A DNA stretch of 64,000 bases from NCBI RefSeq assembly GCF_002104475.1, contig NZ_NBOF01000001.1:310001-374000 (forward strand), read 5' to 3'. The DNA is from Cognaticolwellia mytili. Its GTDB lineage: Bacteria; Pseudomonadota; Gammaproteobacteria; Enterobacterales; Alteromonadaceae. Shown piece after piece: positions 1 through 64,000 of the stretch. The notes beneath the pieces were generated by a model that searched no databases, was not told the DNA's origin, and saw only the letters and a program-made list of their open reading frames with translations. A program made the translations under genes and the position numbers. Position 1 is the stretch's first letter; every line of letters begins with the position of its first letter.

Positions 1-1
1 T

Positions 2-481
2 GTGATGCATCAAGTGGCTGAACTACTAGCTGAAGAGGTTGATAATCGCTTATTGGTTCAAGGGCAAATGGGTAAACGTAAGTTACTTGAAGAGTTTGTT
101 GAGCAAGCTGATGCCGTGTTGCTTGCCACCGCAAGTTTTTGGGAAGGTGTTGATGTTCGTGGCGATAAATTAACCTGTGTAATTATCGATAAGTTGCCAT
201 TTGCTTCTCCTGATGACCCGTTATTACAAGCTCGCAGCGAAGATGTTAAGCGCCAAGGTAAAGACCCCTTTGCACAAATTCAATTACCACAAGCGGTTAT
301 CGCGCTAAAACAAGGGGTTGGTCGTTTAATTCGCGATGTAAGCGACAATGGCGTATTAGTTATTTGTGATGATAGATTGGTGAATCGTCCTTATGGTGAA
401 GTATTTTTAAAAAGTTTACCTGAAATGAAACGCAGCCGAGACATTAAACAGGCCGCAAATTTTCTCTCAAAACTGGGCTAA
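2..481 (+). CDS. yoaA: ATP-dependent helicase YoaA (DinG/XPD family), C-terminal part
   Basis: This is the last 159 codons of a superfamily 2 DNA helicase of the DinG/YoaA type; the 5' part lies before the window. The visible part is the second helicase lobe, with a SFWEGVDVRGD stretch (residues about 46-56) and the QGVGRLIRD arginine-finger motif (about 104-112), both typical of XPD-like helicases. The four iron-sulfur cysteines of the family would lie upstream and cannot be checked. E. coli has yoaA directly before tsaB, as here, which favours YoaA over DinG. In E. coli YoaA works with the polymerase III chi subunit in damage tolerance; that role is inferred for this protein. Confidence 0.85.
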   Translation: MMHQVAELLAEEVDNRLLVQGQMGKRKLLEEFVEQADAVLLATASFWEGVDVRGDKLTCVIIDKLPFASPDDPLLQARSEDVKRQGKDPFAQIQLPQAVIALKQGVGRLIRDVSDNGVLVICDDRLVNRPYGEVFLKSLPEMKRSRDIKQAANFLSKLG

Positions 482-618
482 CTTTTTTCGGTTAATGCCG
501 TATATTAGTTAAATGTTGTAATAAATTAGTCTTAACGCAAAGATTGCTCAACCACGGCAAAAATTAATGATAAACTTGCCGGCAAGCAATAATACAAATT
601 TTAAAAGGTTTTTTTGAC

Positions 619-1308
619 GTGAATTTTTTGGCCATCGATGCCTCTACTGAAGCTTGTTCAGTCGCAATAACATTTAATGAGTCACAATTTAACGAATATG
701 AACTGTGCCCTCAGTCTCATAGTTTACGTTTACTACCTATGGTTGATAGCGTATTAAAACAGGCTAATTGTAAGTTAGCTGAGCTTGACGGTATTATTTT
801 TGGTCAAGGGCCAGGCAGTTTTACCGGTGTGCGTATTGGTATCGGGGTAACACAAGGGTTAGCCTTCTCAGCGCAGTTGCGTGCTAGAGGTGTTTCAACG
901 TTACAAGCGATGGCACAACAAGCTTACATTGAAAAAGGCGAAAGAAGCGTTATCGCTGTAATTGATGCACGTATGTCTGAAGTTTATACCTGCTATTTTG
1001 AATTAGATGAACAAGGTGTGATGCAGGCTAAAACAGCTGAGGCTGTATTAAAACCAGAATTGGTAGCGCAATATTATAATGATATGGCTATACCTGCTTA
1101 CGGTGTCGGAACGGGGTGGGATGCATATAAGGATTTAGCCGCATTAAAATCGAACCCTGATTCACCTGAAATATTATTTCCAACGGCAGAAGCAATGTTG
1201 GCTATAGGGCAGATCGATTTTTCTCAGCATAGTGTTGATGCAGAAAATGCCCAGCCTAAGTATGTTCGTGATACTGTTTCATGGAAAAAATTACCAGGTC
1301 GTGAATAA
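619..1308 (+). CDS. tsaB: tRNA threonylcarbamoyladenosine biosynthesis protein TsaB
   Basis: TsaB (YeaZ) is the ASKHA-fold partner of TsaD in the complex that puts threonylcarbamoyl on A37 of ANN-decoding tRNAs. The protein is 229 aa, normal for the family. It opens with FLAIDASTEACSVAI, close to the E. coli N-terminus, and carries GQGPGSFTGVRIG at residues 62-74. The start is a GTG, preceded by an AAAAGG tract about 10 bases upstream. It follows yoaA after 137 bp, as in E. coli. A hairpin at 1316-1347 lies just downstream. Confidence 0.95.
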   Translation: MNFLAIDASTEACSVAITFNESQFNEYELCPQSHSLRLLPMVDSVLKQANCKLAELDGIIFGQGPGSFTGVRIGIGVTQGLAFSAQLRARGVSTLQAMAQQAYIEKGERSVIAVIDARMSEVYTCYFELDEQGVMQAKTAEAVLKPELVAQYYNDMAIPAYGVGTGWDAYKDLAALKSNPDSPEILFPTAEAMLAIGQIDFSQHSVDAENAQPKYVRDTVSWKKLPGRE

Positions 1309-1315
1309 CTGCAAT

Positions 1316-1347
1316 TGCTTGATGAAGGTTAGTTTCCCCATCAAGCA
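1316..1347 (+). terminator. Hairpin downstream of tsaB
   Basis: A 9-bp perfect inverted repeat (TGCTTGATG with CATCAAGCA) starts 8 bases after the tsaB stop codon. It lacks a clear U tract, so it may be a weak terminator or an mRNA-stabilising hairpin. Confidence 0.4.
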
Positions 1348-1459
1348 GTTTAAAACTGCATTAAGTTATGATTCGTAGTGTCGAACTAATGCTGAGATAA
1401 ACTAAGCTTTAAATATAAAAATATTTTAACCTTGAATAAAATTTGTTAGATTAACTCTT

Positions 1460-1840
1460 ATGCAAGTAACAAATAACACTAATTTAGCCACTAAATCCAT
1501 TGTGGCACCTAGTAATACTTTACCAGTACAAGCCCGAGAGCTGCGTACTCGAACACTTGCACAAGAAGAAAGTCAAGCTCAAAAACTTCAACCTGATACA
1601 AGTTCACCACAACGTTTCGATGTTGATCAACAAGCTATTGCTTTGATTGAACGTGAACAATTGCAGCTTGATAACAACGGCAATAATCAACAGCAAACTA
1701 CTGGCTCAAATGACGGCAATAGTCGTTATGATGCACCATCAAATCAAAATCAGTCAGCAGTTGCTGCTTATCAGTCTGTTGATTCGATTGCTCAACGCGA
1801 TAATATTCAACAAGTATTTGGCGTTGACTTGTTTGCTTGA
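1460..1840 (+). CDS. Small Q/N-rich hypothetical protein
   Basis: This 126-aa protein has no signal peptide and no membrane segment. The middle (about 75-105) is low-complexity, rich in Gln, Asn and Ser. The ends look more conserved: LPVQARELRTRTLAQEE near residue 22 and SAVAAYQSVDSIAQRD near 99, with a VFGVDLFA C-terminus. That pattern resembles small uncharacterised proteins I associate with Alteromonadales, but I cannot name a function. No good ribosome binding site precedes the ATG. Its 3' end overlaps the likely start of the M50-like protease gene in another frame, suggesting translational coupling. Confidence 0.65.
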   Translation: MQVTNNTNLATKSIVAPSNTLPVQARELRTRTLAQEESQAQKLQPDTSSPQRFDVDQQAIALIEREQLQLDNNGNNQQQTTGSNDGNSRYDAPSNQNQSAVAAYQSVDSIAQRDNIQQVFGVDLFA

Positions 1841-2522
1841 TTTTTCAAAGAAAGCCTCCCAATCATCGGATAATCACACGTTAGGTTTTAGCCAAAGGTA
1901 TCAATTTTGGTTATTATTTATTTTTGCCATTATTGTTTTACAAATTCCGCTAGTTTCTATTCCTTTTAAATGGCTAGAAAGTTATTTTCATGAAATTAGC
2001 CATGGCTTAACTGCAATAATTACCGGTGGCACTATTGTGCAAATACAGCTATTCCCTAATGGTGCAGGTTTATGCACTACTCGTGGTGGTTCGTCATTTT
2101 TGATTAGCTTTATGGGGTACGGCGGTGCAATAATTTGGGGCGGTTTGCTTTTTTCTTTAGCGTCTGTTCACCGTAATGTTGCTAGAGTTTTTTCAATTAT
2201 TTTATTGTGCTTACTCAGTAGCAGTATTTTATTATGGGTTAGGGATATATTGACCTTATTTATAGTATTAGTATTAATACTGTTGGTTGCCGCACAAGTT
2301 AGGTTTTCATCGCATAAGAGTTTGCAAAAAATGCTGCAAGTGACAGGCTTATTGGTATTAATTAATAGTTTAATGAGCCCATTATATTTACTTGACGGAC
2401 AAGCTAGAGGTGATGGCGCGGCATTAGCTGACATTACCTTAATCCCTGAAATTGTTTGGGTTTCTATATGGTTTATTTCTGCGGTATTTGTGACTTATCG
2501 ATTAAGTAAAACTAAATTCTAA
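1833..2522 (+). CDS. M50-like membrane metalloprotease
   Basis: This is a predicted integral membrane protein of about 229 aa with several hydrophobic helices. It carries HEISHG at residues 53-58, the HExxH zinc motif of M50 (site-2 protease) peptidases, just after the first hydrophobic helix. Candidate second-motif residues (aspartate in YLLDGQARGDGAALAD) lie near the C-terminus. The open frame extends upstream inside the preceding gene, but those codons look non-native. TTG codons at 1824 and 1833 are the likely starts, so the start is uncertain. It overlaps the end of the small Q/N-rich gene by a few bases. The substrate is unknown. Confidence 0.7.
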   Translation: MLDFSKKASQSSDNHTLGFSQRYQFWLLFIFAIIVLQIPLVSIPFKWLESYFHEISHGLTAIITGGTIVQIQLFPNGAGLCTTRGGSSFLISFMGYGGAIIWGGLLFSLASVHRNVARVFSIILLCLLSSSILLWVRDILTLFIVLVLILLVAAQVRFSSHKSLQKMLQVTGLLVLINSLMSPLYLLDGQARGDGAALADITLIPEIVWVSIWFISAVFVTYRLSKTKF

Positions 2523-2645
2523 CGCTAGTTTATAAACCCTTAATTTATCAGTTGATAAATTTGTGTGAATTGGATGATATTTTTGCACCTAATTCATAAA
2601 CTTTTTCATAGTTATTGAGTTAAACAAAGTTTATTGAGGTTAAAT

Positions 2646-3497
2646 ATGTTGTCTGACGGTATAAAAGAAATAGCATTTAACTTGGGCTCAAAAAAAATTG
2701 CAGCATTAACTAATGGCAATGATCAAGCACCGCTATTGCTATGTTTACATGGCTGGTTGGATAACGCGGCGAGTTTTCAACCACTGATGCCATATTTAGC
2801 TGATTATCATGTTATTGCGATTGATTGGCCAGGCCATGGCTTTTCAAGCCATCGCAGTGAGGATGCGCATTATCATTTTATTGATTGGATATACGACCTA
2901 GTTCAGCTGTTTAAATTACAACAATGGTCAAACGTTAATATTGTTGCTCATTCTATGGGAGGCATGATTGCGTCTGCATTTGTTGCTGCTTTTCCTGAGC
3001 GAGTAAAATCACTAAGCTTAATTGATTCAATTGGCTTATTAGCACTGAACAGTGAAAAAACCACCACACAATTGCGTAAAGGTATGCTAAGTCGCTTATC
3101 ACGCAGAGATAGTAGTATTCGTTATCATCCGAGTATTGCGTCAGCGATTGAAGCGAGAACCTTAGTGTCTGACTTATCTGAAAAAAATGCACAGCTGATT
3201 GTTAATCGAGGTCTTGAAGCTACCGAGTTGGGTTATAAGTGGCGTTCGGATAGCCGTTTACGTTCAACATCGCCATACCGGTTTACGTTACCTCAAGCTC
3301 AACAAATTATTACAGACGTTAAGCTGCCAACGCAGTTATTATACGGCAATAAGGGCATGGATATGGTAACGGTTGGGTTGAAAGACTTCCGTAAACTATT
3401 TCAATCATTAGAGGTTCATGAACTTGTCGGTGGTCATCATGTGCATATGGAACAGCCAGAGCTGATGGCAAAGTTAATTATTAAATTTGTTAATTAG
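2646..3497 (+). CDS. Alpha/beta hydrolase
   Basis: A cytoplasmic alpha/beta-hydrolase of about 283 aa. It has the oxyanion-hole stretch LHGWLDNAASF near residue 36, the nucleophile elbow AHSMGG near residue 102 (Ser nucleophile), and a C-terminal GGHHVHMEQPE with the likely catalytic His. I chose the ATG at 2646 because GAGG lies 6 bases upstream; an in-frame TTG at 2634 lies before this site. It sits between the tsaB cluster and fadD. An esterase or lipase-like role is plausible, but the substrate cannot be read from sequence. Confidence 0.85.
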   Translation: MLSDGIKEIAFNLGSKKIAALTNGNDQAPLLLCLHGWLDNAASFQPLMPYLADYHVIAIDWPGHGFSSHRSEDAHYHFIDWIYDLVQLFKLQQWSNVNIVAHSMGGMIASAFVAAFPERVKSLSLIDSIGLLALNSEKTTTQLRKGMLSRLSRRDSSIRYHPSIASAIEARTLVSDLSEKNAQLIVNRGLEATELGYKWRSDSRLRSTSPYRFTLPQAQQIITDVKLPTQLLYGNKGMDMVTVGLKDFRKLFQSLEVHELVGGHHVHMEQPELMAKLIIKFVN

Positions 3498-3541
3498 TAA
3501 GGTGTGACTATATATTGAACAAGTTTTTCACTCGATTCTAC

Positions 3542-3547
3542 TATAAT
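3542..3547 (+). promoter_or_regulatory. Candidate -10 element of the fadD promoter
   Basis: A perfect TATAAT lies about 120 bp before fadD. No well-spaced -35 box is evident (TTGAAC at 3515 is too far). Transcription would start near 3554, placing both palindromic operators just downstream, where a repressor could block elongation. Confidence 0.4.
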
Positions 3548-3568
3548 GAATTTAATGATTTGAAGTTA

Positions 3569-3590
3569 AATTTAAACAAGTGTTTAAATT
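3569..3590. promoter_or_regulatory. 22-bp palindrome, candidate PsrA-type operator
   Basis: A perfect palindrome with 10-bp half-sites AATTTAAACA and TGTTTAAATT separated by AG. The core fits AAAC-N4-GTTT, similar to the pattern described for PsrA, a TetR-type regulator of fatty acid degradation in many gammaproteobacteria. It lies 77 bp before fadD and 1 bp from the FadR-like site. Assignment to PsrA is inference. Confidence 0.5.
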
Positions 3591-3591
3591 T

Positions 3592-3606
3592 ACTGGATCG
3601 ACCAGT
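3592..3606. promoter_or_regulatory. Candidate FadR operator upstream of fadD
   Basis: ACTGG-ATCGA-CCAGT is a perfect palindrome matching the FadR core TGG-N5-CCA, and its right half CGACCA is the same as in the E. coli fadB site as I recall it. Its position upstream of fadD, a classic FadR target, supports the call. Confidence 0.7.
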
Positions 3607-3666
3607 GAAAATTTGATAAAACGTACCACTAAAATTAAGAATAAGAAATAAAAGAGGAAAGGCACT

Positions 3667-5322
3667 GTGGAAAAAATTTGGCTTGAAAAGAGTTATCCTC
3701 CTGGCGTTCCATATGAAATCGACCCTGATAAATATGCTTCAATCGTAGATATGTTCCATAAATATACCAAGGTATATGCAGAACGTAGTGCGTTTATCAA
3801 TATGGGCGCGGAAATTAGTTATCGTGAACTTGCTGAACAAGCCACCGCCTTTGCTGCATATTTACAAAATGATTTAGGTTTAGTGAAAGGTGACAAGTTT
3901 GCCATCATGGTGCCGAATTGTTTGCAATATCCTATCGCATTATTTGGTGCCTTAATTGCGGGTTTAACCGTGGTCAATGTTAATCCACTTTATACTGCCC
4001 GAGAATTAGAACACCAGTTAAAAGATTCTAATACGAAAGCGATTTTGATTATTCAAAACTTTGCCAGTATTTTGGAAAAGGTGTTGGATAAAACTCCGGT
4101 CGAAAAAGTTATTTTAACGTCGCTTGGTGATCGCCTAGGCACTGTTAAAGGCGCCGTTGTTAACGGTGTTGTTAAATACGTTAAGAAAATGGTACCAGCG
4201 TTTAACATTGCTAATACGATATCTTTTAATAAAGCGCTCGTGAAAGGTTATAAATCGACATTTGTGCCAGTTGAACTTCAGGGTGAAGACTTAGCGTTTT
4301 TACAATATACCGGCGGTACTACAGGTGTTTCAAAAGGTGCGATGTTAACGCATCGCAATATGGTCGCTAACCTAGAACAAGCTAAAGCTGCGATTAAGCC
4401 GCAATTAGAAGAGGGCAAAGAGCTAGTAGTAACGGCTTTACCGCTTTATCATATTTTTGCATTAACGGCTAACTGCTTAACTTTTATTACGCTAGGTGGT
4501 ACTAACTTACTGATCACCAATCCACGTGACATGCCAGGCTTTGTTAAAGAGCTAGCGCGCTATCCTTTTACAGCGATCACCGGGGTAAATACTTTATTTA
4601 ATGGTTTATTAAATACACCGGGCTTTAGCGACCTTAATTTTGCTAATTTAAAACTATCACTTGGTGGTGGTATGGCGGTGCAACGTCCTGTAGCTGAAAA
4701 GTGGGAAAGTGTCACTAATACACGTTTACTTGAAGGTTATGGTTTAACTGAATGTGCGCCGTTAGTTACGCTTTGTCCTTATAATCAAGCGCATTACAGT
4801 GGTAGCATTGGCTTGCCTGCTTCTTCTACTGATATTCGCATTGTTAAAGAAGATGGTAGCTTAGCTGGTGTCGATGAAGCAGGCGAAATGTTAGTTAAAG
4901 GTCCACAAGTAATGAAGGGCTATTATAATCGTCAAGAAGCAACAGATGAAATTTTAAAAGATGGCTGGCTTGCGACTGGTGATGTGGCCTGTATGGATGA
5001 GAATGGTTTCTTTAAAATAGTTGATCGTAAAAAAGACATGATTATCGTTTCTGGTTTCAATGTTTTCCCTAATGAAATAGAAGAGATTGTTGCCAGTAAT
5101 GAAGGTGTATTAGAAGTTGCTGCTATTGGTGTTCCACATGAAGCCTCCGGTGAAGTAGTGAAAATATTTGTTGTGCGCAAAGATCCTAATTTAACTGAAA
5201 AAGATTTGATTGCTCATTGCCGTGAAAATTTAACAAATTATAAAGTGCCAAAACTTGTTGAGTTTCGTGATGATTTGCCAAAAACAAATGTTGGTAAAAT
5301 ATTGCGTCGAGAGCTTCGCTAG
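3667..5322 (+). CDS. fadD: Long-chain fatty acid--CoA ligase FadD
   Basis: FadD activates long-chain fatty acids to acyl-CoA with ATP, pulling them in from the inner face of the membrane for beta-oxidation. The 551-aa protein has the ATP-binding [18 protein letters not shown] signature from residue 214, GYGLTEC near 357, the DGWLATGDV motif, and the C-terminal lysine region [10 protein letters not shown]. The GTG start is preceded by GAGGAAAGG. Length is close to E. coli FadD (561). E. coli also has fadD shortly after tsaB. FadR-like and PsrA-like operators lie upstream, and a hairpin with a GGA loop sits at the stop codon. Confidence 0.95.
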
Positions 5323-5350
5323 TTATACCGTTCAGGATGAACGGTATAAC
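5322..5350 (+). terminator. Perfect 13-bp hairpin with GGA loop after fadD
   Basis: GTTATACCGTTCA and its exact complement flank the 3-base loop GGA, beginning at the last base of the fadD stop codon. No U tract follows. It lies between convergent fadD and yciK and could protect either 3' end. On the fadD strand the apex reads UUCAGGAUGAA, which resembles a CsrA-binding hairpin. Confidence 0.45.
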
Positions 5351-5439
5351 ACATGTGCATGAATGACGGTGTGTTTTACTTACTGCTATGAACGATTAGT
5401 AAGTAATGCTAAGCATAAGAATATACTTGGTAAGAACCA

Positions 5440-6177
5440 TTATTGGGCATTTAAGCACTGACCATTAATAGCTCTACTATCATCAGACATTAGATAAACA
5501 TAAAGTGGCATAATATCTTCAGGAGATGCTATGCTACTTTTGTTTTCTGCAGGGTAAGCACTTGAGCGCATATTAGTATTAGTTGCCCCAGGATTAACCG
5601 CATTAGTCCTAAGTGAACTGTTTTCATATTCATCAGCAATAACTTGCATCATGCCTTCAGTGGCGAACTTGGAAACACTATAAGCTCCCCAATATGCCTT
5701 ACCTTTGCTGCCCACACCAGATGAAGTAAAAACTAATGAAGCGCTATCTGCTTTTAATAATCCTGGTATTAATGCTTGAGCAAGTAAAAATTGCGCACTG
5801 ACATTAACCTTCATTACGTCATGCCATATTTGCTCGTTAACTTGTGTAAAAGGCGTCAACTCACCCAACATAGAAGCATTTAGTAATACGCCATCTAGCT
5901 TACCGAACTGGCCTACTATTGTTGAGGTTAAATCGATGTAATTTTGTTTACTTGCTCCCTTCATATCAAGCGGAACAATGGCGGGTTCAGGGTAACCGCT
6001 AGCTAATATTTCATCGTAAACGGATTCAAGCTTTGCAACAGTTTTACCTAATAGTATGACGGTTGCGCCTAACTCAGCATAAGTTAATGCAGCTTGGCGC
6101 CCAATACCTGCGCCAGCACCGGTGATAAGTATAGTTTTATTTGCTAATATTTCTGGAGTAATTGAATAGTCAAACAT
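5440..6177 (-). CDS. yciK: YciK-family short-chain dehydrogenase/reductase
   Basis: A classical SDR oxidoreductase of about 245 aa. It shows the Rossmann motif TGAGAGIG at residues 19-26, the NAS motif near 100, catalytic Ser near 152 and the YSVSK pair (Tyr166, Lys170). The N-terminus FDYSITPEILANKTILITG resembles E. coli YciK (252 aa), so I start at the internal ATG at 6177; the longer frame adds 28 residues with no SDR similarity. In E. coli yciK lies next to sohB; here the VolA-like lipase gene lies between them. The physiological substrate of YciK is not known to me. Confidence 0.8.
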   Translation of the reverse strand: MFDYSITPEILANKTILITGAGAGIGRQAALTYAELGATVILLGKTVAKLESVYDEILASGYPEPAIVPLDMKGASKQNYIDLTSTIVGQFGKLDGVLLNASMLGELTPFTQVNEQIWHDVMKVNVSAQFLLAQALIPGLLKADSASLVFTSSGVGSKGKAYWGAYSVSKFATEGMMQVIADEYENSSLRTNAVNPGATNTNMRSSAYPAENKSSIASPEDIMPLYVYLMSDDSRAINGQCLNAQ

Positions 6178-6328
6178 GTAAATAAGTTGCTGATAAAATT
6201 TGCTGATAATTCTACTACTTTCAGTACTATGCTGACGAGTGTTTTCGACTTTAAACGACAATTCATTAACAAAAACTGTTAATAAATCAAAAAATCACTA
6301 GCACTTGAGCTACTCTTGAGTTAACTTT

Positions 6329-6345
6329 AACTGGTCTAACAAGTT
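6329..6345. promoter_or_regulatory. Candidate degenerate FadR site upstream of the lipase
   Basis: AACTGGTCTAACAAGTT has a strong left half-site (AACTGG) and outer symmetry AACT/AGTT, but the inner right half is CAA rather than CCA. It lies about 112 bp upstream of the lipase start. The match is partial, so this is tentative. Confidence 0.3.
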
Positions 6346-6456
6346 GAATAAACGTTAAAATAGGTATGAAAGTCAACAAAATTATAGAACAATAAAAACA
6401 TATTCTTAAAATAGTTAAGTCTATAAAAATAAAAGATTAGTCCGTGGGGAGATAAA

Positions 6457-8865
6457 ATGAAAAAGCTAGTACTCGGTCTCGCAATTGCCAGCGCATTAGG
6501 TTTAAGTGCATGTGGCAGCGAAACTATAAAAGACGTTGAAAAAGAAGTCGTTGATAATGGTAGTGCTGTAACTCCATCAGCGCGTGTTAAGTTTGACCCA
6601 AGTAAAGGTGCTGCCGGACTTTCTATTCCGAATGATTTGATTTTTTCAGGCACCGTTGATGGTACATTAAATATTCCAGTAGCAGATCCAACAAATGGTG
6701 CTGATCCTTTTGTGGCCATTAGTGCTTTGGATGGCTGGTCTATTTCTCAACCTTTCCCTCTCGATATTGAATTCCCAGAGGGCACATCATTAGATGGTGA
6801 CAGCGTTTTTGATCCCGCATCAGTTCGAATTTTTGAAGCCGTAATGACTGGCGATGCCAGCGATAGTGATTGTGCAGGTGCTAACCGTGCATTAGCGTGT
6901 AAAGTTGTTGGTGAATTAGTTTACACCCAAGATTTTGTTACACAAAAATCGGGTAATAGTATTGTTGTTGTACCGATGAAGCCACTTAAGGCAGAAACAA
7001 CTTATCTTATGGTGATGACTAATAATCTTCGTGATAATAATGGCAAGGCTGTTGCTGGCTCTACAACTTATGAATTAGCTCGTCAAGATTTCGAAACATT
7101 ACCGCTTGGAAGTGTCTCACAGTTAGCACTGCAAGAAACTATCAATAGTTACGAATCTGCAGTGGTAGCTGCAGGTGTTGACAGTGATACTATTATTTAT
7201 AGTGCAGCAATGACAACACAATCAACCACGAAAGTGTTAAGTACGGTAAAAGCTGTTATGGCTGCCGGTGTGCCGCAAATGTTGGCTAATGCACAACAAG
7301 GTATTCCTGCTATTGGTGTAGCTGACACAGGTATGTCAGTGGCTAATGTTTTGGGTGACAATATTCCCGCTTCATTAGTACCTTTATATTCAGCAGCTAA
7401 TTATATTCGTGGCAAAATTGATTTACCATATTATTCGGGTATTCCTTCTGCAGAAAATCCATTAGCACCGGCTAATGATTGGTGGCGCGCACGTTGTGAT
7501 TCAGGAGCAACGCTTGCTGGTCTAGCGGCTTCAAACCCTGCAGCTATTCCAGCAGGTCCGTTAGATGAAAATGACGGTTTTTGTATGAATTTTGGTTTAC
7601 GTGATTTGAGCTCAGTTCTCGCTATTGATACAGAGCGTAACTTGACCAAGTTCAATCCAATTCCAGTAACGCGCGCAGTATTGCCAATTGATGTGCAAAT
7701 GACAACACCTGATTTAGCAGTCGCCAATGCTGTTCGTGCAAGTATGCAACTGCCGGCGTTAGAAGAGCCTACAAATGGTTGGCCGGTTGCGATGTTAGTG
7801 CACGGTATTACTTCAACTAAAGAGCAAATGTTACCGATTACCGGCTTACTTTCACTATACGGCATAGCAACTATTGCTATTGATCAGCCTCTGCATGGTA
7901 GCCGAGGCTTTGATTTAAATGGTGACGGTGTAGATGACATTAATACTAGTACTGTTTCAACATTACATTATGTCAATTTAGCTAGTATGTTGACCATGCG
8001 AGATAATACTCGTCAAAGCACGGCTGATTTACTAGGTTTACGTTTAGGAATGAACTTTCTAGGTGGTTTTGATAGTGAAGGTAACCAGATAAAAATAGAT
8101 TCAACTAAAGTGCACTTACTAGGGCATTCTTTAGGTGGTATTTATGGCATGAATACGGTTGGCTTAGCAAATACCGAACTAAACCCACAAATTGATGGCT
8201 TATTTAAAATCGCCAGTACTTCTTTAGCGATGCCTGGTTTAATGTTAGCTAACTTTGGTTTAGAGTCTCCTGCGTTTGAAGGTTTAGCGAAATCTAACTT
8301 AGCGTTACAGCTTTCACCAGCGTTTGCAGCTTTAGTTGCCGCGAATTTACCGGCTGATTATACGCAAGAACAATTAAGTGCTTTCTACTTTAACTTCTAT
8401 GATGCATTGACTGCTGAGCAAAAAGCGCCATTAGATGCTGGCTTTGCACAGTTTACTTTTGCAGCGCAAACAGTGACTGATTCAGGTGATCCTGTAGCTT
8501 ATGTGCAAGCGCTTGCGGCAACCAATACGCCAACACATTTAATTGAAGTTGTCGGTAATGGTGTTGATAATCTTTCGGATCAAACGGTAACTAATACAGC
8601 GCCATTTACACCTATGGGCGGAACTGAACCAGCAATTGCTTTACTAGGCCTGCAGCCTGTAAGTGGAGACACAAATGGTTCAGGTGCAGTTAGGTTTGTT
8701 AATGGTCATCATAGTTCAATTTTAGACCCTCGCCCTAATGCAGCATCACCAGATGCAGCATTAAGCGCTAAAGCGACACAAGAAATGCAAACGCAAGTAG
8801 CAACTTTTTTCGCTTCAATGGGACAGTTGATAAAAATAACTGATCCAGATGTAGTAAAGCAATAA
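6457..8865 (+). CDS. VolA/Pla-1-type extracellular lipoprotein lipase
   Basis: An 802-aa exported lipoprotein. The signal peptide ends in a lipobox (LGLSAC, Cys19), so it should be lipid-anchored and probably surface-exposed. Residues about 40-330 resemble the bacterial virulence factor lipase N-terminal domain, with repeated Ig-like character. An alpha/beta-hydrolase domain follows, with GHSLGG at 556-561 (Ser558 as nucleophile) and VNGHHSSILDP near 748 with the likely catalytic His. In Vibrio cholerae, VolA is a surface lysophospholipase that supplies fatty acids to FadL and FadD; a similar role is inferred. GGGGAG precedes the ATG, and a strong terminator follows. Confidence 0.85.
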   Translation: MKKLVLGLAIASALGLSACGSETIKDVEKEVVDNGSAVTPSARVKFDPSKGAAGLSIPNDLIFSGTVDGTLNIPVADPTNGADPFVAISALDGWSISQPFPLDIEFPEGTSLDGDSVFDPASVRIFEAVMTGDASDSDCAGANRALACKVVGELVYTQDFVTQKSGNSIVVVPMKPLKAETTYLMVMTNNLRDNNGKAVAGSTTYELARQDFETLPLGSVSQLALQETINSYESAVVAAGVDSDTIIYSAAMTTQSTTKVLSTVKAVMAAGVPQMLANAQQGIPAIGVADTGMSVANVLGDNIPASLVPLYSAANYIRGKIDLPYYSGIPSAENPLAPANDWWRARCDSGATLAGLAASNPAAIPAGPLDENDGFCMNFGLRDLSSVLAIDTERNLTKFNPIPVTRAVLPIDVQMTTPDLAVANAVRASMQLPALEEPTNGWPVAMLVHGITSTKEQMLPITGLLSLYGIATIAIDQPLHGSRGFDLNGDGVDDINTSTVSTLHYVNLASMLTMRDNTRQSTADLLGLRLGMNFLGGFDSEGNQIKIDSTKVHLLGHSLGGIYGMNTVGLANTELNPQIDGLFKIASTSLAMPGLMLANFGLESPAFEGLAKSNLALQLSPAFAALVAANLPADYTQEQLSAFYFNFYDALTAEQKAPLDAGFAQFTFAAQTVTDSGDPVAYVQALAATNTPTHLIEVVGNGVDNLSDQTVTNTAPFTPMGGTEPAIALLGLQPVSGDTNGSGAVRFVNGHHSSILDPRPNAASPDAALSAKATQEMQTQVATFFASMGQLIKITDPDVVKQ

Positions 8866-8889
8866 TAGCTGATTAGCGTTATTGTTTAT

Positions 8890-8916
8890 AAAACCCTCTT
8901 TTGAGGGTTTTTTTTT
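8890..8916 (+). terminator. Rho-independent terminator after the lipase gene
   Basis: AAACCCTC-TTTT-GAGGGTTT followed by a run of T's, 25 bases after the stop codon. A textbook intrinsic terminator. Confidence 0.9.
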
Positions 8917-9054
8917 AACTTTAAAAAGTTAACAGAATGATAAGATTAAGCATTAGGCCTTTTAATTACTAACTTTGTCCCCCATATCAAGTTAATAATT
9001 ATTTGATAAATAGCTGTTTTAAACACGGCTGAATGTTGTCCTAGGAGAAAACCA

Positions 9055-10107
9055 TTGGAATTTTTGTACGAGTACGGATTATTTTTAGCTAAAGCGATCA
9101 CTTTTGTTGTTGCTGTTGGCGCTATTATTGCCGTTATCGCTTCTTCAGCGATGAAGCAAGGGGGTAAAGCGGGCGAATTAGAGATAACTGATTTATCTGA
9201 ACAATATAAAGAAGTTGAAGAAGATATTGTTCATTTTTTGCTGACAAAAGAAGAATTAAAAAATAAAGAAAAACAAGATAAGAAAGCAGAGAAAGAGCAA
9301 GCTAAAGCAAATAAGAAAGCCGCTAAGGATGATTCAGATAACGCTAAAGAAGTTGAATCTAGATTATTTGTTATTGATTTTAATGGCAGTATTGATGCAA
9401 AAGAAGTGAGTTCACTACGTGAAGAAATCAGTGCTATCTTAACCGTAGCCAAACCAACGGATGAAGTGTTTGTGCGTTTGGAAAGCGGCGGCGGTATGGT
9501 TCATGGTTATGGCTTAGCATCGTCACAACTTGACCGTATTCGCCAGCATAATATCCCATTAACGGCTTCAGTAGATAAGGTCGCGGCAAGTGGCGGTTAC
9601 ATGATGGCTTGTGTTGCAAATAAAATAGTTTCTGCGCCATTTGCCATTATTGGCTCTATTGGAGTTATTGCGCAAGTACCAAATTTTAACAAACTACTTA
9701 AAAAGAATGATGTTGATTTTGAACAGTTTACTGCCGGCGAATTTAAACGTACAGTAACCATGTTTGGTGAGAATACTGACAAAGGTCGTGAGAAGTTTGT
9801 TGAAGAGTTAGAAGATACTCATGTGCTATTTAAAAACTTTGTTAGTGAACATCGACCAGAATTAGACATTGCTAAAGTTGCGACGGGTGAACATTGGTTT
9901 GGCACACAAGCTAAAGACTTAGGTTTAGTTGATGAGTTACAAACCAGTGATGATTACTTGCAGGAGCGTTGTAAAACTCATAAGCTTGTGCAAATTAAAT
10001 ATGCCACTAAGAAAGGTTTAGCGGAAAAGTTTTCAAAAGCGGCATCTTTGTCTTTTGACACGATTATTAGCAAAGTGTGGCAAAACAATCGTATATTTCC
10101 TAGTTAG
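9055..10107 (+). CDS. sohB: Inner-membrane serine protease SohB (S49 family)
   Basis: A 350-aa SppA-like protease. The N-terminus (MEFLYEYGLFLAKAITFVV) is a membrane anchor very like E. coli SohB. A charged Lys/Glu/Ala linker (about 65-100) follows, then the S49 catalytic domain. Ser179 in AASGGYMMA and Lys231 in GEFKRTVTM match the Ser-Lys dyad. The TTG start has AGGAG 8 bases upstream, and the family N-terminus supports it. SohB was found as a multicopy suppressor of htrA (degP) loss in E. coli; its natural substrates are unclear. Confidence 0.93.
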   Translation: MEFLYEYGLFLAKAITFVVAVGAIIAVIASSAMKQGGKAGELEITDLSEQYKEVEEDIVHFLLTKEELKNKEKQDKKAEKEQAKANKKAAKDDSDNAKEVESRLFVIDFNGSIDAKEVSSLREEISAILTVAKPTDEVFVRLESGGGMVHGYGLASSQLDRIRQHNIPLTASVDKVAASGGYMMACVANKIVSAPFAIIGSIGVIAQVPNFNKLLKKNDVDFEQFTAGEFKRTVTMFGENTDKGREKFVEELEDTHVLFKNFVSEHRPELDIAKVATGEHWFGTQAKDLGLVDELQTSDDYLQERCKTHKLVQIKYATKKGLAEKFSKAASLSFDTIISKVWQNNRIFPS

Positions 10108-10117
10108 TATCGGAGAT

Positions 10118-10145
10118 ACTCAGTACACCTAGTAGTGTACTGAGT
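10118..10145 (+). terminator. Hairpin between sohB and tpm
   Basis: An 11-bp perfect inverted repeat (ACTCAGTACAC with GTGTACTGAGT, 6-base loop) in the short sohB-tpm gap. There is no U tract, so it may be an attenuator or processing hairpin. Confidence 0.4.
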
Positions 10146-10173
10146 CATAGTTTTGAACATTTAGGCATTCACC

Positions 10174-10827
10174 ATGGAAAGTAGCTTTTGGCATAAGTGT
10201 TGGGAACGAAACGCATTAGGGTTTCATCAACAGCAAGTGCACCCTTTTTTAACCAATTATTTTAAGTCTATGTGCTTAGCTTCAGATAAGCATGTTTTCG
10301 TGCCTTTATGTGGCAAAACACTTGATATGGCATACTTAGCGCAGTTTATCCGTGTTACTGGCAATGAATTAAGCGAAATTGCATGTCGTGACTTCTTTCT
10401 CGATAATGGGTTCGAGTATCAGCAACAGCACATTGGTGATTTCACACAATATTCCTGTGCACAACTATCTTTATTACAAGGTGACTTTTTTGGCCTATCT
10501 ACAAATCTAATTGGCAATGTTGATTGGATATATGATCGAGCTGGGTTAATCGCTTTACCTGTGTCAATGCAGCAAAAATATGTAGAGCATTTAAAAACGT
10601 TTTTTTCTGCTTGTACACGACTCTTTCTTGTCACACTTGAATTTCCATCAAAGCAGCTAAAAGGACCACCATTTGCCATTACAGCTGATGATGTAGAAAA
10701 ACTGTTTTCAGGCTTCAAAGTAACCTGTGTGGCGACTAATGAGTTAAAGGATAAGCAATTCGCGCAACGAAGCCTTGATGTTGATTATTTACAAGAAAAA
10801 CTCTACATCATTTCCTTAGTTGATTAA
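10174..10827 (+). CDS. tpm: Thiopurine S-methyltransferase family protein
   Basis: A 217-aa SAM-dependent methyltransferase. The opening ESSFWHKCWERNALGFHQ and VPLCGKTLDMAYLA near residue 44 are signatures of bacterial thiopurine/tellurite S-methyltransferase. In bacteria the family methylates thiols and selenium or tellurium oxyanions; the native substrate is uncertain. It lies 66 bp after sohB on the same strand and ends at a bidirectional terminator. Confidence 0.92.
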   Translation: MESSFWHKCWERNALGFHQQQVHPFLTNYFKSMCLASDKHVFVPLCGKTLDMAYLAQFIRVTGNELSEIACRDFFLDNGFEYQQQHIGDFTQYSCAQLSLLQGDFFGLSTNLIGNVDWIYDRAGLIALPVSMQQKYVEHLKTFFSACTRLFLVTLEFPSKQLKGPPFAITADDVEKLFSGFKVTCVATNELKDKQFAQRSLDVDYLQEKLYIISLVD

Positions 10828-10881
10828 TCGGGCTGATTAGTTCGGAGTAAAGTAAGTGCACTTTAGTATTGCTGAAATAAC

Positions 10882-10910
10882 AAAAAAGGTGCCAAAAGGC
10901 ACCTTTCTTT
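10882..10910. terminator. Bidirectional terminator between tpm and a small secreted protein gene
   Basis: AAAGGTGCC-AAAA-GGCACCTTT with an A tract on one side and a T tract on the other. It sits between convergent genes and can serve both. Confidence 0.85.
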
Positions 10911-10955
10911 GCGAGCATTAATTCTAGAGAAATTAATTTGCTACCGAAATAATGT

Positions 10956-11222
10956 TTATTCGGCTAGTGATGAAGTTTTAACGCTTTCATCGTTGTGTTT
11001 TTTAGCTTTAGTGTTCGTCATAGCAACTTGTGCATGAGTCTTAATTTCGATAGTGTTTATTTCTACCGTATTCAACTTGATAGATTGTGCTAAATTTACT
11101 TTAGCCATTTCCATAAAATCAAATGTATTAGTTGCTTGTACTTTTACTAACTCTGTTGCTTGGCTGCTATTCGCCACAAAAGCTAAAACGGCAATAGCCG
11201 ATAATTTTAAAATGTTGTTCAT
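10956..11222 (-). CDS. Small exported hypothetical protein
   Basis: An 88-aa protein with a clear Sec signal peptide, cleaved probably after NSSQA (residue 22). The mature part is about 66 residues, rich in Thr, Lys, Val and Asn, with no cysteines. AGGTGA lies 6 bases before the ATG. I do not recognise a family. Its leader region toward gcvA contains three consecutive hairpins. Confidence 0.65.
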   Translation of the reverse strand: MNNILKLSAIAVLAFVANSSQATELVKVQATNTFDFMEMAKVNLAQSIKLNTVEINTIEIKTHAQVAMTNTKAKKHNDESVKTSSLAE

Positions 11223-11283
11223 AAGTCACCTGTAATAAAACGTCAATAGTCCTTATAGATGTTTTGGGACTTTTTCTTTTCAC

Positions 11284-11361
11284 ATGCAAACAAGGGTTGG
11301 GAACCTGTTTGTTTTCTACCCGTTCAATACGGGACAAAGATGAAGTCCTTCATCTATGGCG
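11284..11361. other. Cluster of three hairpins in the divergent gcvA region
   Basis: The 283-bp gap between the small exported protein gene and gcvA holds three adjacent inverted repeats: CAAACA...TGTTTG with an inner GGTT/AACC, CCCGT-TCAAT-ACGGG, and GATGAA-GTCC-TTCATC. They probably lie in the 5' leader of the minus-strand gene. I see no match to a known riboswitch. Confidence 0.3.
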
Positions 11362-11505
11362 AGTATATTACGGTAAAGCTGGTAACTTTTAAAATGACAA
11401 TTTATAATGTTATCCATTAGAAAAACTAATCTGACTACTTATGTCAGTAAAGTGATGGTTTATGCAGCAGAATGCATTCCATCAACATAAAGTTATAGGT
11501 GTAAT

Positions 11506-12423
11506 TTGGCTAACAGACTCCCGCCACTAAACGCATTAAGAGCGTTTGAGGCATCAGCAAGGCAATTAAGTTTTACCCGTGCTGCAGAAGAATTATTCGT
11601 TACTCAAGCGGCGATAAGTCATCAAATAAAAGCTTTGGAAGAAAATTTAGGCATAAAGTTATTCATGCGTAAAAACCGCTCCCTTTTGTTGACAGAAGAA
11701 GGACAGTCTTACTACCTTGATATAAAAGATGTCTTTAACGCTTTGCATGAAGCGACAGAGCGCCTTTTAGCCCGGGGGGCAAAAGGCGCTATTACAGTAA
11801 GTATGCAGCCAAGTTTTGCTATTCAATGGTTAGTACCGCGACTGAATACTTTTAATTTATTGCATCCTGATATTGATGTGCGTATTAAAGCAGTTGACCA
11901 ACCCGAGAACTCATTAACAGAGGATGTTGATCTTGCTATTTATTACGGAAGAGGGCGCTGGAGCGGTTTTCATGCTGAGCAACTACATACAGAGTATTTG
12001 ATTCCTGTTTGCTCTCCGCTGTTAATGACGGGTAAGAAACCTTTAGATGAAATTGCAGATCTCGCCAACCATACGCTATTGCATGATACCTCACGAAGAG
12101 ATTGGAAACGTTGGTTCAAGCATGTTGATGTACGAGGGGCAAATGTAAATCATGGCCCGATATTTAGTCATTCTGCAATGGTGGTACAAGCGGCAATTCA
12201 TGGTCAAGGTGTTGCGCTAGCGCATAGTGTTTTAGCCAAACCTGATATTGATGCAGGTCGATTAGTTTGCCCATTTAATGATGTGCTAGTAAGTAAAAAC
12301 TCTTACTACATAGTTTGTCGAGAGCAACAACTCGAAATAGGTAAAATTGCAGCGTTTCGTGAGTGGGTATTAAAAACCGTTGCGGATGAACAAGAGCTAT
12401 TGGAAGAAGGACAAATTGTATAA
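11506..12423 (+). CDS. gcvA: LysR-family regulator GcvA-like
   Basis: A 305-aa LysR-type regulator. The N-terminal helix-turn-helix (RLPPLNALRAFEASARQLSFTRAAEELFVTQAAISHQI, written here only to its key pattern: LNALRAFE then AISHQIK) is of the GcvA/AmpR type, and the effector domain follows from about residue 90. The start is TTG with a weak TAGGTG upstream. In E. coli, gcvA (glycine cleavage control) lies near ygdD and rlmM, as here, which supports the name. The regulated genes are not in view, so the target is inference. Confidence 0.8.
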   Translation: MANRLPPLNALRAFEASARQLSFTRAAEELFVTQAAISHQIKALEENLGIKLFMRKNRSLLLTEEGQSYYLDIKDVFNALHEATERLLARGAKGAITVSMQPSFAIQWLVPRLNTFNLLHPDIDVRIKAVDQPENSLTEDVDLAIYYGRGRWSGFHAEQLHTEYLIPVCSPLLMTGKKPLDEIADLANHTLLHDTSRRDWKRWFKHVDVRGANVNHGPIFSHSAMVVQAAIHGQGVALAHSVLAKPDIDAGRLVCPFNDVLVSKNSYYIVCREQQLEIGKIAAFREWVLKTVADEQELLEEGQIV

Positions 12424-13106
12424 TGACTGAGTGCGGTGATAAAACAAACAGTGTGATTGATAAAACAACAGCTAGTCAGCTATTGAGCACAGTTGATGAT
12501 GCTAAAGCATTAGTTATTTTTGCCCATGGTGCTGGCGCGGATATGGAACATGAGTACATTTCAGAAATTAATCGTTTACTGAACAATCAAAAAATTAATG
12601 TGTTGCGTTTTAACTTCCCCTACATGGATAAGCGAAAACTTGATGGAAAAAGACGACCACCGGATAAAATGCCAAGCCTCATAGCATGCTATCAGTCAGT
12701 GCTAGCAAGCATGAATAGTTCATTACCTATTTTTATTGGCGGAAAATCAATGGGTGGTAGAGTAGCTGCAACGATAGCAAGTGATAAAGACCTTATGTTG
12801 GATAGCCAAGTAAAAGGTGTGATTTGTTTAGGCTACCCATTTCATCCAGTTAAAAAACTAGATAAATTACGTTTAACGCCATTACAAGAAACACAGTTAC
12901 CAGTTTTGATTTTACAAGGTGATCGTGATGCTCTGGGCAGTAAAAGTGAGATTGAAAGTTATGAAATACCGTCTAAGTGTCAAGTACACTATTTTAATGA
13001 TGGGGACCATGACTTAAAGCCAAGAGTAAAGTCTGGTTTCACGCTTGAGCAACATAGAAATTCAGCAGTGCTTAAAATAAAGGAGTTTATCGATGTATGC
13101 AGCTAG
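12423..13106 (+). CDS. Alpha/beta-hydrolase, KANL3/Tex30-like
   Basis: A 227-aa cytoplasmic protein of the KANL3/Tex30-like alpha/beta-hydrolase group. It has FAHGAGADM near residue 37, the elbow GGKSMGG near 104 (Ser nucleophile), QGDRDALG with the acidic residue, and GDHDLKP with the His. Its ATG overlaps the gcvA stop codon (TAATG), and its 3' end overlaps ygdD by 14 bp, so the genes are translationally coupled. This gene is absent from the E. coli arrangement. Substrate unknown. Confidence 0.85.
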   Translation: MTECGDKTNSVIDKTTASQLLSTVDDAKALVIFAHGAGADMEHEYISEINRLLNNQKINVLRFNFPYMDKRKLDGKRRPPDKMPSLIACYQSVLASMNSSLPIFIGGKSMGGRVAATIASDKDLMLDSQVKGVICLGYPFHPVKKLDKLRLTPLQETQLPVLILQGDRDALGSKSEIESYEIPSKCQVHYFNDGDHDLKPRVKSGFTLEQHRNSAVLKIKEFIDVCS

Positions 13107-13494
13107 TATAGCGAAACTTCTGGCACTATTTGTTGGTATCAGCGGTTGTTTTTCGGTATTATTCGGCGCTTGGTTAGCACATGGCGGACAAGCGTTGCCA
13201 CTTGAGCTACAAGATAGATTGTCGATAGCACTTCAATATCAATTTATTCATACACTTGCATTAATATTAACGATTATTTTATACAAAGTTCATAGCAACA
13301 TTGTATTGATATTTTCCGCGATATTTTTTGCCTTAGGTATTATATTGTTTAGTGGTAGTTTATATATTAAAACATTTTTCGATCTGACGATGATCGGAAA
13401 ACTGGCCCCTTCAGGTGGGCTTTCATTTGCACTTGCTTGGCTGTTACTCGGTTTTTCAGGTGCCAAAATGTTTCAACATAAGTTAGGTAATTAA
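13093..13494 (+). CDS. ygdD: DUF423 membrane protein YgdD
   Basis: A 133-aa inner-membrane protein with four hydrophobic helices. FGAWLAHGGQALP near residue 24 and the PSGGLSFALAWLLL end are typical of DUF423. In E. coli ygdD sits between gcvA and rlmM; the same neighbours occur here. Its start lies inside the preceding hydrolase gene, and rlmM begins 5 bases after its stop codon. Function is not established. Confidence 0.88.
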   Translation: MYAASIAKLLALFVGISGCFSVLFGAWLAHGGQALPLELQDRLSIALQYQFIHTLALILTIILYKVHSNIVLIFSAIFFALGIILFSGSLYIKTFFDLTMIGKLAPSGGLSFALAWLLLGFSGAKMFQHKLGN

Positions 13495-13499
13495 TTTAA

Positions 13500-14654
13500 A
13501 TGACTGCAATAGTTTTATATTGTCGCCCAGGATTCGAAAAAGAATGTGGCGCAGAAATTCAAGAAAAAGCGGCATGGAGCGAAGTGTATGGTTACTTGCA
13601 ACTGACAAAAAACCAAGGTGTGGTTTATTTTCATTTGAATAACCCCGAAGATGGTGAGACATTAATGAAAAGTATGCCATTACGACGCCTTATTTTTGCT
13701 CGTCAATGGTTTATGACCGTAACTGAAAAAATTGCATTACCTGACTATAATCGTGTTGAAGCCATTGTTGAAGCATTGGGTAGCGAATGGCAGTATGCCG
13801 ATTTACGCATGGAAACCCCTGATACTAATGACGGTAAAGAACTGTCTAAGTTTTGCCGTAAGTTAGCAGTACCTTTGCGTCAAGCATTAAGAAAAAATAA
13901 AGTATTGACCGAAAAAGGTAATAAAGAGGGGAGCAATAAAGAAGGTGCAATATTGCATGCTTTATTTCTTTCGGGCAAAGAAGTTATTTTTGGTTTCTCT
14001 CTGGTGCACAATACATCAGCGCATGTGATGGGTATTCCGCGTTTGAAATTCCCCAACGCATCGCCAAGCCGTTCAACATTGAAATTAGATGAAGCATTCC
14101 TACATTTTATTCCTCGCGATGAGTGGGAAACCAGATTAACCTCCGGCATGACTGCCGTTGATTTAGGCGCAGCACCTGGTGGCTGGACTTATCAACTAGT
14201 TCGTCGTGGTATGATGGTTACGTCTATTGATAATGGCCCGATGGCAGAATCATTAATGGAAACCGGGCAAGTTAAACATCGCATGATGGATGGTTTCAAA
14301 TATGTGCCACAAAAACAGGCTGTGTATTGGATAGTACGTGAAACGGGTGCAGGTAAAAAAGTGAGCATTCCAGATCAGACCCCAATTGACTGGCTTGTTT
14401 GCGATATGATAGAAAAGCCACAACGCGTAATAGATATGGTTATCAACTGGTTTACTGAGGGATATTGTAGAGAAGCCGTTATTAACTTAAAGCTGCCTAT
14501 GGCTAAAAAATACGATATAGTAAAAGAACTACTTGAAAAATTACATGAGGCATTGCCAAACTGTTATTACGAGGCAAAACACTTGTATTATGATCGTGAT
14601 GAAATAACATTATTTGTTAAATATAAAGTGCACAGAGTTAATCAACGCAACTAA
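13500..14654 (+). CDS. rlmM: 23S rRNA C2498 2'-O-methyltransferase RlmM
   Basis: RlmM methylates the 2'-OH of C2498 in 23S rRNA. The 384-aa protein has an N-terminal THUMP-like region, then a Rossmann methyltransferase domain with the SAM loop VDLGAAPGGWTYQL near residues 219-232. CDMIEKP near 301 and NLKLPMAKKYD near 330 supply the catalytic Asp and Lys of the family. It is slightly longer than the E. coli protein (366), with a charged NKEGSNKEG insert near residue 141. It is the last gene of the gcvA cluster, followed by a terminator. Confidence 0.95.
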   Translation: MTAIVLYCRPGFEKECGAEIQEKAAWSEVYGYLQLTKNQGVVYFHLNNPEDGETLMKSMPLRRLIFARQWFMTVTEKIALPDYNRVEAIVEALGSEWQYADLRMETPDTNDGKELSKFCRKLAVPLRQALRKNKVLTEKGNKEGSNKEGAILHALFLSGKEVIFGFSLVHNTSAHVMGIPRLKFPNASPSRSTLKLDEAFLHFIPRDEWETRLTSGMTAVDLGAAPGGWTYQLVRRGMMVTSIDNGPMAESLMETGQVKHRMMDGFKYVPQKQAVYWIVRETGAGKKVSIPDQTPIDWLVCDMIEKPQRVIDMVINWFTEGYCREAVINLKLPMAKKYDIVKELLEKLHEALPNCYYEAKHLYYDRDEITLFVKYKVHRVNQRN

Positions 14655-14676
14655 TTTAAAGTCACACATTCGTTAT

Positions 14677-14704
14677 AAAAAAAGAGCCTAACGGCTCTTT
14701 TTTT
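14677..14704 (+). terminator. Rho-independent terminator after rlmM
   Basis: AAAGAGCC-TAAC-GGCTCTTT followed by T's, 22 bases after the rlmM stop; the A tract on the other side could also end minus-strand transcripts. Confidence 0.9.
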
Positions 14705-14778
14705 ATGCTTGTTCAGTTTGTTTGAAAGGTTCATTTGTCAAAGCAGCAGTTTAAGTTTAGTGTATGAAAAGGGAAGTA

Positions 14779-14806
14779 TAAAAAAACCAAGCATTAAGCT
14801 TGGTTT
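14779..14806 (-). terminator. Rho-independent terminator of the isocitrate dehydrogenase gene
   Basis: A 9-bp stem AAACCAAGC/GCTTGGTTT with a 5-base loop. On the minus strand it is followed by a run of T's, 27 bases beyond the stop codon. Confidence 0.85.
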
Positions 14807-14832
14807 CATCATTATTGATAATTAGTTTGCTT

Positions 14833-15840
14833 TTATAAACGTTCTAATACCGCGTCTGTAAAGTCAGTAGTACCGTGTGTGCCGCCTAAATCGCGAGTAG
14901 TGCGATCACCTGTGGCAATTACATCAGTTAGTGCTTTTCTGATATTGTCAGCTTTATCGCTCATTTCTAGATATTCTAACATTTGTAATGCAGCTAAAAT
15001 TACTGAAGTAGGGTTTGCTAAGTTTTTACCTGCAATATCTGGTGCGCTACCATGAACAGCTTCAAAAATTGCACAATCTTCACCTATGTTAGCGCCTGGT
15101 GCCATACCTAAACCGCCAACTAAACCTGCACATAAATCAGATAAAATATCACCAAAAAGGTTAGTGGTAACGATGACATCGAATTGCTCAGGATTCATCA
15201 CTAACTGCATGCAGCAGTTATCAACAATCATTTCTGTTGATTCAATATCAGGATAACGAGCAGCAACTTCACGCGCAACTTTCAAGAATAAACCAGATGT
15301 TGATTTTAAAATATTCGCTTTATGCACAGCCGTTACTTTTTTTCGGCCTTCTTTTCGCGCAGTTTCATAAGCAAAAGTTAATATTTTTTCAGCACCGTCT
15401 CGTGTCACGATGCTCATCGCTTCTGCTTGTGTACCATCTTCAGACACCACTTGACCCGCACCGGAATACATACCTTGAGTATTTTCTCGTACTGTTAGAA
15501 TATCGATATTTTCATAACGAGCCTTAGTACCTTTAAAAGAAAGTACAGGACGTAAATTAGCATATAATTTGAACTGCTTACGTAACGTAACATTAATCGA
15601 GGTAAAACCTTCGCCAACCGGTGTTGTAAGAGGACCCTTTAAAGTAACTTTGTTTTTCTTTATTAGGTCTAATGTCGACTCAGGAACGAGATCGCCGTGA
15701 TTTTCTAATGCTGTTAATCCTGCATCAGCATATTCATAGGCAAAGTTACAACCAGCTTTATCTAGTACTTTAATCGTTGCGTCTATAATATCTGGACCTA
15801 TGCCATCGCCAGGGATCACTGTGATAGTTTGTTTAGCCAT
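14833..15840 (-). CDS. NAD-type isocitrate dehydrogenase
   Basis: A 335-aa beta-decarboxylating dehydrogenase of the isopropylmalate/isocitrate family. It opens with TVIPGDGIGP and has STSGLF near 191, DNCCMQLV near 217 and FEAVHGSAPDIAGK near 268. The aspartate in SAPDIAG is the residue expected in NAD-dependent enzymes, where NADP-dependent E. coli Icd has Lys-Tyr. This is the short form related to mitochondrial IDH3, not the 416-aa Icd. It oxidises isocitrate to 2-oxoglutarate in the TCA cycle. AAGGT precedes the ATG. Isopropylmalate or homoisocitrate dehydrogenase is less likely, as no leu genes are nearby. Confidence 0.85.
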   Translation of the reverse strand: MAKQTITVIPGDGIGPDIIDATIKVLDKAGCNFAYEYADAGLTALENHGDLVPESTLDLIKKNKVTLKGPLTTPVGEGFTSINVTLRKQFKLYANLRPVLSFKGTKARYENIDILTVRENTQGMYSGAGQVVSEDGTQAEAMSIVTRDGAEKILTFAYETARKEGRKKVTAVHKANILKSTSGLFLKVAREVAARYPDIESTEMIVDNCCMQLVMNPEQFDVIVTTNLFGDILSDLCAGLVGGLGMAPGANIGEDCAIFEAVHGSAPDIAGKNLANPTSVILAALQMLEYLEMSDKADNIRKALTDVIATGDRTTRDLGGTHGTTDFTDAVLERL

Positions 15841-16080
15841 TGTTTAATTACCTTATGAGTATTGCTTTTCTTGAATGATGAGAATCAAAATCGTTGATTA
15901 AATATACAATAAAAGTAAGCCAAGATAGTTGATCTAACACTACTTTTATTGATTTGTCGCCTTAATGTTGGGAATTATAGCAACTAATCGGAGCAGTTAG
16001 TAAGATTTTGCTTTAAACTTTAGTCTGATAGTTTGAGAACGATGAGATATTCATCACAATAATTTTTTGGTGTTTGAAAA
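15841..16080. other. Intergenic region upstream of isocitrate dehydrogenase
   Basis: Non-coding leader and promoter region of the minus-strand dehydrogenase gene, together with the downstream region of the next gene. I see no confident promoter or operator. A GATGAGAATCAAAATC stretch near 15876 is only loosely Fur-like. Confidence 0.4.
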
Positions 16081-16089
16081 GGCGTAAAT

Positions 16090-16113
16090 AAAAAGCCTTT
16101 TAGTAGGCTTTTT
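16090..16113. terminator. Terminator downstream of the DUF3192 gene
   Basis: AAAAAGCC and GGCTTTTT with an 8-base loop, 30 bases beyond the minus-strand stop. The symmetric A and T tracts make it potentially bidirectional. Confidence 0.8.
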
Positions 16114-16143
16114 AAGTTTAGTATTAAATATAATCGCAATTAC

Positions 16144-16521
16144 TTATAAGTTTTGAAACTGTTGATAAGCTGTTTTGCCTATGGCTGTTAATATTCCATT
16201 AGCGAATAATAGCGCGGTACATTCATCTTGAGTGGTAATACCATCTGATTTAACATGCTGTGTGCGGTAAAAACTGACTTGGTAACTAACTTCATCAACA
16301 ATTTTTGCTTCGGTGATATCAGGACTACCTAATTGCTCAATGGCGCTATTAAAATTAAATTTTTCTAAGGCAAGTTTTGCGATAAACTGTCGATTATAGG
16401 CTTCACGATCTTCCCACTGCATTTTTGCTGGGCTGTCATCATAAAAATTAACAACTAAGCCGACAAATATGCCATAGGCGGCTAATGCAACTAATATTCT
16501 GGCAATGACTTTTTTATTCAC
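16144..16521 (-). CDS. DUF3192 membrane-anchored protein
   Basis: A 125-aa protein with one N-terminal hydrophobic segment (about 5-26) and a periplasmic-type domain of the DUF3192 family. Key pattern: EDREAYNRQFIAKL, then SFYRTQHVKSDG and DECTALLF. The start codon is GTG with AAAGGA upstream. It is a paralogue of the lipoprotein at 22783-23139, with which it shares the DRE.YNR..IA.L, YRT...K.DG.TT.DECT pattern. The lipoprotein form has a lipobox and this one does not. No function is known to me. Confidence 0.8.
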   Translation of the reverse strand: MNKKVIARILVALAAYGIFVGLVVNFYDDSPAKMQWEDREAYNRQFIAKLALEKFNFNSAIEQLGSPDITEAKIVDEVSYQVSFYRTQHVKSDGITTQDECTALLFANGILTAIGKTAYQQFQNL

Positions 16522-16666
16522 TTTTTTTCCTTTAGCCTTATATACAAAGAGGTTAAATTTTTACCTACTAACTATAATTTAAATTTTTGTATTTAGGGGC
16601 TATTCTATCGTATTTCTTTGAGGGTTAATCGCAATTCAAGTAATCACGCTGAATGTTACCAGATTG

Positions 16667-17488
16667 TTAAGTGCTGGCAAGCGTATTTTCAATAGGTAAT
16701 CTAATGTCTTTTAAATTAAAGCCTAAAGAAATATCTAATTTAAGCGTCAGCAACTGTTTGCTGAGTGATATTTGCTCTTTATGTTGCTCTAGTTTCTCTT
16801 TGACGCTACTTTTTAAGTCATCTGCGCTAAGAATGCTTTTTATCGAACCATATTGATTCAGAAGTTTTGACGCGGTTACTTGTCCAATACCGGCAACACC
16901 GGGTATTTTATTGGTGCTATCGCCAGTTAATGTCCATAAGTCCATCAATTTATTTGGTTTTACGTTAAATTTATTTTCGACATACTCATCATCTAAATAA
17001 CGTCGATTAAAATAATCGTAAACTTTTATATTTGGACAAAGTAATGATAGAAAACCCTTGTCGGTTGAAATAATGGTGACGTTTTGACTACGCAATGCAA
17101 CTTTGACTGCTAGTGTGGCAATTAAATCATCAGCTTCGTCGGCCTCTGATACTAATGAGTCGACGAACTTCTTCATGAATAAATCTTGAATGTTGGGCAA
17201 GGTGTCAGCTAAATGCTGGGGCATTTTTTTCCGCCCTTTTTTATAGTCAGGAAATATATCATAGCGCCAACACGGGGCTTGTGAGTCAAATACAGCTAAA
17301 GCATGGCTAGGCTGCAATTGTTCGATAATTTTATTGAGTGCTTGCTCGCAACCTTTCGCGGTGTTAAATAGCACTTGTTGCTTGGTGTTCTCCGCTAATT
17401 CATTGTTCAGTAAGAATGGCCGTTCTTGAACGGCGTATATTCTTCGGATCAAGTTCAGTGCGTCAATTAAGACCAGATTTACAGCCAT
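16667..17488 (-). CDS. xni: Flap endonuclease Xni (ExoIX)
   Basis: A 273-aa flap endonuclease related to the polymerase I 5'-nuclease domain. It shows VLIDALNLIRRIYA at the N-terminus, the helical-arch pattern FPDYKKGRKKMP near 75, EADEADDLIA near 115, STDKGFLSLL near 140 and the helix-hairpin-helix GDSTNKIPGVAGIG near 190. Xni keeps only one metal site in E. coli. The gene starts 5 bases after ppnN, the same pairing as in E. coli, and appears to be last in the operon. Confidence 0.93.
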   Translation of the reverse strand: MAVNLVLIDALNLIRRIYAVQERPFLLNNELAENTKQQVLFNTAKGCEQALNKIIEQLQPSHALAVFDSQAPCWRYDIFPDYKKGRKKMPQHLADTLPNIQDLFMKKFVDSLVSEADEADDLIATLAVKVALRSQNVTIISTDKGFLSLLCPNIKVYDYFNRRYLDDEYVENKFNVKPNKLMDLWTLTGDSTNKIPGVAGIGQVTASKLLNQYGSIKSILSADDLKSSVKEKLEQHKEQISLSKQLLTLKLDISLGFNLKDIRLPIENTLAST

Positions 17489-17493
17489 AAAAC

Positions 17494-18840
17494 TTAACCT
17501 TCGATAACCTTATAGCAAGGCACATATTCACTGCCTGGTAGCTTCATACGCTGTTGCTTGACAAATGAGCCTAGTAAAGTATCCATCAAAGTCATCATGG
17601 TTTTGTCACCACTAATTTCGAACGGACCATTTTCTCGAATTGCTTTTATACCGTTGGCTTTTACATTACCTGCAACAATGCCAGAGAAAGCACGACGCAA
17701 ATTGGCTGCTAATGAAGCGATATCTTGCTCATAATGTAAATTAAGTGACGCAATATTGTCATGATTTGGTTCAAAAGGCTGTTGAAAGTCAGGTTCAATG
17801 ACTAATGACCAATTGAAGTGGTACGAGTCACCAGTTTGCTTTCTGTGCGCTACAACATCTTGAGTGGTTGATTTTAAGGTTTTTGCTACTTGCTCTGGAT
17901 CGTCAACAATAATGGTATAAAGTTGTTGTGCCTGTTCACCTAAGGTTGCTGCGATAAATTTATCTATTTGATTAAAGTATTCCGCACTTTCACTAGGGCC
18001 TGTCAAGATAATCGGCAACTTTTGTGATTGATTTTTTGGATTAAGCATGATGCCGAGTATATATAATAATTCTTCAGCTGTTCCTGCACCACCGGGGAAT
18101 ATAATGATACCATGCGACATACGAACGAAAGCCTCTAAGCGCTTTTCAATATCGGGCATTATGACTAGCTCATTAACAATCGGATTTGGCGGCTCAGCGG
18201 CAATAATACTCGGCTCAGTTAAGCCAATGTAACGGCCAGTGTTATTACGCTGTTTTGCATGACCAAAAGTTGCGCCTTTCATTGGTCCTTTCATCGCACC
18301 TGGACCACAACCGGTACAGATATTAAAGCCACGTAAACCTAATTGATAGCCAACTTCTTTGGTATATTTATATTCAATGGTGTTAATTGAATGGCCACCC
18401 CAACAGGTAATCAAGTTTGGTGAGCTGTCAGGAATAATCGCATTTGCATTTCGTAAAATATCAAAGGTAATATTGGTAGCACTTTCGGAGCACTCAATAT
18501 TTTCATCATAGCGGTTGCTGATAAACAAAATATCTCGCAGTACTGCAGAAAGGTGCTCTTGAATGCCTTTGATTATATTACCGTCGACAAAAGCGTGTTC
18601 AGGTGGATTGTCTAATGCTAATTTTACGCCACGCTCTCGGCGTAATACTTGAATTTGAAAGTCTAGAAATTGTTGATATATATCTTCAGCATTATCAGTA
18701 TTGCTGCCAGCATTTAAAACTGCCAAAGAACAATTACGATAAAGGTTATAAAGCTTGCTAGTGGCTGATTGCTGTAAATGGTCAACTTCAGCTTGAGATA
18801 ATAAATTCATATTACCTACTGGGTTTATTTGGGTGTGCAT
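17494..18840 (-). CDS. ppnN: Nucleotide 5'-monophosphate nucleosidase PpnN
   Basis: PpnN (YgdH) hydrolyses purine and pyrimidine nucleoside monophosphates to base plus ribose 5-phosphate and is a (p)ppGpp target in E. coli. The 448-aa protein aligns along its length with the E. coli protein (454). The LOG-type active-site pattern is complete: [15 protein letters not shown] near 178, [13 protein letters not shown] near 228 and [14 protein letters not shown] near 248. A strong GAGGAGGT lies 8 bases before the ATG. It is the middle gene of a diguanylate cyclase-ppnN-xni operon (gaps of 21 and 5 bp). Confidence 0.95.
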
Positions 18841-18861
18841 TGCTCTACCTCCTCAATAGTT

Positions 18862-20496
18862 CTATCCGTAAACAACTCTATTTTTACCATCTTTTTTCGC
18901 TTGATATAAAGCCGCGTCCGCGCGTTCAAATGATGAATGGGCATTGTCACCTTCTTGTACTAAAGAAACGCCAATAGATAAGGTAATACTGACGCGAGTG
19001 TTTTTGAAGGTAAAGGGTAGGCTAGCCACTTTTTTTCGTATAATATTGAGTTTGTTCATAACGGTAATTTTGTCGACGCCACTATAAACTAAAACAAATT
19101 CTTCACCGCCGTAGCGGCCGATAAAGGCATCATTGCCAACAATCTTGGTTAAGGTATTTGCAATCACTTGCAATGTCTTATCACCAGCGGTATGACCGTA
19201 TGTATCGTTAATACGTTTAAAATCATCTAAGTCAATAACGGTTATTGTTAAATCAAAGTTTTCTTCGTGAAAACGCACGATTTCTTCTGCGAAGTGTTCA
19301 TCAAATGCGGCTCGGTTACTGAGTTTTGTTAATGCATCTTGTAAGCTTTTTTTCTGTTGTTCTTTAATACGCTTTTCAAAACTTTGGCTTTGATGCTCTA
19401 ATTGCTCAACTTGCGCCGACATATCACTAAGCTTTGTTTGCAATGTTTGACGTTGCTGCTTTTCCAATAGCGTTTTCTTCTCGAGCGCCTTAGCAATTTG
19501 TAATAGCTTGTCGTTTACATCAACTTTCATATCAGTTAACGAACTAGCGCTATTTATTTCGACACCCATGTCTTTTATTTTATCTTTTAGTTCTTTATTT
19601 ATTTTATCATTAGCTACATCTGATTCTGTAGAACTTGCAATGGTTGAGCTAACTGATGCTTGTACAGTGGCTAAGGTTTCACTCAAGGTTGAGAGGAATA
19701 TTTTAGCAGTACAGCGCTCTTGTTTTAAATCTTCAATAATAAGATCAAAAACATTCAGGCATTTAGTCATTAACATTTGATTGGAGGTTGTGCTACTCAA
19801 ACTTGACTTAATTTTATTAAGGTCCGTTTTGTGTTTTTCTGAAATGATCAGAGTATTAAGAATATGATTAAAACGTTCTAATAATTTTTTAGGTGCAAGC
19901 TGTGCAGCGATATTAACGTCACTGTTTTTAGCTGTAGTATCAACTTTATTAATTTTCTCAAGAGAGGCCGTACTTCCTGAGTTGAGTAAGCCAACTGCTG
20001 TTGTTTCATTCTTGACATTTAATACACTTTCATAAACAGCGATGAACTCACTTAATAGTGGCACGTACTGAATCAGTGAATCTTGACTCTCTTCGTTATT
20101 TTTAATAAGCGTTTGTAGTTGCTTACGATTAGCTAAAGGTTGATTTTTAATTTTCTGTAAACTAGTGGCTGAAACTTGTAGCTGCTGATGTATTTTTTTA
20201 ATATTGTTATCATTATGCAAGGAATGCTGCTGTAAAAGAGCGGTAATAGTTTTTATCTCTTTTTCCAAATCAGCGAAACTTGTTGCTTTTTTTAGTAATG
20301 AACGAAGATTGGCAAGTTTATTATCGAGTAATTTGTCGATACCTTTACAGGTATATGAAAGTTTGCCGATGAAATTAGTCAGCAATGCCGACTGCGCACT
20401 AAATTCATTCTCTAATTCACTGCGAGCGTTAATAGCGGTATCAAGCTTTGATTTTAGTTGGCTGATGGTTTTTTCCGCAATTGTATTTGCGCTCAT
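18862..20496 (-). CDS. Diguanylate cyclase with coiled-coil N-terminus
   Basis: A 544-aa GGDEF protein that should make cyclic di-GMP from two GTP. Residues 1 to about 375 are strongly alpha-helical with heptad-like Leu/Lys/Gln patterns and no membrane segment, so sensing is probably cytosolic. The GGDEF domain runs from about 385, with DALTKLSNRAAFDEHF at its start and the active loop GGEEF at 463-467. The RxxD inhibitory site expected 5 residues before GGEEF is absent (GNDA there), so c-di-GMP feedback at the I-site is unlikely. It is the first gene of an operon with ppnN and xni. Confidence 0.88.
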   Translation of the reverse strand: MSANTIAEKTISQLKSKLDTAINARSELENEFSAQSALLTNFIGKLSYTCKGIDKLLDNKLANLRSLLKKATSFADLEKEIKTITALLQQHSLHNDNNIKKIHQQLQVSATSLQKIKNQPLANRKQLQTLIKNNEESQDSLIQYVPLLSEFIAVYESVLNVKNETTAVGLLNSGSTASLEKINKVDTTAKNSDVNIAAQLAPKKLLERFNHILNTLIISEKHKTDLNKIKSSLSSTTSNQMLMTKCLNVFDLIIEDLKQERCTAKIFLSTLSETLATVQASVSSTIASSTESDVANDKINKELKDKIKDMGVEINSASSLTDMKVDVNDKLLQIAKALEKKTLLEKQQRQTLQTKLSDMSAQVEQLEHQSQSFEKRIKEQQKKSLQDALTKLSNRAAFDEHFAEEIVRFHEENFDLTITVIDLDDFKRINDTYGHTAGDKTLQVIANTLTKIVGNDAFIGRYGGEEFVLVYSGVDKITVMNKLNIIRKKVASLPFTFKNTRVSITLSIGVSLVQEGDNAHSSFERADAALYQAKKDGKNRVVYG

Positions 20497-20679
20497 AAAA
20501 ACTATTCCTAAAAAATGTTCAAAAAAAAGTTATTAACTTCTTCGGCACTTAAATTAGATTTTAGTATTGATGCTAAAACCGTTTGCCTCATAGGCTAATA
20601 ATAAACATAACCGTATAAAAAGCTAGCAGAAGTCGTTAAACTTATACAGGTTGCAGAAAAAATATACGGCTAATTTCTG

Positions 20680-21531
20680 TTATTGACGAATTGTTCTTAA
20701 ATTTGGTGCTTTTGCCTTCGATGACGAGCGAAAAGGGTTGATGTCCAGTCCTCCTCGTCGCGTATAGCGAGCAAATACTGATAACTCTTTAACCTGACAA
20801 AATTGTTGAATATCACAGTAAATCCGTTCAACACACTGTTCATGAAATTCGTTATGTTCCCGAAATGAAATTAAGTACTTTAACAAACGTTCATGACAAA
20901 TTTTTGTGCCAGTATAGTCAATATATACGCTAGCCCAATCAGGCTGATTGGTAATTAAACAATTGGACTTTAGTAAATGACAGACTAGGTATTCAGAAAC
21001 AATTTCAGCATTAGTACCAGATTCAGGTTTTAATATTTCAGGTTCAAGGGTAAAGCTTTTTATTTCAATATCTAACTCGTCAATGCAAACTGCTTTACTC
21101 TCTTTTATTGCCAGCGCAGGGCACTTATTAACAGCAAAAAGTGATACTTGAGCGTTAGCTTGCGCAATAGCTGATAAATCTTTAACTAATGTAGTTTCAA
21201 CACTTTGCCAAGAAACAAATTTAGTTTGATTAAAGCTATTTAGATAGAGTTTAAATGACTTCGACTCGACAATGTTTGCGCTTGTGCACGGAAATCTAAA
21301 TTCAGCGACGGCAACTACTGGCTTGCCCTTACTGTTCAACCAAGATAGTTCATAGCCATACCAAATATCTTCACCGTAAAAAGGCAAATTATTAGCGCTT
21401 ATTGATAAGCTGTCTCGATTTAAGCTTCTTGGTACACCTTGAAGCAAATCTGCGTTATATTGGCTGATATAATCAGTTGTTTTTCCGAGCGTTAAGTTAC
21501 TTAGTTCTTTCGCGTTTTGATAAGTGCTCAT
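20680..21531 (-). CDS. queF: NADPH-dependent preQ0 reductase QueF
   Basis: QueF reduces the nitrile of 7-cyano-7-deazaguanine to preQ1 in queuosine synthesis. It is the long two-domain type. I start at the internal ATG at 21531 (283 aa), since [20 protein letters not shown] matches the E. coli N-terminus; the frame could extend 11 codons upstream. [15 protein letters not shown] (about 89-103) is the QueF signature. Cys191 and Asp198 in [10 protein letters not shown] match the catalytic pair of E. coli (Cys190, Asp197). It is divergent from syd, its neighbour in E. coli too. Confidence 0.94.
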
Positions 21532-21606
21532 TTTTTTATGTAGTATCTTCTTAGGTTGTGACAATTTTAATCGTATTTTCTTTATTTTATAGGAATTAGT
21601 GTCTAG

Positions 21607-22197
21607 ATGAAAATATCAAATGTTTCCCTTTCCGACGTAATTTGGCGTTTCTCTCAAGATTACGTGCAAGCGTATCAACAAAAGTTTCAACATTTGCCAA
21701 TTACCCAGCAAGATAAAAATTGGCTTTCACCTTGCGAACAGAGCGTTCATCAAGAAAATTACTCTTTATGGCAGCCAGTTAAAGCTGATAATGAGTTGAC
21801 GTTTGACAACGTCGAATCAGCACTTGAAGCAACACTGCATAGTGATATTAAAACTTATTTTACTAGCATTTATTGTGACTCTATAGATGCAAGCTGCGAA
21901 GAGGGCAATCTGTCATTATTATTTGCCTGGAATAAAGACGACTTTGCCCGCTTACAAGAAAATATTATTGGTCACATTTTAATGAAGGGCAAATTAAAAC
22001 AAAAGTTAACAGTTTTTTTTGCGGTTACTGATAATGAAGATCATATTATTTCTGTGGATAATGAGTCTGGCGAAGTATGGGTTGAAAAAGTAGGTTGTGA
22101 AGCCCATAAAAAGTTAGCTGATTCAATCGCAGAATTTATTACACAACTTTCACCAAACCTACCACCTAACGAAGCCGAAGGGCCACAAACTAAATAA
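21607..22197 (+). CDS. syd: SecY-interacting protein Syd
   Basis: Syd is a cytosolic protein that binds SecY and is thought to check assembly of the translocon. The 196-aa protein resembles E. coli Syd (181) along its length: [18 protein letters not shown] near 42, [16 protein letters not shown] near 82, and the well-conserved [23 protein letters not shown] region near 118. The gene is next to queF as in E. coli, where csrB follows. Here the expected csrB site after syd is only 93 bp long and empty of one. Confidence 0.9.
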
Positions 22198-22252
22198 AGT
22201 ATTATTCTGAATTTGTGCTTAACTTTATTTAGTTAATATAATCTCTATTTAA

Positions 22253-22285
22253 CTCAGTAGCAGGGTTAAAACTCAAGCTACTGAG
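22253..22285. terminator. Terminator between syd and the KfrA-like gene
   Basis: CTCAGTAGC and GCTACTGAG form a 9-bp stem with a 15-base loop, followed by TATTTTTATTT on the plus strand. It lies between convergent genes. Confidence 0.6.
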
Positions 22286-22290
22286 TATTT

Positions 22291-22608
22291 TTATTTATGT
22301 TTACTCATCAGCTGCTCTAATAGAGCTTTTACTTCGGCTAACTCTTGCTGCAATGGCAAAATAGCTTGTGTGATTAACTTTGAAAGCTCTTCATTTTCTG
22401 GCACCGTAACTTCTTGCTCACTAGCTCCTATGACATCGTTTTTTGCTTTTATAAAGTCAGGCTCATGTTGCCAAGATTTTAATACTGAAATGATTCTCGG
22501 CAGTGGTGTTGGTTGGCTTAATTTGCCTTTTATTAGAGCAACCGTGGGCGTTCTTCCTTGATTCGCCAGTTGATTGGCAATGATGGATATTTCATCAGAT
22601 ATCGTCAT
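22291..22608 (-). CDS. Small protein with KfrA-like N-terminal helix-turn-helix
   Basis: A 105-aa protein. The N-terminal half (IANQLANQGRTPTVALIKGKL near residue 10, truncated in quotation to its key part GRTPTVALIKGKL) resembles the DNA-binding N-terminus of KfrA-type proteins. The C-terminal third (about 72-103) is an amphipathic helix, probably a short coiled coil (ITQAILPLQQELAEVKALLE). This suggests a small DNA-binding dimer, but the match is by eye and the role is unknown. It is convergent with syd and divergent from the DUF3192 lipoprotein gene. Confidence 0.65.
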   Translation of the reverse strand: MTISDEISIIANQLANQGRTPTVALIKGKLSQPTPLPRIISVLKSWQHEPDFIKAKNDVIGASEQEVTVPENEELSKLITQAILPLQQELAEVKALLEQLMSKHK

Positions 22609-22782
22609 AAAGAATAACTCAAATGTTAAAGTAGCAACATTTTAGCGAAAAATACTAACCTTGTCTTGCTTTGTTTTAATATTAATCACAATATTGTATT
22701 TAATTTCAATGCGTTAGCGTGTTGGTTTGGCATTTGCAGGTGTATTATCAAAATAACTACTTTTTACTGAGAGAAAAATAAA

Positions 22783-23139
22783 ATGAAAAAATCTTTATTA
22801 GCATTAATCGTTGTAGCGCCTTTAACACTTGGATTAACAGGCTGTGTTATTGCTGTTGGCGGAGAAGATGGTCATTCAATTACTGGCGACTTTGAAGATA
22901 GAGAATATGAAAATAGAAAAAAAATTGCCCGTATTCAGCTAAATAGTAACTTTTCAGACGTATCTCGTGAAATGGGTGTTGCCGATTTTAACGAAACATA
23001 TTTAGATGGCGGCAAAACAGTTAATGTTGTTTATTACCGCACGCACCGTTTACATAAAGACGGCTTAACAACTAAAGACGAATGTACAAAATTAGTTTTT
23101 ATCGATAATGTTCTTAACGCTATCGAACAAGGTCGCTAA
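22783..23139 (+). CDS. DUF3192 lipoprotein
   Basis: A 118-aa lipoprotein. The signal peptide ends in a lipobox LTGC (Cys21), giving a lipid anchor in the periplasmic face of a membrane. The mature part carries the DUF3192 pattern EDREYENRKKIARIQL, then VYYRTHRLHKDGLTTKDECT. GAGAG precedes the ATG. It is a paralogue of the gene at 16144-16521. Function unknown. Confidence 0.82.
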   Translation: MKKSLLALIVVAPLTLGLTGCVIAVGGEDGHSITGDFEDREYENRKKIARIQLNSNFSDVSREMGVADFNETYLDGGKTVNVVYYRTHRLHKDGLTTKDECTKLVFIDNVLNAIEQGR

Positions 23140-23180
23140 TTCACTAAGTCAATTTGTTAAGTAAAATTATTGCATTTAAG

Positions 23181-23222
23181 AATAAAAAAGGAGCAATATC
23201 CCATTACGGGTATTGCTCCTTT
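23181..23222. terminator. Bidirectional terminator between DUF3192 and DUF3300 genes
   Basis: A long stem, AAGGAGCAATA with TATTGCTCCTT extended by CCC/GGG, between convergent genes. An A tract precedes it, giving a T tract for the minus-strand gene. Confidence 0.85.
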
Positions 23223-23263
23223 ACCTCCCCTGAACTTTCTTACTATTTATAATACTTCATATG

Positions 23264-24769
23264 TTAATGGTGTTTCTTTTGTTGACCGCTATGAGATCTT
23301 GCAGAACTACTTTTTCTACTGGTACGAGCAACTTTAGTTACAGAGCGATTGCTTGAGCTTTTATAGCTTTTTTGCTGCTTACGTTGGTTACTAGCCGTAC
23401 TTCTAGTTTTTACCGGCTTACTTTTTACATAGTTGGCTTTTACGTGATTTTTATTTGCATAGCTTTTCTTAACTGTTTGCTTGTTCGTATGCTTATACTG
23501 CTTCACATCTCTGTGCTTAGTAGCGTAAGGCTTAGTCTGAATTTTGTTAACTTTCGTATGAACATTTTTATTGCTATGACGTTTTACTTCTCCACGATTA
23601 TATTTTGTTTGTTTAGCCTTAGTTTCACGCCATTTCGAATCTTTATAAGGTTCGCGTTTGGTTACGGTATGTTTTGTCTTGTTATGTTTGTTGACCTTAA
23701 CAGCTTGATTCACTTTTAACTTATGGCTGACGTTTTTATGCAATTTACTTGTGCGCTTAGTGTAATGCTTACTCTTATTCGCTAAATGTACTTTTTCTGA
23801 GTGAATGTTTTTTGAACGTATTGCTTTGTGGTGTTGTACGCTTGGTGTATGACTACGGTATTTCTTTTGAATGCTAGTGCTACGATAAGCTACACCTTTT
23901 CTATGGCGTGGGTTATGTTGCCATTTTTTCGATTGATAGCTAGTCGATACTCGCTTATTACTATGATGCTTGTAGTAACGGGATTTGTGATGATGGACAA
24001 CCACATGATGATTACTCCAGTGCACACTACCGAAGAACAAACCTAGCGTTAAATGAACAGGGTTGTGCCAATAATATGGACCGTGATGCGATGCATAATG
24101 ACGCGGGTAATTCCAATAAATTGGCGGGTAGCGTGACCATCGCCAATCACCATAAACAACGCGTGTATCATAATAAGGCACATAAATTACTTCAGGCTGT
24201 GCTGGATTGATGATAATTGTTTTAGTTTCACGAACAACATTAACGTTGTCCATTTTTTCTAAGTTACCCGCAATATCTGCTTGTTGTCTTAATGATTGTA
24301 TACTGGCTAATACTAATGCCTGATCTTGTAAAAAGGCATCACCAATATTGCGCATCCAATATAAATCGTTGCTGAGCTTTTTGAGAACATTAGGAAAAGG
24401 CAATAATGCTTTTACGCTGGCATCCCAATCTTCATTCTCCGCTGCGTCTGCACGTTCTTGATCCGTAAATTGATTGTTTTTTTCTAACCAACGTTCAGCA
24501 TCAACAACTTCAATAGGATAAGTAGCAGCAATTAGAATGTGGCTAAGTAATGCATCGGGATATAAGGCAATTGGCGCTAGCATTTGCTCAAGTTCAGCTT
24601 CAGTGAACTTAGTCATGCTTTCAACTTGGCTTTGCTGATTCTTTGCGTCATTTGTTAAAGTGTAATTTTCGAGTGCAAAACTTTTTGTTGCCGTGAAAGA
24701 CAGCACCACTGCACTTGAAAGAGATATAATCAAGTTACTTAACGACTGTTTAAATTTAAGCTTTTTCAT
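23264..24769 (-). CDS. DUF3300 exported protein with Lys/His-rich tail
   Basis: A 501-aa exported protein. A signal peptide (about 1-32) is followed by the DUF3300 domain (about 50-230), with LAPIALYPDALLSHILIAAT near 64 and INPAQPEVIYVPYYDTRVVYG near 191. The last 270 residues are low-complexity, dominated by Lys, His, Ser, Thr, Arg and Asn, with many HH, KH and HK pairs. This tail could bind metals, nucleic acid or anionic polymers; that is inference. AGGAGTGG precedes the ATG. It lies downstream of the PhoP/PhoQ-like operon on the same strand after a 273-bp gap. Confidence 0.82.
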   Translation of the reverse strand: MKKLKFKQSLSNLIISLSSAVVLSFTATKSFALENYTLTNDAKNQQSQVESMTKFTEAELEQMLAPIALYPDALLSHILIAATYPIEVVDAERWLEKNNQFTDQERADAAENEDWDASVKALLPFPNVLKKLSNDLYWMRNIGDAFLQDQALVLASIQSLRQQADIAGNLEKMDNVNVVRETKTIIINPAQPEVIYVPYYDTRVVYGDWRWSRYPPIYWNYPRHYASHHGPYYWHNPVHLTLGLFFGSVHWSNHHVVVHHHKSRYYKHHSNKRVSTSYQSKKWQHNPRHRKGVAYRSTSIQKKYRSHTPSVQHHKAIRSKNIHSEKVHLANKSKHYTKRTSKLHKNVSHKLKVNQAVKVNKHNKTKHTVTKREPYKDSKWRETKAKQTKYNRGEVKRHSNKNVHTKVNKIQTKPYATKHRDVKQYKHTNKQTVKKSYANKNHVKANYVKSKPVKTRSTASNQRKQQKSYKSSSNRSVTKVARTSRKSSSARSHSGQQKKHH

Positions 24770-25042
24770 ATAACCACTCCTTTGCGAATAATCTGAAACG
24801 CAATGATATTAAAAGTTACTTTTCAAGTTATGCATACAAGAATACGCCTTGTAAACTGAACGCAACCTGAACATCAACATTACTTTTCATAAAATGATCT
24901 TAGAGGAGGTGAATTTGTATTGTTTTGGTATTGTTTGGGGGTAGAATAGTGATTTAAATTATGATGTTAGAGTAGGCAGTAACGCAAAACGTAATCGTCT
25001 ATTGATATGCCAGATACTATTTTAGGATCAGGTTAATATGTA
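24770..25042. other. Gap between the sensor kinase and DUF3300 genes
   Basis: AT-rich non-coding stretch that should hold the DUF3300 promoter on the minus strand. I see no clear terminator hairpin or operator in it. Confidence 0.35.
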
Positions 25043-26434
25043 TTACTGCGGGAAGTTAAGAATAAATTTTGCGCCTGTTAGTGAAGACGATTCTCCAATT
25101 GCAATGCTACCTTGATAGCTATCAACTAAGTCTCGTACAATTGCTAAGCCAATACCGTGACCATGTTGGTAGGTATCAGCGCGAGTGCCACGATGTAATA
25201 TATCTTGACGTAGCGCCTCTGCGATACCACAACCATCATCTTCAATAATGAATTGTACCACTTTTTCTTCGTCCGTGACCTTGAGTGAAACTTTAGCTTT
25301 AGCGGCTTTACAGGCGTTGTCTAATAAATTTCCTAATACCTCAAGTAAGTCAGCATCGTCGCCTCTAAAAACTGCTTCTGATGCTATATTAACAGTGAAG
25401 CTTATTGCTTTATCTTGGTAAATTTTTTCTAAGCTGGAAATTAGTTTATTGGCAATAGGCGCTATTTTTGTGCCTAAATGCCATGACGATTGTCCTGCAC
25501 TTTGCGCTTTACGTAATTGGTGATCAACCATTGAATTAATCACGCCCAACTGTTCAATGGTTAACTGTGAAAGCTGTTGTTGACTTTGTATTACTGCTAA
25601 CGGTGTTTTCAAACTATGAGCAAGGTCTGAAAGGGCATTTCGATAACGTTGACGCTGTTTTTGTTCAGCGCTTAACAATAGATTGAGTTGATCGGTTACC
25701 TGAGATAACTCTGTTGGATAGAAGCCCGCTAGACGCTCACTTTTTCCTTGTTCTACATCTTTTAGCTCTAAGCGCAATGTTTTTAGTGGTTTAAGTGTCC
25801 AAAGTGACCACAAATATTGAAATAATAGTAATATCAGCATTAAGCCAGCTAGACCTAGTAAGAGTTTATGATGAAATTCTTTCATCATAAGTGCCAAATC
25901 ATTTTGCTGCTTAATGATGTGTAAAGTCATGGTATACGGCTCAGACTCACTGCCATAGCTAACACTTAAGCTATAAACAAAATGGCGAGTCGACTCTATT
26001 TCGATTTGATAGAACTCACTTTGTCCTAACTTCGGTTGTCGATATTGCTCTGGCTGCCATAAAGAAAGTAATGATTGAGAACTCCATAAAATCTCGGCTA
26101 CAGGGGAGGGATTATTCTCGTTCTCTTCAAGTTTTATATTGATGGTATTTGGTATTGATGTAAGCACAGCATATAAACCGGACTGACTTACATTAAATTG
26201 TGTTTCTAGTAACTGCTCAGGCATGAGCAACTGATTATTTTCAACTTCTACAATGGCTAAAATAGAGTAAGAATAGGCTGAAAGTTCATTGTTAATGCCT
26301 GCAATCATATGCTTTTCATAAGCATTACTGATAATCAGCCCAACTAAAGGCAATAATACAAAAATCATTAACAGCGCACTAAACAGCACTCTGTTTCTCA
26401 ACGAATTAAAGGTTTTTTTTAAGGTATTTAGCAA
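25043..26434 (-). CDS. PhoQ-like sensor histidine kinase
   Basis: A 463-aa membrane histidine kinase. Membrane segments at about 18-37 and 189-213 flank a periplasmic sensor domain of about 150 residues. A HAMP-like linker follows, then the dimerisation box DLAHSLKTPLAVIQ with His273, the N-box LLDNACKAA, DGCGI and the GHGIGLAI loop. The HSLKTPLAV form of the H-box is the PhoQ type. The start is TTG. It lies 49 bp after its response regulator gene. The signal (divalent cations or cationic peptides in PhoQ) is inference. Confidence 0.88.
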   Translation of the reverse strand: MLNTLKKTFNSLRNRVLFSALLMIFVLLPLVGLIISNAYEKHMIAGINNELSAYSYSILAIVEVENNQLLMPEQLLETQFNVSQSGLYAVLTSIPNTINIKLEENENNPSPVAEILWSSQSLLSLWQPEQYRQPKLGQSEFYQIEIESTRHFVYSLSVSYGSESEPYTMTLHIIKQQNDLALMMKEFHHKLLLGLAGLMLILLLFQYLWSLWTLKPLKTLRLELKDVEQGKSERLAGFYPTELSQVTDQLNLLLSAEQKQRQRYRNALSDLAHSLKTPLAVIQSQQQLSQLTIEQLGVINSMVDHQLRKAQSAGQSSWHLGTKIAPIANKLISSLEKIYQDKAISFTVNIASEAVFRGDDADLLEVLGNLLDNACKAAKAKVSLKVTDEEKVVQFIIEDDGCGIAEALRQDILHRGTRADTYQHGHGIGLAIVRDLVDSYQGSIAIGESSSLTGAKFILNFPQ

Positions 26435-26483
26435 TGAATATTATCCAAGTAGAACAGCTTTAGCGTAGGGCAGTTCATGCGCA

Positions 26484-27158
26484 TTATTCAAACTTCTTTA
26501 ATAAATAGCCTTGACCACGTAAGGTTTCAATAAACTTAAATTGATTCTCGGGGTCGAGCTTCTTACGTAAGCGTCGAATGAATACTTCAATCACATTGGA
26601 GTCTAAATCGAAGTCTTGATCATAAATGTGCTCGGTAAGTACCGCTTTGGATTTAACTTCACCTAAATGATGCATTAGATATTCAAATAATTTGTACTCG
26701 TAACTACTTAGCGAAACAACTTGTTGATTAACTGAAACTTGCATGCTTGAAGTATTAATTGCAAATGGTCCATTTTCAATTAGTGGACTGGCTTGACCTG
26801 CACTTCGTCTTATTAAGGCATTTAACCTTGCGAGTAATTCTTCGAAATGAAATGGTTTGGTTAAGTAATCATCAGCACCTGCATCCAACCCAGATACTTT
26901 ATCTTGCCAACTACCACGTGCGGTTAATATGAGTATCGGAAAGTCAAAGTCTTGTTCTCGTAAGGCTTTTATAATGCTAACACCATCAAGTTTTGGTAAG
27001 CCTAAGTCTATAATTGCGGCGTCATACGGGCACTCTTGTCCTTGAAATAATCCTGACTCTCCATCACTGGCAACATCGACGCTATATTTTGCGTCGGTTA
27101 ATTGATTCTTAATTTGTAATTGGAGGTTTTCATCGTCTTCGATCAGCAAAATACGCAT
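26484..27158 (-). CDS. PhoP-like OmpR-family response regulator
   Basis: A 224-aa response regulator. The receiver domain has acidic residues Glu7-Asp8-Asp9, the phosphorylation site Asp51 (AAIIDLGLP) and Lys near 102 (DDYLTKPFHF). The C-terminal winged helix has the OmpR pattern SSYEYKLFEYLMHH and NVIEVFIRRLRKKLD. It resembles PhoP or QseB-type regulators. It starts 3 bases after the PepSY gene stop, within the same operon as the kinase. Confidence 0.9.
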   Translation of the reverse strand: MRILLIEDDENLQLQIKNQLTDAKYSVDVASDGESGLFQGQECPYDAAIIDLGLPKLDGVSIIKALREQDFDFPILILTARGSWQDKVSGLDAGADDYLTKPFHFEELLARLNALIRRSAGQASPLIENGPFAINTSSMQVSVNQQVVSLSSYEYKLFEYLMHHLGEVKSKAVLTEHIYDQDFDLDSNVIEVFIRRLRKKLDPENQFKFIETLRGQGYLLKKFE

Positions 27159-27161
27159 TGA

Positions 27162-27473
27162 TTAACGTCCTGAAACTCTGCCTGATTTGGCATCTACATT
27201 GACAGAAATTACATGACCATTTTTTTTCAGTAACTTCACACGATAACTAGGATTGTTTTTTGAGCCACCACTACTAACTTTTAATACTTTGCCGCCATAT
27301 TTACTTTTTACAATACGGGCAGCTTGTTGAGCACTAATCGATTTTGACTGGCTAGACTTTGCATATTTGGCTGGCACAATTCTTATAGTGTCGTAGCCAT
27401 CCTCAAGCTTAGCATGCGTTGGCGCCGCTATGAGTATGCTGATAACACTTAAAATAAGTAATTGTTTTTTCAT
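27162..27473 (-). CDS. Small exported PepSY-domain protein
   Basis: A 103-aa protein with a Sec signal peptide ending after APTHA (residue 21). The mature part is a single PepSY domain: ISAQQAARIVKSKYGGKVLKV, then YRVKLLKKNGHVISVNVDA (about 46-98). PepSY proteins often sit beside two-component genes and may modulate the sensor. It is the first gene of the operon, with AGGTG before the ATG. Role as an accessory to the kinase is inference. Confidence 0.85.
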   Translation of the reverse strand: MKKQLLILSVISILIAAPTHAKLEDGYDTIRIVPAKYAKSSQSKSISAQQAARIVKSKYGGKVLKVSSGGSKNNPSYRVKLLKKNGHVISVNVDAKSGRVSGR

Positions 27474-27617
27474 TATTGCACCTGATCAAATCTATATTAT
27501 CACCCAGTGTAAAATAATGGCTGATGTAATCCAAGTATCCGCTAATCTAAAATAGTAAAGCTGAACAGTTACTGAACATAAGTTATTCAAGAATACTATT
27601 TTATTTTCTATCAGCAC

Positions 27618-27883
27618 TATACCCAAGCCACTTGAAGATGCAGGATTCAGCAAGCCGAGAAAGGGTTAGCACCAAGGCATTGATTGAAGAGGATGGTTAT
27701 TCCACTGTAGAAATCAATAACACCGGAGATGACCCTTTCTCGCCTTGCCCTATGGGAGCTAAGCTAGAAAACCAGTTCAGTGTTGCAGTACTTGATAAGG
27801 GAATAACCATTACCTGCGTGCTGCGCCTTGCTCTGATTTCCTAGCTTAACTCTGAAACTGCACCTGCGAGTCGCTTGGGTATA
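27618..27883. repeat. 266-bp fold-back repeat with imperfect terminal inverted repeats
   Basis: The ends are imperfect inverted repeats of about 34 bp starting TATACCCAAGC. Inside, CGAGAAAGGGT (about 27656) is mirrored by ACCCTTTCTCG (about 27732), and GGTTATTCC (about 27697) by GGAATAACC (about 27799). The element looks like a non-autonomous MITE-type or REP-like unit. TA at both outer edges could be a target duplication. A 70-codon open frame inside it is explained by the repeat and not called as a gene. No second copy occurs in the window. Confidence 0.7.
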
Positions 27884-27960
27884 TGTTGTTCATTTTGTTC
27901 AGCAAAGGTTCATCAAGGTTACGCTTTAATTGTCTCATCATTTAAAAGGAGATTGCAGAT

Positions 27961-28770
27961 ATGTTGAATCATAACCTTACATTTAGCCTAATTATTACTT
28001 TGTTAGTAAGCAGCCAACCCGTGTGGGCCAATTCATCTGAACAAGCAGTGGCACAGGACAATAAAATCAACCACTCAGTAGGTAAGCTTAAACGTACACT
28101 TGCGGGGAGCGAACTTAAATCTGATAAATTGTTAGCTGACACTGAGACTGCCCAAAGAACAAAACAGCACCAAGGACTGCAACGAGACGCGGTTATGCTT
28201 AGCCGTGCGCAAGCTAGCAAAGTAGACGCTACTGTTAAGGTGAATAAATCTGCAGAACAGGCGTCCAGAGCAGTGAATTTCGACCACAGTTTTTCAATTT
28301 ATACCGGCTATAGCCAATTAATTACCGATATTGATGCCGATGGCTATTATCAAACTTTTAAAGTCAGTTTTGATGCGGATATACTGTCATCTTTTAGTGA
28401 TACACAAGCACTTGTATACGCAGACTTATATTTACGCAAAGTTGGTGGTCCTTGGATTTTATACTTTTCAACAGATGACTTTACTATAACAGGTGAAAGT
28501 ACTGATGATGAGTTCGAGGTCGTTACTCGACTTGAGTCTGGTTATGCACCTGATAATTATGATGTGCTGATTGACTTATATGAAGTTGGTTATAGTGATG
28601 TGGTCGCTACGTATAGTTCAGACAATAGCAATACCTTATACGGCTTGCCATTGGAAAGTAGTGATTATGACCCTGAATACTATGAAGTTGAATTTCATGA
28701 TGAGCATGGTGGTGGCGTAAGTTGGTTTTTGCTTTCTTTGTTGTTGGTTTTAGTTGCACGTCGTCGATAG
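27961..28770 (+). CDS. Choice-of-anchor H protein with GlyGly-CTERM sorting tail
   Basis: A 269-aa exported protein. A signal peptide (about 1-23) is followed by a charged, low-complexity stretch (about 25-100) and an all-beta domain (about 103-240) that matches the choice-of-anchor H type by eye. The C-terminus is a GlyGly-CTERM signal: GGG, a hydrophobic helix and ARRR at the end. Such tails are processed by rhombosortase for surface delivery through type II secretion in gammaproteobacteria. No rhombosortase gene lies in this window. AAAGGAGA precedes the ATG. It lies just downstream of the fold-back repeat. Confidence 0.8.
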   Translation: MLNHNLTFSLIITLLVSSQPVWANSSEQAVAQDNKINHSVGKLKRTLAGSELKSDKLLADTETAQRTKQHQGLQRDAVMLSRAQASKVDATVKVNKSAEQASRAVNFDHSFSIYTGYSQLITDIDADGYYQTFKVSFDADILSSFSDTQALVYADLYLRKVGGPWILYFSTDDFTITGESTDDEFEVVTRLESGYAPDNYDVLIDLYEVGYSDVVATYSSDNSNTLYGLPLESSDYDPEYYEVEFHDEHGGGVSWFLLSLLLVLVARRR

Positions 28771-29056
28771 CTTAATATGGTTAATTATATTACTAAGTAT
28801 GCAGTCAATAAAGCGACTAGTCATGTGAATACCGCATAATTAGTCGTTATATTATGAGCACTGAATTAAATAGTCTACAAAGATGAAAAGTTTGAAGGTT
28901 TAAGCGAAGTAAGCCTTTAAATTAAGCATGATAGCGCTATTTAGCTTATTAATCTTCATCAATAATTGAGAATAAAATTTGACCTGATTTCAAGAATACT
29001 GATATGGTGAAGCGATAAAAATTATAATAATTCGATTCATTTATGAGGGAAATTAA
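28771..29056. other. Gap before the GNAT gene
   Basis: AT-rich non-coding stretch. I see no convincing promoter, terminator or repeat beyond GAGGGAAAT, the likely ribosome binding site of the next gene. Confidence 0.3.
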
Positions 29057-29707
29057 ATGTCATCAGAAGTCATTGACGAAACAAGTGTCGACATAAAAGC
29101 AGCCTACTTATCAGCTGAAGATTTAAAGTTAGCGGCGTCTTTGCTGTATCAGGCTTACCATGATGACCCGGTGTTTTTAGAAATATTTTCTTCAGAAAAA
29201 AGTGATTATGAACAACGGCTACGCGCATCAATTCGTGAAGAGTTAAACGCATTTTGGCAAGCAAAGCAACCGATGATTGGCTTGTACTTAGGAGAAACCA
29301 TGGTTGGTGTCGCCTGCCTAAATAACCCTGAAGAGGGAGTGACTTCAGAACGTTTCTGGCATTGGCGTTTGAAAATGCTATTGGGTGCAGGTTATTTTAG
29401 CACTAAGCAAATGATTGAAAAAGAGAAGGTGGTTTTAGCTGCAGTACCACTTAAAAAATTCCACATGTTATCTTTTATTGCCATTCACCCTTTACATCAA
29501 CACCATGGCTTTGGTCACTACTTGATGGCGGCTGTTAAGACCATTTTAACTGAACATAAAGATAGTGAAGGGGTAGCTGTTTACGCTACCAGTAAAAAAT
29601 ATAAAGAATTTTTTAATGGTGTAAGTTATCAATTTATAAAAGAAGTTGAAGTTGGTAATGTTTCAGGATCGTTGATGGTTTATTATCGTGATGATAAGCA
29701 AATATAA
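29057..29707 (+). CDS. GNAT-family N-acetyltransferase
   Basis: A 216-aa acetyltransferase-like protein. The core has MIGLYLGETMVGVACLNNPEEG near residue 75 (beta strands 2-4), FIAIHPLHQHHGFGHYLMAAV near 139 (the acetyl-CoA binding motif A with the Q/RxxGxG/A type loop HHGFGH) and YATSKKYKEFF near 175. It acetylates an unknown amine. GAGGGAAA precedes the ATG. It stands alone between two long non-coding gaps. Confidence 0.8.
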   Translation: MSSEVIDETSVDIKAAYLSAEDLKLAASLLYQAYHDDPVFLEIFSSEKSDYEQRLRASIREELNAFWQAKQPMIGLYLGETMVGVACLNNPEEGVTSERFWHWRLKMLLGAGYFSTKQMIEKEKVVLAAVPLKKFHMLSFIAIHPLHQHHGFGHYLMAAVKTILTEHKDSEGVAVYATSKKYKEFFNGVSYQFIKEVEVGNVSGSLMVYYRDDKQI

Positions 29708-30043
29708 CTACTTGAATGTAGCGTGGAACTTACTAAACAGGGAACTAATGCTCTCTTTTATTTAATTACGGTTATTTTTATTACCATTGCTACAGTAAAT
29801 TTATGCACAGCTTTTTTTAAAAAAAATCATAACGTGTGGAAATTATATTGAACATTTGCAATGTTGCCAATATCAAATGCCAGTACTTTGCGCTTTCATG
29901 GAATATTGATTCAAAGTTTATTATTGATGAGAATAATTCTATTGTGGTTGTGATGTAATTCATCGTGATTGGGCGAAGATGAATAAAAAAGAGTTGATTA
30001 TAATGGTTATCTGCTTTTTAACTTGATTCCTTGGCAGAAAAAG
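29708..30043. other. 336-bp non-coding stretch
   Basis: AT-rich, with no open frame of note and no strong hairpin. I see nothing I can name in it. Confidence 0.3.
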
Positions 30044-30361
30044 CTAATGGATAGTACGCTTTTGTTTGTCCCAGGAGCTTCCTCGCCAATGAGAAATTGT
30101 TCCAGAAGCTTCGCATGTACTGCAATGCCACTCAATTACTTCATTTGATATAACCGCAGCTGAAATTTCGCCTTCACAGTACAACCCTGTTGCTCGAGCG
30201 TTGCATTTTAAGTCAAAATCGCTCAATGGATGCTCTATATTGTGAGAAACAGATAAGATTATTTTAGTTATAAAATTGAACACTTTTTTTGCTTGTTCTG
30301 TAAGATCAAGTGAGTTACCTTCTTCATCAAGAAAGTGGCTTAAATTTGCTTTTAATGTCAT
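30044..30361 (-). CDS. Small hypothetical protein with a C-terminal CxxC
   Basis: A protein of about 105 aa. The C-terminal part has two cysteines as WHCSTCEASGTISHWRGSSWD (quoted in part: HCSTCEASGTISHW), a zinc-ribbon-like half; a further Cys pair (KCNARATGLYC) lies about 30 residues earlier, so a four-Cys zinc site is possible. No signal peptide or membrane segment. I chose the ATG at 30361; the frame could extend to a TTG at 30376. Family not recognised. Confidence 0.55.
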   Translation of the reverse strand: MTLKANLSHFLDEEGNSLDLTEQAKKVFNFITKIILSVSHNIEHPLSDFDLKCNARATGLYCEGEISAAVISNEVIEWHCSTCEASGTISHWRGSSWDKQKRTIH

Positions 30362-30594
30362 AGGTTTCTTAACCAAAGAAAATGCTTATGTGCTCAATAT
30401 ATAGAACTTAACGATTTTGGTACATCATTACAGATTAAAGACTTTTAATATATTTAAATTATAGTACGACGTGACTAATTTTTGCTGGATAACATTTGTA
30501 TATTCAATCAATATTGGGTAGTAAAAATAATCACAGATGTGGGGCAGCGTACCTTCTGTATTATCTATAATTTTATTAAGGCGTTATTGGATAC

Positions 30595-31062
30595 ATGGAA
30601 AATAATCACTTTATAATTGCAAGAACACTGCATGTTATTGCTGTCGTACTATGGATTGGTGGTGTTGCTTTTGTGACTACAATTTTAATTCCGGCGATAA
30701 GAAACAGCCAATCAGCTGAAAATCGCTTGAACTTATTTGAAGTATTGGAAGGTAAATTCAGTTTTCAAGCGAAACTAACTACTTTAGTGACCGGACTCTC
30801 GGGTTTCTATATGTTACATATCATGAATACATGGTCGTCGATGCAATGGTGGGTGTATTTAATGATTTTCATTTGGTCTGTATTTAGTGTTGTCTTGTTT
30901 TTACTTGAACCATTATTTCTACACAAGTGGTTTCATCGGCAAGCTAAAATAAATGATGAAAGAACATTTTTAGTCTTGCAAGTTATGCATATAGTTTTGT
31001 TATCTATTAGTCTAATAGCTATTTTTAGTGGTGTTGCCGGTGTGCACGGACTTTTTTACTAA
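30595..31062 (+). CDS. Small integral membrane protein, CopD-like
   Basis: A 155-aa protein with four predicted membrane helices (about 7-30, 57-75, 83-105, 126-150). The first helix carries ARTLHVIAVVLWIGGVAF, whose His and WIGG pattern resembles CopD-like or HemJ-like membrane proteins that bind haem or copper. The similarity is by eye only. It is a single gene, with no good ribosome binding site visible at its ATG. Confidence 0.65.
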   Translation: MENNHFIIARTLHVIAVVLWIGGVAFVTTILIPAIRNSQSAENRLNLFEVLEGKFSFQAKLTTLVTGLSGFYMLHIMNTWSSMQWWVYLMIFIWSVFSVVLFLLEPLFLHKWFHRQAKINDERTFLVLQVMHIVLLSISLIAIFSGVAGVHGLFY

Positions 31063-31085
31063 CCGGACCTCTGTTGCTATTTTTA

Positions 31086-31328
31086 TTAGTTGTCATTACT
31101 TGTGTGTAAACTAGTGCAATCAATTGTAATGGCTATATGATCTACATCTATTAATTTTAATGTACCTTGCTGGTCTTGAAATTTCATATCTAACGGTGGG
31201 GAAATATTTAGCGAGTTGTTTTTTCGTGCAGTAAGAATAATTTTGAGCATTATTTTAATCGGTGTCTTTGATTGATTAACTTCAATGCTCAGAGTGAACC
31301 CGCAAGTAAGTGATTTACATAAATACAA
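31086..31328 (-). CDS. Doubtful 80-aa open reading frame
   Basis: An 80-codon frame convergent with the CopD-like gene. It has some coding-like character but no recognisable domain and no ribosome binding site. It may be a gene remnant or chance. Confidence 0.22.
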   Translation of the reverse strand: MYLCKSLTCGFTLSIEVNQSKTPIKIMLKIILTARKNNSLNISPPLDMKFQDQQGTLKLIDVDHIAITIDCTSLHTSNDN

Positions 31329-32158
31329 TGACTGATAAGCTTAATATTTGAAATGTCAGCATGCGAATAATCAGCACTTAAAGCGCTATTAAAATGTTTT
31401 ATATAGTCGTTCTTGATTTTGTCTGATGGAAGGTGGCTTTTTGACTTCTGAAAATGGAGCATCACTAATGATAGCCTTCATTTACTCTCTCTTTTGAACT
31501 TAGTATAAATATTGCATCAATCGAACCTTCTGAGTGACTTCCATTAGGAAGCCAACTTAATTAACTCTCCTCATTTCGCTGTGTAAAGCTGACTCCAGAG
31601 AGCACTGAACATACAAATGATTTCATCTCAGTTATCTATGTAGTAACACAGTATATTTCGCTTAAAACTAGCTTTGTTTGTAGTATCCTCTAAAGGCATT
31701 GCTTGTATCTCCTTTTTATAATGCAAGCTTCTAGCGCATCGAGAAGCCCTTTCATATGCTGAGTTACTACACTTACTACACTTAGTGCACTCATATTTAA
31801 CCTCAATATATTATTTTTAATACTACAATAGATAAAAAAGTTAATTGTCATCTTGACAATATAACTAGCAATAACTTAGTATATAAATTATCACATTGAC
31901 AATTTATGGGTTTGGATTGAAACATAGAATGTTTATAGCTGCCGTAATATTAAATAGCTGTAGCGTAATTTTCAGAATTTATGCTCCACTAAAGCAATGA
32001 TTTATAGTGGCAAAAAATTAACTACCTTTATTGTATTAAGGGATACTTACTATAGAAATGGCAAACTAGTTAGCTTTGTTGCAGATAGTTAGTTAATTGC
32101 TAGTGGTGAAGGTTAGATGTGCTTTTTGAGGTCTTGGATTGAATAGGATAACGAGCTA
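31329..32158. other. Long low-coding stretch of about 830 bp
   Basis: AT-rich region with no long open frame. It holds one possible 34-codon frame (31690-31794, minus strand) and an inverted repeat ATTGTCA-TCT-TGACAAT at 31844-31860. Nothing else is identifiable; it may be decayed coding sequence. Confidence 0.35.
31690..31794 (-). CDS. Possible 34-aa small protein
   Basis: A short frame beginning MSALSVVSVVTQHMKGLL and ending with a basic tail KRRYKQCL. TTGAGG lies 6 bases before the ATG. The inverted repeat at 31844-31860 lies 50 bp upstream and could be an operator. Too short to judge by sequence alone. Confidence 0.25.
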   Translation of the reverse strand: MSALSVVSVVTQHMKGLLDALEACIIKRRYKQCL

Positions 32159-32383
32159 ATGCTAAAACTAATTTCACTTAATGCATTTTTTGCAGCATTG
32201 TTATTCGTCTTTATTATTATGCCAATCACTTCAAATTGGTTATGGCTTGGATTTATTTTTATTTGGTGTTGGAGTGAAGGAGTGGTCGCTAAGGATGCTT
32301 CAGTAAAATGGTGGCATATGCTTTCAATATTTATCGTACTCGGCACAATTGAGTTTTATCTTATTTCTGTTTTTCAATATTAA
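32159..32383 (+). CDS. Small two-helix membrane protein
   Basis: A 74-aa protein, almost entirely hydrophobic, with membrane segments at about 5-20, 25-38 and 52-72 and a KDASVKWW polar loop. AGGATAACGAG precedes the ATG. It lies 16 bp before a second small membrane protein gene, suggesting a pair. Family not recognised. Confidence 0.5.
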   Translation: MLKLISLNAFFAALLFVFIIMPITSNWLWLGFIFIWCWSEGVVAKDASVKWWHMLSIFIVLGTIEFYLISVFQY

Positions 32384-32399
32384 TAAAGGGTTAGAAGTT

Positions 32400-32582
32400 G
32401 TGAATAATTTTTGGCGTATTGTTGGGGTTGGGCTGTTTTTATGGGCAGCATGGGACATCTATTTTGGCTACACATTCTTATATGATGTTATTTATAAAGA
32501 GCAAGATCCAACACTTTATTGGATCACTTTATCTGTGTGGACTTTCTTGGGCCTAAGCTGTTTTTATACTAAAGAAGAGTAA
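32400..32582 (+). CDS. Small membrane protein
   Basis: A protein of about 60 aa with two hydrophobic helices (about 5-22 and 38-54). I start at the GTG at 32400, which has AAAGGG 9 bases upstream; the frame could begin earlier, overlapping the previous gene. VGLFLWAAWDIYFGYTFLYD is the most distinctive stretch. It forms a tandem pair with the gene at 32159. Function unknown. Confidence 0.5.
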   Translation: MNNFWRIVGVGLFLWAAWDIYFGYTFLYDVIYKEQDPTLYWITLSVWTFLGLSCFYTKEE

Positions 32583-32701
32583 TTGATTTTACGTATTGGG
32601 CATGGCTTGTAGTGAGAGAAAGTACTACAAGTTTATTATAAGTTTGTTTAGCTTGATAATTTATTTTTCATTATTAAGCGTTATGTATTTGGATCATTAT
32701 A

Positions 32702-33910
32702 ATGAAAATTTATCTTATTAAAGCCTCTGCTAGCAGTGATTATTCAAAGTATAAAGCTGAAACTGGTGGGCCACCACAAAATATTTTTGCAGCGGCAGCA
32801 GCAACTCCTAAATGTTATCAACTTGAAATGGTTGATGAAACTATAGGTATGAAAACTGATTTCTCCTCAGATGCTGATTTAATTGTGATATTTGCCTCTA
32901 CTCCTGATGCATATCGGGCTTATGAAATTTCAAAGAAGTTTATTGAACTAGGAAAAACCATCGTGCTTGGTGGGTTACACGTTATGTTTAATCAACAAGA
33001 AGCCGAGGAACATAGTCATGTGCTTATTTTGGGGGAAGTTGAAAACTACTGGGAAGTGTTGCTGAATGATTTTCAAAGTGGGAATTTGAAAAGCGTATAT
33101 GAAAGCAAAACGCCACTAGATTTAAGTCAACTCAACCCTTATCCAACAGAGGTAATTACGCCCCAAAAATATAATTATACTTGGTCGGTTGTTGTGACAC
33201 GTGGTTGTCCTTTTAAATGTGACTTTTGTTTAGTGCATCAATTCTTTAATAAATTTCAAATGAGGCCCATTGAAAATATTGTTGACGAATTACGGCAATT
33301 AAAATCACTGGGTGTGGAGTGGGTTGAGCTTCATTCAGATAATCTCACTCATAACAGAGACTATGCAATTGAGCTCTTTAAAGCGATAGCTCCAATTGGC
33401 TTGAAATTCTATGGCGAAACCACCGTGTTAGTAGCGCGTGATGAAGAAATGTTGCAAGCAGCAAAAAAAGCAGGCGTCAAAGCCCTATTACTAGGAATAG
33501 AAACACCTTCACTCGAAGCATTAAAAGCTCAGAAAAAGGGCTTTGTTAAACCAGACAAAATGAAAGGTTACATGGAAATTATTAAGAAATATAACATTGA
33601 AGTTTGGGGCGATTTCCTATTTGGCTTTGATGAGCATACACCAACAATATTTCAAGAAACGGTAGATTTTGTAAAAGATATTAAAGTAGATAAAGTGATC
33701 CCGCATTTTATGATCCCATTTCCGGGATCTGAATCCTTTAAAAAGTTAGATTTAGATAACAGAATTTTAACTAAAGACTGGTCAAAATATGATGGTAGCC
33801 ATTCTGTATACCAACCTAAAAATATGTCTACCACTGAGTTAGAGGACGGTGTTTATTGGGTATGGAAGCAAACATCTAGCTTAATGGAAAAGTTAAAATA
33901 TATTTTTTAA
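32702..33910 (+). CDS. Cobalamin-binding-type radical SAM protein
   Basis: A 402-aa radical SAM enzyme. The N-terminal part (1 to about 140) has a Rossmann-like B12-binding-domain pattern (DLIVIFAST, then IVLGGLHVMF). The radical SAM core follows, with the iron-sulfur cluster motif CPFKCDFC (CxxxCxxC) near residue 168, LHSDNLTHN near 213, and ALLLGIETPS near 262. The reaction cannot be told: class B methyltransferases and ring-forming enzymes share this layout. It precedes an ABC membrane-domain gene by 54 bp on the same strand, likely one operon. Confidence 0.8.
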   Translation: MKIYLIKASASSDYSKYKAETGGPPQNIFAAAAATPKCYQLEMVDETIGMKTDFSSDADLIVIFASTPDAYRAYEISKKFIELGKTIVLGGLHVMFNQQEAEEHSHVLILGEVENYWEVLLNDFQSGNLKSVYESKTPLDLSQLNPYPTEVITPQKYNYTWSVVVTRGCPFKCDFCLVHQFFNKFQMRPIENIVDELRQLKSLGVEWVELHSDNLTHNRDYAIELFKAIAPIGLKFYGETTVLVARDEEMLQAAKKAGVKALLLGIETPSLEALKAQKKGFVKPDKMKGYMEIIKKYNIEVWGDFLFGFDEHTPTIFQETVDFVKDIKVDKVIPHFMIPFPGSESFKKLDLDNRILTKDWSKYDGSHSVYQPKNMSTTELEDGVYWVWKQTSSLMEKLKYIF

Positions 33911-33964
33911 CTAAAGTTTGCCATCAGAATTAATAAATATAAAAATTGGGAAAAGATTAAGTCC

Positions 33965-34810
33965 ATGCAGGATACTTATATATTAAAAACCATTTTCTAC
34001 CGATTTAAATGGCAAATATCGTTAACTTTAAGCTTAGTTATTATTGAAGCTGTTTTGGGAATTTTTTATCCCTTACTTATTGGTGTTGCTATTAATGACT
34101 TACTAAAAAATAGCCATCAAGGTCTATATTGGCTAACTGTTTTAGGGGCTTTATCTTTAATCATAGGTACAGTGAGGCGTTTTTACGATACCAGAATATA
34201 TGCAAATATTTATCGCAAAACAGCGAGTAACATGGTTGATACCGAACATAAAAAGTTGCGTTCCGTATCAACTATTTCTGCTCGGAGTCATTTAATGACA
34301 GAATTTGTAGAATTTCTTGAAAATTCTATACCTGAGATTGTGCAGTCAATTATAGCTATTATCGGCATATCTATAATCATAGCAATGCTAAATATTCAGG
34401 TGTTTTTTGCTTGTTTGGCATTATTATTATTAATAGCGAGTATTTACTTGCTGACAGGAAATAAAAACTTCAACTTAAATAAAAGTTATAACGATGAATT
34501 AGAACGACAGGTCCAAGCCATTGAGAGTAAAAGCAACACGAAAAGCAAACAGCATTTCAATGCATTAATGCGCTGGAATATAGCTTTATCGGATTTAGAG
34601 ACTACTAATTACTTTATTGTCTGGTGTGGCGTAATTGCGCTTTTCATCTATACCCCCATGACAGTTATTCGTGATGGTGTATTAACCTATGGTTTAGTTT
34701 TTTCTATTCTCATGTATGTTTTTGGCTACATCGAAAAGTTAACATTAATGCCTTTGCATATTCAGCAAGCGATTCGTTTAAATGAGATCTCTCAACGTTT
34801 ATCTATGTAG
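33965..34810 (+). CDS. ABC transporter six-helix membrane domain without ATPase
   Basis: A 281-aa membrane protein of the type I ABC exporter membrane domain, with about six hydrophobic helices. YDTRIYANIYRKTASNMVD near residue 78 resembles the intracellular coupling region. It stops before any ATP-binding domain: no Walker A or signature motif is present, and no ABC ATPase gene lies in the window. This fits the stand-alone six-TM ABC membrane family, whose mode of action is unclear. The radical SAM gene directly upstream may be functionally linked. Confidence 0.72.
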   Translation: MQDTYILKTIFYRFKWQISLTLSLVIIEAVLGIFYPLLIGVAINDLLKNSHQGLYWLTVLGALSLIIGTVRRFYDTRIYANIYRKTASNMVDTEHKKLRSVSTISARSHLMTEFVEFLENSIPEIVQSIIAIIGISIIIAMLNIQVFFACLALLLLIASIYLLTGNKNFNLNKSYNDELERQVQAIESKSNTKSKQHFNALMRWNIALSDLETTNYFIVWCGVIALFIYTPMTVIRDGVLTYGLVFSILMYVFGYIEKLTLMPLHIQQAIRLNEISQRLSM

Positions 34811-35232
34811 AACTGGGTAGAGTGAATAAAAAATCACCTACGTTTCAAAATATTCTAAGTCAGTTTGTCCCTCCTTACAAAAGCTAATCACGAAAACCTC
34901 CAATATACCTTCTAAATCTAAACAATTATTGCGCTCAGTTTTATTTAATATTGAGCTGAAAAGTGACTTGAATTATCACAATATGGCAAGTAAAACTATA
35001 GCACCTAAAACAGTGCAATTATTGTACGCCTAAAAATGCCAACTAACTGTGAGACATATCTCACATTTATGTAGGATATGTTGCTAGTGTAAGGCTTTAG
35101 AATACCATGAGGTGATCGTAAGTTATTGTATTTTAACCTGTTATTTTTCTTTGTCGTTGTTGTGTTTGGATATCACTGTTTTTATTTGTAAAAAGTTCCT
35201 TTGAAAAATTAGTGATTGTTCTAATATTACAA
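34811..35232. other. Regulatory region upstream of the first CsrB-like RNA
   Basis: A 420-bp non-coding stretch that contains the GacA/UvrY-type palindrome at 35048-35065 and a TAATAT -10-like box at 35222-35227. No open frame of note. Confidence 0.5.
35048..35065. promoter_or_regulatory. GacA/UvrY-type upstream activating site
   Basis: TGTGAGACATATCTCACA is an 18-bp perfect palindrome that closely resembles the UvrY/GacA site known upstream of csrB and rsm RNAs. Its centre lies about 177 bp before the predicted transcript start, matching the roughly -180 position known in Pseudomonas and enterics. Confidence 0.75.
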
Positions 35233-35537
35233 CTGTCAGGACGACATGAGGTTTACCTCAAAAGGTAGGTAACTACCAGAAGGACGCTTAGTATAGCGAA
35301 GAGATAGGATATCTCGCAAGGATAGATGGAAACGTTGTCAAGGAAACGTCATCAGGATGATGAAATATAGGCAACAGATGTAACTTGGAGTTACTGTTAG
35401 GGATTAACAAGGACAGCAAATGATTTGCTAGGATAGGCTAAGGATAGCTCTTTATGGATGAAGCGGGATCATTATTTGTTATGCAGGATGCATAAAAGCT
35501 AGTTATAGAAATGCGGTTCGTTGAACCGCATTTTTTT
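35233..35537 (+). ncRNA. csrB: CsrB-family CsrA-sequestering RNA (first copy)
   Basis: A predicted RNA of about 305 nt with no open frame and about 15 GGA motifs, many in hairpin loops. Examples are GAGAT-AGGAT-ATCTC (35301), TCATC-AGGAT-GATGA (35350), GTAAC-TTGGA-GTTAC (35380), TGTTA-GGGAT-TAACA (35396), GCTA-AGGA-TAGC (35438) and TATGC-AGGAT-GCATA (35480). It ends in a strong intrinsic terminator (35509-35537). These RNAs bind and titrate the translational regulator CsrA. A GacA-type palindrome lies upstream, and the interval syd-truC is where E. coli csrB lies. The exact 5' end is inferred from the -10-like box. Confidence 0.88.
35509..35537 (+). terminator. Terminator of the first CsrB-like RNA
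   Basis: AAATGCGGTTC-GTT-GAACCGCATTT followed by T's; a strong intrinsic terminator 34 bp before the end of the convergent membrane protein gene. Confidence 0.9.
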
Positions 35538-35570
35538 GTCTTTTTTTTACTAAATAATTAATAAATCTGG

Positions 35571-36707
35571 CTAATACTCTATCAGGTTTGCATAAAATTC
35601 TGTTTTACTCAATGTAGACTGACTTCCTTTTAAAGAAAATTCATATCCACACAAAGAAAACTTTCTCTTAAAGGCAATGTTTTTAACTAATGTGGTGGTA
35701 TCCAAGGGAGAGAAGTAAGCAAAGTATTGGTTGTTATTTTCTATCTTTACTTGATAGCTACGAATTGTATCACCTTTATAGAATTGGATATTTTGACAAC
35801 TACTGTCTCCTTGTGCATTTTCAATACTCCATAAATCTTTATTTTCCGTATTATCTGTCTGCCAGCTGATCACTAAACCATTGTATGTCGACACCATCAG
35901 AGAAAAATTATCAGGTAAAATAATATGATGAAGTAATTCAACTTCCGCAGCTTTCGAGTCTACAACTTGTGTATTCTCCGTTTTGGTAGAACTACTGTCA
36001 TCTGTAAAAATTGATGAAATAATAATGGCTAAAAAAAGTAAAACCCCAGCAATAGATACGGTCATTCGAGCATTTCTGTTGCTAAAAAGTGCTAGGCGAA
36101 TTGATTCACCAATATCACCGTGCTGCCCAGGGGGATTGGTATTTTCAGCGCCATTATAATGAGAGCTTTGTATGTTAGAAACGCTACGCGAGTTCGTTGT
36201 TGATATGCAACTTTGTTCAGAGTGAATAGGTTGCTCTATTGCACTTACTTGATGCATTGTCGGCTCTATCCGTTGACTTGTTCGGGAACAACTTTGTGCT
36301 TTCTGTAAATACTGAGATAAGTCAATCGGGCCACAATAGCCTAGAATATAGTGTCGCGCTTTAGCATTAGGGTATGTTAGCAATAATAATGATAACAATA
36401 ATGGAATAATTAATAGCCAATAAATACTACCATGGCCAATGAGTATGATGACTATCCCCGAGATTAAAAAGCTAGCTGTTGGTGCGAGTACCCAATTACG
36501 ATGTAATTCAGCATCGTTTAAACGGCGTTGTGTCGCTATAACATATAATGAAAGACAAATGAATAAGCTAGCCAAAGCCGCTAATGTGGTATCAATAAAA
36601 ATTTCATTTAAAACAATGAAGCCAAGTAAGCAAGAGAAATTGATAGTGATAAAACGAACGCGGCTATCAAAACCGCGTAAACAATATAATGACTTTAAAA
36701 ATTGCAC
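35571..36707 (-). CDS. DUF805-like membrane protein with extended C-terminal region
   Basis: A protein of about 378 aa. The first 110 residues look like DUF805, with four hydrophobic helices and QRRLNDAELHRNWVL, the RRLxD motif of that family, near residue 60. A Ser/Gln/Asn-rich linker (about 140-210) and a further membrane helix (about 218-236) follow, and then a domain of about 140 residues, probably periplasmic, with a Cys pair. I start at the GTG at 36707, which has GGAGG 4 bases upstream; an upstream in-frame ATG at 36731 lacks one. It lies between the two CsrB-like RNA genes. Confidence 0.65.
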   Translation of the reverse strand: MQFLKSLYCLRGFDSRVRFITINFSCLLGFIVLNEIFIDTTLAALASLFICLSLYVIATQRRLNDAELHRNWVLAPTASFLISGIVIILIGHGSIYWLLIIPLLLSLLLLTYPNAKARHYILGYCGPIDLSQYLQKAQSCSRTSQRIEPTMHQVSAIEQPIHSEQSCISTTNSRSVSNIQSSHYNGAENTNPPGQHGDIGESIRLALFSNRNARMTVSIAGVLLFLAIIISSIFTDDSSSTKTENTQVVDSKAAEVELLHHIILPDNFSLMVSTYNGLVISWQTDNTENKDLWSIENAQGDSSCQNIQFYKGDTIRSYQVKIENNNQYFAYFSPLDTTTLVKNIAFKRKFSLCGYEFSLKGSQSTLSKTEFYANLIEY

Positions 36708-36731
36708 AAAACCTCCGGTAAAAGCTAGCAT

Positions 36732-37117
36732 AATATATTAAAAATATTAGCGTTTTTGTTAGCTTGGAAAACATGCAAAAACTGCATAGCAGGGAGGGTA
36801 ACGAATTTTGTCCGTGATGTCAGTGTATCGCTGAAATTTGTTATATTTTTCTGTTGCAGCTGAAATTTTCTGATGATTCAAGCCAGTGACAATATGTAGT
36901 TTAACTGTGGTATTCTGTAATTCCGTTTATCTTTGTAAGACATATCTGCAATCGCTGTCCGTTGATACGTACTGATTTTGTTATTTATGCGTACGATAAT
37001 TCTATCTAATTGATTTAAACGTATTTTAATTTTTTATTGTTACTGGTTATCTAATGAGTAGTAAAAAATAATATTATAAGGGTATTTTGCATAACTCAAT
37101 TCAGTAAACTTACTCAG
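36732..37117. other. Regulatory region upstream of the second CsrB-like RNA
   Basis: A 385-bp non-coding stretch. It must hold the promoter of the DUF805-like gene (minus strand) and contains the degenerate GacA-type site at 36934-36951. TTGCAT at 37088 is a possible -35 box. Confidence 0.45.
36934..36951. promoter_or_regulatory. GacA/UvrY-type upstream site (second copy)
   Basis: TGTAAGACATATCTGCAA shares the TGT.AGACATATCT core with the site at 35048 and keeps the TGTAAG half of the GacA consensus. It lies about 175 bp before the second RNA's predicted start, the same spacing as the first. Confidence 0.62.
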
Positions 37118-37371
37118 GTCAAGAAGACACAGGGTTACGGAAAACCTTTAGTATAGTGACTAGTATTGGATGCATAGTCACTATTGTGTAAAAGGATATA
37201 CATTTATTAACAGGGCAGTTATACACTTAAGCTAGATTCGATACGGATATCATGCAGGATGCATAAGTTATTTATGGAATGAATAAACATTTATGGAAGA
37301 TTAGCTAAGGATTAGCGGAACAATAATCTAGTTAAGTGTTAAAAAGAAAAAGCGACTTTATGTCGCTTTTT
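37118..37371 (+). ncRNA. CsrB/CsrC-like CsrA-sequestering RNA (second copy)
   Basis: A predicted RNA of about 255 nt with about 9 GGA motifs, several in loops: GGTT-ACGGA-AAACC (37134), a 9-bp stem TAGTGACTA/TAGTCACTA enclosing TTGGA (37155-37184), GATA-CGGA-TATC (37240), ATGC-AGGAT-GCAT (37252) and GCTA-AGGAT-TAGC (37304). It ends in an intrinsic terminator (37347-37371). The ATGCAGGATGCATAA element is shared with the first copy. Fewer motifs and the different length suggest a diverged paralogue, comparable to CsrC or RsmY/RsmZ pairs. The 5' end is uncertain. Confidence 0.8.
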
Positions 37372-37374
37372 CTT
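37347..37374 (+). terminator. Terminator of the second CsrB-like RNA
   Basis: AAAAAGCGAC-TTTAT-GTCGCTTTTT followed by CTTT; a 10-bp stem intrinsic terminator, also usable by the convergent DUF3301 gene. Confidence 0.9.
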
Positions 37375-37444
37375 TGCCTGATTTTTAATAAAAAATATGT
37401 CTATATACGAACAGGTGATATTGTTTAAACTCTAAAGTTAGTAC

Positions 37445-37747
37445 TTAACCTACACGGTACGCCGGAGTATCGATATTATCTAGCTTATAGCCGCGTAAAG
37501 TCATAATACCGTGATAGTTTGATTCACCATCACCACTGAACTCTAAATCGAATTGACTAACCCAATGTGGTCCATGGCGTTTTGAAAATCTAAAGCGACT
37601 TGATAACCGAGCAATTGCCAAAAACTGTAAGTTTTCTTGCTTGCAGTATTTATTGGCGTGCGATCGAGCATACTCAGAGACTTTACGTAAATAGACGAAA
37701 TACCAAAATAACAAGCCGACAAAAAGTAAATAGTAAATATTTTCCAC
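37445..37747 (-). CDS. DUF3301 protein
   Basis: A 100-aa protein with one N-terminal membrane segment (about 4-20) and a cytoplasmic or periplasmic domain typical of DUF3301: ANKYCKQENLQFLAIARLSSR, then FDLEFSGDGESNYHGIMTLRG (quoted in part). The start is GTG with AAGGGA upstream. It starts 8 bases after the DUF3549 gene; DUF3301, DUF3549 and truC neighbour each other in Vibrio and Shewanella, as I recall. Function unknown. Confidence 0.82.
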   Translation of the reverse strand: MENIYYLLFVGLLFWYFVYLRKVSEYARSHANKYCKQENLQFLAIARLSSRFRFSKRHGPHWVSQFDLEFSGDGESNYHGIMTLRGYKLDNIDTPAYRVG

Positions 37748-37755
37748 GTGATCCC

Positions 37756-38796
37756 TTATTGTTTAAACAACTCACCGATAGCATGTGCTAAAGCACTACT
37801 TCGATTAGGCGAACGAATTGCTTGCAATAGTAAAGGGCGGGTAGTTGGAATTGCAACTAAATCTTTAAATATTGCTTTAAATAACTCTAAGTCATCACTT
37901 TTAATTAATTGTTCCAGATAGTTAAATAGAATTTCTTCATGATTTAATATCGACCATAAACGGCCCGCAATGATGATTAATGTATCCTCTGATAGTGTTT
38001 GGCTGTTAATCAACTCAACAATAAACTTCTCGCTATAGGGATGTTGAGTACTTGATGCAAGTGCTCGCAATAATGATAAAGCAAGTGATGTATCATTTTC
38101 ACTATTTGCTAACACATAACGTTGAGTTATTTTTTCAATCAGCTCAGCAGGTAATACCATATTTTCTAATGTAGAACATAATGGTGATAGTACTTGCTCA
38201 GGTAAATTATTGAAAGCGCTAGTTAGTACCTCAGCATTGCTATTGTCATCTATGCGAATGGCTACGTCAGACAAGCCTTGCACACCAACTTCATGCCATG
38301 CATCCCAGCCATTTATGCCCGAAAGGTAGTTTATTGCAGGCTGGTAGAATTTACTCGCCGGTTGCTTCAATGCTACTGAAATAATACTATTTACTGCCGC
38401 CAATTTATATTGTGGTGGAGTGAAGTGGTACGGATTCTTTTTTAGCAGTGTTTCTTGTTGCTCTGTAGGGCTGACTGACAAGTCACTACCTAGTGCTTCC
38501 ACAATGATCGCGATAAAATGATTTCTCGCGCCTTGATTTAATAAGCCTCGCTCATCTAAAGGAAGTTTTACAAACCATAAATAAGGTGTTGTTGATTGCT
38601 TTTGCCAAAATGCGATAGCAAGTTGTGCGTGTCCTTGTGATGGAAATGGATAAGGTAGCTGAGCAGACTCAATCTTCTCAAATTGTTCCTTAGAAATTTT
38701 ATCAACACGACGGCCAATGTCGTAAATACGATATTGAGAGCCAGATAAATTCAGTAACTCTGAAATTGAAGCAATGTGGTTTGAAGTTGTGCTCAT
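37756..38796 (-). CDS. DUF3549 protein
   Basis: A 346-aa cytoplasmic protein of DUF3549. It begins with SISELLNLSGSQYRIYDIGRR, the conserved opening of the family. I start at the ATG at 38796; a TTG 4 codons upstream is possible. The C-terminal half has repeating helical character (about 150-340), perhaps HEAT-like. It is the first gene of a two-gene unit with DUF3301 and divergent from truC. Function unknown. Confidence 0.82.
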   Translation of the reverse strand: MSTTSNHIASISELLNLSGSQYRIYDIGRRVDKISKEQFEKIESAQLPYPFPSQGHAQLAIAFWQKQSTTPYLWFVKLPLDERGLLNQGARNHFIAIIVEALGSDLSVSPTEQQETLLKKNPYHFTPPQYKLAAVNSIISVALKQPASKFYQPAINYLSGINGWDAWHEVGVQGLSDVAIRIDDNSNAEVLTSAFNNLPEQVLSPLCSTLENMVLPAELIEKITQRYVLANSENDTSLALSLLRALASSTQHPYSEKFIVELINSQTLSEDTLIIIAGRLWSILNHEEILFNYLEQLIKSDDLELFKAIFKDLVAIPTTRPLLLQAIRSPNRSSALAHAIGELFKQ

Positions 38797-39261
38797 AGTA
38801 AAATGCAATCGCTATAAATGGTTGAGATAGGTTGTTATAGCGCGCCATTATAGAGATAATAGCACTTTATCTCCACCGATAATCATGGCTGATGTACGTC
38901 AATTTATTCAACTGCTTTTTGATTAGGCAAACTTAAACTTGAATTGAAAAAAGCAAAGTTGCGGGGTAAACAAATATCAACAGTGGCTGCACTGCAAATT
39001 ACAACAAACTTTGCAGTGAAACTCTAACCGTTGAGTAATGGTTAGAGTTTGTTTTTATTGAACAATTCTCGCCATTAGTCAGAAATAAGCAAACGTTACT
39101 CAGCAGTATTTCGGTTACCCTATAGTTGCTGAAGTATTTAAGTACGCGTACCTGTTTAAGGTGAGTAACGTTGTTGCCGACATTGATGAGTTGTTTAGTG
39201 ACCAGTTAGTGCAAAGGTCTTAGCAAAGTAAAATTGATACGACTGAAAAGAGTTTAGAATC
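38797..39261. other. Divergent DUF3549-truC region with two adjacent hairpins
   Basis: A 465-bp non-coding stretch. It contains CACTGCAAA/TTTGCAGTG (38990-39018) directly followed by AAACTCTAACC/GGTTAGAGTTT (39019-39050) and then GTTTTTATT on the plus strand. This could be the end of a short plus-strand RNA. No promoter is clear. Confidence 0.4.
39019..39056 (+). terminator. Orphan terminator-like hairpin
   Basis: An 11-bp perfect stem with a 10-base loop followed by GTTTTT on the plus strand, with no plus-strand gene upstream to end. It suggests an unannotated short transcript. Confidence 0.5.
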
Positions 39262-40029
39262 ATGACAATTGAAAATGCTGGTGCGGTGATCCTTGAAAAG
39301 CCCGTTTTAACTATATTATATCAAGATGAATACCTAGTAGCAGTTGATAAACCTGCAGGGCTTTTCGTGCATCGTAGCTTTATGGATAAAGATGAGATTT
39401 ACTTTGCATTACAGCTTATTCGTGACCAAGTTGGACAATATGTTTATCCGTTACATCGTCTTGACCGTCCAACCTCAGGGGTTTTACTTTTCGCCTTATC
39501 ACAAGATATTGCACGTTTAATGGGGCAGGCTTTTAGCGAAAGAAATATTCATAAAACTTATTATGCGCTAACGCGTGGGCACTTATTAGGTGATGGTTTG
39601 GTTGATTATGCGTTAAAAGAAAAGCTAGATGACATGGGCGATAAAAATGTTAGTCGCGATAAAGAAGCACAAAGTGCTCAAACGCATTACCAGTCGATAG
39701 CTACAGCGACTTTACATGTACCGTTAGGTAAATACCCGAGTGTGCGATATTCATTGGTTAAATGTCAGCCTCGTACTGGGCGCCGCCATCAAATTCGTCG
39801 ACATTTAGCTCATCTTCGTTATCCGATTATTGGCGATATTAACTATGGTGATAATAAACAGAATCCATTTTTTGGTGAGAATTTTGGCTTTAAACGTTTG
39901 ATGCTCATTGCTAAAAGTTTAAACTTTATTCATCCGATAACGCAGCAGGAACTTACCATTAGTGCGAAGTTTGATATGCAGTGGCAACAAGTGCTTAATG
40001 AATTGAATTGGCAAGAATTAAATTTGTAA
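39262..40029 (+). CDS. truC: tRNA pseudouridine(65) synthase TruC
   Basis: TruC makes pseudouridine 65 in several tRNAs. The 255-aa RluA-family enzyme has the catalytic motif HRLDRPTSGVLLF with Asp68, KPAGLFVHRS near 30, and RTGRRHQIRRHLAHLRYPIIGD near 172 (quoted in key part RTGRRHQIRRHLAHLR). The HRLDRPTSG form is specific to TruC. E. coli truC is part of the yqcC-csrB-syd neighbourhood, consistent with the CsrB-like RNAs nearby. Confidence 0.94.
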   Translation: MTIENAGAVILEKPVLTILYQDEYLVAVDKPAGLFVHRSFMDKDEIYFALQLIRDQVGQYVYPLHRLDRPTSGVLLFALSQDIARLMGQAFSERNIHKTYYALTRGHLLGDGLVDYALKEKLDDMGDKNVSRDKEAQSAQTHYQSIATATLHVPLGKYPSVRYSLVKCQPRTGRRHQIRRHLAHLRYPIIGDINYGDNKQNPFFGENFGFKRLMLIAKSLNFIHPITQQELTISAKFDMQWQQVLNELNWQELNL

Positions 40030-40032
40030 TAC

Positions 40033-40080
40033 AAAAGTTAGTCTTTTGTTGTTCGTTATGTCTATTGGCTAACTTTTTTT
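40033..40080 (+). terminator. Likely terminator of truC
   Basis: AAAAGTTAG pairs with CTAACTTTT across a long loop and runs into T's. It lies just after the truC stop codon. Confidence 0.5.
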
Positions 40081-40117
40081 GTTAGCCTTATATACTAATT
40101 CGGTTTAAATCTTCAAC

Positions 40118-40447
40118 TTACTCTGGTCCGCTAATACGCACTGAATTAAAATCTTGAGCAATTAAGTTACTAAAAGTATGCGTTGCTCTAGTTGATTTAG
40201 CATCATCACTTTTAGGACCTCTAATTGCAACACTATTTACAAAGTATAAATTTTGAAAATTATCACGTTGCTTCGCAAAAGCTAGCATCATTTGTTGATC
40301 TTGAGTTACCGGGCGATTGAGCAAACTTAGCAAAAGGTACTGATCTGATATTAAAGGCTTCTTTTCAACAGCTAGTTTTGATGTAGAGCTACAAGCTGAT
40401 AATAGTGTGATCAGTAATAACGCAAAAATTATAGATAGTTTTTTCAT
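40118..40447 (-). CDS. Small lipoprotein of unknown function
   Basis: A 109-aa lipoprotein with a typical signal peptide and the lipobox LSAC (Cys19). The mature part of 91 residues has no domain I recognise; NLYFVNSVAIRGPKSDD is the most distinctive stretch. It is convergent with truC. Function unknown. Confidence 0.65.
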   Translation of the reverse strand: MKKLSIIFALLLITLLSACSSTSKLAVEKKPLISDQYLLLSLLNRPVTQDQQMMLAFAKQRDNFQNLYFVNSVAIRGPKSDDAKSTRATHTFSNLIAQDFNSVRISGPE

Positions 40448-40702
40448 AATGCTAATAGTGTTTAAGTATCTTAATTATGATTACTGCAAAGGCTTTGCCA
40501 ATTTTTATATTAAAGGTGAAGACAACAAATATTAATTTAAATTTACAATTATATATTTGATTTTATTCATATAATTTTTATTTGTTTTTAGGTGGGTAAT
40601 TTGAAAAATATGTCGATAACGGTTGTTTGACAGAAGAAATGTTGTTTTTAATGACTGTTCAATTAAGCGTCAAAAAAATAGCAGTTGTGCATTTGTTAAC
40701 AC
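40448..40702. other. AT-rich gap upstream of the lipoprotein gene
   Basis: Non-coding stretch holding the lipoprotein promoter on the minus strand. I see no confident motif. Confidence 0.3.
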
Positions 40703-40738
40703 AAAAAAAGCGGTGTAACGCTTAATGCCGTTACACCG
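40703..40738 (-). terminator. Rho-independent terminator of dapD
   Basis: CGGTGTAACG/CGTTACACCG with an 8-base loop; the plus-strand A tract gives a T run on the minus strand, 39 bp beyond the dapD stop. Confidence 0.88.
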
Positions 40739-40776
40739 TTATGGTTTGATCTATTCAAGTTGAAAATCGGTTGCTG

Positions 40777-41607
40777 TTATTCTTCAGATACAGAACGAAG
40801 TAGCGCATTAATACCAACTTTAGCACGTGTTTTTGCATCAACTTTTTTAACAATAATTGCTGCGTATAAACTATAACTACCGCATTTAGACGGTAAATTA
40901 CCTGGTACAACAACTGAGCCAGCAGGTACTCTGCCGTAATGTGTTTCACCAGTTTCACGGTCAAAAATACGTGTACTTTGGCCAATATAAACGCCCATTG
41001 AAATAACCGCACCTTCTTCGATGACAACACCTTCAACAATTTCTGAACGAGCACCAATAAAACAGTTATCTTCAATGATTGTTGGGCCTGCTTGTAATGG
41101 TTCAAGCACACCGCCAATACCAACGCCACCAGATAAATGTACGTTTTTACCAATCTGAGCACACGAGCCAACTGTTGCCCAGCCGTCAACCATACAGCCC
41201 TCATCAACGTATGCTCCAATATTAACAAAGCTAGGCATTACTACAACATTCTTGCCAATATAGGTGCCAGTACGAACTGACGCGCCAGGTACGACTCTGA
41301 CCCCGTCTGCTTCAAAATCAGCTTGGGTGTAGCTTGTATATTTCATTGGTACTTTATCGAAAAACTTGCTTTCGGCGCCATCAATAACTTCGTTGTCCCA
41401 AATTCTAAAAGAAAGTAGTACAGCTTTTTTCAACCACTGATGAACTACCCATTCCCCAGCAATTTTTTCAGCAACACGTGCTGAGCCATTGTTTAATGCT
41501 GCTAATGCGTCAAGCACAGCTTTTTTTACTTCTGGGGATACGCTTGCTGGCGTAATATTCATACGTTCTTCGAACGCTTGTTCAATAACTGTTTGTAATT
41601 CTGACAT
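40777..41607 (-). CDS. dapD: Tetrahydrodipicolinate N-succinyltransferase DapD
   Basis: DapD transfers succinyl from succinyl-CoA to tetrahydrodipicolinate in lysine and diaminopimelate synthesis. The 276-aa protein (E. coli 274) has the left-handed beta-helix hexapeptide pattern from about residue 108 ([20 protein letters not shown]), and [17 protein letters not shown] near 136. The N-terminal helical domain (1-100) is also typical. TAGGAAAT precedes the ATG. It follows glnD by 32 bp, as in E. coli. Confidence 0.97.
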
Positions 41608-41639
41608 TTGGGATTTCCTAATGGTTCAATGCTGTATAA

Positions 41640-44264
41640 TTATTGGTGGCTGTCGGCGAAAAGCATCACTTCTAATGCTTGCTCTTGCGCTTTTGTTAGT
41701 GCTTCATTATCTTTATTTGATACGGTAAATACATCCTCAGCTTTTTCTCCAAACGTGGTGATTTTTGCTGAGTGTATTTGTAATTTACATTTTTGAAAAA
41801 CAGCGGCTATGTTCGCTAATAGGCCTGGATGGTCAAGTGCTACTATCTCTAGCATCGTACGATTCTTGGTTGTACTTTCGATAAAACTGACTTGAGTTTT
41901 AACTTTAAATTGTTTAAAGCGCTTTGCTAGTGGTCTAGCTTTGATACGGCTTTTTTCAGAAGCTAAATTAGCACTTAATGATTTAGCTAAAGCTTTTGCT
42001 CGGTTACTATCGGTAATTGCTTTATTTTGGTTATCGAGCACGACAAAGGTATTGGCAATATAGCCAGTTTTACTGGTGGTTACTTTAGCGTCATGAATAG
42101 AGAGTTTTTTCGCCCCTAGCAATGACACCATATTAAAAAATATATGAGGTTTGTCTTTGGTATAAACAAACACTTCAGTACCACCACGGTAGGGTATAGC
42201 ACTAATAAGTACTAAAGGCCTGTCTTTACCATGTTGAACTATATGCTGACAATGCCAAGCAATTTGTTCAGGTGAATAACGTAAGAAATAATCAGCTTTA
42301 AACTCTTTCCAAAGTTGCTGCAATTGTTCATGGTCAATATCTTGTGCCTGTAGTATTTCTAATGCCTGCTGCTGGTTTTCGCGTATTTTAGCTCGTAAAT
42401 CTACTGGTTTTTCTAAGCCACGTCTAAAAGCACGCTTGGCACTAAAATATAAGTCTTCAAGTAGGTTTGCCTTCCAACTATTCCAAAGACTCTCATTGGT
42501 AGCTCGCATATCAGCAACAGTTAAGCAATAAAGATAGTCAAGGTGGGCTTCATCGCGAACAATTTCAGCAAACGCTTTAATGACCTCTGGATCTGAAATG
42601 TCTCTGCGCTGTGCGGTAACAGACATTAATAAATGTTGCTCAACTAACCAAGCGATCATACGGCCATCGTGATCACCAAGTTTGTGAACTTTAGCGAAGT
42701 CTAGCGCGTCTGCAGCGCCAAGTTTGGCGTGATCACCACCACGACCTTTGGCTATATCATGAAATATTCCGGCAAAATATAGTAGTTCAGGCTTACGTAC
42801 CCGTTGTACTATTTTGCTACATAATGGGAATTCTTCATTATGTTCGGGTAAGCTAAATCTATAAAGGTTTTTAAGTAGTCGGTAACTATGTTCATCAACT
42901 GAATAAGCGTGAAATAAATCAAATTGCATTTGGCCAACGATATTACGCCATAGTGGTAAATAGGCGCCAATAATTGAGTATCGATGCATTAAGGTAAATG
43001 CCAAACCTAATCCGCGTGGGTGTTTGATTAATTCGATAAAAATTGTCCGACAACGAGCATAGTCAATCATCCCTGAGACTAAGCGTCTGCGGGCATTGCG
43101 CATTAAGCGCAAGGTATCAGGATGTAAGTCGGTAATTTCTTCATGTTCAGCGATCAGTAAAAATAACTCCATGATCATAGTTGAACGAGTAAACACACGT
43201 TTGTTAAGTGCTTTTATTTGGCCATCAATAATGACAAAGTCTTCGTTTATGTATGTTTCTTTGCTGTGCTCTTTTTTATTTATAATAGCGTATTCAAAGT
43301 GCTGTAGTAGCATTTTATTGAGTTCGGCCACGCGTGAAATAATTCGGAAGAAGCGCTTCATCATCCGTTCAATAGCGAGTTTTCCACCATCACCAAAGCC
43401 CATTAGTTCGGCAACATCAGCCTGGTAATCAAACAACAATCGGTTTTCATTACGACCAGCAATAAAGTGTAGAGCACCACGCATACGCCATAAGTAATCT
43501 TGACACTCAAGTAGTTCGAAAAATTCATTGCTAGTGAGATAGTTGTGATCAATTAGCTGTTCGAGGGTATCGGCCATAAAATGACGTTTGGCTACCCAAC
43601 CAATCGTTTGAATGTCGCGTAAGCCACCGGGATTTGCTTTTAAATTAGGCTCTAGGGTATAAGATGCGCCGTGGTATTGTTCATGGCGTTTGTACTGTTC
43701 GTTTTTTTTTGCTAGAAAAAACTTTTCAGAAGTCCAAAAGTAATCTTCATTTAGCAGCGGCTGTAAATGTGCAACAAGTGATTCGTGTCCGCATATTTTC
43801 CGCATTTCCATTAGATTAGTGGCGATAGTGACATCGTCAATCGCTTGTTTTAAACATTCTTTAACACTACGAACACTGTGTCCGATATCCAGTTTTACAT
43901 CCCATAGTTGGGTAATAAATGCCGAGATACTTTCTGCTAAGTCAACTTCTACACTTTCTTGTGTTAACAATAATATATCAACATCAGAATAGGGGTGTAG
44001 TTCACGGCGACCATAACCACCAACAGCTACTAAACTAATTTGATATTCGTCTAGGTGATGCTGGCACCAAAGCTTGGTGAGAATTAGGTCAACATAAAAA
44101 GCTCTTGCTGCAACGAGTGAGGTAATTTCACTGATTGGAAATTGTTCTTTTTGCCATTGCTGGAATTCTTGGCTTAATGCGCAAATTTGTTGACTGGTTA
44201 ATGTTGGAGCACTAACGGCGAGAGCGTCGATATACTGTTCTGGAATAATGTCGGATGTATTCAA
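41640..44264 (-). CDS. glnD: PII uridylyltransferase/uridylyl-removing enzyme GlnD
   Basis: GlnD senses glutamine and adds or removes UMP on the PII proteins, setting nitrogen regulation. The 874-aa protein has the nucleotidyltransferase motif [16 protein letters not shown] at 82-97, an HD hydrolase domain with [11 protein letters not shown] near 505, and two C-terminal ACT domains (about 695-775 and 800-874, the second with [12 protein letters not shown]). Length matches the family (E. coli 890). The start is TTG. It lies between map and dapD, the E. coli order. Confidence 0.97.
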
Positions 44265-44364
44265 AGATAAACTCTCATGTTCGCCAAGAAAAAGGTTTAC
44301 TTATTAATTGAAATAAACCCAAGCTATTAAGCCTCTCTAATAACGTTAGTAAAGTCTCACGTTA

Positions 44365-45153
44365 TTAGTTGTGTAGCATTCTAGAAATAGTGTCATCTTT
44401 ACGTAACGTTAGAATTTCACAACCCGTTTTTGTTACGACAACTGTGTGTTCCCATTGTGCTGACTTTTTACCATCTAGCGTGTACACCGTCCAATTGTCT
44501 TCTTTATCAAGCAACGTGTTAGCTCGACCTAAGTTGATCATCGGTTCAACGGTAAAACACATGCCTTCAGCCATTTTTTCTTTATCATTATTTTTATAAT
44601 GAACAATTTGCGGTTCTTCATGGAATTCTTTGCCAATACCGTGACCACAGTATTCTTTTACAATTGAATAGCGGCCAGATTTTTTAATGAATTTTTGAAT
44701 TGCAGTGCCAATTTCACCAAAGGTGTTACCCGGCTTAACTTTTTTAAGGCCTAGATATAAAGCTTCTTGAGTAATACGACATAAGCGATTATCTTCAGCA
44801 GAAGTTTCACCAATGAAAAACATTTTACTAGTATCGCCATGATAGCCATCTTTAATAACGGTGATATCTATATTAACAATGTCGCCATCAACGAGTGGCA
44901 CATCATTCGGGATACCATGACAAACAACGTGGTTAACTGAAGTACAAATTGACTTTGGAAAGCCATGATAATTTAAAGGAGCTGAGATTGCGCCTTGTAC
45001 TTTATCCGTATATTCAGCACATAAGGTATTCAACTCATCAGTTGTGACACCTGATTTTACATGAGGTTCAATCATTTCCAATACATCTGCAGCAAGTTTT
45101 CCCGCAATTCTCATTTTTTCAATTTCTTGCTGATCTTTAATCGTAATTGTCAT
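44365..45153 (-). CDS. map: Methionine aminopeptidase, type I
   Basis: Map removes the initiator methionine from nascent proteins. The 262-aa type I enzyme has the metal-binding residues in DIVNIDITVIKDGYHGDTS (Asp near 95 and 106), GHGIGKEFHEEP near 169 (His), and FTVEPMINLG near 201 (Glu), plus HTVVVT with the last Glu before it (QWEHTVVV). GAGG precedes the ATG. In E. coli map is divergent from rpsB; here a DsbA-like gene lies between. Confidence 0.97.
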   Translation of the reverse strand: MTITIKDQQEIEKMRIAGKLAADVLEMIEPHVKSGVTTDELNTLCAEYTDKVQGAISAPLNYHGFPKSICTSVNHVVCHGIPNDVPLVDGDIVNIDITVIKDGYHGDTSKMFFIGETSAEDNRLCRITQEALYLGLKKVKPGNTFGEIGTAIQKFIKKSGRYSIVKEYCGHGIGKEFHEEPQIVHYKNNDKEKMAEGMCFTVEPMINLGRANTLLDKEDNWTVYTLDGKKSAQWEHTVVVTKTGCEILTLRKDDTISRMLHN

Positions 45154-45421
45154 AAAACCTCAATATACCTGTATTTTTAATGTCGCTAGCGAAGATAACG
45201 TTGTCGATATTTTTCGTTAAAAAGCCAAGCGCTAGTGTAAATAATTATTGTTCGTGATTTTACATGCTTTTTAGATTTTTCCCAATCGTAAAGCAAAAGA
45301 TAAACTAATTAATTGCTGAAATAATAAAAAAGGCTGGGGGAAATTCAATTTTAGATAAGAAAACAGGCTTTATCGTTTGATAAAACCTGTTATTTTTTGA
45401 TATGTTCTTATTCAGTATTAC
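45154..45421. other. Gap between map and the DsbA-like gene
   Basis: Non-coding. Near 45373-45402 a hairpin (AACAGG-TTTATC with GATAAA-CCTGTT, mismatched) followed by ATTTTTTG on the plus strand looks like a terminator; on the minus strand it lies just beyond the DsbA-like stop. Confidence 0.4.
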
Positions 45422-46048
45422 TTAAGATAAGTTTTCAAGTTCAAGTGTTACTGCGTCGACGATTGCACTTGGGTTTTCTAAATAAAGATCGTGATTTAAT
45501 AACACCAAATTTTCATTATAGGCAAGCAACATTGCAGGAATGGCTTGTGTGCCGATAATGTCTTGAATTTCAGTAATATCATGAATAGCAAACTCAGCAT
45601 CTTTTGTTAACTTGTTTACCTGTAAGGTTTTTGCCGGTGGCGACAATTTAAGCTCATCAATTATTTCGCTAACGCTGTCTTTGTCGGTTAACTCATTACC
45701 TAAAACAAAGTGTGCATGCTGCAACTTAGTAAGTAGTTCAAACGCTGAACCTGTTGATTTGTTTTGCACCCAAGCCATCAAGTTTGCTACTAATGTTGAA
45801 TCTTTAGAATAATTAAGCGTATCCATGTAGTTAGCGCCGAAAGGTACTTTACTAAATTCTTTTACGGCAGTAATAGTCGTAGGTGATACTTGGTTGTCAC
45901 CATCGTAGTAGCTTATATGCATGGCTCTAAAGGTTATTGAAGGAAAGGCACTTAGTATCTTTTCGACAAGCACTGTTGAAGCATAGCTCCATGGACAATG
46001 GCTATCGTAGATAAAGAAAAGTTCAGCATTTTGTGTGTTTGATGACAT
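45422..46048 (-). CDS. DsbA-family thioredoxin-like protein
   Basis: A 208-aa protein with a DsbA/FrnE-type thioredoxin fold and no signal peptide, so it is cytoplasmic. The redox motif at residues 18-21 reads CPWS (SHCPWSYAST), a CxxS form, which suits a glutathione-dependent isomerase or monothiol role rather than disulfide formation. TQAIPAMLL near 164 supplies the cis-Pro loop. It lies between map and rpsB on the minus strand. Substrate unknown. Confidence 0.78.
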   Translation of the reverse strand: MSSNTQNAELFFIYDSHCPWSYASTVLVEKILSAFPSITFRAMHISYYDGDNQVSPTTITAVKEFSKVPFGANYMDTLNYSKDSTLVANLMAWVQNKSTGSAFELLTKLQHAHFVLGNELTDKDSVSEIIDELKLSPPAKTLQVNKLTKDAEFAIHDITEIQDIIGTQAIPAMLLAYNENLVLLNHDLYLENPSAIVDAVTLELENLS

Positions 46049-46157
46049 GAGTTAACTAATTTAATGGAGAAATTATGCTAATTTTACCGTGCTAGTTTCA
46101 ATTATCCTACCCCTGAATGCATAATTTCTTTTAATGAGCATAATGTAAGCAAAAAAC

Positions 46158-46186
46158 TGGTCAAATATCTCCCTTTATGGTATAAA
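46158..46186 (+). promoter_or_regulatory. rpsB promoter
   Basis: TGGTCA (-35-like) and TATAAA (-10) are separated by 17 bp, followed by the GC-rich GTGCGCCGC. That discriminator is typical of stringently controlled ribosomal promoters. Transcription would start near 46193, giving a leader of about 218 nt. Confidence 0.65.
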
Positions 46187-46192
46187 GTGCGC

Positions 46193-46410
46193 CGCTAAAT
46201 CTTTTGTTAAATTCTTTCGAGAGTTTTCGACTGTTTTTAGCCTTAACCCGTATTGATTTAATTTAATAAGTTATTCGATACATTAAAACTAAACTCACAT
46301 ACATCTAGCAAAGGTATACCGGGGTGCTCAGCGAATTTGTCATTCGACAAAACGCAATAAGGGTCGTGTATATTGGATGTATGAACGCTTAACCCCACAA
46401 AGGAAAAAAC
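46193..46410 (+). promoter_or_regulatory. Candidate S2 autoregulatory leader of rpsB
   Basis: The leader contains ACCGGGGTGCTC at about 46318 and AACCCCAC just before the ribosome binding site at about 46389. GGGGT can pair with ACCCC, as expected for the S2-binding leader described in gammaproteobacteria. The pairing is seen; its function is inferred from the gene. Confidence 0.5.
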
Positions 46411-47139
46411 ATGCCAAACGTTTCTATGCGCGATATGCTTAAAGCAGGTGTTCACTTCGGTCACAAAACTCGTTACTGGAACCCAAAAATGAAATCATAC
46501 ATTTTTGGCGCTCGCGATAAAGTTCATATCATTAACCTTGAACAAACTGTTCCAATGTTCAACGAAGCTCTTGCTGTATTAAGCAACGTTTCTTCGAAGA
46601 AAGGTAAAGTTTTATTCGTAGGTACTAAACGCGCAGCAAGCGATGCTGTAAAAGATGCAGCAATTAAATGTGATCAATTCTTCGTAAATCACCGTTGGTT
46701 AGGTGGTATGTTGACTAACTGGAAAACAGTTCGTCAATCAATCAAACGTCTAAAAGATCTTGAAGCTCAAAGCTCTGACGGTACTTTTGAAGCGCTTACT
46801 AAGAAAGAAGCGTTAATGCGTACTCGTGAAATGGAAAAACTTGAGAAAAGCCTTGGTGGTATCAAAAACATGGGTGGTTTACCTGACGTTTTATTCATCA
46901 TTGATGCGGATCACGAGCACATTTCTATTAAAGAAGCTAACAACTTAGGCATTCCAGTAATTTCTGTAGTTGATACAAACTCAAACCCAGATGGCGTTGA
47001 CTACATCGTTCCAGGTAACGATGATGCGATTCGCGCGGTGACTTTATACTTAGATTCAGCTGCAAATGCTGTTCTAGAAGGTCGTGAGCAAAACATCGCA
47101 GTACAAGCTGAAAAAGACGGTTTTGTTGAAGCTGAATAA
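46411..47139 (+). CDS. rpsB: 30S ribosomal protein S2
   Basis: S2 of 242 aa (E. coli 241), with the classic opening [20 protein letters not shown] and [14 protein letters not shown] near 88. AAAGGAAAA precedes the ATG. It heads the rpsB-tsf unit, with a promoter and a long structured leader upstream and an 8-bp hairpin (47174-47197) in the gap to tsf. Confidence 0.99.
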
Positions 47140-47173
47140 TTTCAGTTTTTAATATACGTTTTATTTTGCTATT

Positions 47174-47197
47174 GCCACAACCGTAATGTGTTGTGGC
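47174..47197 (+). terminator. Hairpin between rpsB and tsf
   Basis: GCCACAAC/GTTGTGGC, 8-bp stem with 8-base loop and no U tract. Probably an attenuator lowering tsf expression relative to rpsB, or an RNase barrier. Confidence 0.5.
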
Positions 47198-47233
47198 GAT
47201 TACTGACATTTTTATATATTGAGGAATAAACTC

Positions 47234-48070
47234 ATGGCAATTACTGCTGCACAAGTTAAAGAATTACGTGAACGCACAGCTGCGGGCATGATGGATTGTA
47301 AACGCGCTTTACAAGAAGCTGACGGTGATATGGAACTTGCGATTGAAAACATGCGTAAGTCTGGTCAAGCGAAAGCGGCGAAAAAAGCAGGTAATATCGC
47401 TGCTGAAGGTCAAATTATAATCAAAGATGGCACTTTAGTTGAAGTCAACTGTCAAACAGATTTCGTAGCAAAAGATGATAACTTCTTAGCGTTTGCTAAC
47501 AAAGTTGCTGATGTTGCTGCCGCTGAAAAGCTTTCTATCGAAGACTTACAAGCTAAGTTTGAAGAAGAGCGTGTTACTCTAGTGACTAAAATCGGTGAAA
47601 ACATCAATGTTCGTCGTGTAGCTTATGTTGAAGGTACTACGTTAGCTTCATACAAGCACGGTGCTACTATTGGTGTTGTTGTTGCTGGTGAAGGTGATGC
47701 AGAAGCACTTAAGCACATTGCAATGCACGTTGCTGCAAGCAAGCCAGAATTCTTAACTCCAGAAGATGTTCCAGCTGATGTTGTTGCTAATGAAAAGCGT
47801 ATCCAAATCGAAATGGCGATGAACGAAGGCAAGCCTGAAGAAATCGCTGAGAAGATGGTTACTGGTCGCATGAAGAAATTCACTGGTGAAGTTTCTTTAA
47901 CTGGTCAAGCTTTCATTATGGAACCTAAGAAAACTGTTGGCGCTATCTTGAAAGAGAAAGGCTTAACAATTACTTCATTTGTTCGTTTAGAAGTTGGTGA
48001 AGGTATTGAAAAGAAAGAAGAAGATTTTGCTGCTGAAGTAGAAGCACAAATCGCTGCAGCTAAAGGCTAA
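47234..48070 (+). CDS. tsf: Elongation factor Ts
   Basis: EF-Ts exchanges GDP for GTP on EF-Tu. The protein is 278 aa (E. coli 283). It begins [20 protein letters not shown], and the [10 protein letters not shown] motif near 81 is the EF-Tu contact. I start at the ATG at 47234, which has GAGGAAT upstream; an earlier TTG in frame is not needed. A strong terminator follows. Confidence 0.98.
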
Positions 48071-48106
48071 TTCATTTAATGAATTATTGCTTGATGCAAC
48101 TTTCTT

Positions 48107-48136
48107 AAAAAAGCGCCTAATAAAGGCGCTTTTTTT
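48107..48136 (+). terminator. Rho-independent terminator after tsf
   Basis: AAGCGCC-TAATAAA-GGCGCTT followed by T's, 37 bases after the tsf stop. Confidence 0.92.
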
Positions 48137-48278
48137 ATCGCTAAAACTTAGTGTAATTGATAAGTCGGTCACGGATTTACTGAAATATCGAACAATTTAT
48201 TGGTGGTGTTAATAAGATAAGCATGGCCTACCATAGACTTTTTTCATATTGGGCTTTCGATAAACAGCTAAACGTACT

Positions 48279-48313
48279 AAAATAGCTGCGGTCGATCAGA
48301 CCTAGGCTATTTT
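48279..48313 (+). terminator. Hairpin in the pyrH leader
   Basis: AAAATAGC/GCTATTTT outer stem with an inner GGTC/GACC, 31 bp before the pyrH ATG. It has terminator-like form, so it may be an attenuator controlling pyrH and the genes after it. Confidence 0.5.
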
Positions 48314-48344
48314 AATTAAAAAATTCTGAAGGAATGTTTATTAC

Positions 48345-49085
48345 ATGAGCATCAATCCCAAACCAACTTATCGTCGAATCCTTTTAAAACTTAGTGGTGA
48401 AGCCCTCATGGGGGAAGAAGGTTTTGGCATAGATCCAAAAGTTTTGGATCGTATGGCACAAGAAATTAAAGAATTGATCGAAATGGGTATTCAAGTCGGC
48501 CTTGTAATTGGCGGCGGAAACTTGTTTCGTGGCAAAGGTTTGGCTGAAGCGGGCATGAATCGTGTTGTTGGTGACCAAATGGGAATGCTAGCAACAGTAA
48601 TGAATGGTTTAGCGATGCGCGACGCACTTCATAGAGCCTTTGTTAATACGCGTTTAATGTCTGCGATTGATTTAGCGGGCGTATGTGACCGTTATAACTG
48701 GGCTGAGGCTATCAGTTTATTAAAATCAGGCCGTGTGGTGATATTTAGTGCAGGAACAGGTAATCCATTTTTTACTACAGATTCTGCAGCATGTTTACGT
48801 GGTATAGAAATTGAAGCTGACGTTGTACTTAAAGCAACAAAAGTAGATGGCATTTATTCAGAAGACCCTGTTGCGAATCCTGAAGCAACTTTATATAGTC
48901 ATTTGACCTACCAAGAAGTGCTAGAGAAAGAATTACAAGTGATGGATTTAGCCGCATTTACCTTAGCACGAGATCATAGCATGACACTTCGTGTATTTAA
49001 TATGAATAAGCCTGGTGCATTAAAGTCAGTCATCATGGGTGGTGAAGAAGGTACAACTATCGACCACGCTGAAAATTTAAATTAA
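48345..49085 (+). CDS. pyrH: UMP kinase PyrH
   Basis: PyrH phosphorylates UMP to UDP. The 246-aa amino-acid-kinase-fold protein has [12 protein letters not shown] near 12, [12 protein letters not shown] near 52, and [15 protein letters not shown]-type binding ([15 protein letters not shown] near 137). GAAGGAAT precedes the ATG. It is part of the rpsB-tsf-pyrH-frr order conserved across bacteria. Confidence 0.98.
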
Positions 49086-49104
49086 TTATTGCAGGAATAA
49101 AAAA

Positions 49105-49662
49105 GTGATAGACGAAATAAAGCAAGACGCCCAAGAAAGAATGACAAAGAGCATAGAGTCATTAAAAATTAGTTTAAACAAGGTTCGTACAGGTCGTGCA
49201 CATCGTTCTCTGTTGGATAACATTGTTGTTGAGTATTACGGAATGGATACACCGCTAAACCAAGTGGGCAACATTTCAGTTCCTGATGCACGTACCTTAG
49301 CTATTACCGTTTTTGATAAAGGTATGATTGGTGCAGTGGAAAAGGCAATTTTAAAGTCAGATTTAGGCCTAAACCCATCATCACAAGGTACGTTAATTCG
49401 TATTCCATTACCTGCATTAACTGAAGAACGTCGTAAAGACTTAGTTAAAGTTGTACGTGGCGAAGCTGAAGGCGGTAAAGTTGCTATTCGTAATATTCGT
49501 CGTGATGCTAACTCAGATATTAAAACCTTGAACAAAGAAAAAGAAATCAGTGATGATGAAATGCATCAAGCTGAAGATGACGTGCAAAAAATTACTGATA
49601 CATTTATTAAACAAGTTGATGAAGTTTTGAACGTTAAAGAGAAGGAATTAATGGAAATTTAA
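49105..49662 (+). CDS. frr: Ribosome recycling factor
   Basis: Frr splits the post-termination ribosome with EF-G. The 185-aa protein equals the E. coli length. [21 protein letters not shown] near 26 (quoted in key part [12 protein letters not shown]) and [13 protein letters not shown] near 104 are signatures. The GTG start has GCAGGAAT upstream. A terminator follows. Confidence 0.98.
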
Positions 49663-49684
49663 TATTTTCATTGCTTAATCAACG

Positions 49685-49713
49685 ACGCCGTAGATAATGA
49701 CTACGGCGTTTTT
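49685..49713 (+). terminator. Rho-independent terminator after frr
   Basis: ACGCCGTAG-ATAATGA-CTACGGCGT followed by TTTT. It sits between frr and uppS and probably gives partial termination. Confidence 0.8.
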
Positions 49714-49761
49714 GCATATAAAGGTTAAAGTTTCAATGGATAAGTGCACAGCGGAGAATAT

Positions 49762-50526
49762 GTGAGTACTGCGGATAGTCAAAAAAATCAAGTGATAGAA
49801 GATATCGTCAAAGTTCCTCAACATGTCGCTATTATTATGGATGGCAACGGACGTTGGGCGCAATTACGTGGTAAGAAGCGTGTAGTTGGTCATAAGTCTG
49901 GTGTTGAATCGGTAAGATCTTCCGTATCTGCAGCGGCAAAACATGGCGTTAAAGCATTAACATTGTTTGCTTTTAGTAGTGAGAATTGGCAACGTCCAGA
50001 AAAAGAAGTAAGTGTTCTGATGGACTTGTTTATGTTTGTGTTAACTCGAGAAGTTAAACGCCTACATAAGAATGGTATTAAATTTAGTGTTATTGGCGAT
50101 TTAAGTAAATTTTCGTCAAAATTGCAAAAAATGATTTCAGATTCTGAAGCGTTAACTGCTAATAATACGGGTATGGTGCTATCTATTGCAGCAAACTACG
50201 GTGGACGGTGGGACATTACCCACGCTGCTAAGAAGTTAGCCGAGCAAGTTGTTAAACAAGAAATTACAGTAAAAGATATTACCGAAGAGTCACTTCACGA
50301 GCAGACAAGTTTAGCTGAATTACCTGAGTTAGATTTGTTAATTAGAACCGGTGGTGATTTTCGCATAAGTAACTTTCTATTGTGGCAAGCAGCCTACGCT
50401 GAATTCTATTTTACTGATGTTTTATGGCCTGATTTTAATGAAGAAGAATTTACTAAAGCGATCACACAGTTTGACTTACGTGAACGGCGTTTTGGTCAAA
50501 CTGGTGAACAAGTAACTAATAACTAA
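49762..50526 (+). CDS. uppS: Undecaprenyl diphosphate synthase
   Basis: UppS makes the C55 lipid carrier from farnesyl and isopentenyl diphosphate. The protein of about 254 aa has [10 protein letters not shown] near 23 (catalytic Asp), [14 protein letters not shown] near 66 and [18 protein letters not shown] near 193 (quoted in key part [15 protein letters not shown]). I start at the GTG at 49762 because GGAG lies 5 bases upstream; another GTG lies 6 codons earlier. Order uppS-cdsA is as in E. coli. Confidence 0.96.
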
Positions 50527-50558
50527 AATAAATACTAACGTAATTTAAGGATTCCCGT

Positions 50559-51425
50559 TTGTTAATACAACGTATAATAACCGCTTTATTACTTGCCCCC
50601 GCCGCTATTTGGGCAATATTTTACTTATCGCTGCCTACTTTTGCTGCGGTTATCTTAGTCGTTATGGCCATAGGCGCTTGGGAGTGGGGACCTTTAATGG
50701 GGTTCCCTAATAAGCGCCGTCGATTGGCTTTCGTCGGGGTTTCGGTATTACTCATTGGCGCTCTTTGGTATATGTTACCCATTGAGCAATTATGGCAAGC
50801 GCCAAAACAATTACTTAGCCAAGTTAACCTTGTTTTGTGGCTCGCAGTTGCTTGGTGGCTGCTATCGGCAGGTTTAACTTTTTTATATCCACGTTGTAGT
50901 TCTTTTTGGTCTAGTCATCGCTCAGTAAGAGGAGTTTTTGGTTGGTTAACGTTAGTACCAACTTGGCTAGCTTTCATCGTACTGAGAAGCAGCGAATATA
51001 GCACGGACAACTACCATGGTGCGCAATTATTAATGGTCTTATTCTTAATGGTTTGGAGTGCTGATATTGGTGCTTACTTCGTTGGTAAATCTATTGGTAA
51101 GCGAAAGCTACTGCCGAATGTTAGTCCAGGGAAAACTCTTGAAGGCTTTTTAGGTGGAGTATTATTTGCTTGTCTTATGGTTTTATTAGCAGGTTATTTT
51201 ATTGGTTGGACAGTTGAACAATATCGTGTCGTGATCCCGGTGACTATGCTGATCACGACTATCTCTGTATTAGGTGATTTAAATGAAAGCATGTTTAAGC
51301 GCCAAGCGGGAGTTAAAGATAGCGGTACTATTTTACCTGGTCATGGTGGTATTTTAGACCGTATTGACAGCTTAACAGCTACCGCACCAATTTATGCTTT
51401 ATGTTATGCATACTTGGGTTGGTAA
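50559..51425 (+). CDS. cdsA: Phosphatidate cytidylyltransferase CdsA
   Basis: CdsA makes CDP-diacylglycerol for phospholipid synthesis. The 288-aa membrane protein has eight or so helices and the family signature near the C-terminus: KRQAGVKDSGTILPGHGGILDRIDS (quoted in key part GTILPGHGGILDRID). The TTG start has AAGGA about 8 bases upstream. It lies 5 bp before dxr. Confidence 0.96.
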   Translation: MLIQRIITALLLAPAAIWAIFYLSLPTFAAVILVVMAIGAWEWGPLMGFPNKRRRLAFVGVSVLLIGALWYMLPIEQLWQAPKQLLSQVNLVLWLAVAWWLLSAGLTFLYPRCSSFWSSHRSVRGVFGWLTLVPTWLAFIVLRSSEYSTDNYHGAQLLMVLFLMVWSADIGAYFVGKSIGKRKLLPNVSPGKTLEGFLGGVLFACLMVLLAGYFIGWTVEQYRVVIPVTMLITTISVLGDLNESMFKRQAGVKDSGTILPGHGGILDRIDSLTATAPIYALCYAYLGW

Positions 51426-51430
51426 AATAA

Positions 51431-52648
51431 ATGCAAAAACAAACCTTATGTATATTGGGTTCTACGGGCTCAATTGGTAGAAGCACACTTGATGTTGTGC
51501 GATTACATCCTGAAAAGTTTGACATTGTCAGTTTGTCAGCCAACGCTAATGTCGACTTAATGCTTGTCCAATGTCAGGAGTTTCATCCTGAAAAAGTAGT
51601 GATGGTTTCTAAGCAACATGCAGATGCATTAACCTTGAAGCTAGTGGAGGCAGGTTTAAGTGAAATTGAAGTGTTTTCTGGCACCAATGCATTAGAAGAT
51701 ATTGCAAAGGCCGCTGCAAGCACAACCGTTATGGCAGCCATTGTTGGTGCTTCTGGTTTATTGCCGACATTAGCGGCAGTAATTGCCGGTAAAAAAGTAC
51801 TACTAGCCAATAAAGAAGCACTAGTGACGTCAGGCGCAATCTTTATTGATGCGGTAAAAAAATCTGGTGCTCAATTATTACCCATTGATAGCGAGCACAA
51901 TGCTATATTCCAATGTTTACCGTTAACGGCACAGCAACAACCAGGTTACTGTGACCTTGATGACAATGGCGTAAGCAAAATACTGTTAACTGGTTCTGGT
52001 GGTCCATTTAGAACTTGGGAAAATTTTGACTTAGACAGCGTTACCCCAGCACAAGCCTGTGCTCATCCTAATTGGGATATGGGTAGAAAAATTTCTGTTG
52101 ATTCTGCCACTATGATGAATAAGGGCCTTGAGTTTATTGAGGCTAAATGGCTTTTTAATGTCGAAGCTGATGACATACAAGTGGTTTTACACCCACAAAG
52201 TACTATTCATTCAATGGTGCAATATAAAGATGGCTCAGTATTAGCGCAAATGGGAAATCCCGATATGCGTACGCCTATCGCTCATGCCTTAAGCTTTCCA
52301 GAACGTATCGAGTCAGGGGTCGAGCCATTGGATTTCTTTTCAGCTAAATCCTTTGAATTTCAAGATGTGGATTACGTTAAATATCCAAACTTGAAATTGG
52401 CTATTGATGCCTGTAAACAAGGCCAAGGGGCCTGTACTGCGCTTAACGCGGCCAATGAAATTGCAGTTGATGCTTTTTTGAACGAAAAAATTAAATTCAC
52501 TGATATTGTAAAAATAAATGAAACTTCTGTGAATAAATTTGTCTCAGAAAGGGTGGTAACAATAGAAGATGTTATTACGTTAGACCAGAAGGTAAGAGTG
52601 TTTGCTCAATCTTTGTTGGAAAATAATGAATTAGTAGGGCAGTTATAG
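51431..52648 (+). CDS. dxr: 1-deoxy-D-xylulose 5-phosphate reductoisomerase
   Basis: Dxr (IspC) makes methylerythritol phosphate in the non-mevalonate isoprenoid pathway. The 405-aa protein has the NADPH loop [13 protein letters not shown] at the N-terminus, [12 protein letters not shown] near 125, [13 protein letters not shown] near 149 and [14 protein letters not shown] near 226. In E. coli the order is dxr-uppS-cdsA; here it follows cdsA. A complete gene of normal length. Confidence 0.97.
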
Positions 52649-52657
52649 CGTGACCAT

Positions 52658-54013
52658 ATGTTAGAGTTTTTTTGGAATTTAGCCTCTTTTGTTGTTGCTT
52701 TAGGGGTATTGATTACCGTTCATGAATATGGTCACTTTTGGGTTGCTCGCAAGAATGGTGTGCAAGTAGAGCGCTTCTCTGTTGGCTTCGGTAAAGTGCT
52801 GTGGCGTAAGGTTGACAAATACGGCACTGAATACGTTATTGCCATGATCCCATTAGGGGGCTATGTAAAAATGCTTGATAGTCGAGTGGATGATGTTAGC
52901 GAAAGTCAGCTTAGTCAAACATTCGACGGTAAATCGGTGTATCAGCGAATCGCGATAATTGCTGCAGGCCCCTTGGCAAACTTTGCCTTTGCTATTTTCG
53001 CCTTTTATTTGATGTTTCTTATTGGTGTTCCCAGTATAAAACCTATTATTGGCGACTTAGAAAAGAACTCCATAGCTGCACAAGCATCACTTCCGACAAA
53101 CAGTGAAATTATTGCTATTGATGAAAAAACAACCGTAGATTGGCAAGAAGTAAATTTGGCCTTAGTTAGTGCTATTGGTGATGAACAGATTGTCATAACG
53201 GTCAAACCTAATGGTAGCGTTTCAAATAATAAATTTTATTTGAACACGAGAGATTGGTTATTTTCTCCAGATAAAGAGTCCGCAATTGCAAGCCTAGGCA
53301 TAAAGCCGTTTCGTGCTATTACCTACGCAAAGCTAGCTGTGATTGGTAAAGATAGTCCTGCAGAGAAAGCGGGCCTACAAGTGGGCGATGAATTAATATC
53401 AATTGGTGGCGAAGCGATTAATGGTAATTGGCAAAAGTTTTCCGAACAAATTAAGTTATACCCCGATAAAACGGTGAGTGTAACGGTTTTACGAAATGAT
53501 GTAATAATAGAGCTCATAGTAAAGCCTGAGGCTAGGAAACACACTGAAAAAATTATTGGTTTTTTAGGCGTTCAACCAGTCTCTGAACCTTATCCTGAAG
53601 AATATTTATTTGAGCAAGCATACGGCCCTATATCTGCGATACATGAAAGTGTTAATAAAACATGGAATTTAGTAGTGTTGAGCTTTGATATGATTGGCAA
53701 GTTAATCACTGGCGATGTTTCAGTGAAAAATTTAAGTGGGCCTATTTCGATAGCGCAAGGTGCAGGTAGTAGTGCAAACTATGGTTTTGTATACTTTTTA
53801 GGTTTTTTAGCATTAATTAGTATTAACCTAGGTATTATTAATCTTTTACCTTTACCTGTGCTAGATGGAGGCCATTTATTTTATTATTTTATAGAGCTTT
53901 TTACAGGGAAACCTGTACCGGAAAAAATACAAGAAATAGGTTTTAAATTTGGTACTATAGCGTTACTGAGCTTGATGAGTATCGCCATATTTAACGATTT
54001 ATCGCGATTATAA
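52658..54013 (+). CDS. rseP: Site-2 protease RseP
   Basis: RseP cuts the anti-sigma factor RseA within the membrane in the sigma-E envelope stress response. The 451-aa protein (E. coli 450) has HEYGH at 22-26, two PDZ domains (about 115-290), and the second active-site motif NLLPLPVLDGGHLFYY near 391. It lies just before bamA, linking proteolysis and outer membrane assembly. Confidence 0.97.
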   Translation: MLEFFWNLASFVVALGVLITVHEYGHFWVARKNGVQVERFSVGFGKVLWRKVDKYGTEYVIAMIPLGGYVKMLDSRVDDVSESQLSQTFDGKSVYQRIAIIAAGPLANFAFAIFAFYLMFLIGVPSIKPIIGDLEKNSIAAQASLPTNSEIIAIDEKTTVDWQEVNLALVSAIGDEQIVITVKPNGSVSNNKFYLNTRDWLFSPDKESAIASLGIKPFRAITYAKLAVIGKDSPAEKAGLQVGDELISIGGEAINGNWQKFSEQIKLYPDKTVSVTVLRNDVIIELIVKPEARKHTEKIIGFLGVQPVSEPYPEEYLFEQAYGPISAIHESVNKTWNLVVLSFDMIGKLITGDVSVKNLSGPISIAQGAGSSANYGFVYFLGFLALISINLGIINLLPLPVLDGGHLFYYFIELFTGKPVPEKIQEIGFKFGTIALLSLMSIAIFNDLSRL

Positions 54014-54040
54014 CTAAAAGAAGTATAAAGTTAATATTAT

Positions 54041-56515
54041 ATGATTATTAAAAAAATTGCCCTGGCGGTATTATTAGGTAGTTTGGGAACTTCAGTACAA
54101 GCGGCTGACGATTTTCAAGTAGAAGATATTGAAGTTAAAGGTCTACAACGTGTTGCGTTAGGTGCTGCGTTAACACATATCCCATTTAATGTCGGTGATA
54201 GCCTAAACGAATTTCGAGTATCGCAATCGATTAAGGCACTGTATAAGTCTGGTCATTTTAGTGATGTCGTGGTTTCACGAGATGGTAACACCGTTATTTA
54301 CCGAGTGCGGGAAAGAGCAACCATCAGTGCTATTACCTTTGAAGGTAATAAGGACTTAAAAGAAGAGCAATTAACAGAAAGCCTTGATAAAAGTGATATT
54401 CGTGTTGGTGAAACATTAGATATGACGGTTATTTCCGGTATAGAAACTGGGCTTGAAGATTTTTATCATAGTGTTGGTAAATATAACGCAGATGTAAAAG
54501 CAGAAGTGACTCATTTACCGCGTAATCGCGTTAATATCGCCTTTACCTTCATTGAAGGTGATGCAGCAGCTATTGAGCAAATCAATATTGTTGGTAATGA
54601 AAAATTTTCTGATACTGAATTACTTGAACGAATAGAGCTAACTTATGACTCACCTTGGTGGGACTTTATGGCACAAGATCGTTACCAAAAACAAACTCTG
54701 CAAGGAGATATGGAAACGATTAAAAGTTACTATCTTGATAGAGGGTATTTGCAATATAAAGTTGACTCAACTCAAGTATCCATGACGCCAGATAAAAAAG
54801 CAGTCTATATTTCATTGAACGTTACTGAAGGTGAAGTTTATACTGTTAGTGAAGTTGATTTTATTGGCGATATGGCTGGTTTTGAAGATACTATTAGAGC
54901 AATAACACCAATTAAAACTGAAGAGCTTTATAATGGCGCACTCATTACTTACTCAGAAGAATTAATTAGTAAGTTTTTAGGTCGCTATGGCTATGCTTAT
55001 CCTAAAGTTGTAACCATTCCTGAAATTAATGAAGAAGATAAAACAGTTAAATTAGTATTATCTGTTGATCCAGGCAAGCGTATCTATGTTAATCGTATTA
55101 ACTTTAAAGGTAACCACGTAACTGCAGAGCATGTTTTGCGTCGCGAAATGCGTCAAATGGAAGGAGCTTGGCTATCAAACAACCTTGTTGAAGGTTCAAA
55201 AGCCTGGTTGCAACGTCTACCTTATATGGAAACAGTTGAATTTGAAACCAATCAACTACCAGGTGAAGATGATCTAGTTGACATCGACTTTGAGGTTAAA
55301 GAGCAACCTTCAGGTTCATTTACAGCGGGTATTGGCTATGGTTCAACAAGTCAATTAAGTTTAAATGCAGGCATTCAACAAAATAACTTTTTGGGTACGG
55401 GTAACCGTTTAGGCTTTAGCATTAACACTTCTAATTATTCGAAAAGTGCTAACATCTCTTATACAGATCCTTATTTTACAGTTGATGGTGTATCTTTAGG
55501 CGGCAATATATTTTATCAAGAATTTGATGCTGGTAATGCCAATCTTGTTGAATACAATAATAAAACTTACGGTGTCGGAATGACGTTAGGTTTTCCGATT
55601 AATGAATATGTTCGTTTAAACTTTGGTGTAGGCTATAAAAGTAATGGTATTACACGTTTACAAAGTTATGAGCAAATTCAAAAGTTTTATGAGTTATATT
55701 CAGATCCTAATGATCCGGATGGCGGATTAGAATTTGAAAGCTTTGATATTAATGCATCAATATCAAGATCAACATTGAATCGTGGCACATTTCCATCTGA
55801 TGGCTCGCAGCAAAGCTTATCGTATAAAATGACTACACCAAATTCGGATGTAAACTATTTTAAGGTTAATTTGGACACAAAATGGTATTTTCCATTAACT
55901 CAGGATCAACGTTGGACTGTTTTAACCAAATTTCAAATTGGGTATGGTAATGGCTATGGCTCGGTAGAAGGAAATGATCAAATTCTACCATTCTGGGAAA
56001 ACTTTAGAGCCGGCGGCTCTGGCACACTTCGAGGGTTTGAATCGAATATTGTTGGTCCAAGAGCTATTTACAGATATCCAACTAACATTCCTGGCACTCC
56101 TGATTCGGCTGGTGGCGCAAGTGGTTGTTGTTTAGGGCCAGATCATGACTTTATTCAAACGTCCAAGAAGTCTGTTGGCGGTAACGCCATTGCACTAGCA
56201 AGTATAGAGTTAATTGTACCTACTCCATTCTTAGATGAAGGTTTTAGTAATAGTGTTCGAAGTAGTATATTTGTTGATGCTGGCAATGTTTGGGATACGG
56301 AGTTTAGTTTTGACGATTACAAAGACTTAGCTCCTATCGAGTTTGAAAAGCTTGCTGATTACTCTGATGTTGGACGCTATCGTGCATCTGCAGGTATTTC
56401 TGTGCAATGGTTATCACCTATGGGACCAATGATTTTTAGTTTCGCTAAAACGTTAAAAGAAGAAGAAGGTGATGACACTGAGTTCTTTAGTTTTAATATT
56501 GGTCAAACATTTTAG
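54041..56515 (+). CDS. bamA: Outer membrane protein assembly factor BamA
   Basis: BamA inserts beta-barrel proteins in the outer membrane. The 824-aa protein has a signal peptide (cut after VQA, about residue 21), five POTRA domains (about 24-420), and a 16-strand barrel ending in a C-terminal Phe (IGQTF). The loop-6 motif is LRGF at 663-666, where E. coli has VRGF. An adjacent Cys pair, C696-C697, lies in that loop. It sits between rseP and skp, as in E. coli. Confidence 0.97.
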   Translation: MIIKKIALAVLLGSLGTSVQAADDFQVEDIEVKGLQRVALGAALTHIPFNVGDSLNEFRVSQSIKALYKSGHFSDVVVSRDGNTVIYRVRERATISAITFEGNKDLKEEQLTESLDKSDIRVGETLDMTVISGIETGLEDFYHSVGKYNADVKAEVTHLPRNRVNIAFTFIEGDAAAIEQINIVGNEKFSDTELLERIELTYDSPWWDFMAQDRYQKQTLQGDMETIKSYYLDRGYLQYKVDSTQVSMTPDKKAVYISLNVTEGEVYTVSEVDFIGDMAGFEDTIRAITPIKTEELYNGALITYSEELISKFLGRYGYAYPKVVTIPEINEEDKTVKLVLSVDPGKRIYVNRINFKGNHVTAEHVLRREMRQMEGAWLSNNLVEGSKAWLQRLPYMETVEFETNQLPGEDDLVDIDFEVKEQPSGSFTAGIGYGSTSQLSLNAGIQQNNFLGTGNRLGFSINTSNYSKSANISYTDPYFTVDGVSLGGNIFYQEFDAGNANLVEYNNKTYGVGMTLGFPINEYVRLNFGVGYKSNGITRLQSYEQIQKFYELYSDPNDPDGGLEFESFDINASISRSTLNRGTFPSDGSQQSLSYKMTTPNSDVNYFKVNLDTKWYFPLTQDQRWTVLTKFQIGYGNGYGSVEGNDQILPFWENFRAGGSGTLRGFESNIVGPRAIYRYPTNIPGTPDSAGGASGCCLGPDHDFIQTSKKSVGGNAIALASIELIVPTPFLDEGFSNSVRSSIFVDAGNVWDTEFSFDDYKDLAPIEFEKLADYSDVGRYRASAGISVQWLSPMGPMIFSFAKTLKEEEGDDTEFFSFNIGQTF

Positions 56516-56592
56516 TAAAATCGTGATTAGAGCCTAATAATTAAGGAAAATGATGAGCTTTTCCCTTTTAGGCTTGAACCAAACAACTTGAG

Positions 56593-56608
56593 GCGGTATA
56601 ACTACCGC
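56593..56608 (+). terminator. Hairpin between bamA and skp
   Basis: GCGGTA-TAAC-TACCGC, a 6-bp stem in the 141-bp gap. No U tract; probably a processing hairpin. Confidence 0.3.
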
Positions 56609-56656
56609 ATAATAAAATTATAGTAACAATATAAAAGAATATTTTAGGAGTAGAAA

Positions 56657-57175
56657 TTGAATAAATTGATTAAATCTATCGTCATGACAACCGCAGCTTC
56701 AGGTTTTTTATTAGCAAGTTCAGCAATGGCAGCGGATCAAAAAATAGCGGTAGTAAACTTTCAAGAAGTGATGGGTAAAATCCCTCAAACTGCTACTATT
56801 ATGAAAAGTTTAGAAGAAGAATTTAAAGATGATAAAGCGGTACTTGCACAACTAGAGCAAGATATTAAATATCAACAAGAAAAAAAGAAGCGTGACGGCT
56901 CTTTGATGAGTGCTAAAGAAATTGAAGATTTAGACGCAAAAATTGGTACGCTTTTTCAAGAATATCAAGTTAAAGGTAAAGCATTTCAACAAAAAACCGG
57001 CGTTCGTAAAAATGAAGAACAAAGTAAAATTGTTGCTTTAGTACGACAAGCCATTGATAACATTGCGGCTAAAGGCGACTATGACTTAGTGCTTGAACAA
57101 AGTGCTGTAGTTTATTCTAAGCCTGGCAGTGCGATCACTGAACAAGTAGTTAAACAAGTTAGCAAACTAAATTAA
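56657..57175 (+). CDS. skp: Periplasmic chaperone Skp (OmpH)
   Basis: Skp is a trimeric chaperone that carries outer membrane proteins across the periplasm. The 172-aa protein has a signal peptide (cut after SAMA, residue 25), IAVVNFQEVMGKIPQT at the mature start, and a long charged helical region (about 45-130). The TTG start has TAGGAG 7 bases upstream. Length is slightly above E. coli (161). Confidence 0.93.
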   Translation: MNKLIKSIVMTTAASGFLLASSAMAADQKIAVVNFQEVMGKIPQTATIMKSLEEEFKDDKAVLAQLEQDIKYQQEKKKRDGSLMSAKEIEDLDAKIGTLFQEYQVKGKAFQQKTGVRKNEEQSKIVALVRQAIDNIAAKGDYDLVLEQSAVVYSKPGSAITEQVVKQVSKLN

Positions 57176-57235
57176 TTTTCCTACCTAACTTGGTTTAGAC
57201 AAATTAACTTTTGTCGCTCCAGTTGTCTTTTACTT

Positions 57236-57268
57236 CAATATTCCGAATCAATTTGATTCGGAATATTG
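57236..57268. terminator. Perfect 15-bp inverted repeat between skp and lpxD
   Basis: CAATATTCCGAATCA and its exact complement flank a 3-base loop (ATT). No clear U tract follows (CGTTT). It may terminate or attenuate between skp and lpxD. Confidence 0.5.
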
Positions 57269-57343
57269 CGTTTAGCCCTATGATGGTAAACGTTCATCTT
57301 TCAATCTATGCTTTAGATTAAACTTAAAAAGAAGTTATTATTT

Positions 57344-58372
57344 ATGAGTTATAAGCTCGCAGATATCGCAAATAAAATAGGCGCTGTGCTCCATGGTGAT
57401 GGGCAATGTGAAATTGATAGTATTGCGACATTAAATACTGCTCAACTTGGCCAAATAGCTTTTTTAGCTAACAGTAAGTATGGCGATCAACTTGCAACGA
57501 CTAAGGCAAGTGCGGTTATTATTTCAAGTAAAGAAATTGAAAATTGTCAGTGTAATGCCCTCGTAATGGATAATCCATACATGGGATATGCCCTAGTTGC
57601 TCAACTACTTGATACCAGCCCTAAGCCAGCAAATGCCATTCACGCATCTGCCATTATCGATGAAAGTGTCATCTTGGGCAAAAACGTTACAATAGCAGCC
57701 AATGTAGTGATAGAAGCAGGCGTTAATATTGCTGATAATGCTAGCATTGGGGCTGGAAGCTTCATTGGCATTGGCGCTAAAATAGGTGCTAACTCGGTGA
57801 TATGGTCAAATGTAAGTATCTATCACTGTGTTGAAATTGGTCATAATTGCCAAATACATGCTAATACTGTTATCGGATCTGATGGTTTCGGTTATGCAAA
57901 TGATAAAGGTAAATGGATTAAAATACCTCAATTAGGGACTGTTATTGTTGGCGATAATGTTGAAATTGGGGCGAGTACGACTATTGATCGCGGCGCACTA
58001 GAAAATACCGTTATAAAAGATGGTGTGATACTCGATAATCAAATACAGATTGCCCATAACGTAGAGATAGGTGAAAATACAGCTATTGCGGCATGTAGTG
58101 TTATTGCCGGCAGTACCACAGTTGGGAAAAATTGTGTTATTGCTGGACTAGTGGGTATTAATGGACATATTACGATCGGTGATGGTTGTGTTTTCACAGG
58201 CATGACCATGGTTACTAAGGCTATTGAAAAGCCAGGTGTTTATTCATCAGGAATGCCTTGTCAGCCGAATAAAGAGTGGCATAAGAATAACGCTCGTATT
58301 AAAAAACTTGAATCACTGACTAAGCGTATGGCCAACATAGAAAAAGAAATATCAATTGATAAAAATAAGTAA
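57344..58372 (+). CDS. lpxD: UDP-3-O-acylglucosamine N-acyltransferase LpxD
   Basis: LpxD adds the second hydroxyacyl chain in lipid A synthesis. The 342-aa protein (E. coli 341) has an N-terminal uridine-binding domain (QIAFLANSKYGDQL near 36) and a left-handed beta-helix from about 105, with IQIAHNVEIGENTAIAA near 236 containing the catalytic His. It begins the lpxD-fabZ-lpxA-lpxB group. Confidence 0.97.
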   Translation: MSYKLADIANKIGAVLHGDGQCEIDSIATLNTAQLGQIAFLANSKYGDQLATTKASAVIISSKEIENCQCNALVMDNPYMGYALVAQLLDTSPKPANAIHASAIIDESVILGKNVTIAANVVIEAGVNIADNASIGAGSFIGIGAKIGANSVIWSNVSIYHCVEIGHNCQIHANTVIGSDGFGYANDKGKWIKIPQLGTVIVGDNVEIGASTTIDRGALENTVIKDGVILDNQIQIAHNVEIGENTAIAACSVIAGSTTVGKNCVIAGLVGINGHITIGDGCVFTGMTMVTKAIEKPGVYSSGMPCQPNKEWHKNNARIKKLESLTKRMANIEKEISIDKNK

Positions 58373-58408
58373 TTATTGATTATCGTTATGGAAATTGAGG
58401 AATAAATC

Positions 58409-58861
58409 TTGGAAGCGCAAAAAAATATTATTGATGTAGAAGAAATTAAAACACTTATCCCACATCGTTACCCTTTCTTATTGGTAGATCGTGTCTTAGA
58501 TTACACGCCTGGTAAGTCTATTCATGCTATAAAAAATGTTACGGTTAATGAACCTGCATTTATGGGACATTTTCCTAGTTACTCTATTTTCCCTGGTGTT
58601 TTGATTCTTGAAGCACTTGCCCAAGCAAGTGGCATTCTCGGTTTTAAATCCGTTGAAGATAAAAATGAAGGTGAATTGTTTTTATTTGCTTCTATTGATA
58701 AAGCTAAGTTTAAAAGGCCGGTACACCCTGGTGATACCATGCATTTGCATTTAGAGTTTGTTAAAGAACGCCGTGGTATGTGGAAGTTTTATGCTGAAGC
58801 AAGAGTTGACGGAAAAGTTGTCTGCTCAGCTGATCTCATGTGCGCAAGGCGAGCATTATAA
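58409..58861 (+). CDS. fabZ: 3-hydroxyacyl-ACP dehydratase FabZ
   Basis: FabZ dehydrates beta-hydroxyacyl-ACP in fatty acid synthesis. The 150-aa hot-dog-fold protein has [15 protein letters not shown] near 16, the catalytic His in FMGHFP near 51 and Glu in [11 protein letters not shown] near 66. The TTG start has GAGGAAT upstream. It ends one base before the lpxA ATG, so the two share a tight junction. Confidence 0.97.
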
Positions 58862-58862
58862 T

Positions 58863-59645
58863 ATGGTAGATACATTGATTCATCCGCAAGCAATAATTGA
58901 AGACGGCGCTATTATTGGTGACAACGTAAAAATTGGTCCTTGGACATATGTTGCAGCTAATGTAATTATTGGTGATGATTGCGAAATTAGCTCTCATGTT
59001 GTTATCAATGGGCCAACGAAAATAGGTAAAGGAAATCGTATTTTTCAATTCGCCTCTATTGGTGAAGATTGTCAAGATCTGAAATATGCTGGTGAATTAA
59101 CAGAATTGGTTATCGGAGATAACAATACCTTTCGAGAAAATTGTACTGTTCACCGAGGCACTATTCAAGACCACAGCTTGACCAAAATTGGTAATAACAA
59201 TTTGTTTATGGCTTATACTCATGTTGCCCATGATTGTATGATAGGTAGTAATTGCATTTTGGCGAATGGTGCCTCAATTGCCGGTCATGTTCATGTAGGT
59301 GATCATGTCATTATTGGTGGTATGGCAGGTGTACATCAATTTTGTCATATTGGCGATCATAGCTTTGTTGCCGCCAATTCATTAATATTAAAAGATGTTC
59401 CGCCTTACGTAATGGCTTCTGGTCAGCCGGCAAAGCCATTTGGTTTAAATAGTGAAGGTTTAAAACGTCGTGGTTTTGACAAAAACGTAATTCTTCAGAT
59501 TAAACGAGCTTATAAGTTAGTTTATCGCCAAGGGCTAACCGTGGATGGGGCAATTGCGAAGATTAGTGAAATGAAACACAATATGACTGAATTAGATACC
59601 TTCACCGATTTTATTCGACATTCTAGTCGCGGTATTATTCGTTAG
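58863..59645 (+). CDS. lpxA: UDP-N-acetylglucosamine acyltransferase LpxA
   Basis: LpxA carries out the first step of lipid A synthesis. The protein is 260 aa (E. coli 262). It is a left-handed beta-helix enzyme, with IHPQAIIEDGAIIGDNVKIG at the start and the catalytic His in THVAHDCMIG near 120. I start at 58863; the frame is open 35 codons further upstream within fabZ, but the family N-terminus begins here. Confidence 0.97.
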   Translation: MVDTLIHPQAIIEDGAIIGDNVKIGPWTYVAANVIIGDDCEISSHVVINGPTKIGKGNRIFQFASIGEDCQDLKYAGELTELVIGDNNTFRENCTVHRGTIQDHSLTKIGNNNLFMAYTHVAHDCMIGSNCILANGASIAGHVHVGDHVIIGGMAGVHQFCHIGDHSFVAANSLILKDVPPYVMASGQPAKPFGLNSEGLKRRGFDKNVILQIKRAYKLVYRQGLTVDGAIAKISEMKHNMTELDTFTDFIRHSSRGIIR

Positions 59646-59649
59646 TATT

Positions 59650-60858
59650 ATGCACTTAAAAGAAAACTTAACTCAAAAGCTTGATAGTCAAATGGTTCTA
59701 AAACAGGGAAATAGCGAGCAAACGCTTATATTTGCAATTGTTGTTGGCGAACACTCAGGTGATACTCTAGGCGCCGGCCTGATGCAGCAATTGCTTAACT
59801 CCTATCCACAAGCCGAGTTTATTGGTATTGGTGGACCAAAAATGCAAGCGTTGGGTTTTAAAAGCTTATTCGATATGGACGAGTTATCTGTGATGGGTGT
59901 TTTTGAAGTATTAGGGCGACTGCGCCGATTGCTTCATATTCGCAAATCACTAACCGACTACTTCTCAGCGAACAAACCAAGTGTTTTTATTGGTATTGAC
60001 GCACCAGATTTCAATATTACCCTAGAAGAAAGACTAAAAGCACAGAACATTAAAACCGTCCATTATGTTAGTCCTTCAGTATGGGCGTGGCGTGAGAAAC
60101 GCGTATTTAAAATTGCTAAAGCAACTAATATGGTTTTGTCATTGTTGCCTTTTGAGAAAGCATTCTATGATAAGCATCAAGTGCCTTGTACCTTTGTTGG
60201 TCATTCGTTAGCAGATGATATTCCTATGATCTCTGATAAATCTGCCGCACGAAATTCACTTGGCTTATCTGAGTCTGCAACAATTCTTGCATTAATGCCA
60301 GGTAGTCGAGGTGGTGAACTATCTCGATTAGTTGAACCATTTTTATTAACAGCTAAAAAGTTATTATTAAATAAGCCTGAGCATATTAAAGAGTTACTAT
60401 TTGCTGTCCCCATGATCAGTGAAAAACGCGCTGAGCAATTTAAAGAACTGCATAAAAAATTTGCTCCTGAGATTGCGGTCAATATTATTATTGGCGAAAC
60501 GCAAAAAGTAATGGCGGCAAGTGATTGTTTGTTAACGGCATCAGGCACAGTGACATTAGAAGCAGCACTGGTGAAACGCCCTATGGTGATTTGTTATAAA
60601 TTTAATCCGCTGACTTACCATATGTTCAAAGGTTTTGTGAAATTGAAGTGGTTTTCTCTCCCCAATTTACTTGCTAATAAATCACTTGTCCCTGAGTTAC
60701 TGCAAGGGCAAGTCACAGTAGATAATATTATCCCCTTAGTGGAAGAGCGTTTGTACCAAGATCAATCAGCCTTAAATCAGGCTTTTACTACTATTCACCA
60801 AACACTTAAGCAAGATGCGAGTAAACAAGCGGCAAATGCCGTCATTGATTTATTATAA
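59650..60858 (+). CDS. lpxB: Lipid-A-disaccharide synthase LpxB
   Basis: LpxB condenses two glucosamine precursors into the lipid A disaccharide. The 402-aa GT-B fold protein has VVGEHSGDTLGAGLM near 32, IGIGGPKMQALGF near 58, VSPSVWAWREKRV near 140 and LMPGSRGGELSRL near 216. It is about 20 residues longer than E. coli LpxB because of an N-terminal extension; a later start is possible. It lies 4 bp after lpxA. Confidence 0.96.
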   Translation: MHLKENLTQKLDSQMVLKQGNSEQTLIFAIVVGEHSGDTLGAGLMQQLLNSYPQAEFIGIGGPKMQALGFKSLFDMDELSVMGVFEVLGRLRRLLHIRKSLTDYFSANKPSVFIGIDAPDFNITLEERLKAQNIKTVHYVSPSVWAWREKRVFKIAKATNMVLSLLPFEKAFYDKHQVPCTFVGHSLADDIPMISDKSAARNSLGLSESATILALMPGSRGGELSRLVEPFLLTAKKLLLNKPEHIKELLFAVPMISEKRAEQFKELHKKFAPEIAVNIIIGETQKVMAASDCLLTASGTVTLEAALVKRPMVICYKFNPLTYHMFKGFVKLKWFSLPNLLANKSLVPELLQGQVTVDNIIPLVEERLYQDQSALNQAFTTIHQTLKQDASKQAANAVIDLL

Positions 60859-60876
60859 TATTGGTTGTGAATTATT

Positions 60877-61527
60877 ATGCCTGCTCCAAAGAAAAGTTTT
60901 GAACCCTTTGAATACCCTGTTGCCTATTGTATCGCTGGTGTCGATGAAGTAGGGCGCGGGCCATTAGTTGGCGATGTAGTGACTGCGGCAGTAATTTTAG
61001 ACCTTGAAAATCCGATTGAGGGATTGATGGATTCAAAAAAACTTTCCGAAAAGAAAAGGCAGCTTTTGTCGGTTGAAATCAAGCAGCATGCCATTGCTTG
61101 GTCAATTGGCCGAGCAAACCCTGAAGAAATAGATACCTTAAATATTCTTCATGCAACTATGCTTGCTATGCAACGTGCTGTACTTGGCTTAAAGGTTTTA
61201 CCTGACTATGTACTTGTCGATGGTAATCGTTGTCCGACATTTGCTGCAGAAGGCGGTAATATTGCCAGTCAAAGCGTCGTAAAAGGTGATGCGAGAGTTG
61301 CAGAAATTAGTGCTGCATCTATTTTGGCTAAAGTCGCACGTGATGATGAAATGGTTGCTTTAGATAAGTTGCACCCAGAATATGGTTTTGCCCAGCATAA
61401 AGGTTACCCCACCAAAGCTCATTTAGAAAAAATCATTGAGCATGGTGTTTTAGATAATTACCGCCGAAGTTTTAAACCTGTAGCAAATGTTATTGCTAAT
61501 TCAGCCAGCAATCATAAAAATAATTAG
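60877..61527 (+). CDS. rnhB: Ribonuclease HII
   Basis: RnhB cuts RNA in RNA-DNA hybrids and removes misincorporated ribonucleotides. The 216-aa protein has the catalytic pattern [15 protein letters not shown] near 21, [10 protein letters not shown] near 52, VDGNRCP near 116 and KVARDDEM near 154, keeping the acidic active-site set. It lies between lpxB and dnaE, as in E. coli. Confidence 0.97.
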
Positions 61528-61535
61528 AGCCATTA

Positions 61536-64000
61536 ATGTCTGAACCTGATCATTCACCTGCCGTAATTGACACTACTGATGTTGTAACATCAAGCGAGCC
61601 TAAATTTATTCACCTAAGAGTTCATAGTGACTACTCGATGTGTGATGGCTTAAAAAAAGTTAAGCCAATAATTGCCAAAGCAGCAGATTTGAATATGCCG
61701 GCACTGGCATTAACCGATCAAACCAACCTGTGTGGTTTAGTTAAGTATTACCATGCAGCACATGGCGCAGGTATTAAGCCTATTATTGGCTGTGATTTTT
61801 GGGTGAAAAGTGATGAGTTAGGTGATGAATTATCCCGGTTAGTGATATTAACTACAAATAATGTTGGTTATAAAAATATTACCGAACTGATCTCAAAAGC
61901 GTATTTACGCGGTCACATTCAAGGTAGAGCGGTATTAGATAAAAGCTGGTTAATTGAACATGCACATGGACTAATTCTGCTTTCTGGTGGTCGAGAGGGT
62001 GATGTTGGTAAAGCCTTATTAAAAGGCAATGTAGAAGTTGTCGATGAAATGCTAAGTTTTTATCAGCAATATTTTCCTAATTGCTATTACTTAGAATTGA
62101 TCCGTACGGGCCGTAGTGATGAAGAAAATTACCTGCACTTAGCCGTTGAACTTGCTTCTCGTTGTGATTTACCACTCGTTGCCACTAATGAAGTGATGTT
62201 TTTAAGTCCAGAAGACTTTGATGCGCATGAAATTAGGGTAGCTATCCATGACGGTTTCACTTTAGACGACAAACGTCGCCCTAAAAAGTACAGTGAAGAG
62301 CAGTATTTGCGTAGTGAAGAGGAAATGTTGGAGCTTTTTTCCGACATTCCAGAAGCACTAGAGAATTCCGTAGAAATAGCCAAGCGATGTAATGTAACCG
62401 TTACTCTAGGTGAATACGTTTTACCTGACTTTCCAACCGAAGGCTTATCGATTGAAGACTTCTTAGTTAAAGTATCCGAAGAAGGTTTACAAGAACGTTT
62501 AGAGTTTTTATTTGATAAAGACGCGCCAGATTTTGCTGAAAAACGTAAACCCTATGATGAACGTTTAGCCATTGAACTTGAAGTTATCAATAATATGGGC
62601 TTTCCAGGTTACTTCTTGATCGTTATGGAGTTTATTCAGTGGAGTAAAGATAACAATATTCCTGTCGGACCAGGCCGTGGTTCTGGTGCCGGTTCACTAG
62701 TCGCTTATGCGCAAAAAATTACCGATTTAGATCCGCTAGAGTACGATTTACTGTTTGAGCGTTTCTTAAATCCTGAACGTGTTTCAATGCCTGATTTCGA
62801 TGTCGATTTTTGTATGGACAGACGAGATGAGGTCATTGACCATACTGCAGAGTTATATGGCCGTGATGCGGTATCGCAAATTATTACTTTTGGTACCATG
62901 GCCGCGAAAGCGGTTATTCGAGATGTTGGTCGTGTACTAGGTCATCCTTATGGCTTTGTTGACCGCATATCAAAATTAATTCCACCGACACCAGGCATGA
63001 CTTTAGCGAAAGCTTTCGAGGAAGAGCCAAAACTACCTGAAGTGTATGCGCAGGACAGTGATGTAAAAGATCTTATTGATATGTGCCGTATCTTAGAAGG
63101 TACAACACGTAATGCTGGTAAACATGCCGGTGGTGTGGTTATTTCACCAACCACTATTACTGATTTCGCACCATTATATTGTGACGAAGAAGGTAAAAAT
63201 CCGGTTACGCAGTTTGATAAAAATGATGTTGAAGATGCCGGTTTAGTTAAATTTGATTTCCTTGGCTTACGTACGCTAACTATTTTGCAGTGGGCCATTG
63301 AAATGGCGGATGCCAAGCTGATAAAGCAAGGTAAAGAGCCAATCAATATTGCCGCGATAGATTTGGAAGATAAAGCCAGCTTTAAAGTTTTATTGAAATC
63401 AGAAACTACAGCAGTATTCCAGCTCGAATCAAGTGGTATGAAGTCACTGATTGCAAAATTAAAGCCCGATTGTTTTGAAGATATAATCGCCTTAGTGGCC
63501 TTGTTTAGACCGGGGCCATTGCAATCAGGCATGGTTGATAACTTTATTGAACGTAAGCATGGTCGAGAAGCGGTAAGCTATCCCGATGAAACATGGCAAC
63601 ATCTCGACTTAAAGCCAATTCTTGAACCGACTTACGGTATTATTCTTTACCAAGAGCAAGTGATGCAAATTGCTCAGGTACTTGCCGGCTATTCTCTTGG
63701 TGGTGCTGATATGCTTCGTCGAGCGATGGGTAAGAAAAAACCGGAAGAAATGGCTAAGCAGCGTGCTGGTTTTGAAGCCGGTGCGATAGGCCGTGGCGTT
63801 GATGGCGAACTCGCCATGAAAATATTCGATTTAGTTGAAAAGTTTGCTGGTTATGGTTTTAATAAGTCGCATTCAGCTGCTTATGCTTTAGTTTCATATC
63901 AAACATTGTGGATGAAAACACATTTCCCTGCGCCATTTATGGCAGCGGTGATGTCAGCAGATATGGATAACACCGAAAAAATTGTTACCTTAGTCGATGA
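61536..64000 (+). CDS. dnaE: DNA polymerase III alpha subunit, N-terminal part
   Basis: DnaE is the replicative polymerase. The gene starts at the ATG at 61536, 8 bp after rnhB, and is open to the window end: about 821 codons of a protein usually near 1160. The PHP domain begins with [16 protein letters not shown] near residue 24, [15 protein letters not shown] lies near 378, and the catalytic Asp residues are in [16 protein letters not shown] near 418. The N-terminus is about 15 residues longer than the E. coli protein. The last visible residues belong to the fingers region. Confidence 0.97.

Follow-up and report, generated by a model that had tools for sequence, protein, structure and literature searches.

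A probable CsrB-type small RNA and a second Csr-like RNA in a 64-kb window of the Cognaticolwellia mytili genome

The question raised by this locus is whether a GGA-rich intergenic stretch of the Cognaticolwellia mytili genome (35233-35537, forward strand) encodes an RNA of the CsrB kind, which titrates the regulator CsrA, as had been proposed by the initial annotation. Positions refer to the window, namely the whole stretch of 64,000 nucleotides that was analysed (Table 1). The stretch was found to very probably encode a CsrB-type small RNA, a known kind of regulator. This is supported by a full-length alignment to the Rfam CsrB model, a UvrY palindrome, conservation and covariation within the genus, and the presence of CsrA, UvrY and BarA homologues.

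Table 1. Features of the csrB region, with window coordinates and the basis of each assignment
Feature	Position	Strand	Basis
UvrY/GacA palindrome TGTGAGACATATCTCACA	35048-35065	.	exact match to TGTRAGN6CTYACA; present in 16/16 orthologues
TGTAGGATAT block, 4 bp after palindrome; resembles the E. coli csrB block TGTAGGAGA	35070..35079	+	sequence, genus alignment, comparison with PMC4682653 as described there
IHF-like block (tentative)	35119..35131	+	consensus match; same place in 15/16 orthologues
Sigma-70-like promoter TTGAAA N16 AATATT (putative)	35201..35228	+	consensus scan; both hexamer regions conserved in genus alignment
CsrB-type RNA (very probable), 15 GGA	35231..35537	+	RF00018 alignment, fold, GGA count, orthologues, covariation, unpaired GGA
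Intrinsic terminator of CsrB-type RNA	35507-35535	+	13 pairs; conserved in alignment A1
Half-degenerate UvrY palindrome TGTAAGACATATCTGCAA of second RNA	36934..36951	.	similar site in 8/8 copies judged intact
Second Csr-like RNA, 9 GGA	~37114-37375	+	fold, CsrC match, covariation, unpaired GGA
Intrinsic terminator of second RNA	37343..37375	+	14 pairs
truC homologue	39262..40029	+	NF008321 345.8 bits, cut-off 328

Motifs, fold and conservation of the GGA-rich RNA

Counting on the forward strand of 35233-35537 gave 15 GGA, 10 AGGA and 9 GGAT motifs, in agreement with the approximately 15 GGA initially reported. Dinucleotide-preserving shuffles of this sequence reached 15 GGA in 3 of 2000 cases and 10 AGGA in 0 of 2000. 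On the forward strand (mean 1.9 GGA), each of the twelve listed 305-nt places richest in GGA overlaps this segment, while the best such place on the reverse strand of the window holds 8 GGA. These motifs are mostly unpaired, their mean unpaired probability being 0.81, whereas the remaining G and A of the RNA would lead one to expect 0.35; values are above 0.6 for 14 of the 15. The fold had a z-score of -3.44, with 1 of 100 shuffles being equally good. No complete ORF of at least 25 codons was found on the forward strand inside 35233-35537, and this, along with the terminator, is consistent with the open reading frame-free unit first described, the boundaries of which were correct to within a few bases. 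Judged from its sequence, the RNA appears to be a separate non-coding unit that lies between genes and is closed by a terminator of its own, and its predicted 5' end would give it a length of approximately 305 nt.

Searching of the 64-kb window with Rfam at curated thresholds returned no match. With the threshold lowered, the CsrB model (RF00018) aligned to the RNA over its full length with 43.2 bits (E 2.2e-10), which is below the curated cut-off of 71 bits and causes the RNA to be missed by a standard Rfam scan. Of the check that had been suggested, an Infernal match together with an RNA of about 300 nt, the match was thus obtained only below threshold. When RF00018 was compared to the whole 4.5-Mb genome (E<=10), two places only were returned, namely this RNA and 37216-37377. 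Weak matches to the L20 leader, RefA9, STnc130, AgrB, STnc250 and others were below their cut-offs, lay mostly over terminators and were read as terminator look-alikes.

A search of 60 genomes (that of C. mytili and relatives) with RF00018 gave matches at E<=0.001 in 24 and passed the cut-off in 9; under its strict filters it detected 4 of the 17 genomes of the genus, compared to 16 of 17 by DNA search. Among 15 orthologue loci that were scored (L038-L051, L053), 12 matched RF00018 at E<=0.1 with 23.2-44.8 bits, one of the other three matched PrrB_RsmZ and two matched no Csr family, with none of the 15 reaching the RF00018 cut-off. Two of these loci (L038 and L040) also matched RmaA with 34.8 and 35.7 bits (cut-off 57). 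These sub-threshold scores, together with the detection of only 4 of 17 genomes, indicate that Rfam is a poor detector of csrB in this genus, and the public RF00018 model can be regarded as having a gap in Colwellia, where the standard threshold misses csrB.

A csrB orthologue was found by DNA search in 16 of the 17 genus genomes, the sole miss being an assembly that is 66% complete (G007), with GGA counts ranging from 15 to 20. Fifteen of the 16 orthologues were aligned (A1), that of G012 being omitted for an inserted repeat. A conserved stem-loop structure was found, consisting of 68 pairs in 12 helices, formed in 98.2% of alignment cells, a percentage that is favoured by the structure having been derived from A1 itself. 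Pairs changed on both sides numbered 10, compared to 3.0 in shuffles (0 of 500 reaching 10) and 0-4 in slid controls; counts of further pair types were not above those of shuffles (497 of 500 reaching the value). The csrB of G012 (L096:3093-3470, reverse strand; 378 nt, 20 GGA) carries in tandem three copies of a GGA hairpin module that occurs once in the others, its number of GGA having been altered by duplication of this module.

Upstream elements, partner proteins and gene neighbourhood

The strongest support for the CsrB reading was found outside the coordinates initially given, in the form of the palindrome upstream of the RNA. It is centred 178 bp ahead of the first hairpin, and it was found in all 16 orthologues (exact in 12, with one mismatch in G001, G002, G005 and G010) at 176-179 bp from the first hairpin. 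In E. coli K-12, the csrB palindrome was measured at 182 bp from the annotated RNA end; the Colwellia distance runs to the first hairpin and the E. coli distance to the RNA 5' end, so that the two rulers differ slightly. In E. coli csrB as described in PMC4682653, TGTGAGAGATCTCTTACA has its centre at -183/-182 and is followed by TGTAGGAGA at a spacing of 5 bp. Elsewhere in the C. mytili genome, the pattern TGTRAGN6CTYACA was matched exactly at one other site (C12:49011), which was rejected as marking another csrB, being inside a 593-aa ORF with no GGA cluster seen by eye in the stretch inspected. A pattern of the form TGTAAGN8CTTACA was also discarded, having the wrong spacing and fewer matches than chance.

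In an alignment of the 16 upstream regions, islands of conservation coincide with the palindrome and the TGTAGGATAT block, with a TAA...TTG block and with both the -35 and the -10 region. The TAA...TTG block (-111 to -113) resembles an IHF site, and at this position it ranks first or second among the matches in 15 of the 16 orthologues; in C. mytili itself the match was no better than in shuffled sequence (191 of 200 shuffles matching equally), and its assignment is therefore tentative. The sigma-70 consensus scan, by which the putative promoter was identified, gave no more sites than shuffles did.

The combination of palindrome and first hairpin was also searched as a pattern in one genome per species (84,980 genomes), with 37 stretches being returned. 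Records titled Colwellia, Candidatus Colwellia, Thalassotalea or Litorilituus accounted for 35 of them, and the other two were from an uncultured Alteromonadaceae and from Endozoicomonas sp. G2_1 (L105), a record which bears a signature of the Colwellia/Thalassotalea type and may be misnamed. Four stretches (L097, L107, L108 and L118), from Colwellia sp. 12G3, two C. psychrerythraea records and an uncultured Colwellia, contain two exact matches each, 0.8-1.2 kb apart, as tandem csrB copies. A family-wide search with a pattern that misses the C. mytili csrB by design returned 18 of 196 genomes; the search drew 8 of the 17 genus genomes and was not used for counts.

The partners expected of a CsrB RNA, CsrA and BarA/UvrY, were found in the genome. 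CsrA (91.4 bits) is closest to PDB 1y00 and is identical to E. coli CsrA at 53 of 60 residues. The UvrY homologue is 69% identical, with the next regulator at 24%. A 936-aa frame with an sCache_4 domain (E 1.1e-41), a domain that among 14 control genomes gave a match only in E. coli, is named here a putative BarA homologue by its domain and gene type.

On the E. coli map csrB lies beside yqcC and truC, and a truC homologue was identified 3.7 kb downstream of csrB in C. mytili, with ORFs for DUF3301 and DUF3549 proteins and one ORF without a family in the interval. Just upstream of csrB (32702-34810, forward strand) are a radical SAM protein and then an ABC-transporter membrane-domain protein, for which Pfam gave no ATPase domain. 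An ORF on the opposing strand (35571-36731) ends 34 nt from the csrB RNA; its DUF805-like label was withdrawn, as Pfam and NCBIfam give no family.

A second RNA and the weighing of alternatives

Like the palindrome, a second Csr-like RNA located approximately 1.6 kb downstream of the csrB RNA was missed by the initial annotation. Its GGA motifs (n=9, with AGGA n=3) have an unpaired probability of 0.78, and its fold had a z-score of -5.2 (0 of 200 shuffles equally good). A 15-mer (ATGCAGGATGCATAA) is common to both RNAs. The centre of TGTAAGACATATCTGCAA lies 175 bp from the hairpin of the second RNA, the distance being 174-189 bp across eight copies; the pattern locating these half-palindromes was written after several had been seen.

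Sixteen genomes of the genus carry csrB. The second RNA was judged intact in eight of them, in six it was read as a remnant, and in two the site lacks it, this sorting being by eye and from the counts given here. Intact copies occupy this place in G000, G015, G002, G011, G005 and G004, and lie elsewhere, beside apparently the same DUF3301 gene, in G014 and G010. In the six remnant genomes (G013, G012, G008, G009, G006 and G001) the 14-base half-palindrome was not found within 2 mismatches, and a terminator pattern preceded by 2-5 GGA was found in four; nothing recognisable was found at the site in G003 and G016. In these eight genomes (L083, L085, L086, L087, L089, L093, L095 and L096) csrB is intact, and copies of the second RNA elsewhere in them were sought by DNA search only.

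Could the csrB RNA be a structured small RNA with some other main function, such as pairing with mRNA, its richness in GGA being secondary? Its score below the Rfam cut-off would allow for this, as would single hairpins so invariant in sequence that covariation cannot judge them. However, 15-20 GGA are kept in all 16 orthologues, the GGA are unpaired, a UvrY palindrome stands at the distance typical of csrB, and apart from the two RmaA matches below cut-off, Rfam returned only matches of the CsrB clan and terminator-like ones, so that such a function is very improbable. Even less credence can be given to a cis-acting leader or an antisense RNA of a neighbouring gene. The intergenic position, with the opposing ORF ending 34 nt away, might suggest one, but the gene that follows is encoded on the other strand, and the RNA is terminated ahead of that gene without overlapping it.

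For the second RNA, the alternative to be considered is that of a decaying, non-functional copy of csrB. The RNA has weak Rfam scores, with 15.7 bits for CsrB (E 0.06 in the whole-genome search, at 37216-37377) and 17.8 bits for CsrC (RF00084; E 0.0043, cut-off 61), the latter model matching at E<=1 in two of seven loci with copies judged intact. Its 9 GGA with 3 AGGA, its half-degenerate palindrome and the remnants in 6 of the 16 genomes are also what decay would leave. Against this, the stems of the eight copies judged intact (alignment A2) covary, with 8 pairs changed on both sides compared to 4.1 in shuffles (1 of 500 reaching 8), their GGA stay unpaired (mean 0.72 vs 0.39), and the half-palindrome and terminator are kept, making decay unlikely. 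Formally, both RNAs fall outside their Rfam families (43.2 < 71 bits for RF00018, 17.8 < 61 bits for RF00084), which bears on how they are labelled rather than on how they would act.

The best explanation as a whole, to which a probability of approximately 0.93 is assigned, is thus a UvrY-activated CsrB-type RNA titrating CsrA, with a second RNA alongside. Given the motifs, conserved structure, promoter elements and partner genes observed at this locus, we infer transcription of the RNA, binding of UvrY, and binding and titration of CsrA along the following lines. The BarA kinase would phosphorylate UvrY, which would then bind the palindrome some 178 bp upstream of csrB and activate transcription of an untranslated RNA, roughly 305 nt long, that ends at its own terminator. 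This RNA would offer around 15 GGA, mostly in hairpin loops and linkers, to several CsrA dimers, drawing CsrA off its mRNA targets. The role of major control point proposed for it would follow, by analogy, from membership of the CsrB family.

The second RNA probably works in parallel to csrB from a weaker UvrY site. While csrB retains a full palindrome and at least 15 GGA in all 16 genomes, the half-palindrome of the second RNA is asymmetric in all eight intact copies. Tentatively, the two may form a graded pair, in which the second RNA, owing to its asymmetric site, depends on a higher level of phosphorylated UvrY or on a different partner, sets a second threshold for CsrA release and has been discarded repeatedly within the genus wherever such a threshold is dispensable, a possible reading that is on balance doubtful. 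The second copy, with its uneven retention, is the most interesting feature of the locus and is newly described here.

Comparison with known Csr RNAs

No described csrB for Colwellia was found in the literature searched, and an earlier sequence-based prediction may exist. Sequence-based prediction of csrB was reportedly carried out in a 2006 study. The main text of a paper on a machine-learning predictor (PMC5568370) does not name Colwellia. The Colwellia RNAs are best read as new members of the known kind of CsrA-sponge RNAs. Together with BarA, UvrY and CsrA, the two sponge RNAs would make up a complete candidate Csr switch for these cold-sea bacteria, and relatives in which the second RNA is intact, degenerate or missing offer a means of testing why several Csr RNAs are retained by bacteria.

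By the same measure as used above, E. coli CsrB has 22 GGA with an unpaired probability of 0.80. The RNA described here resembles it in its many unpaired GGA, the upstream palindrome with a TGTAGGAGA-type block beside it and the nearby truC. It differs in carrying 15 GGA in about 305 nt, in being AT-richer, in scoring below the RF00018 cut-off and in being separated from truC by other genes.

In Shewanella oneidensis, csrB1 and csrB2 are described as being separated by one gene (a transposase), each of about 420 nt and with a UvrY box, their expression falling more than 100-fold without barA or uvrY (PMC3171408). Going by that description, the arrangement of two RNAs with one gene between them is shared with C. 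mytili, in which the second RNA is shorter and its box half-degenerate. Pseudoalteromonas fuliginea is described as having the Csr RNAs Pf1, Pf2 and Pf3 with 25, 21 and 9 GGA; its authors report that neither Pf1 nor Pf2 had a significant match beyond Pseudoalteromonas and that Pf3 had a partial match in Thalassotalea sp. LPB0316, with Colwellia not being named in the passages concerned (PMC11882849). It is, on the same account, a marine relative that likewise carries several Csr RNAs. The csrB1-4 copies of Vibrio tasmaniensis are reported to have been gained by duplication and to be regulated differently (PMC6262261). In contrast to the V. tasmaniensis copies as reported there, one copy in the present case is intact, a remnant or absent within a single genus.
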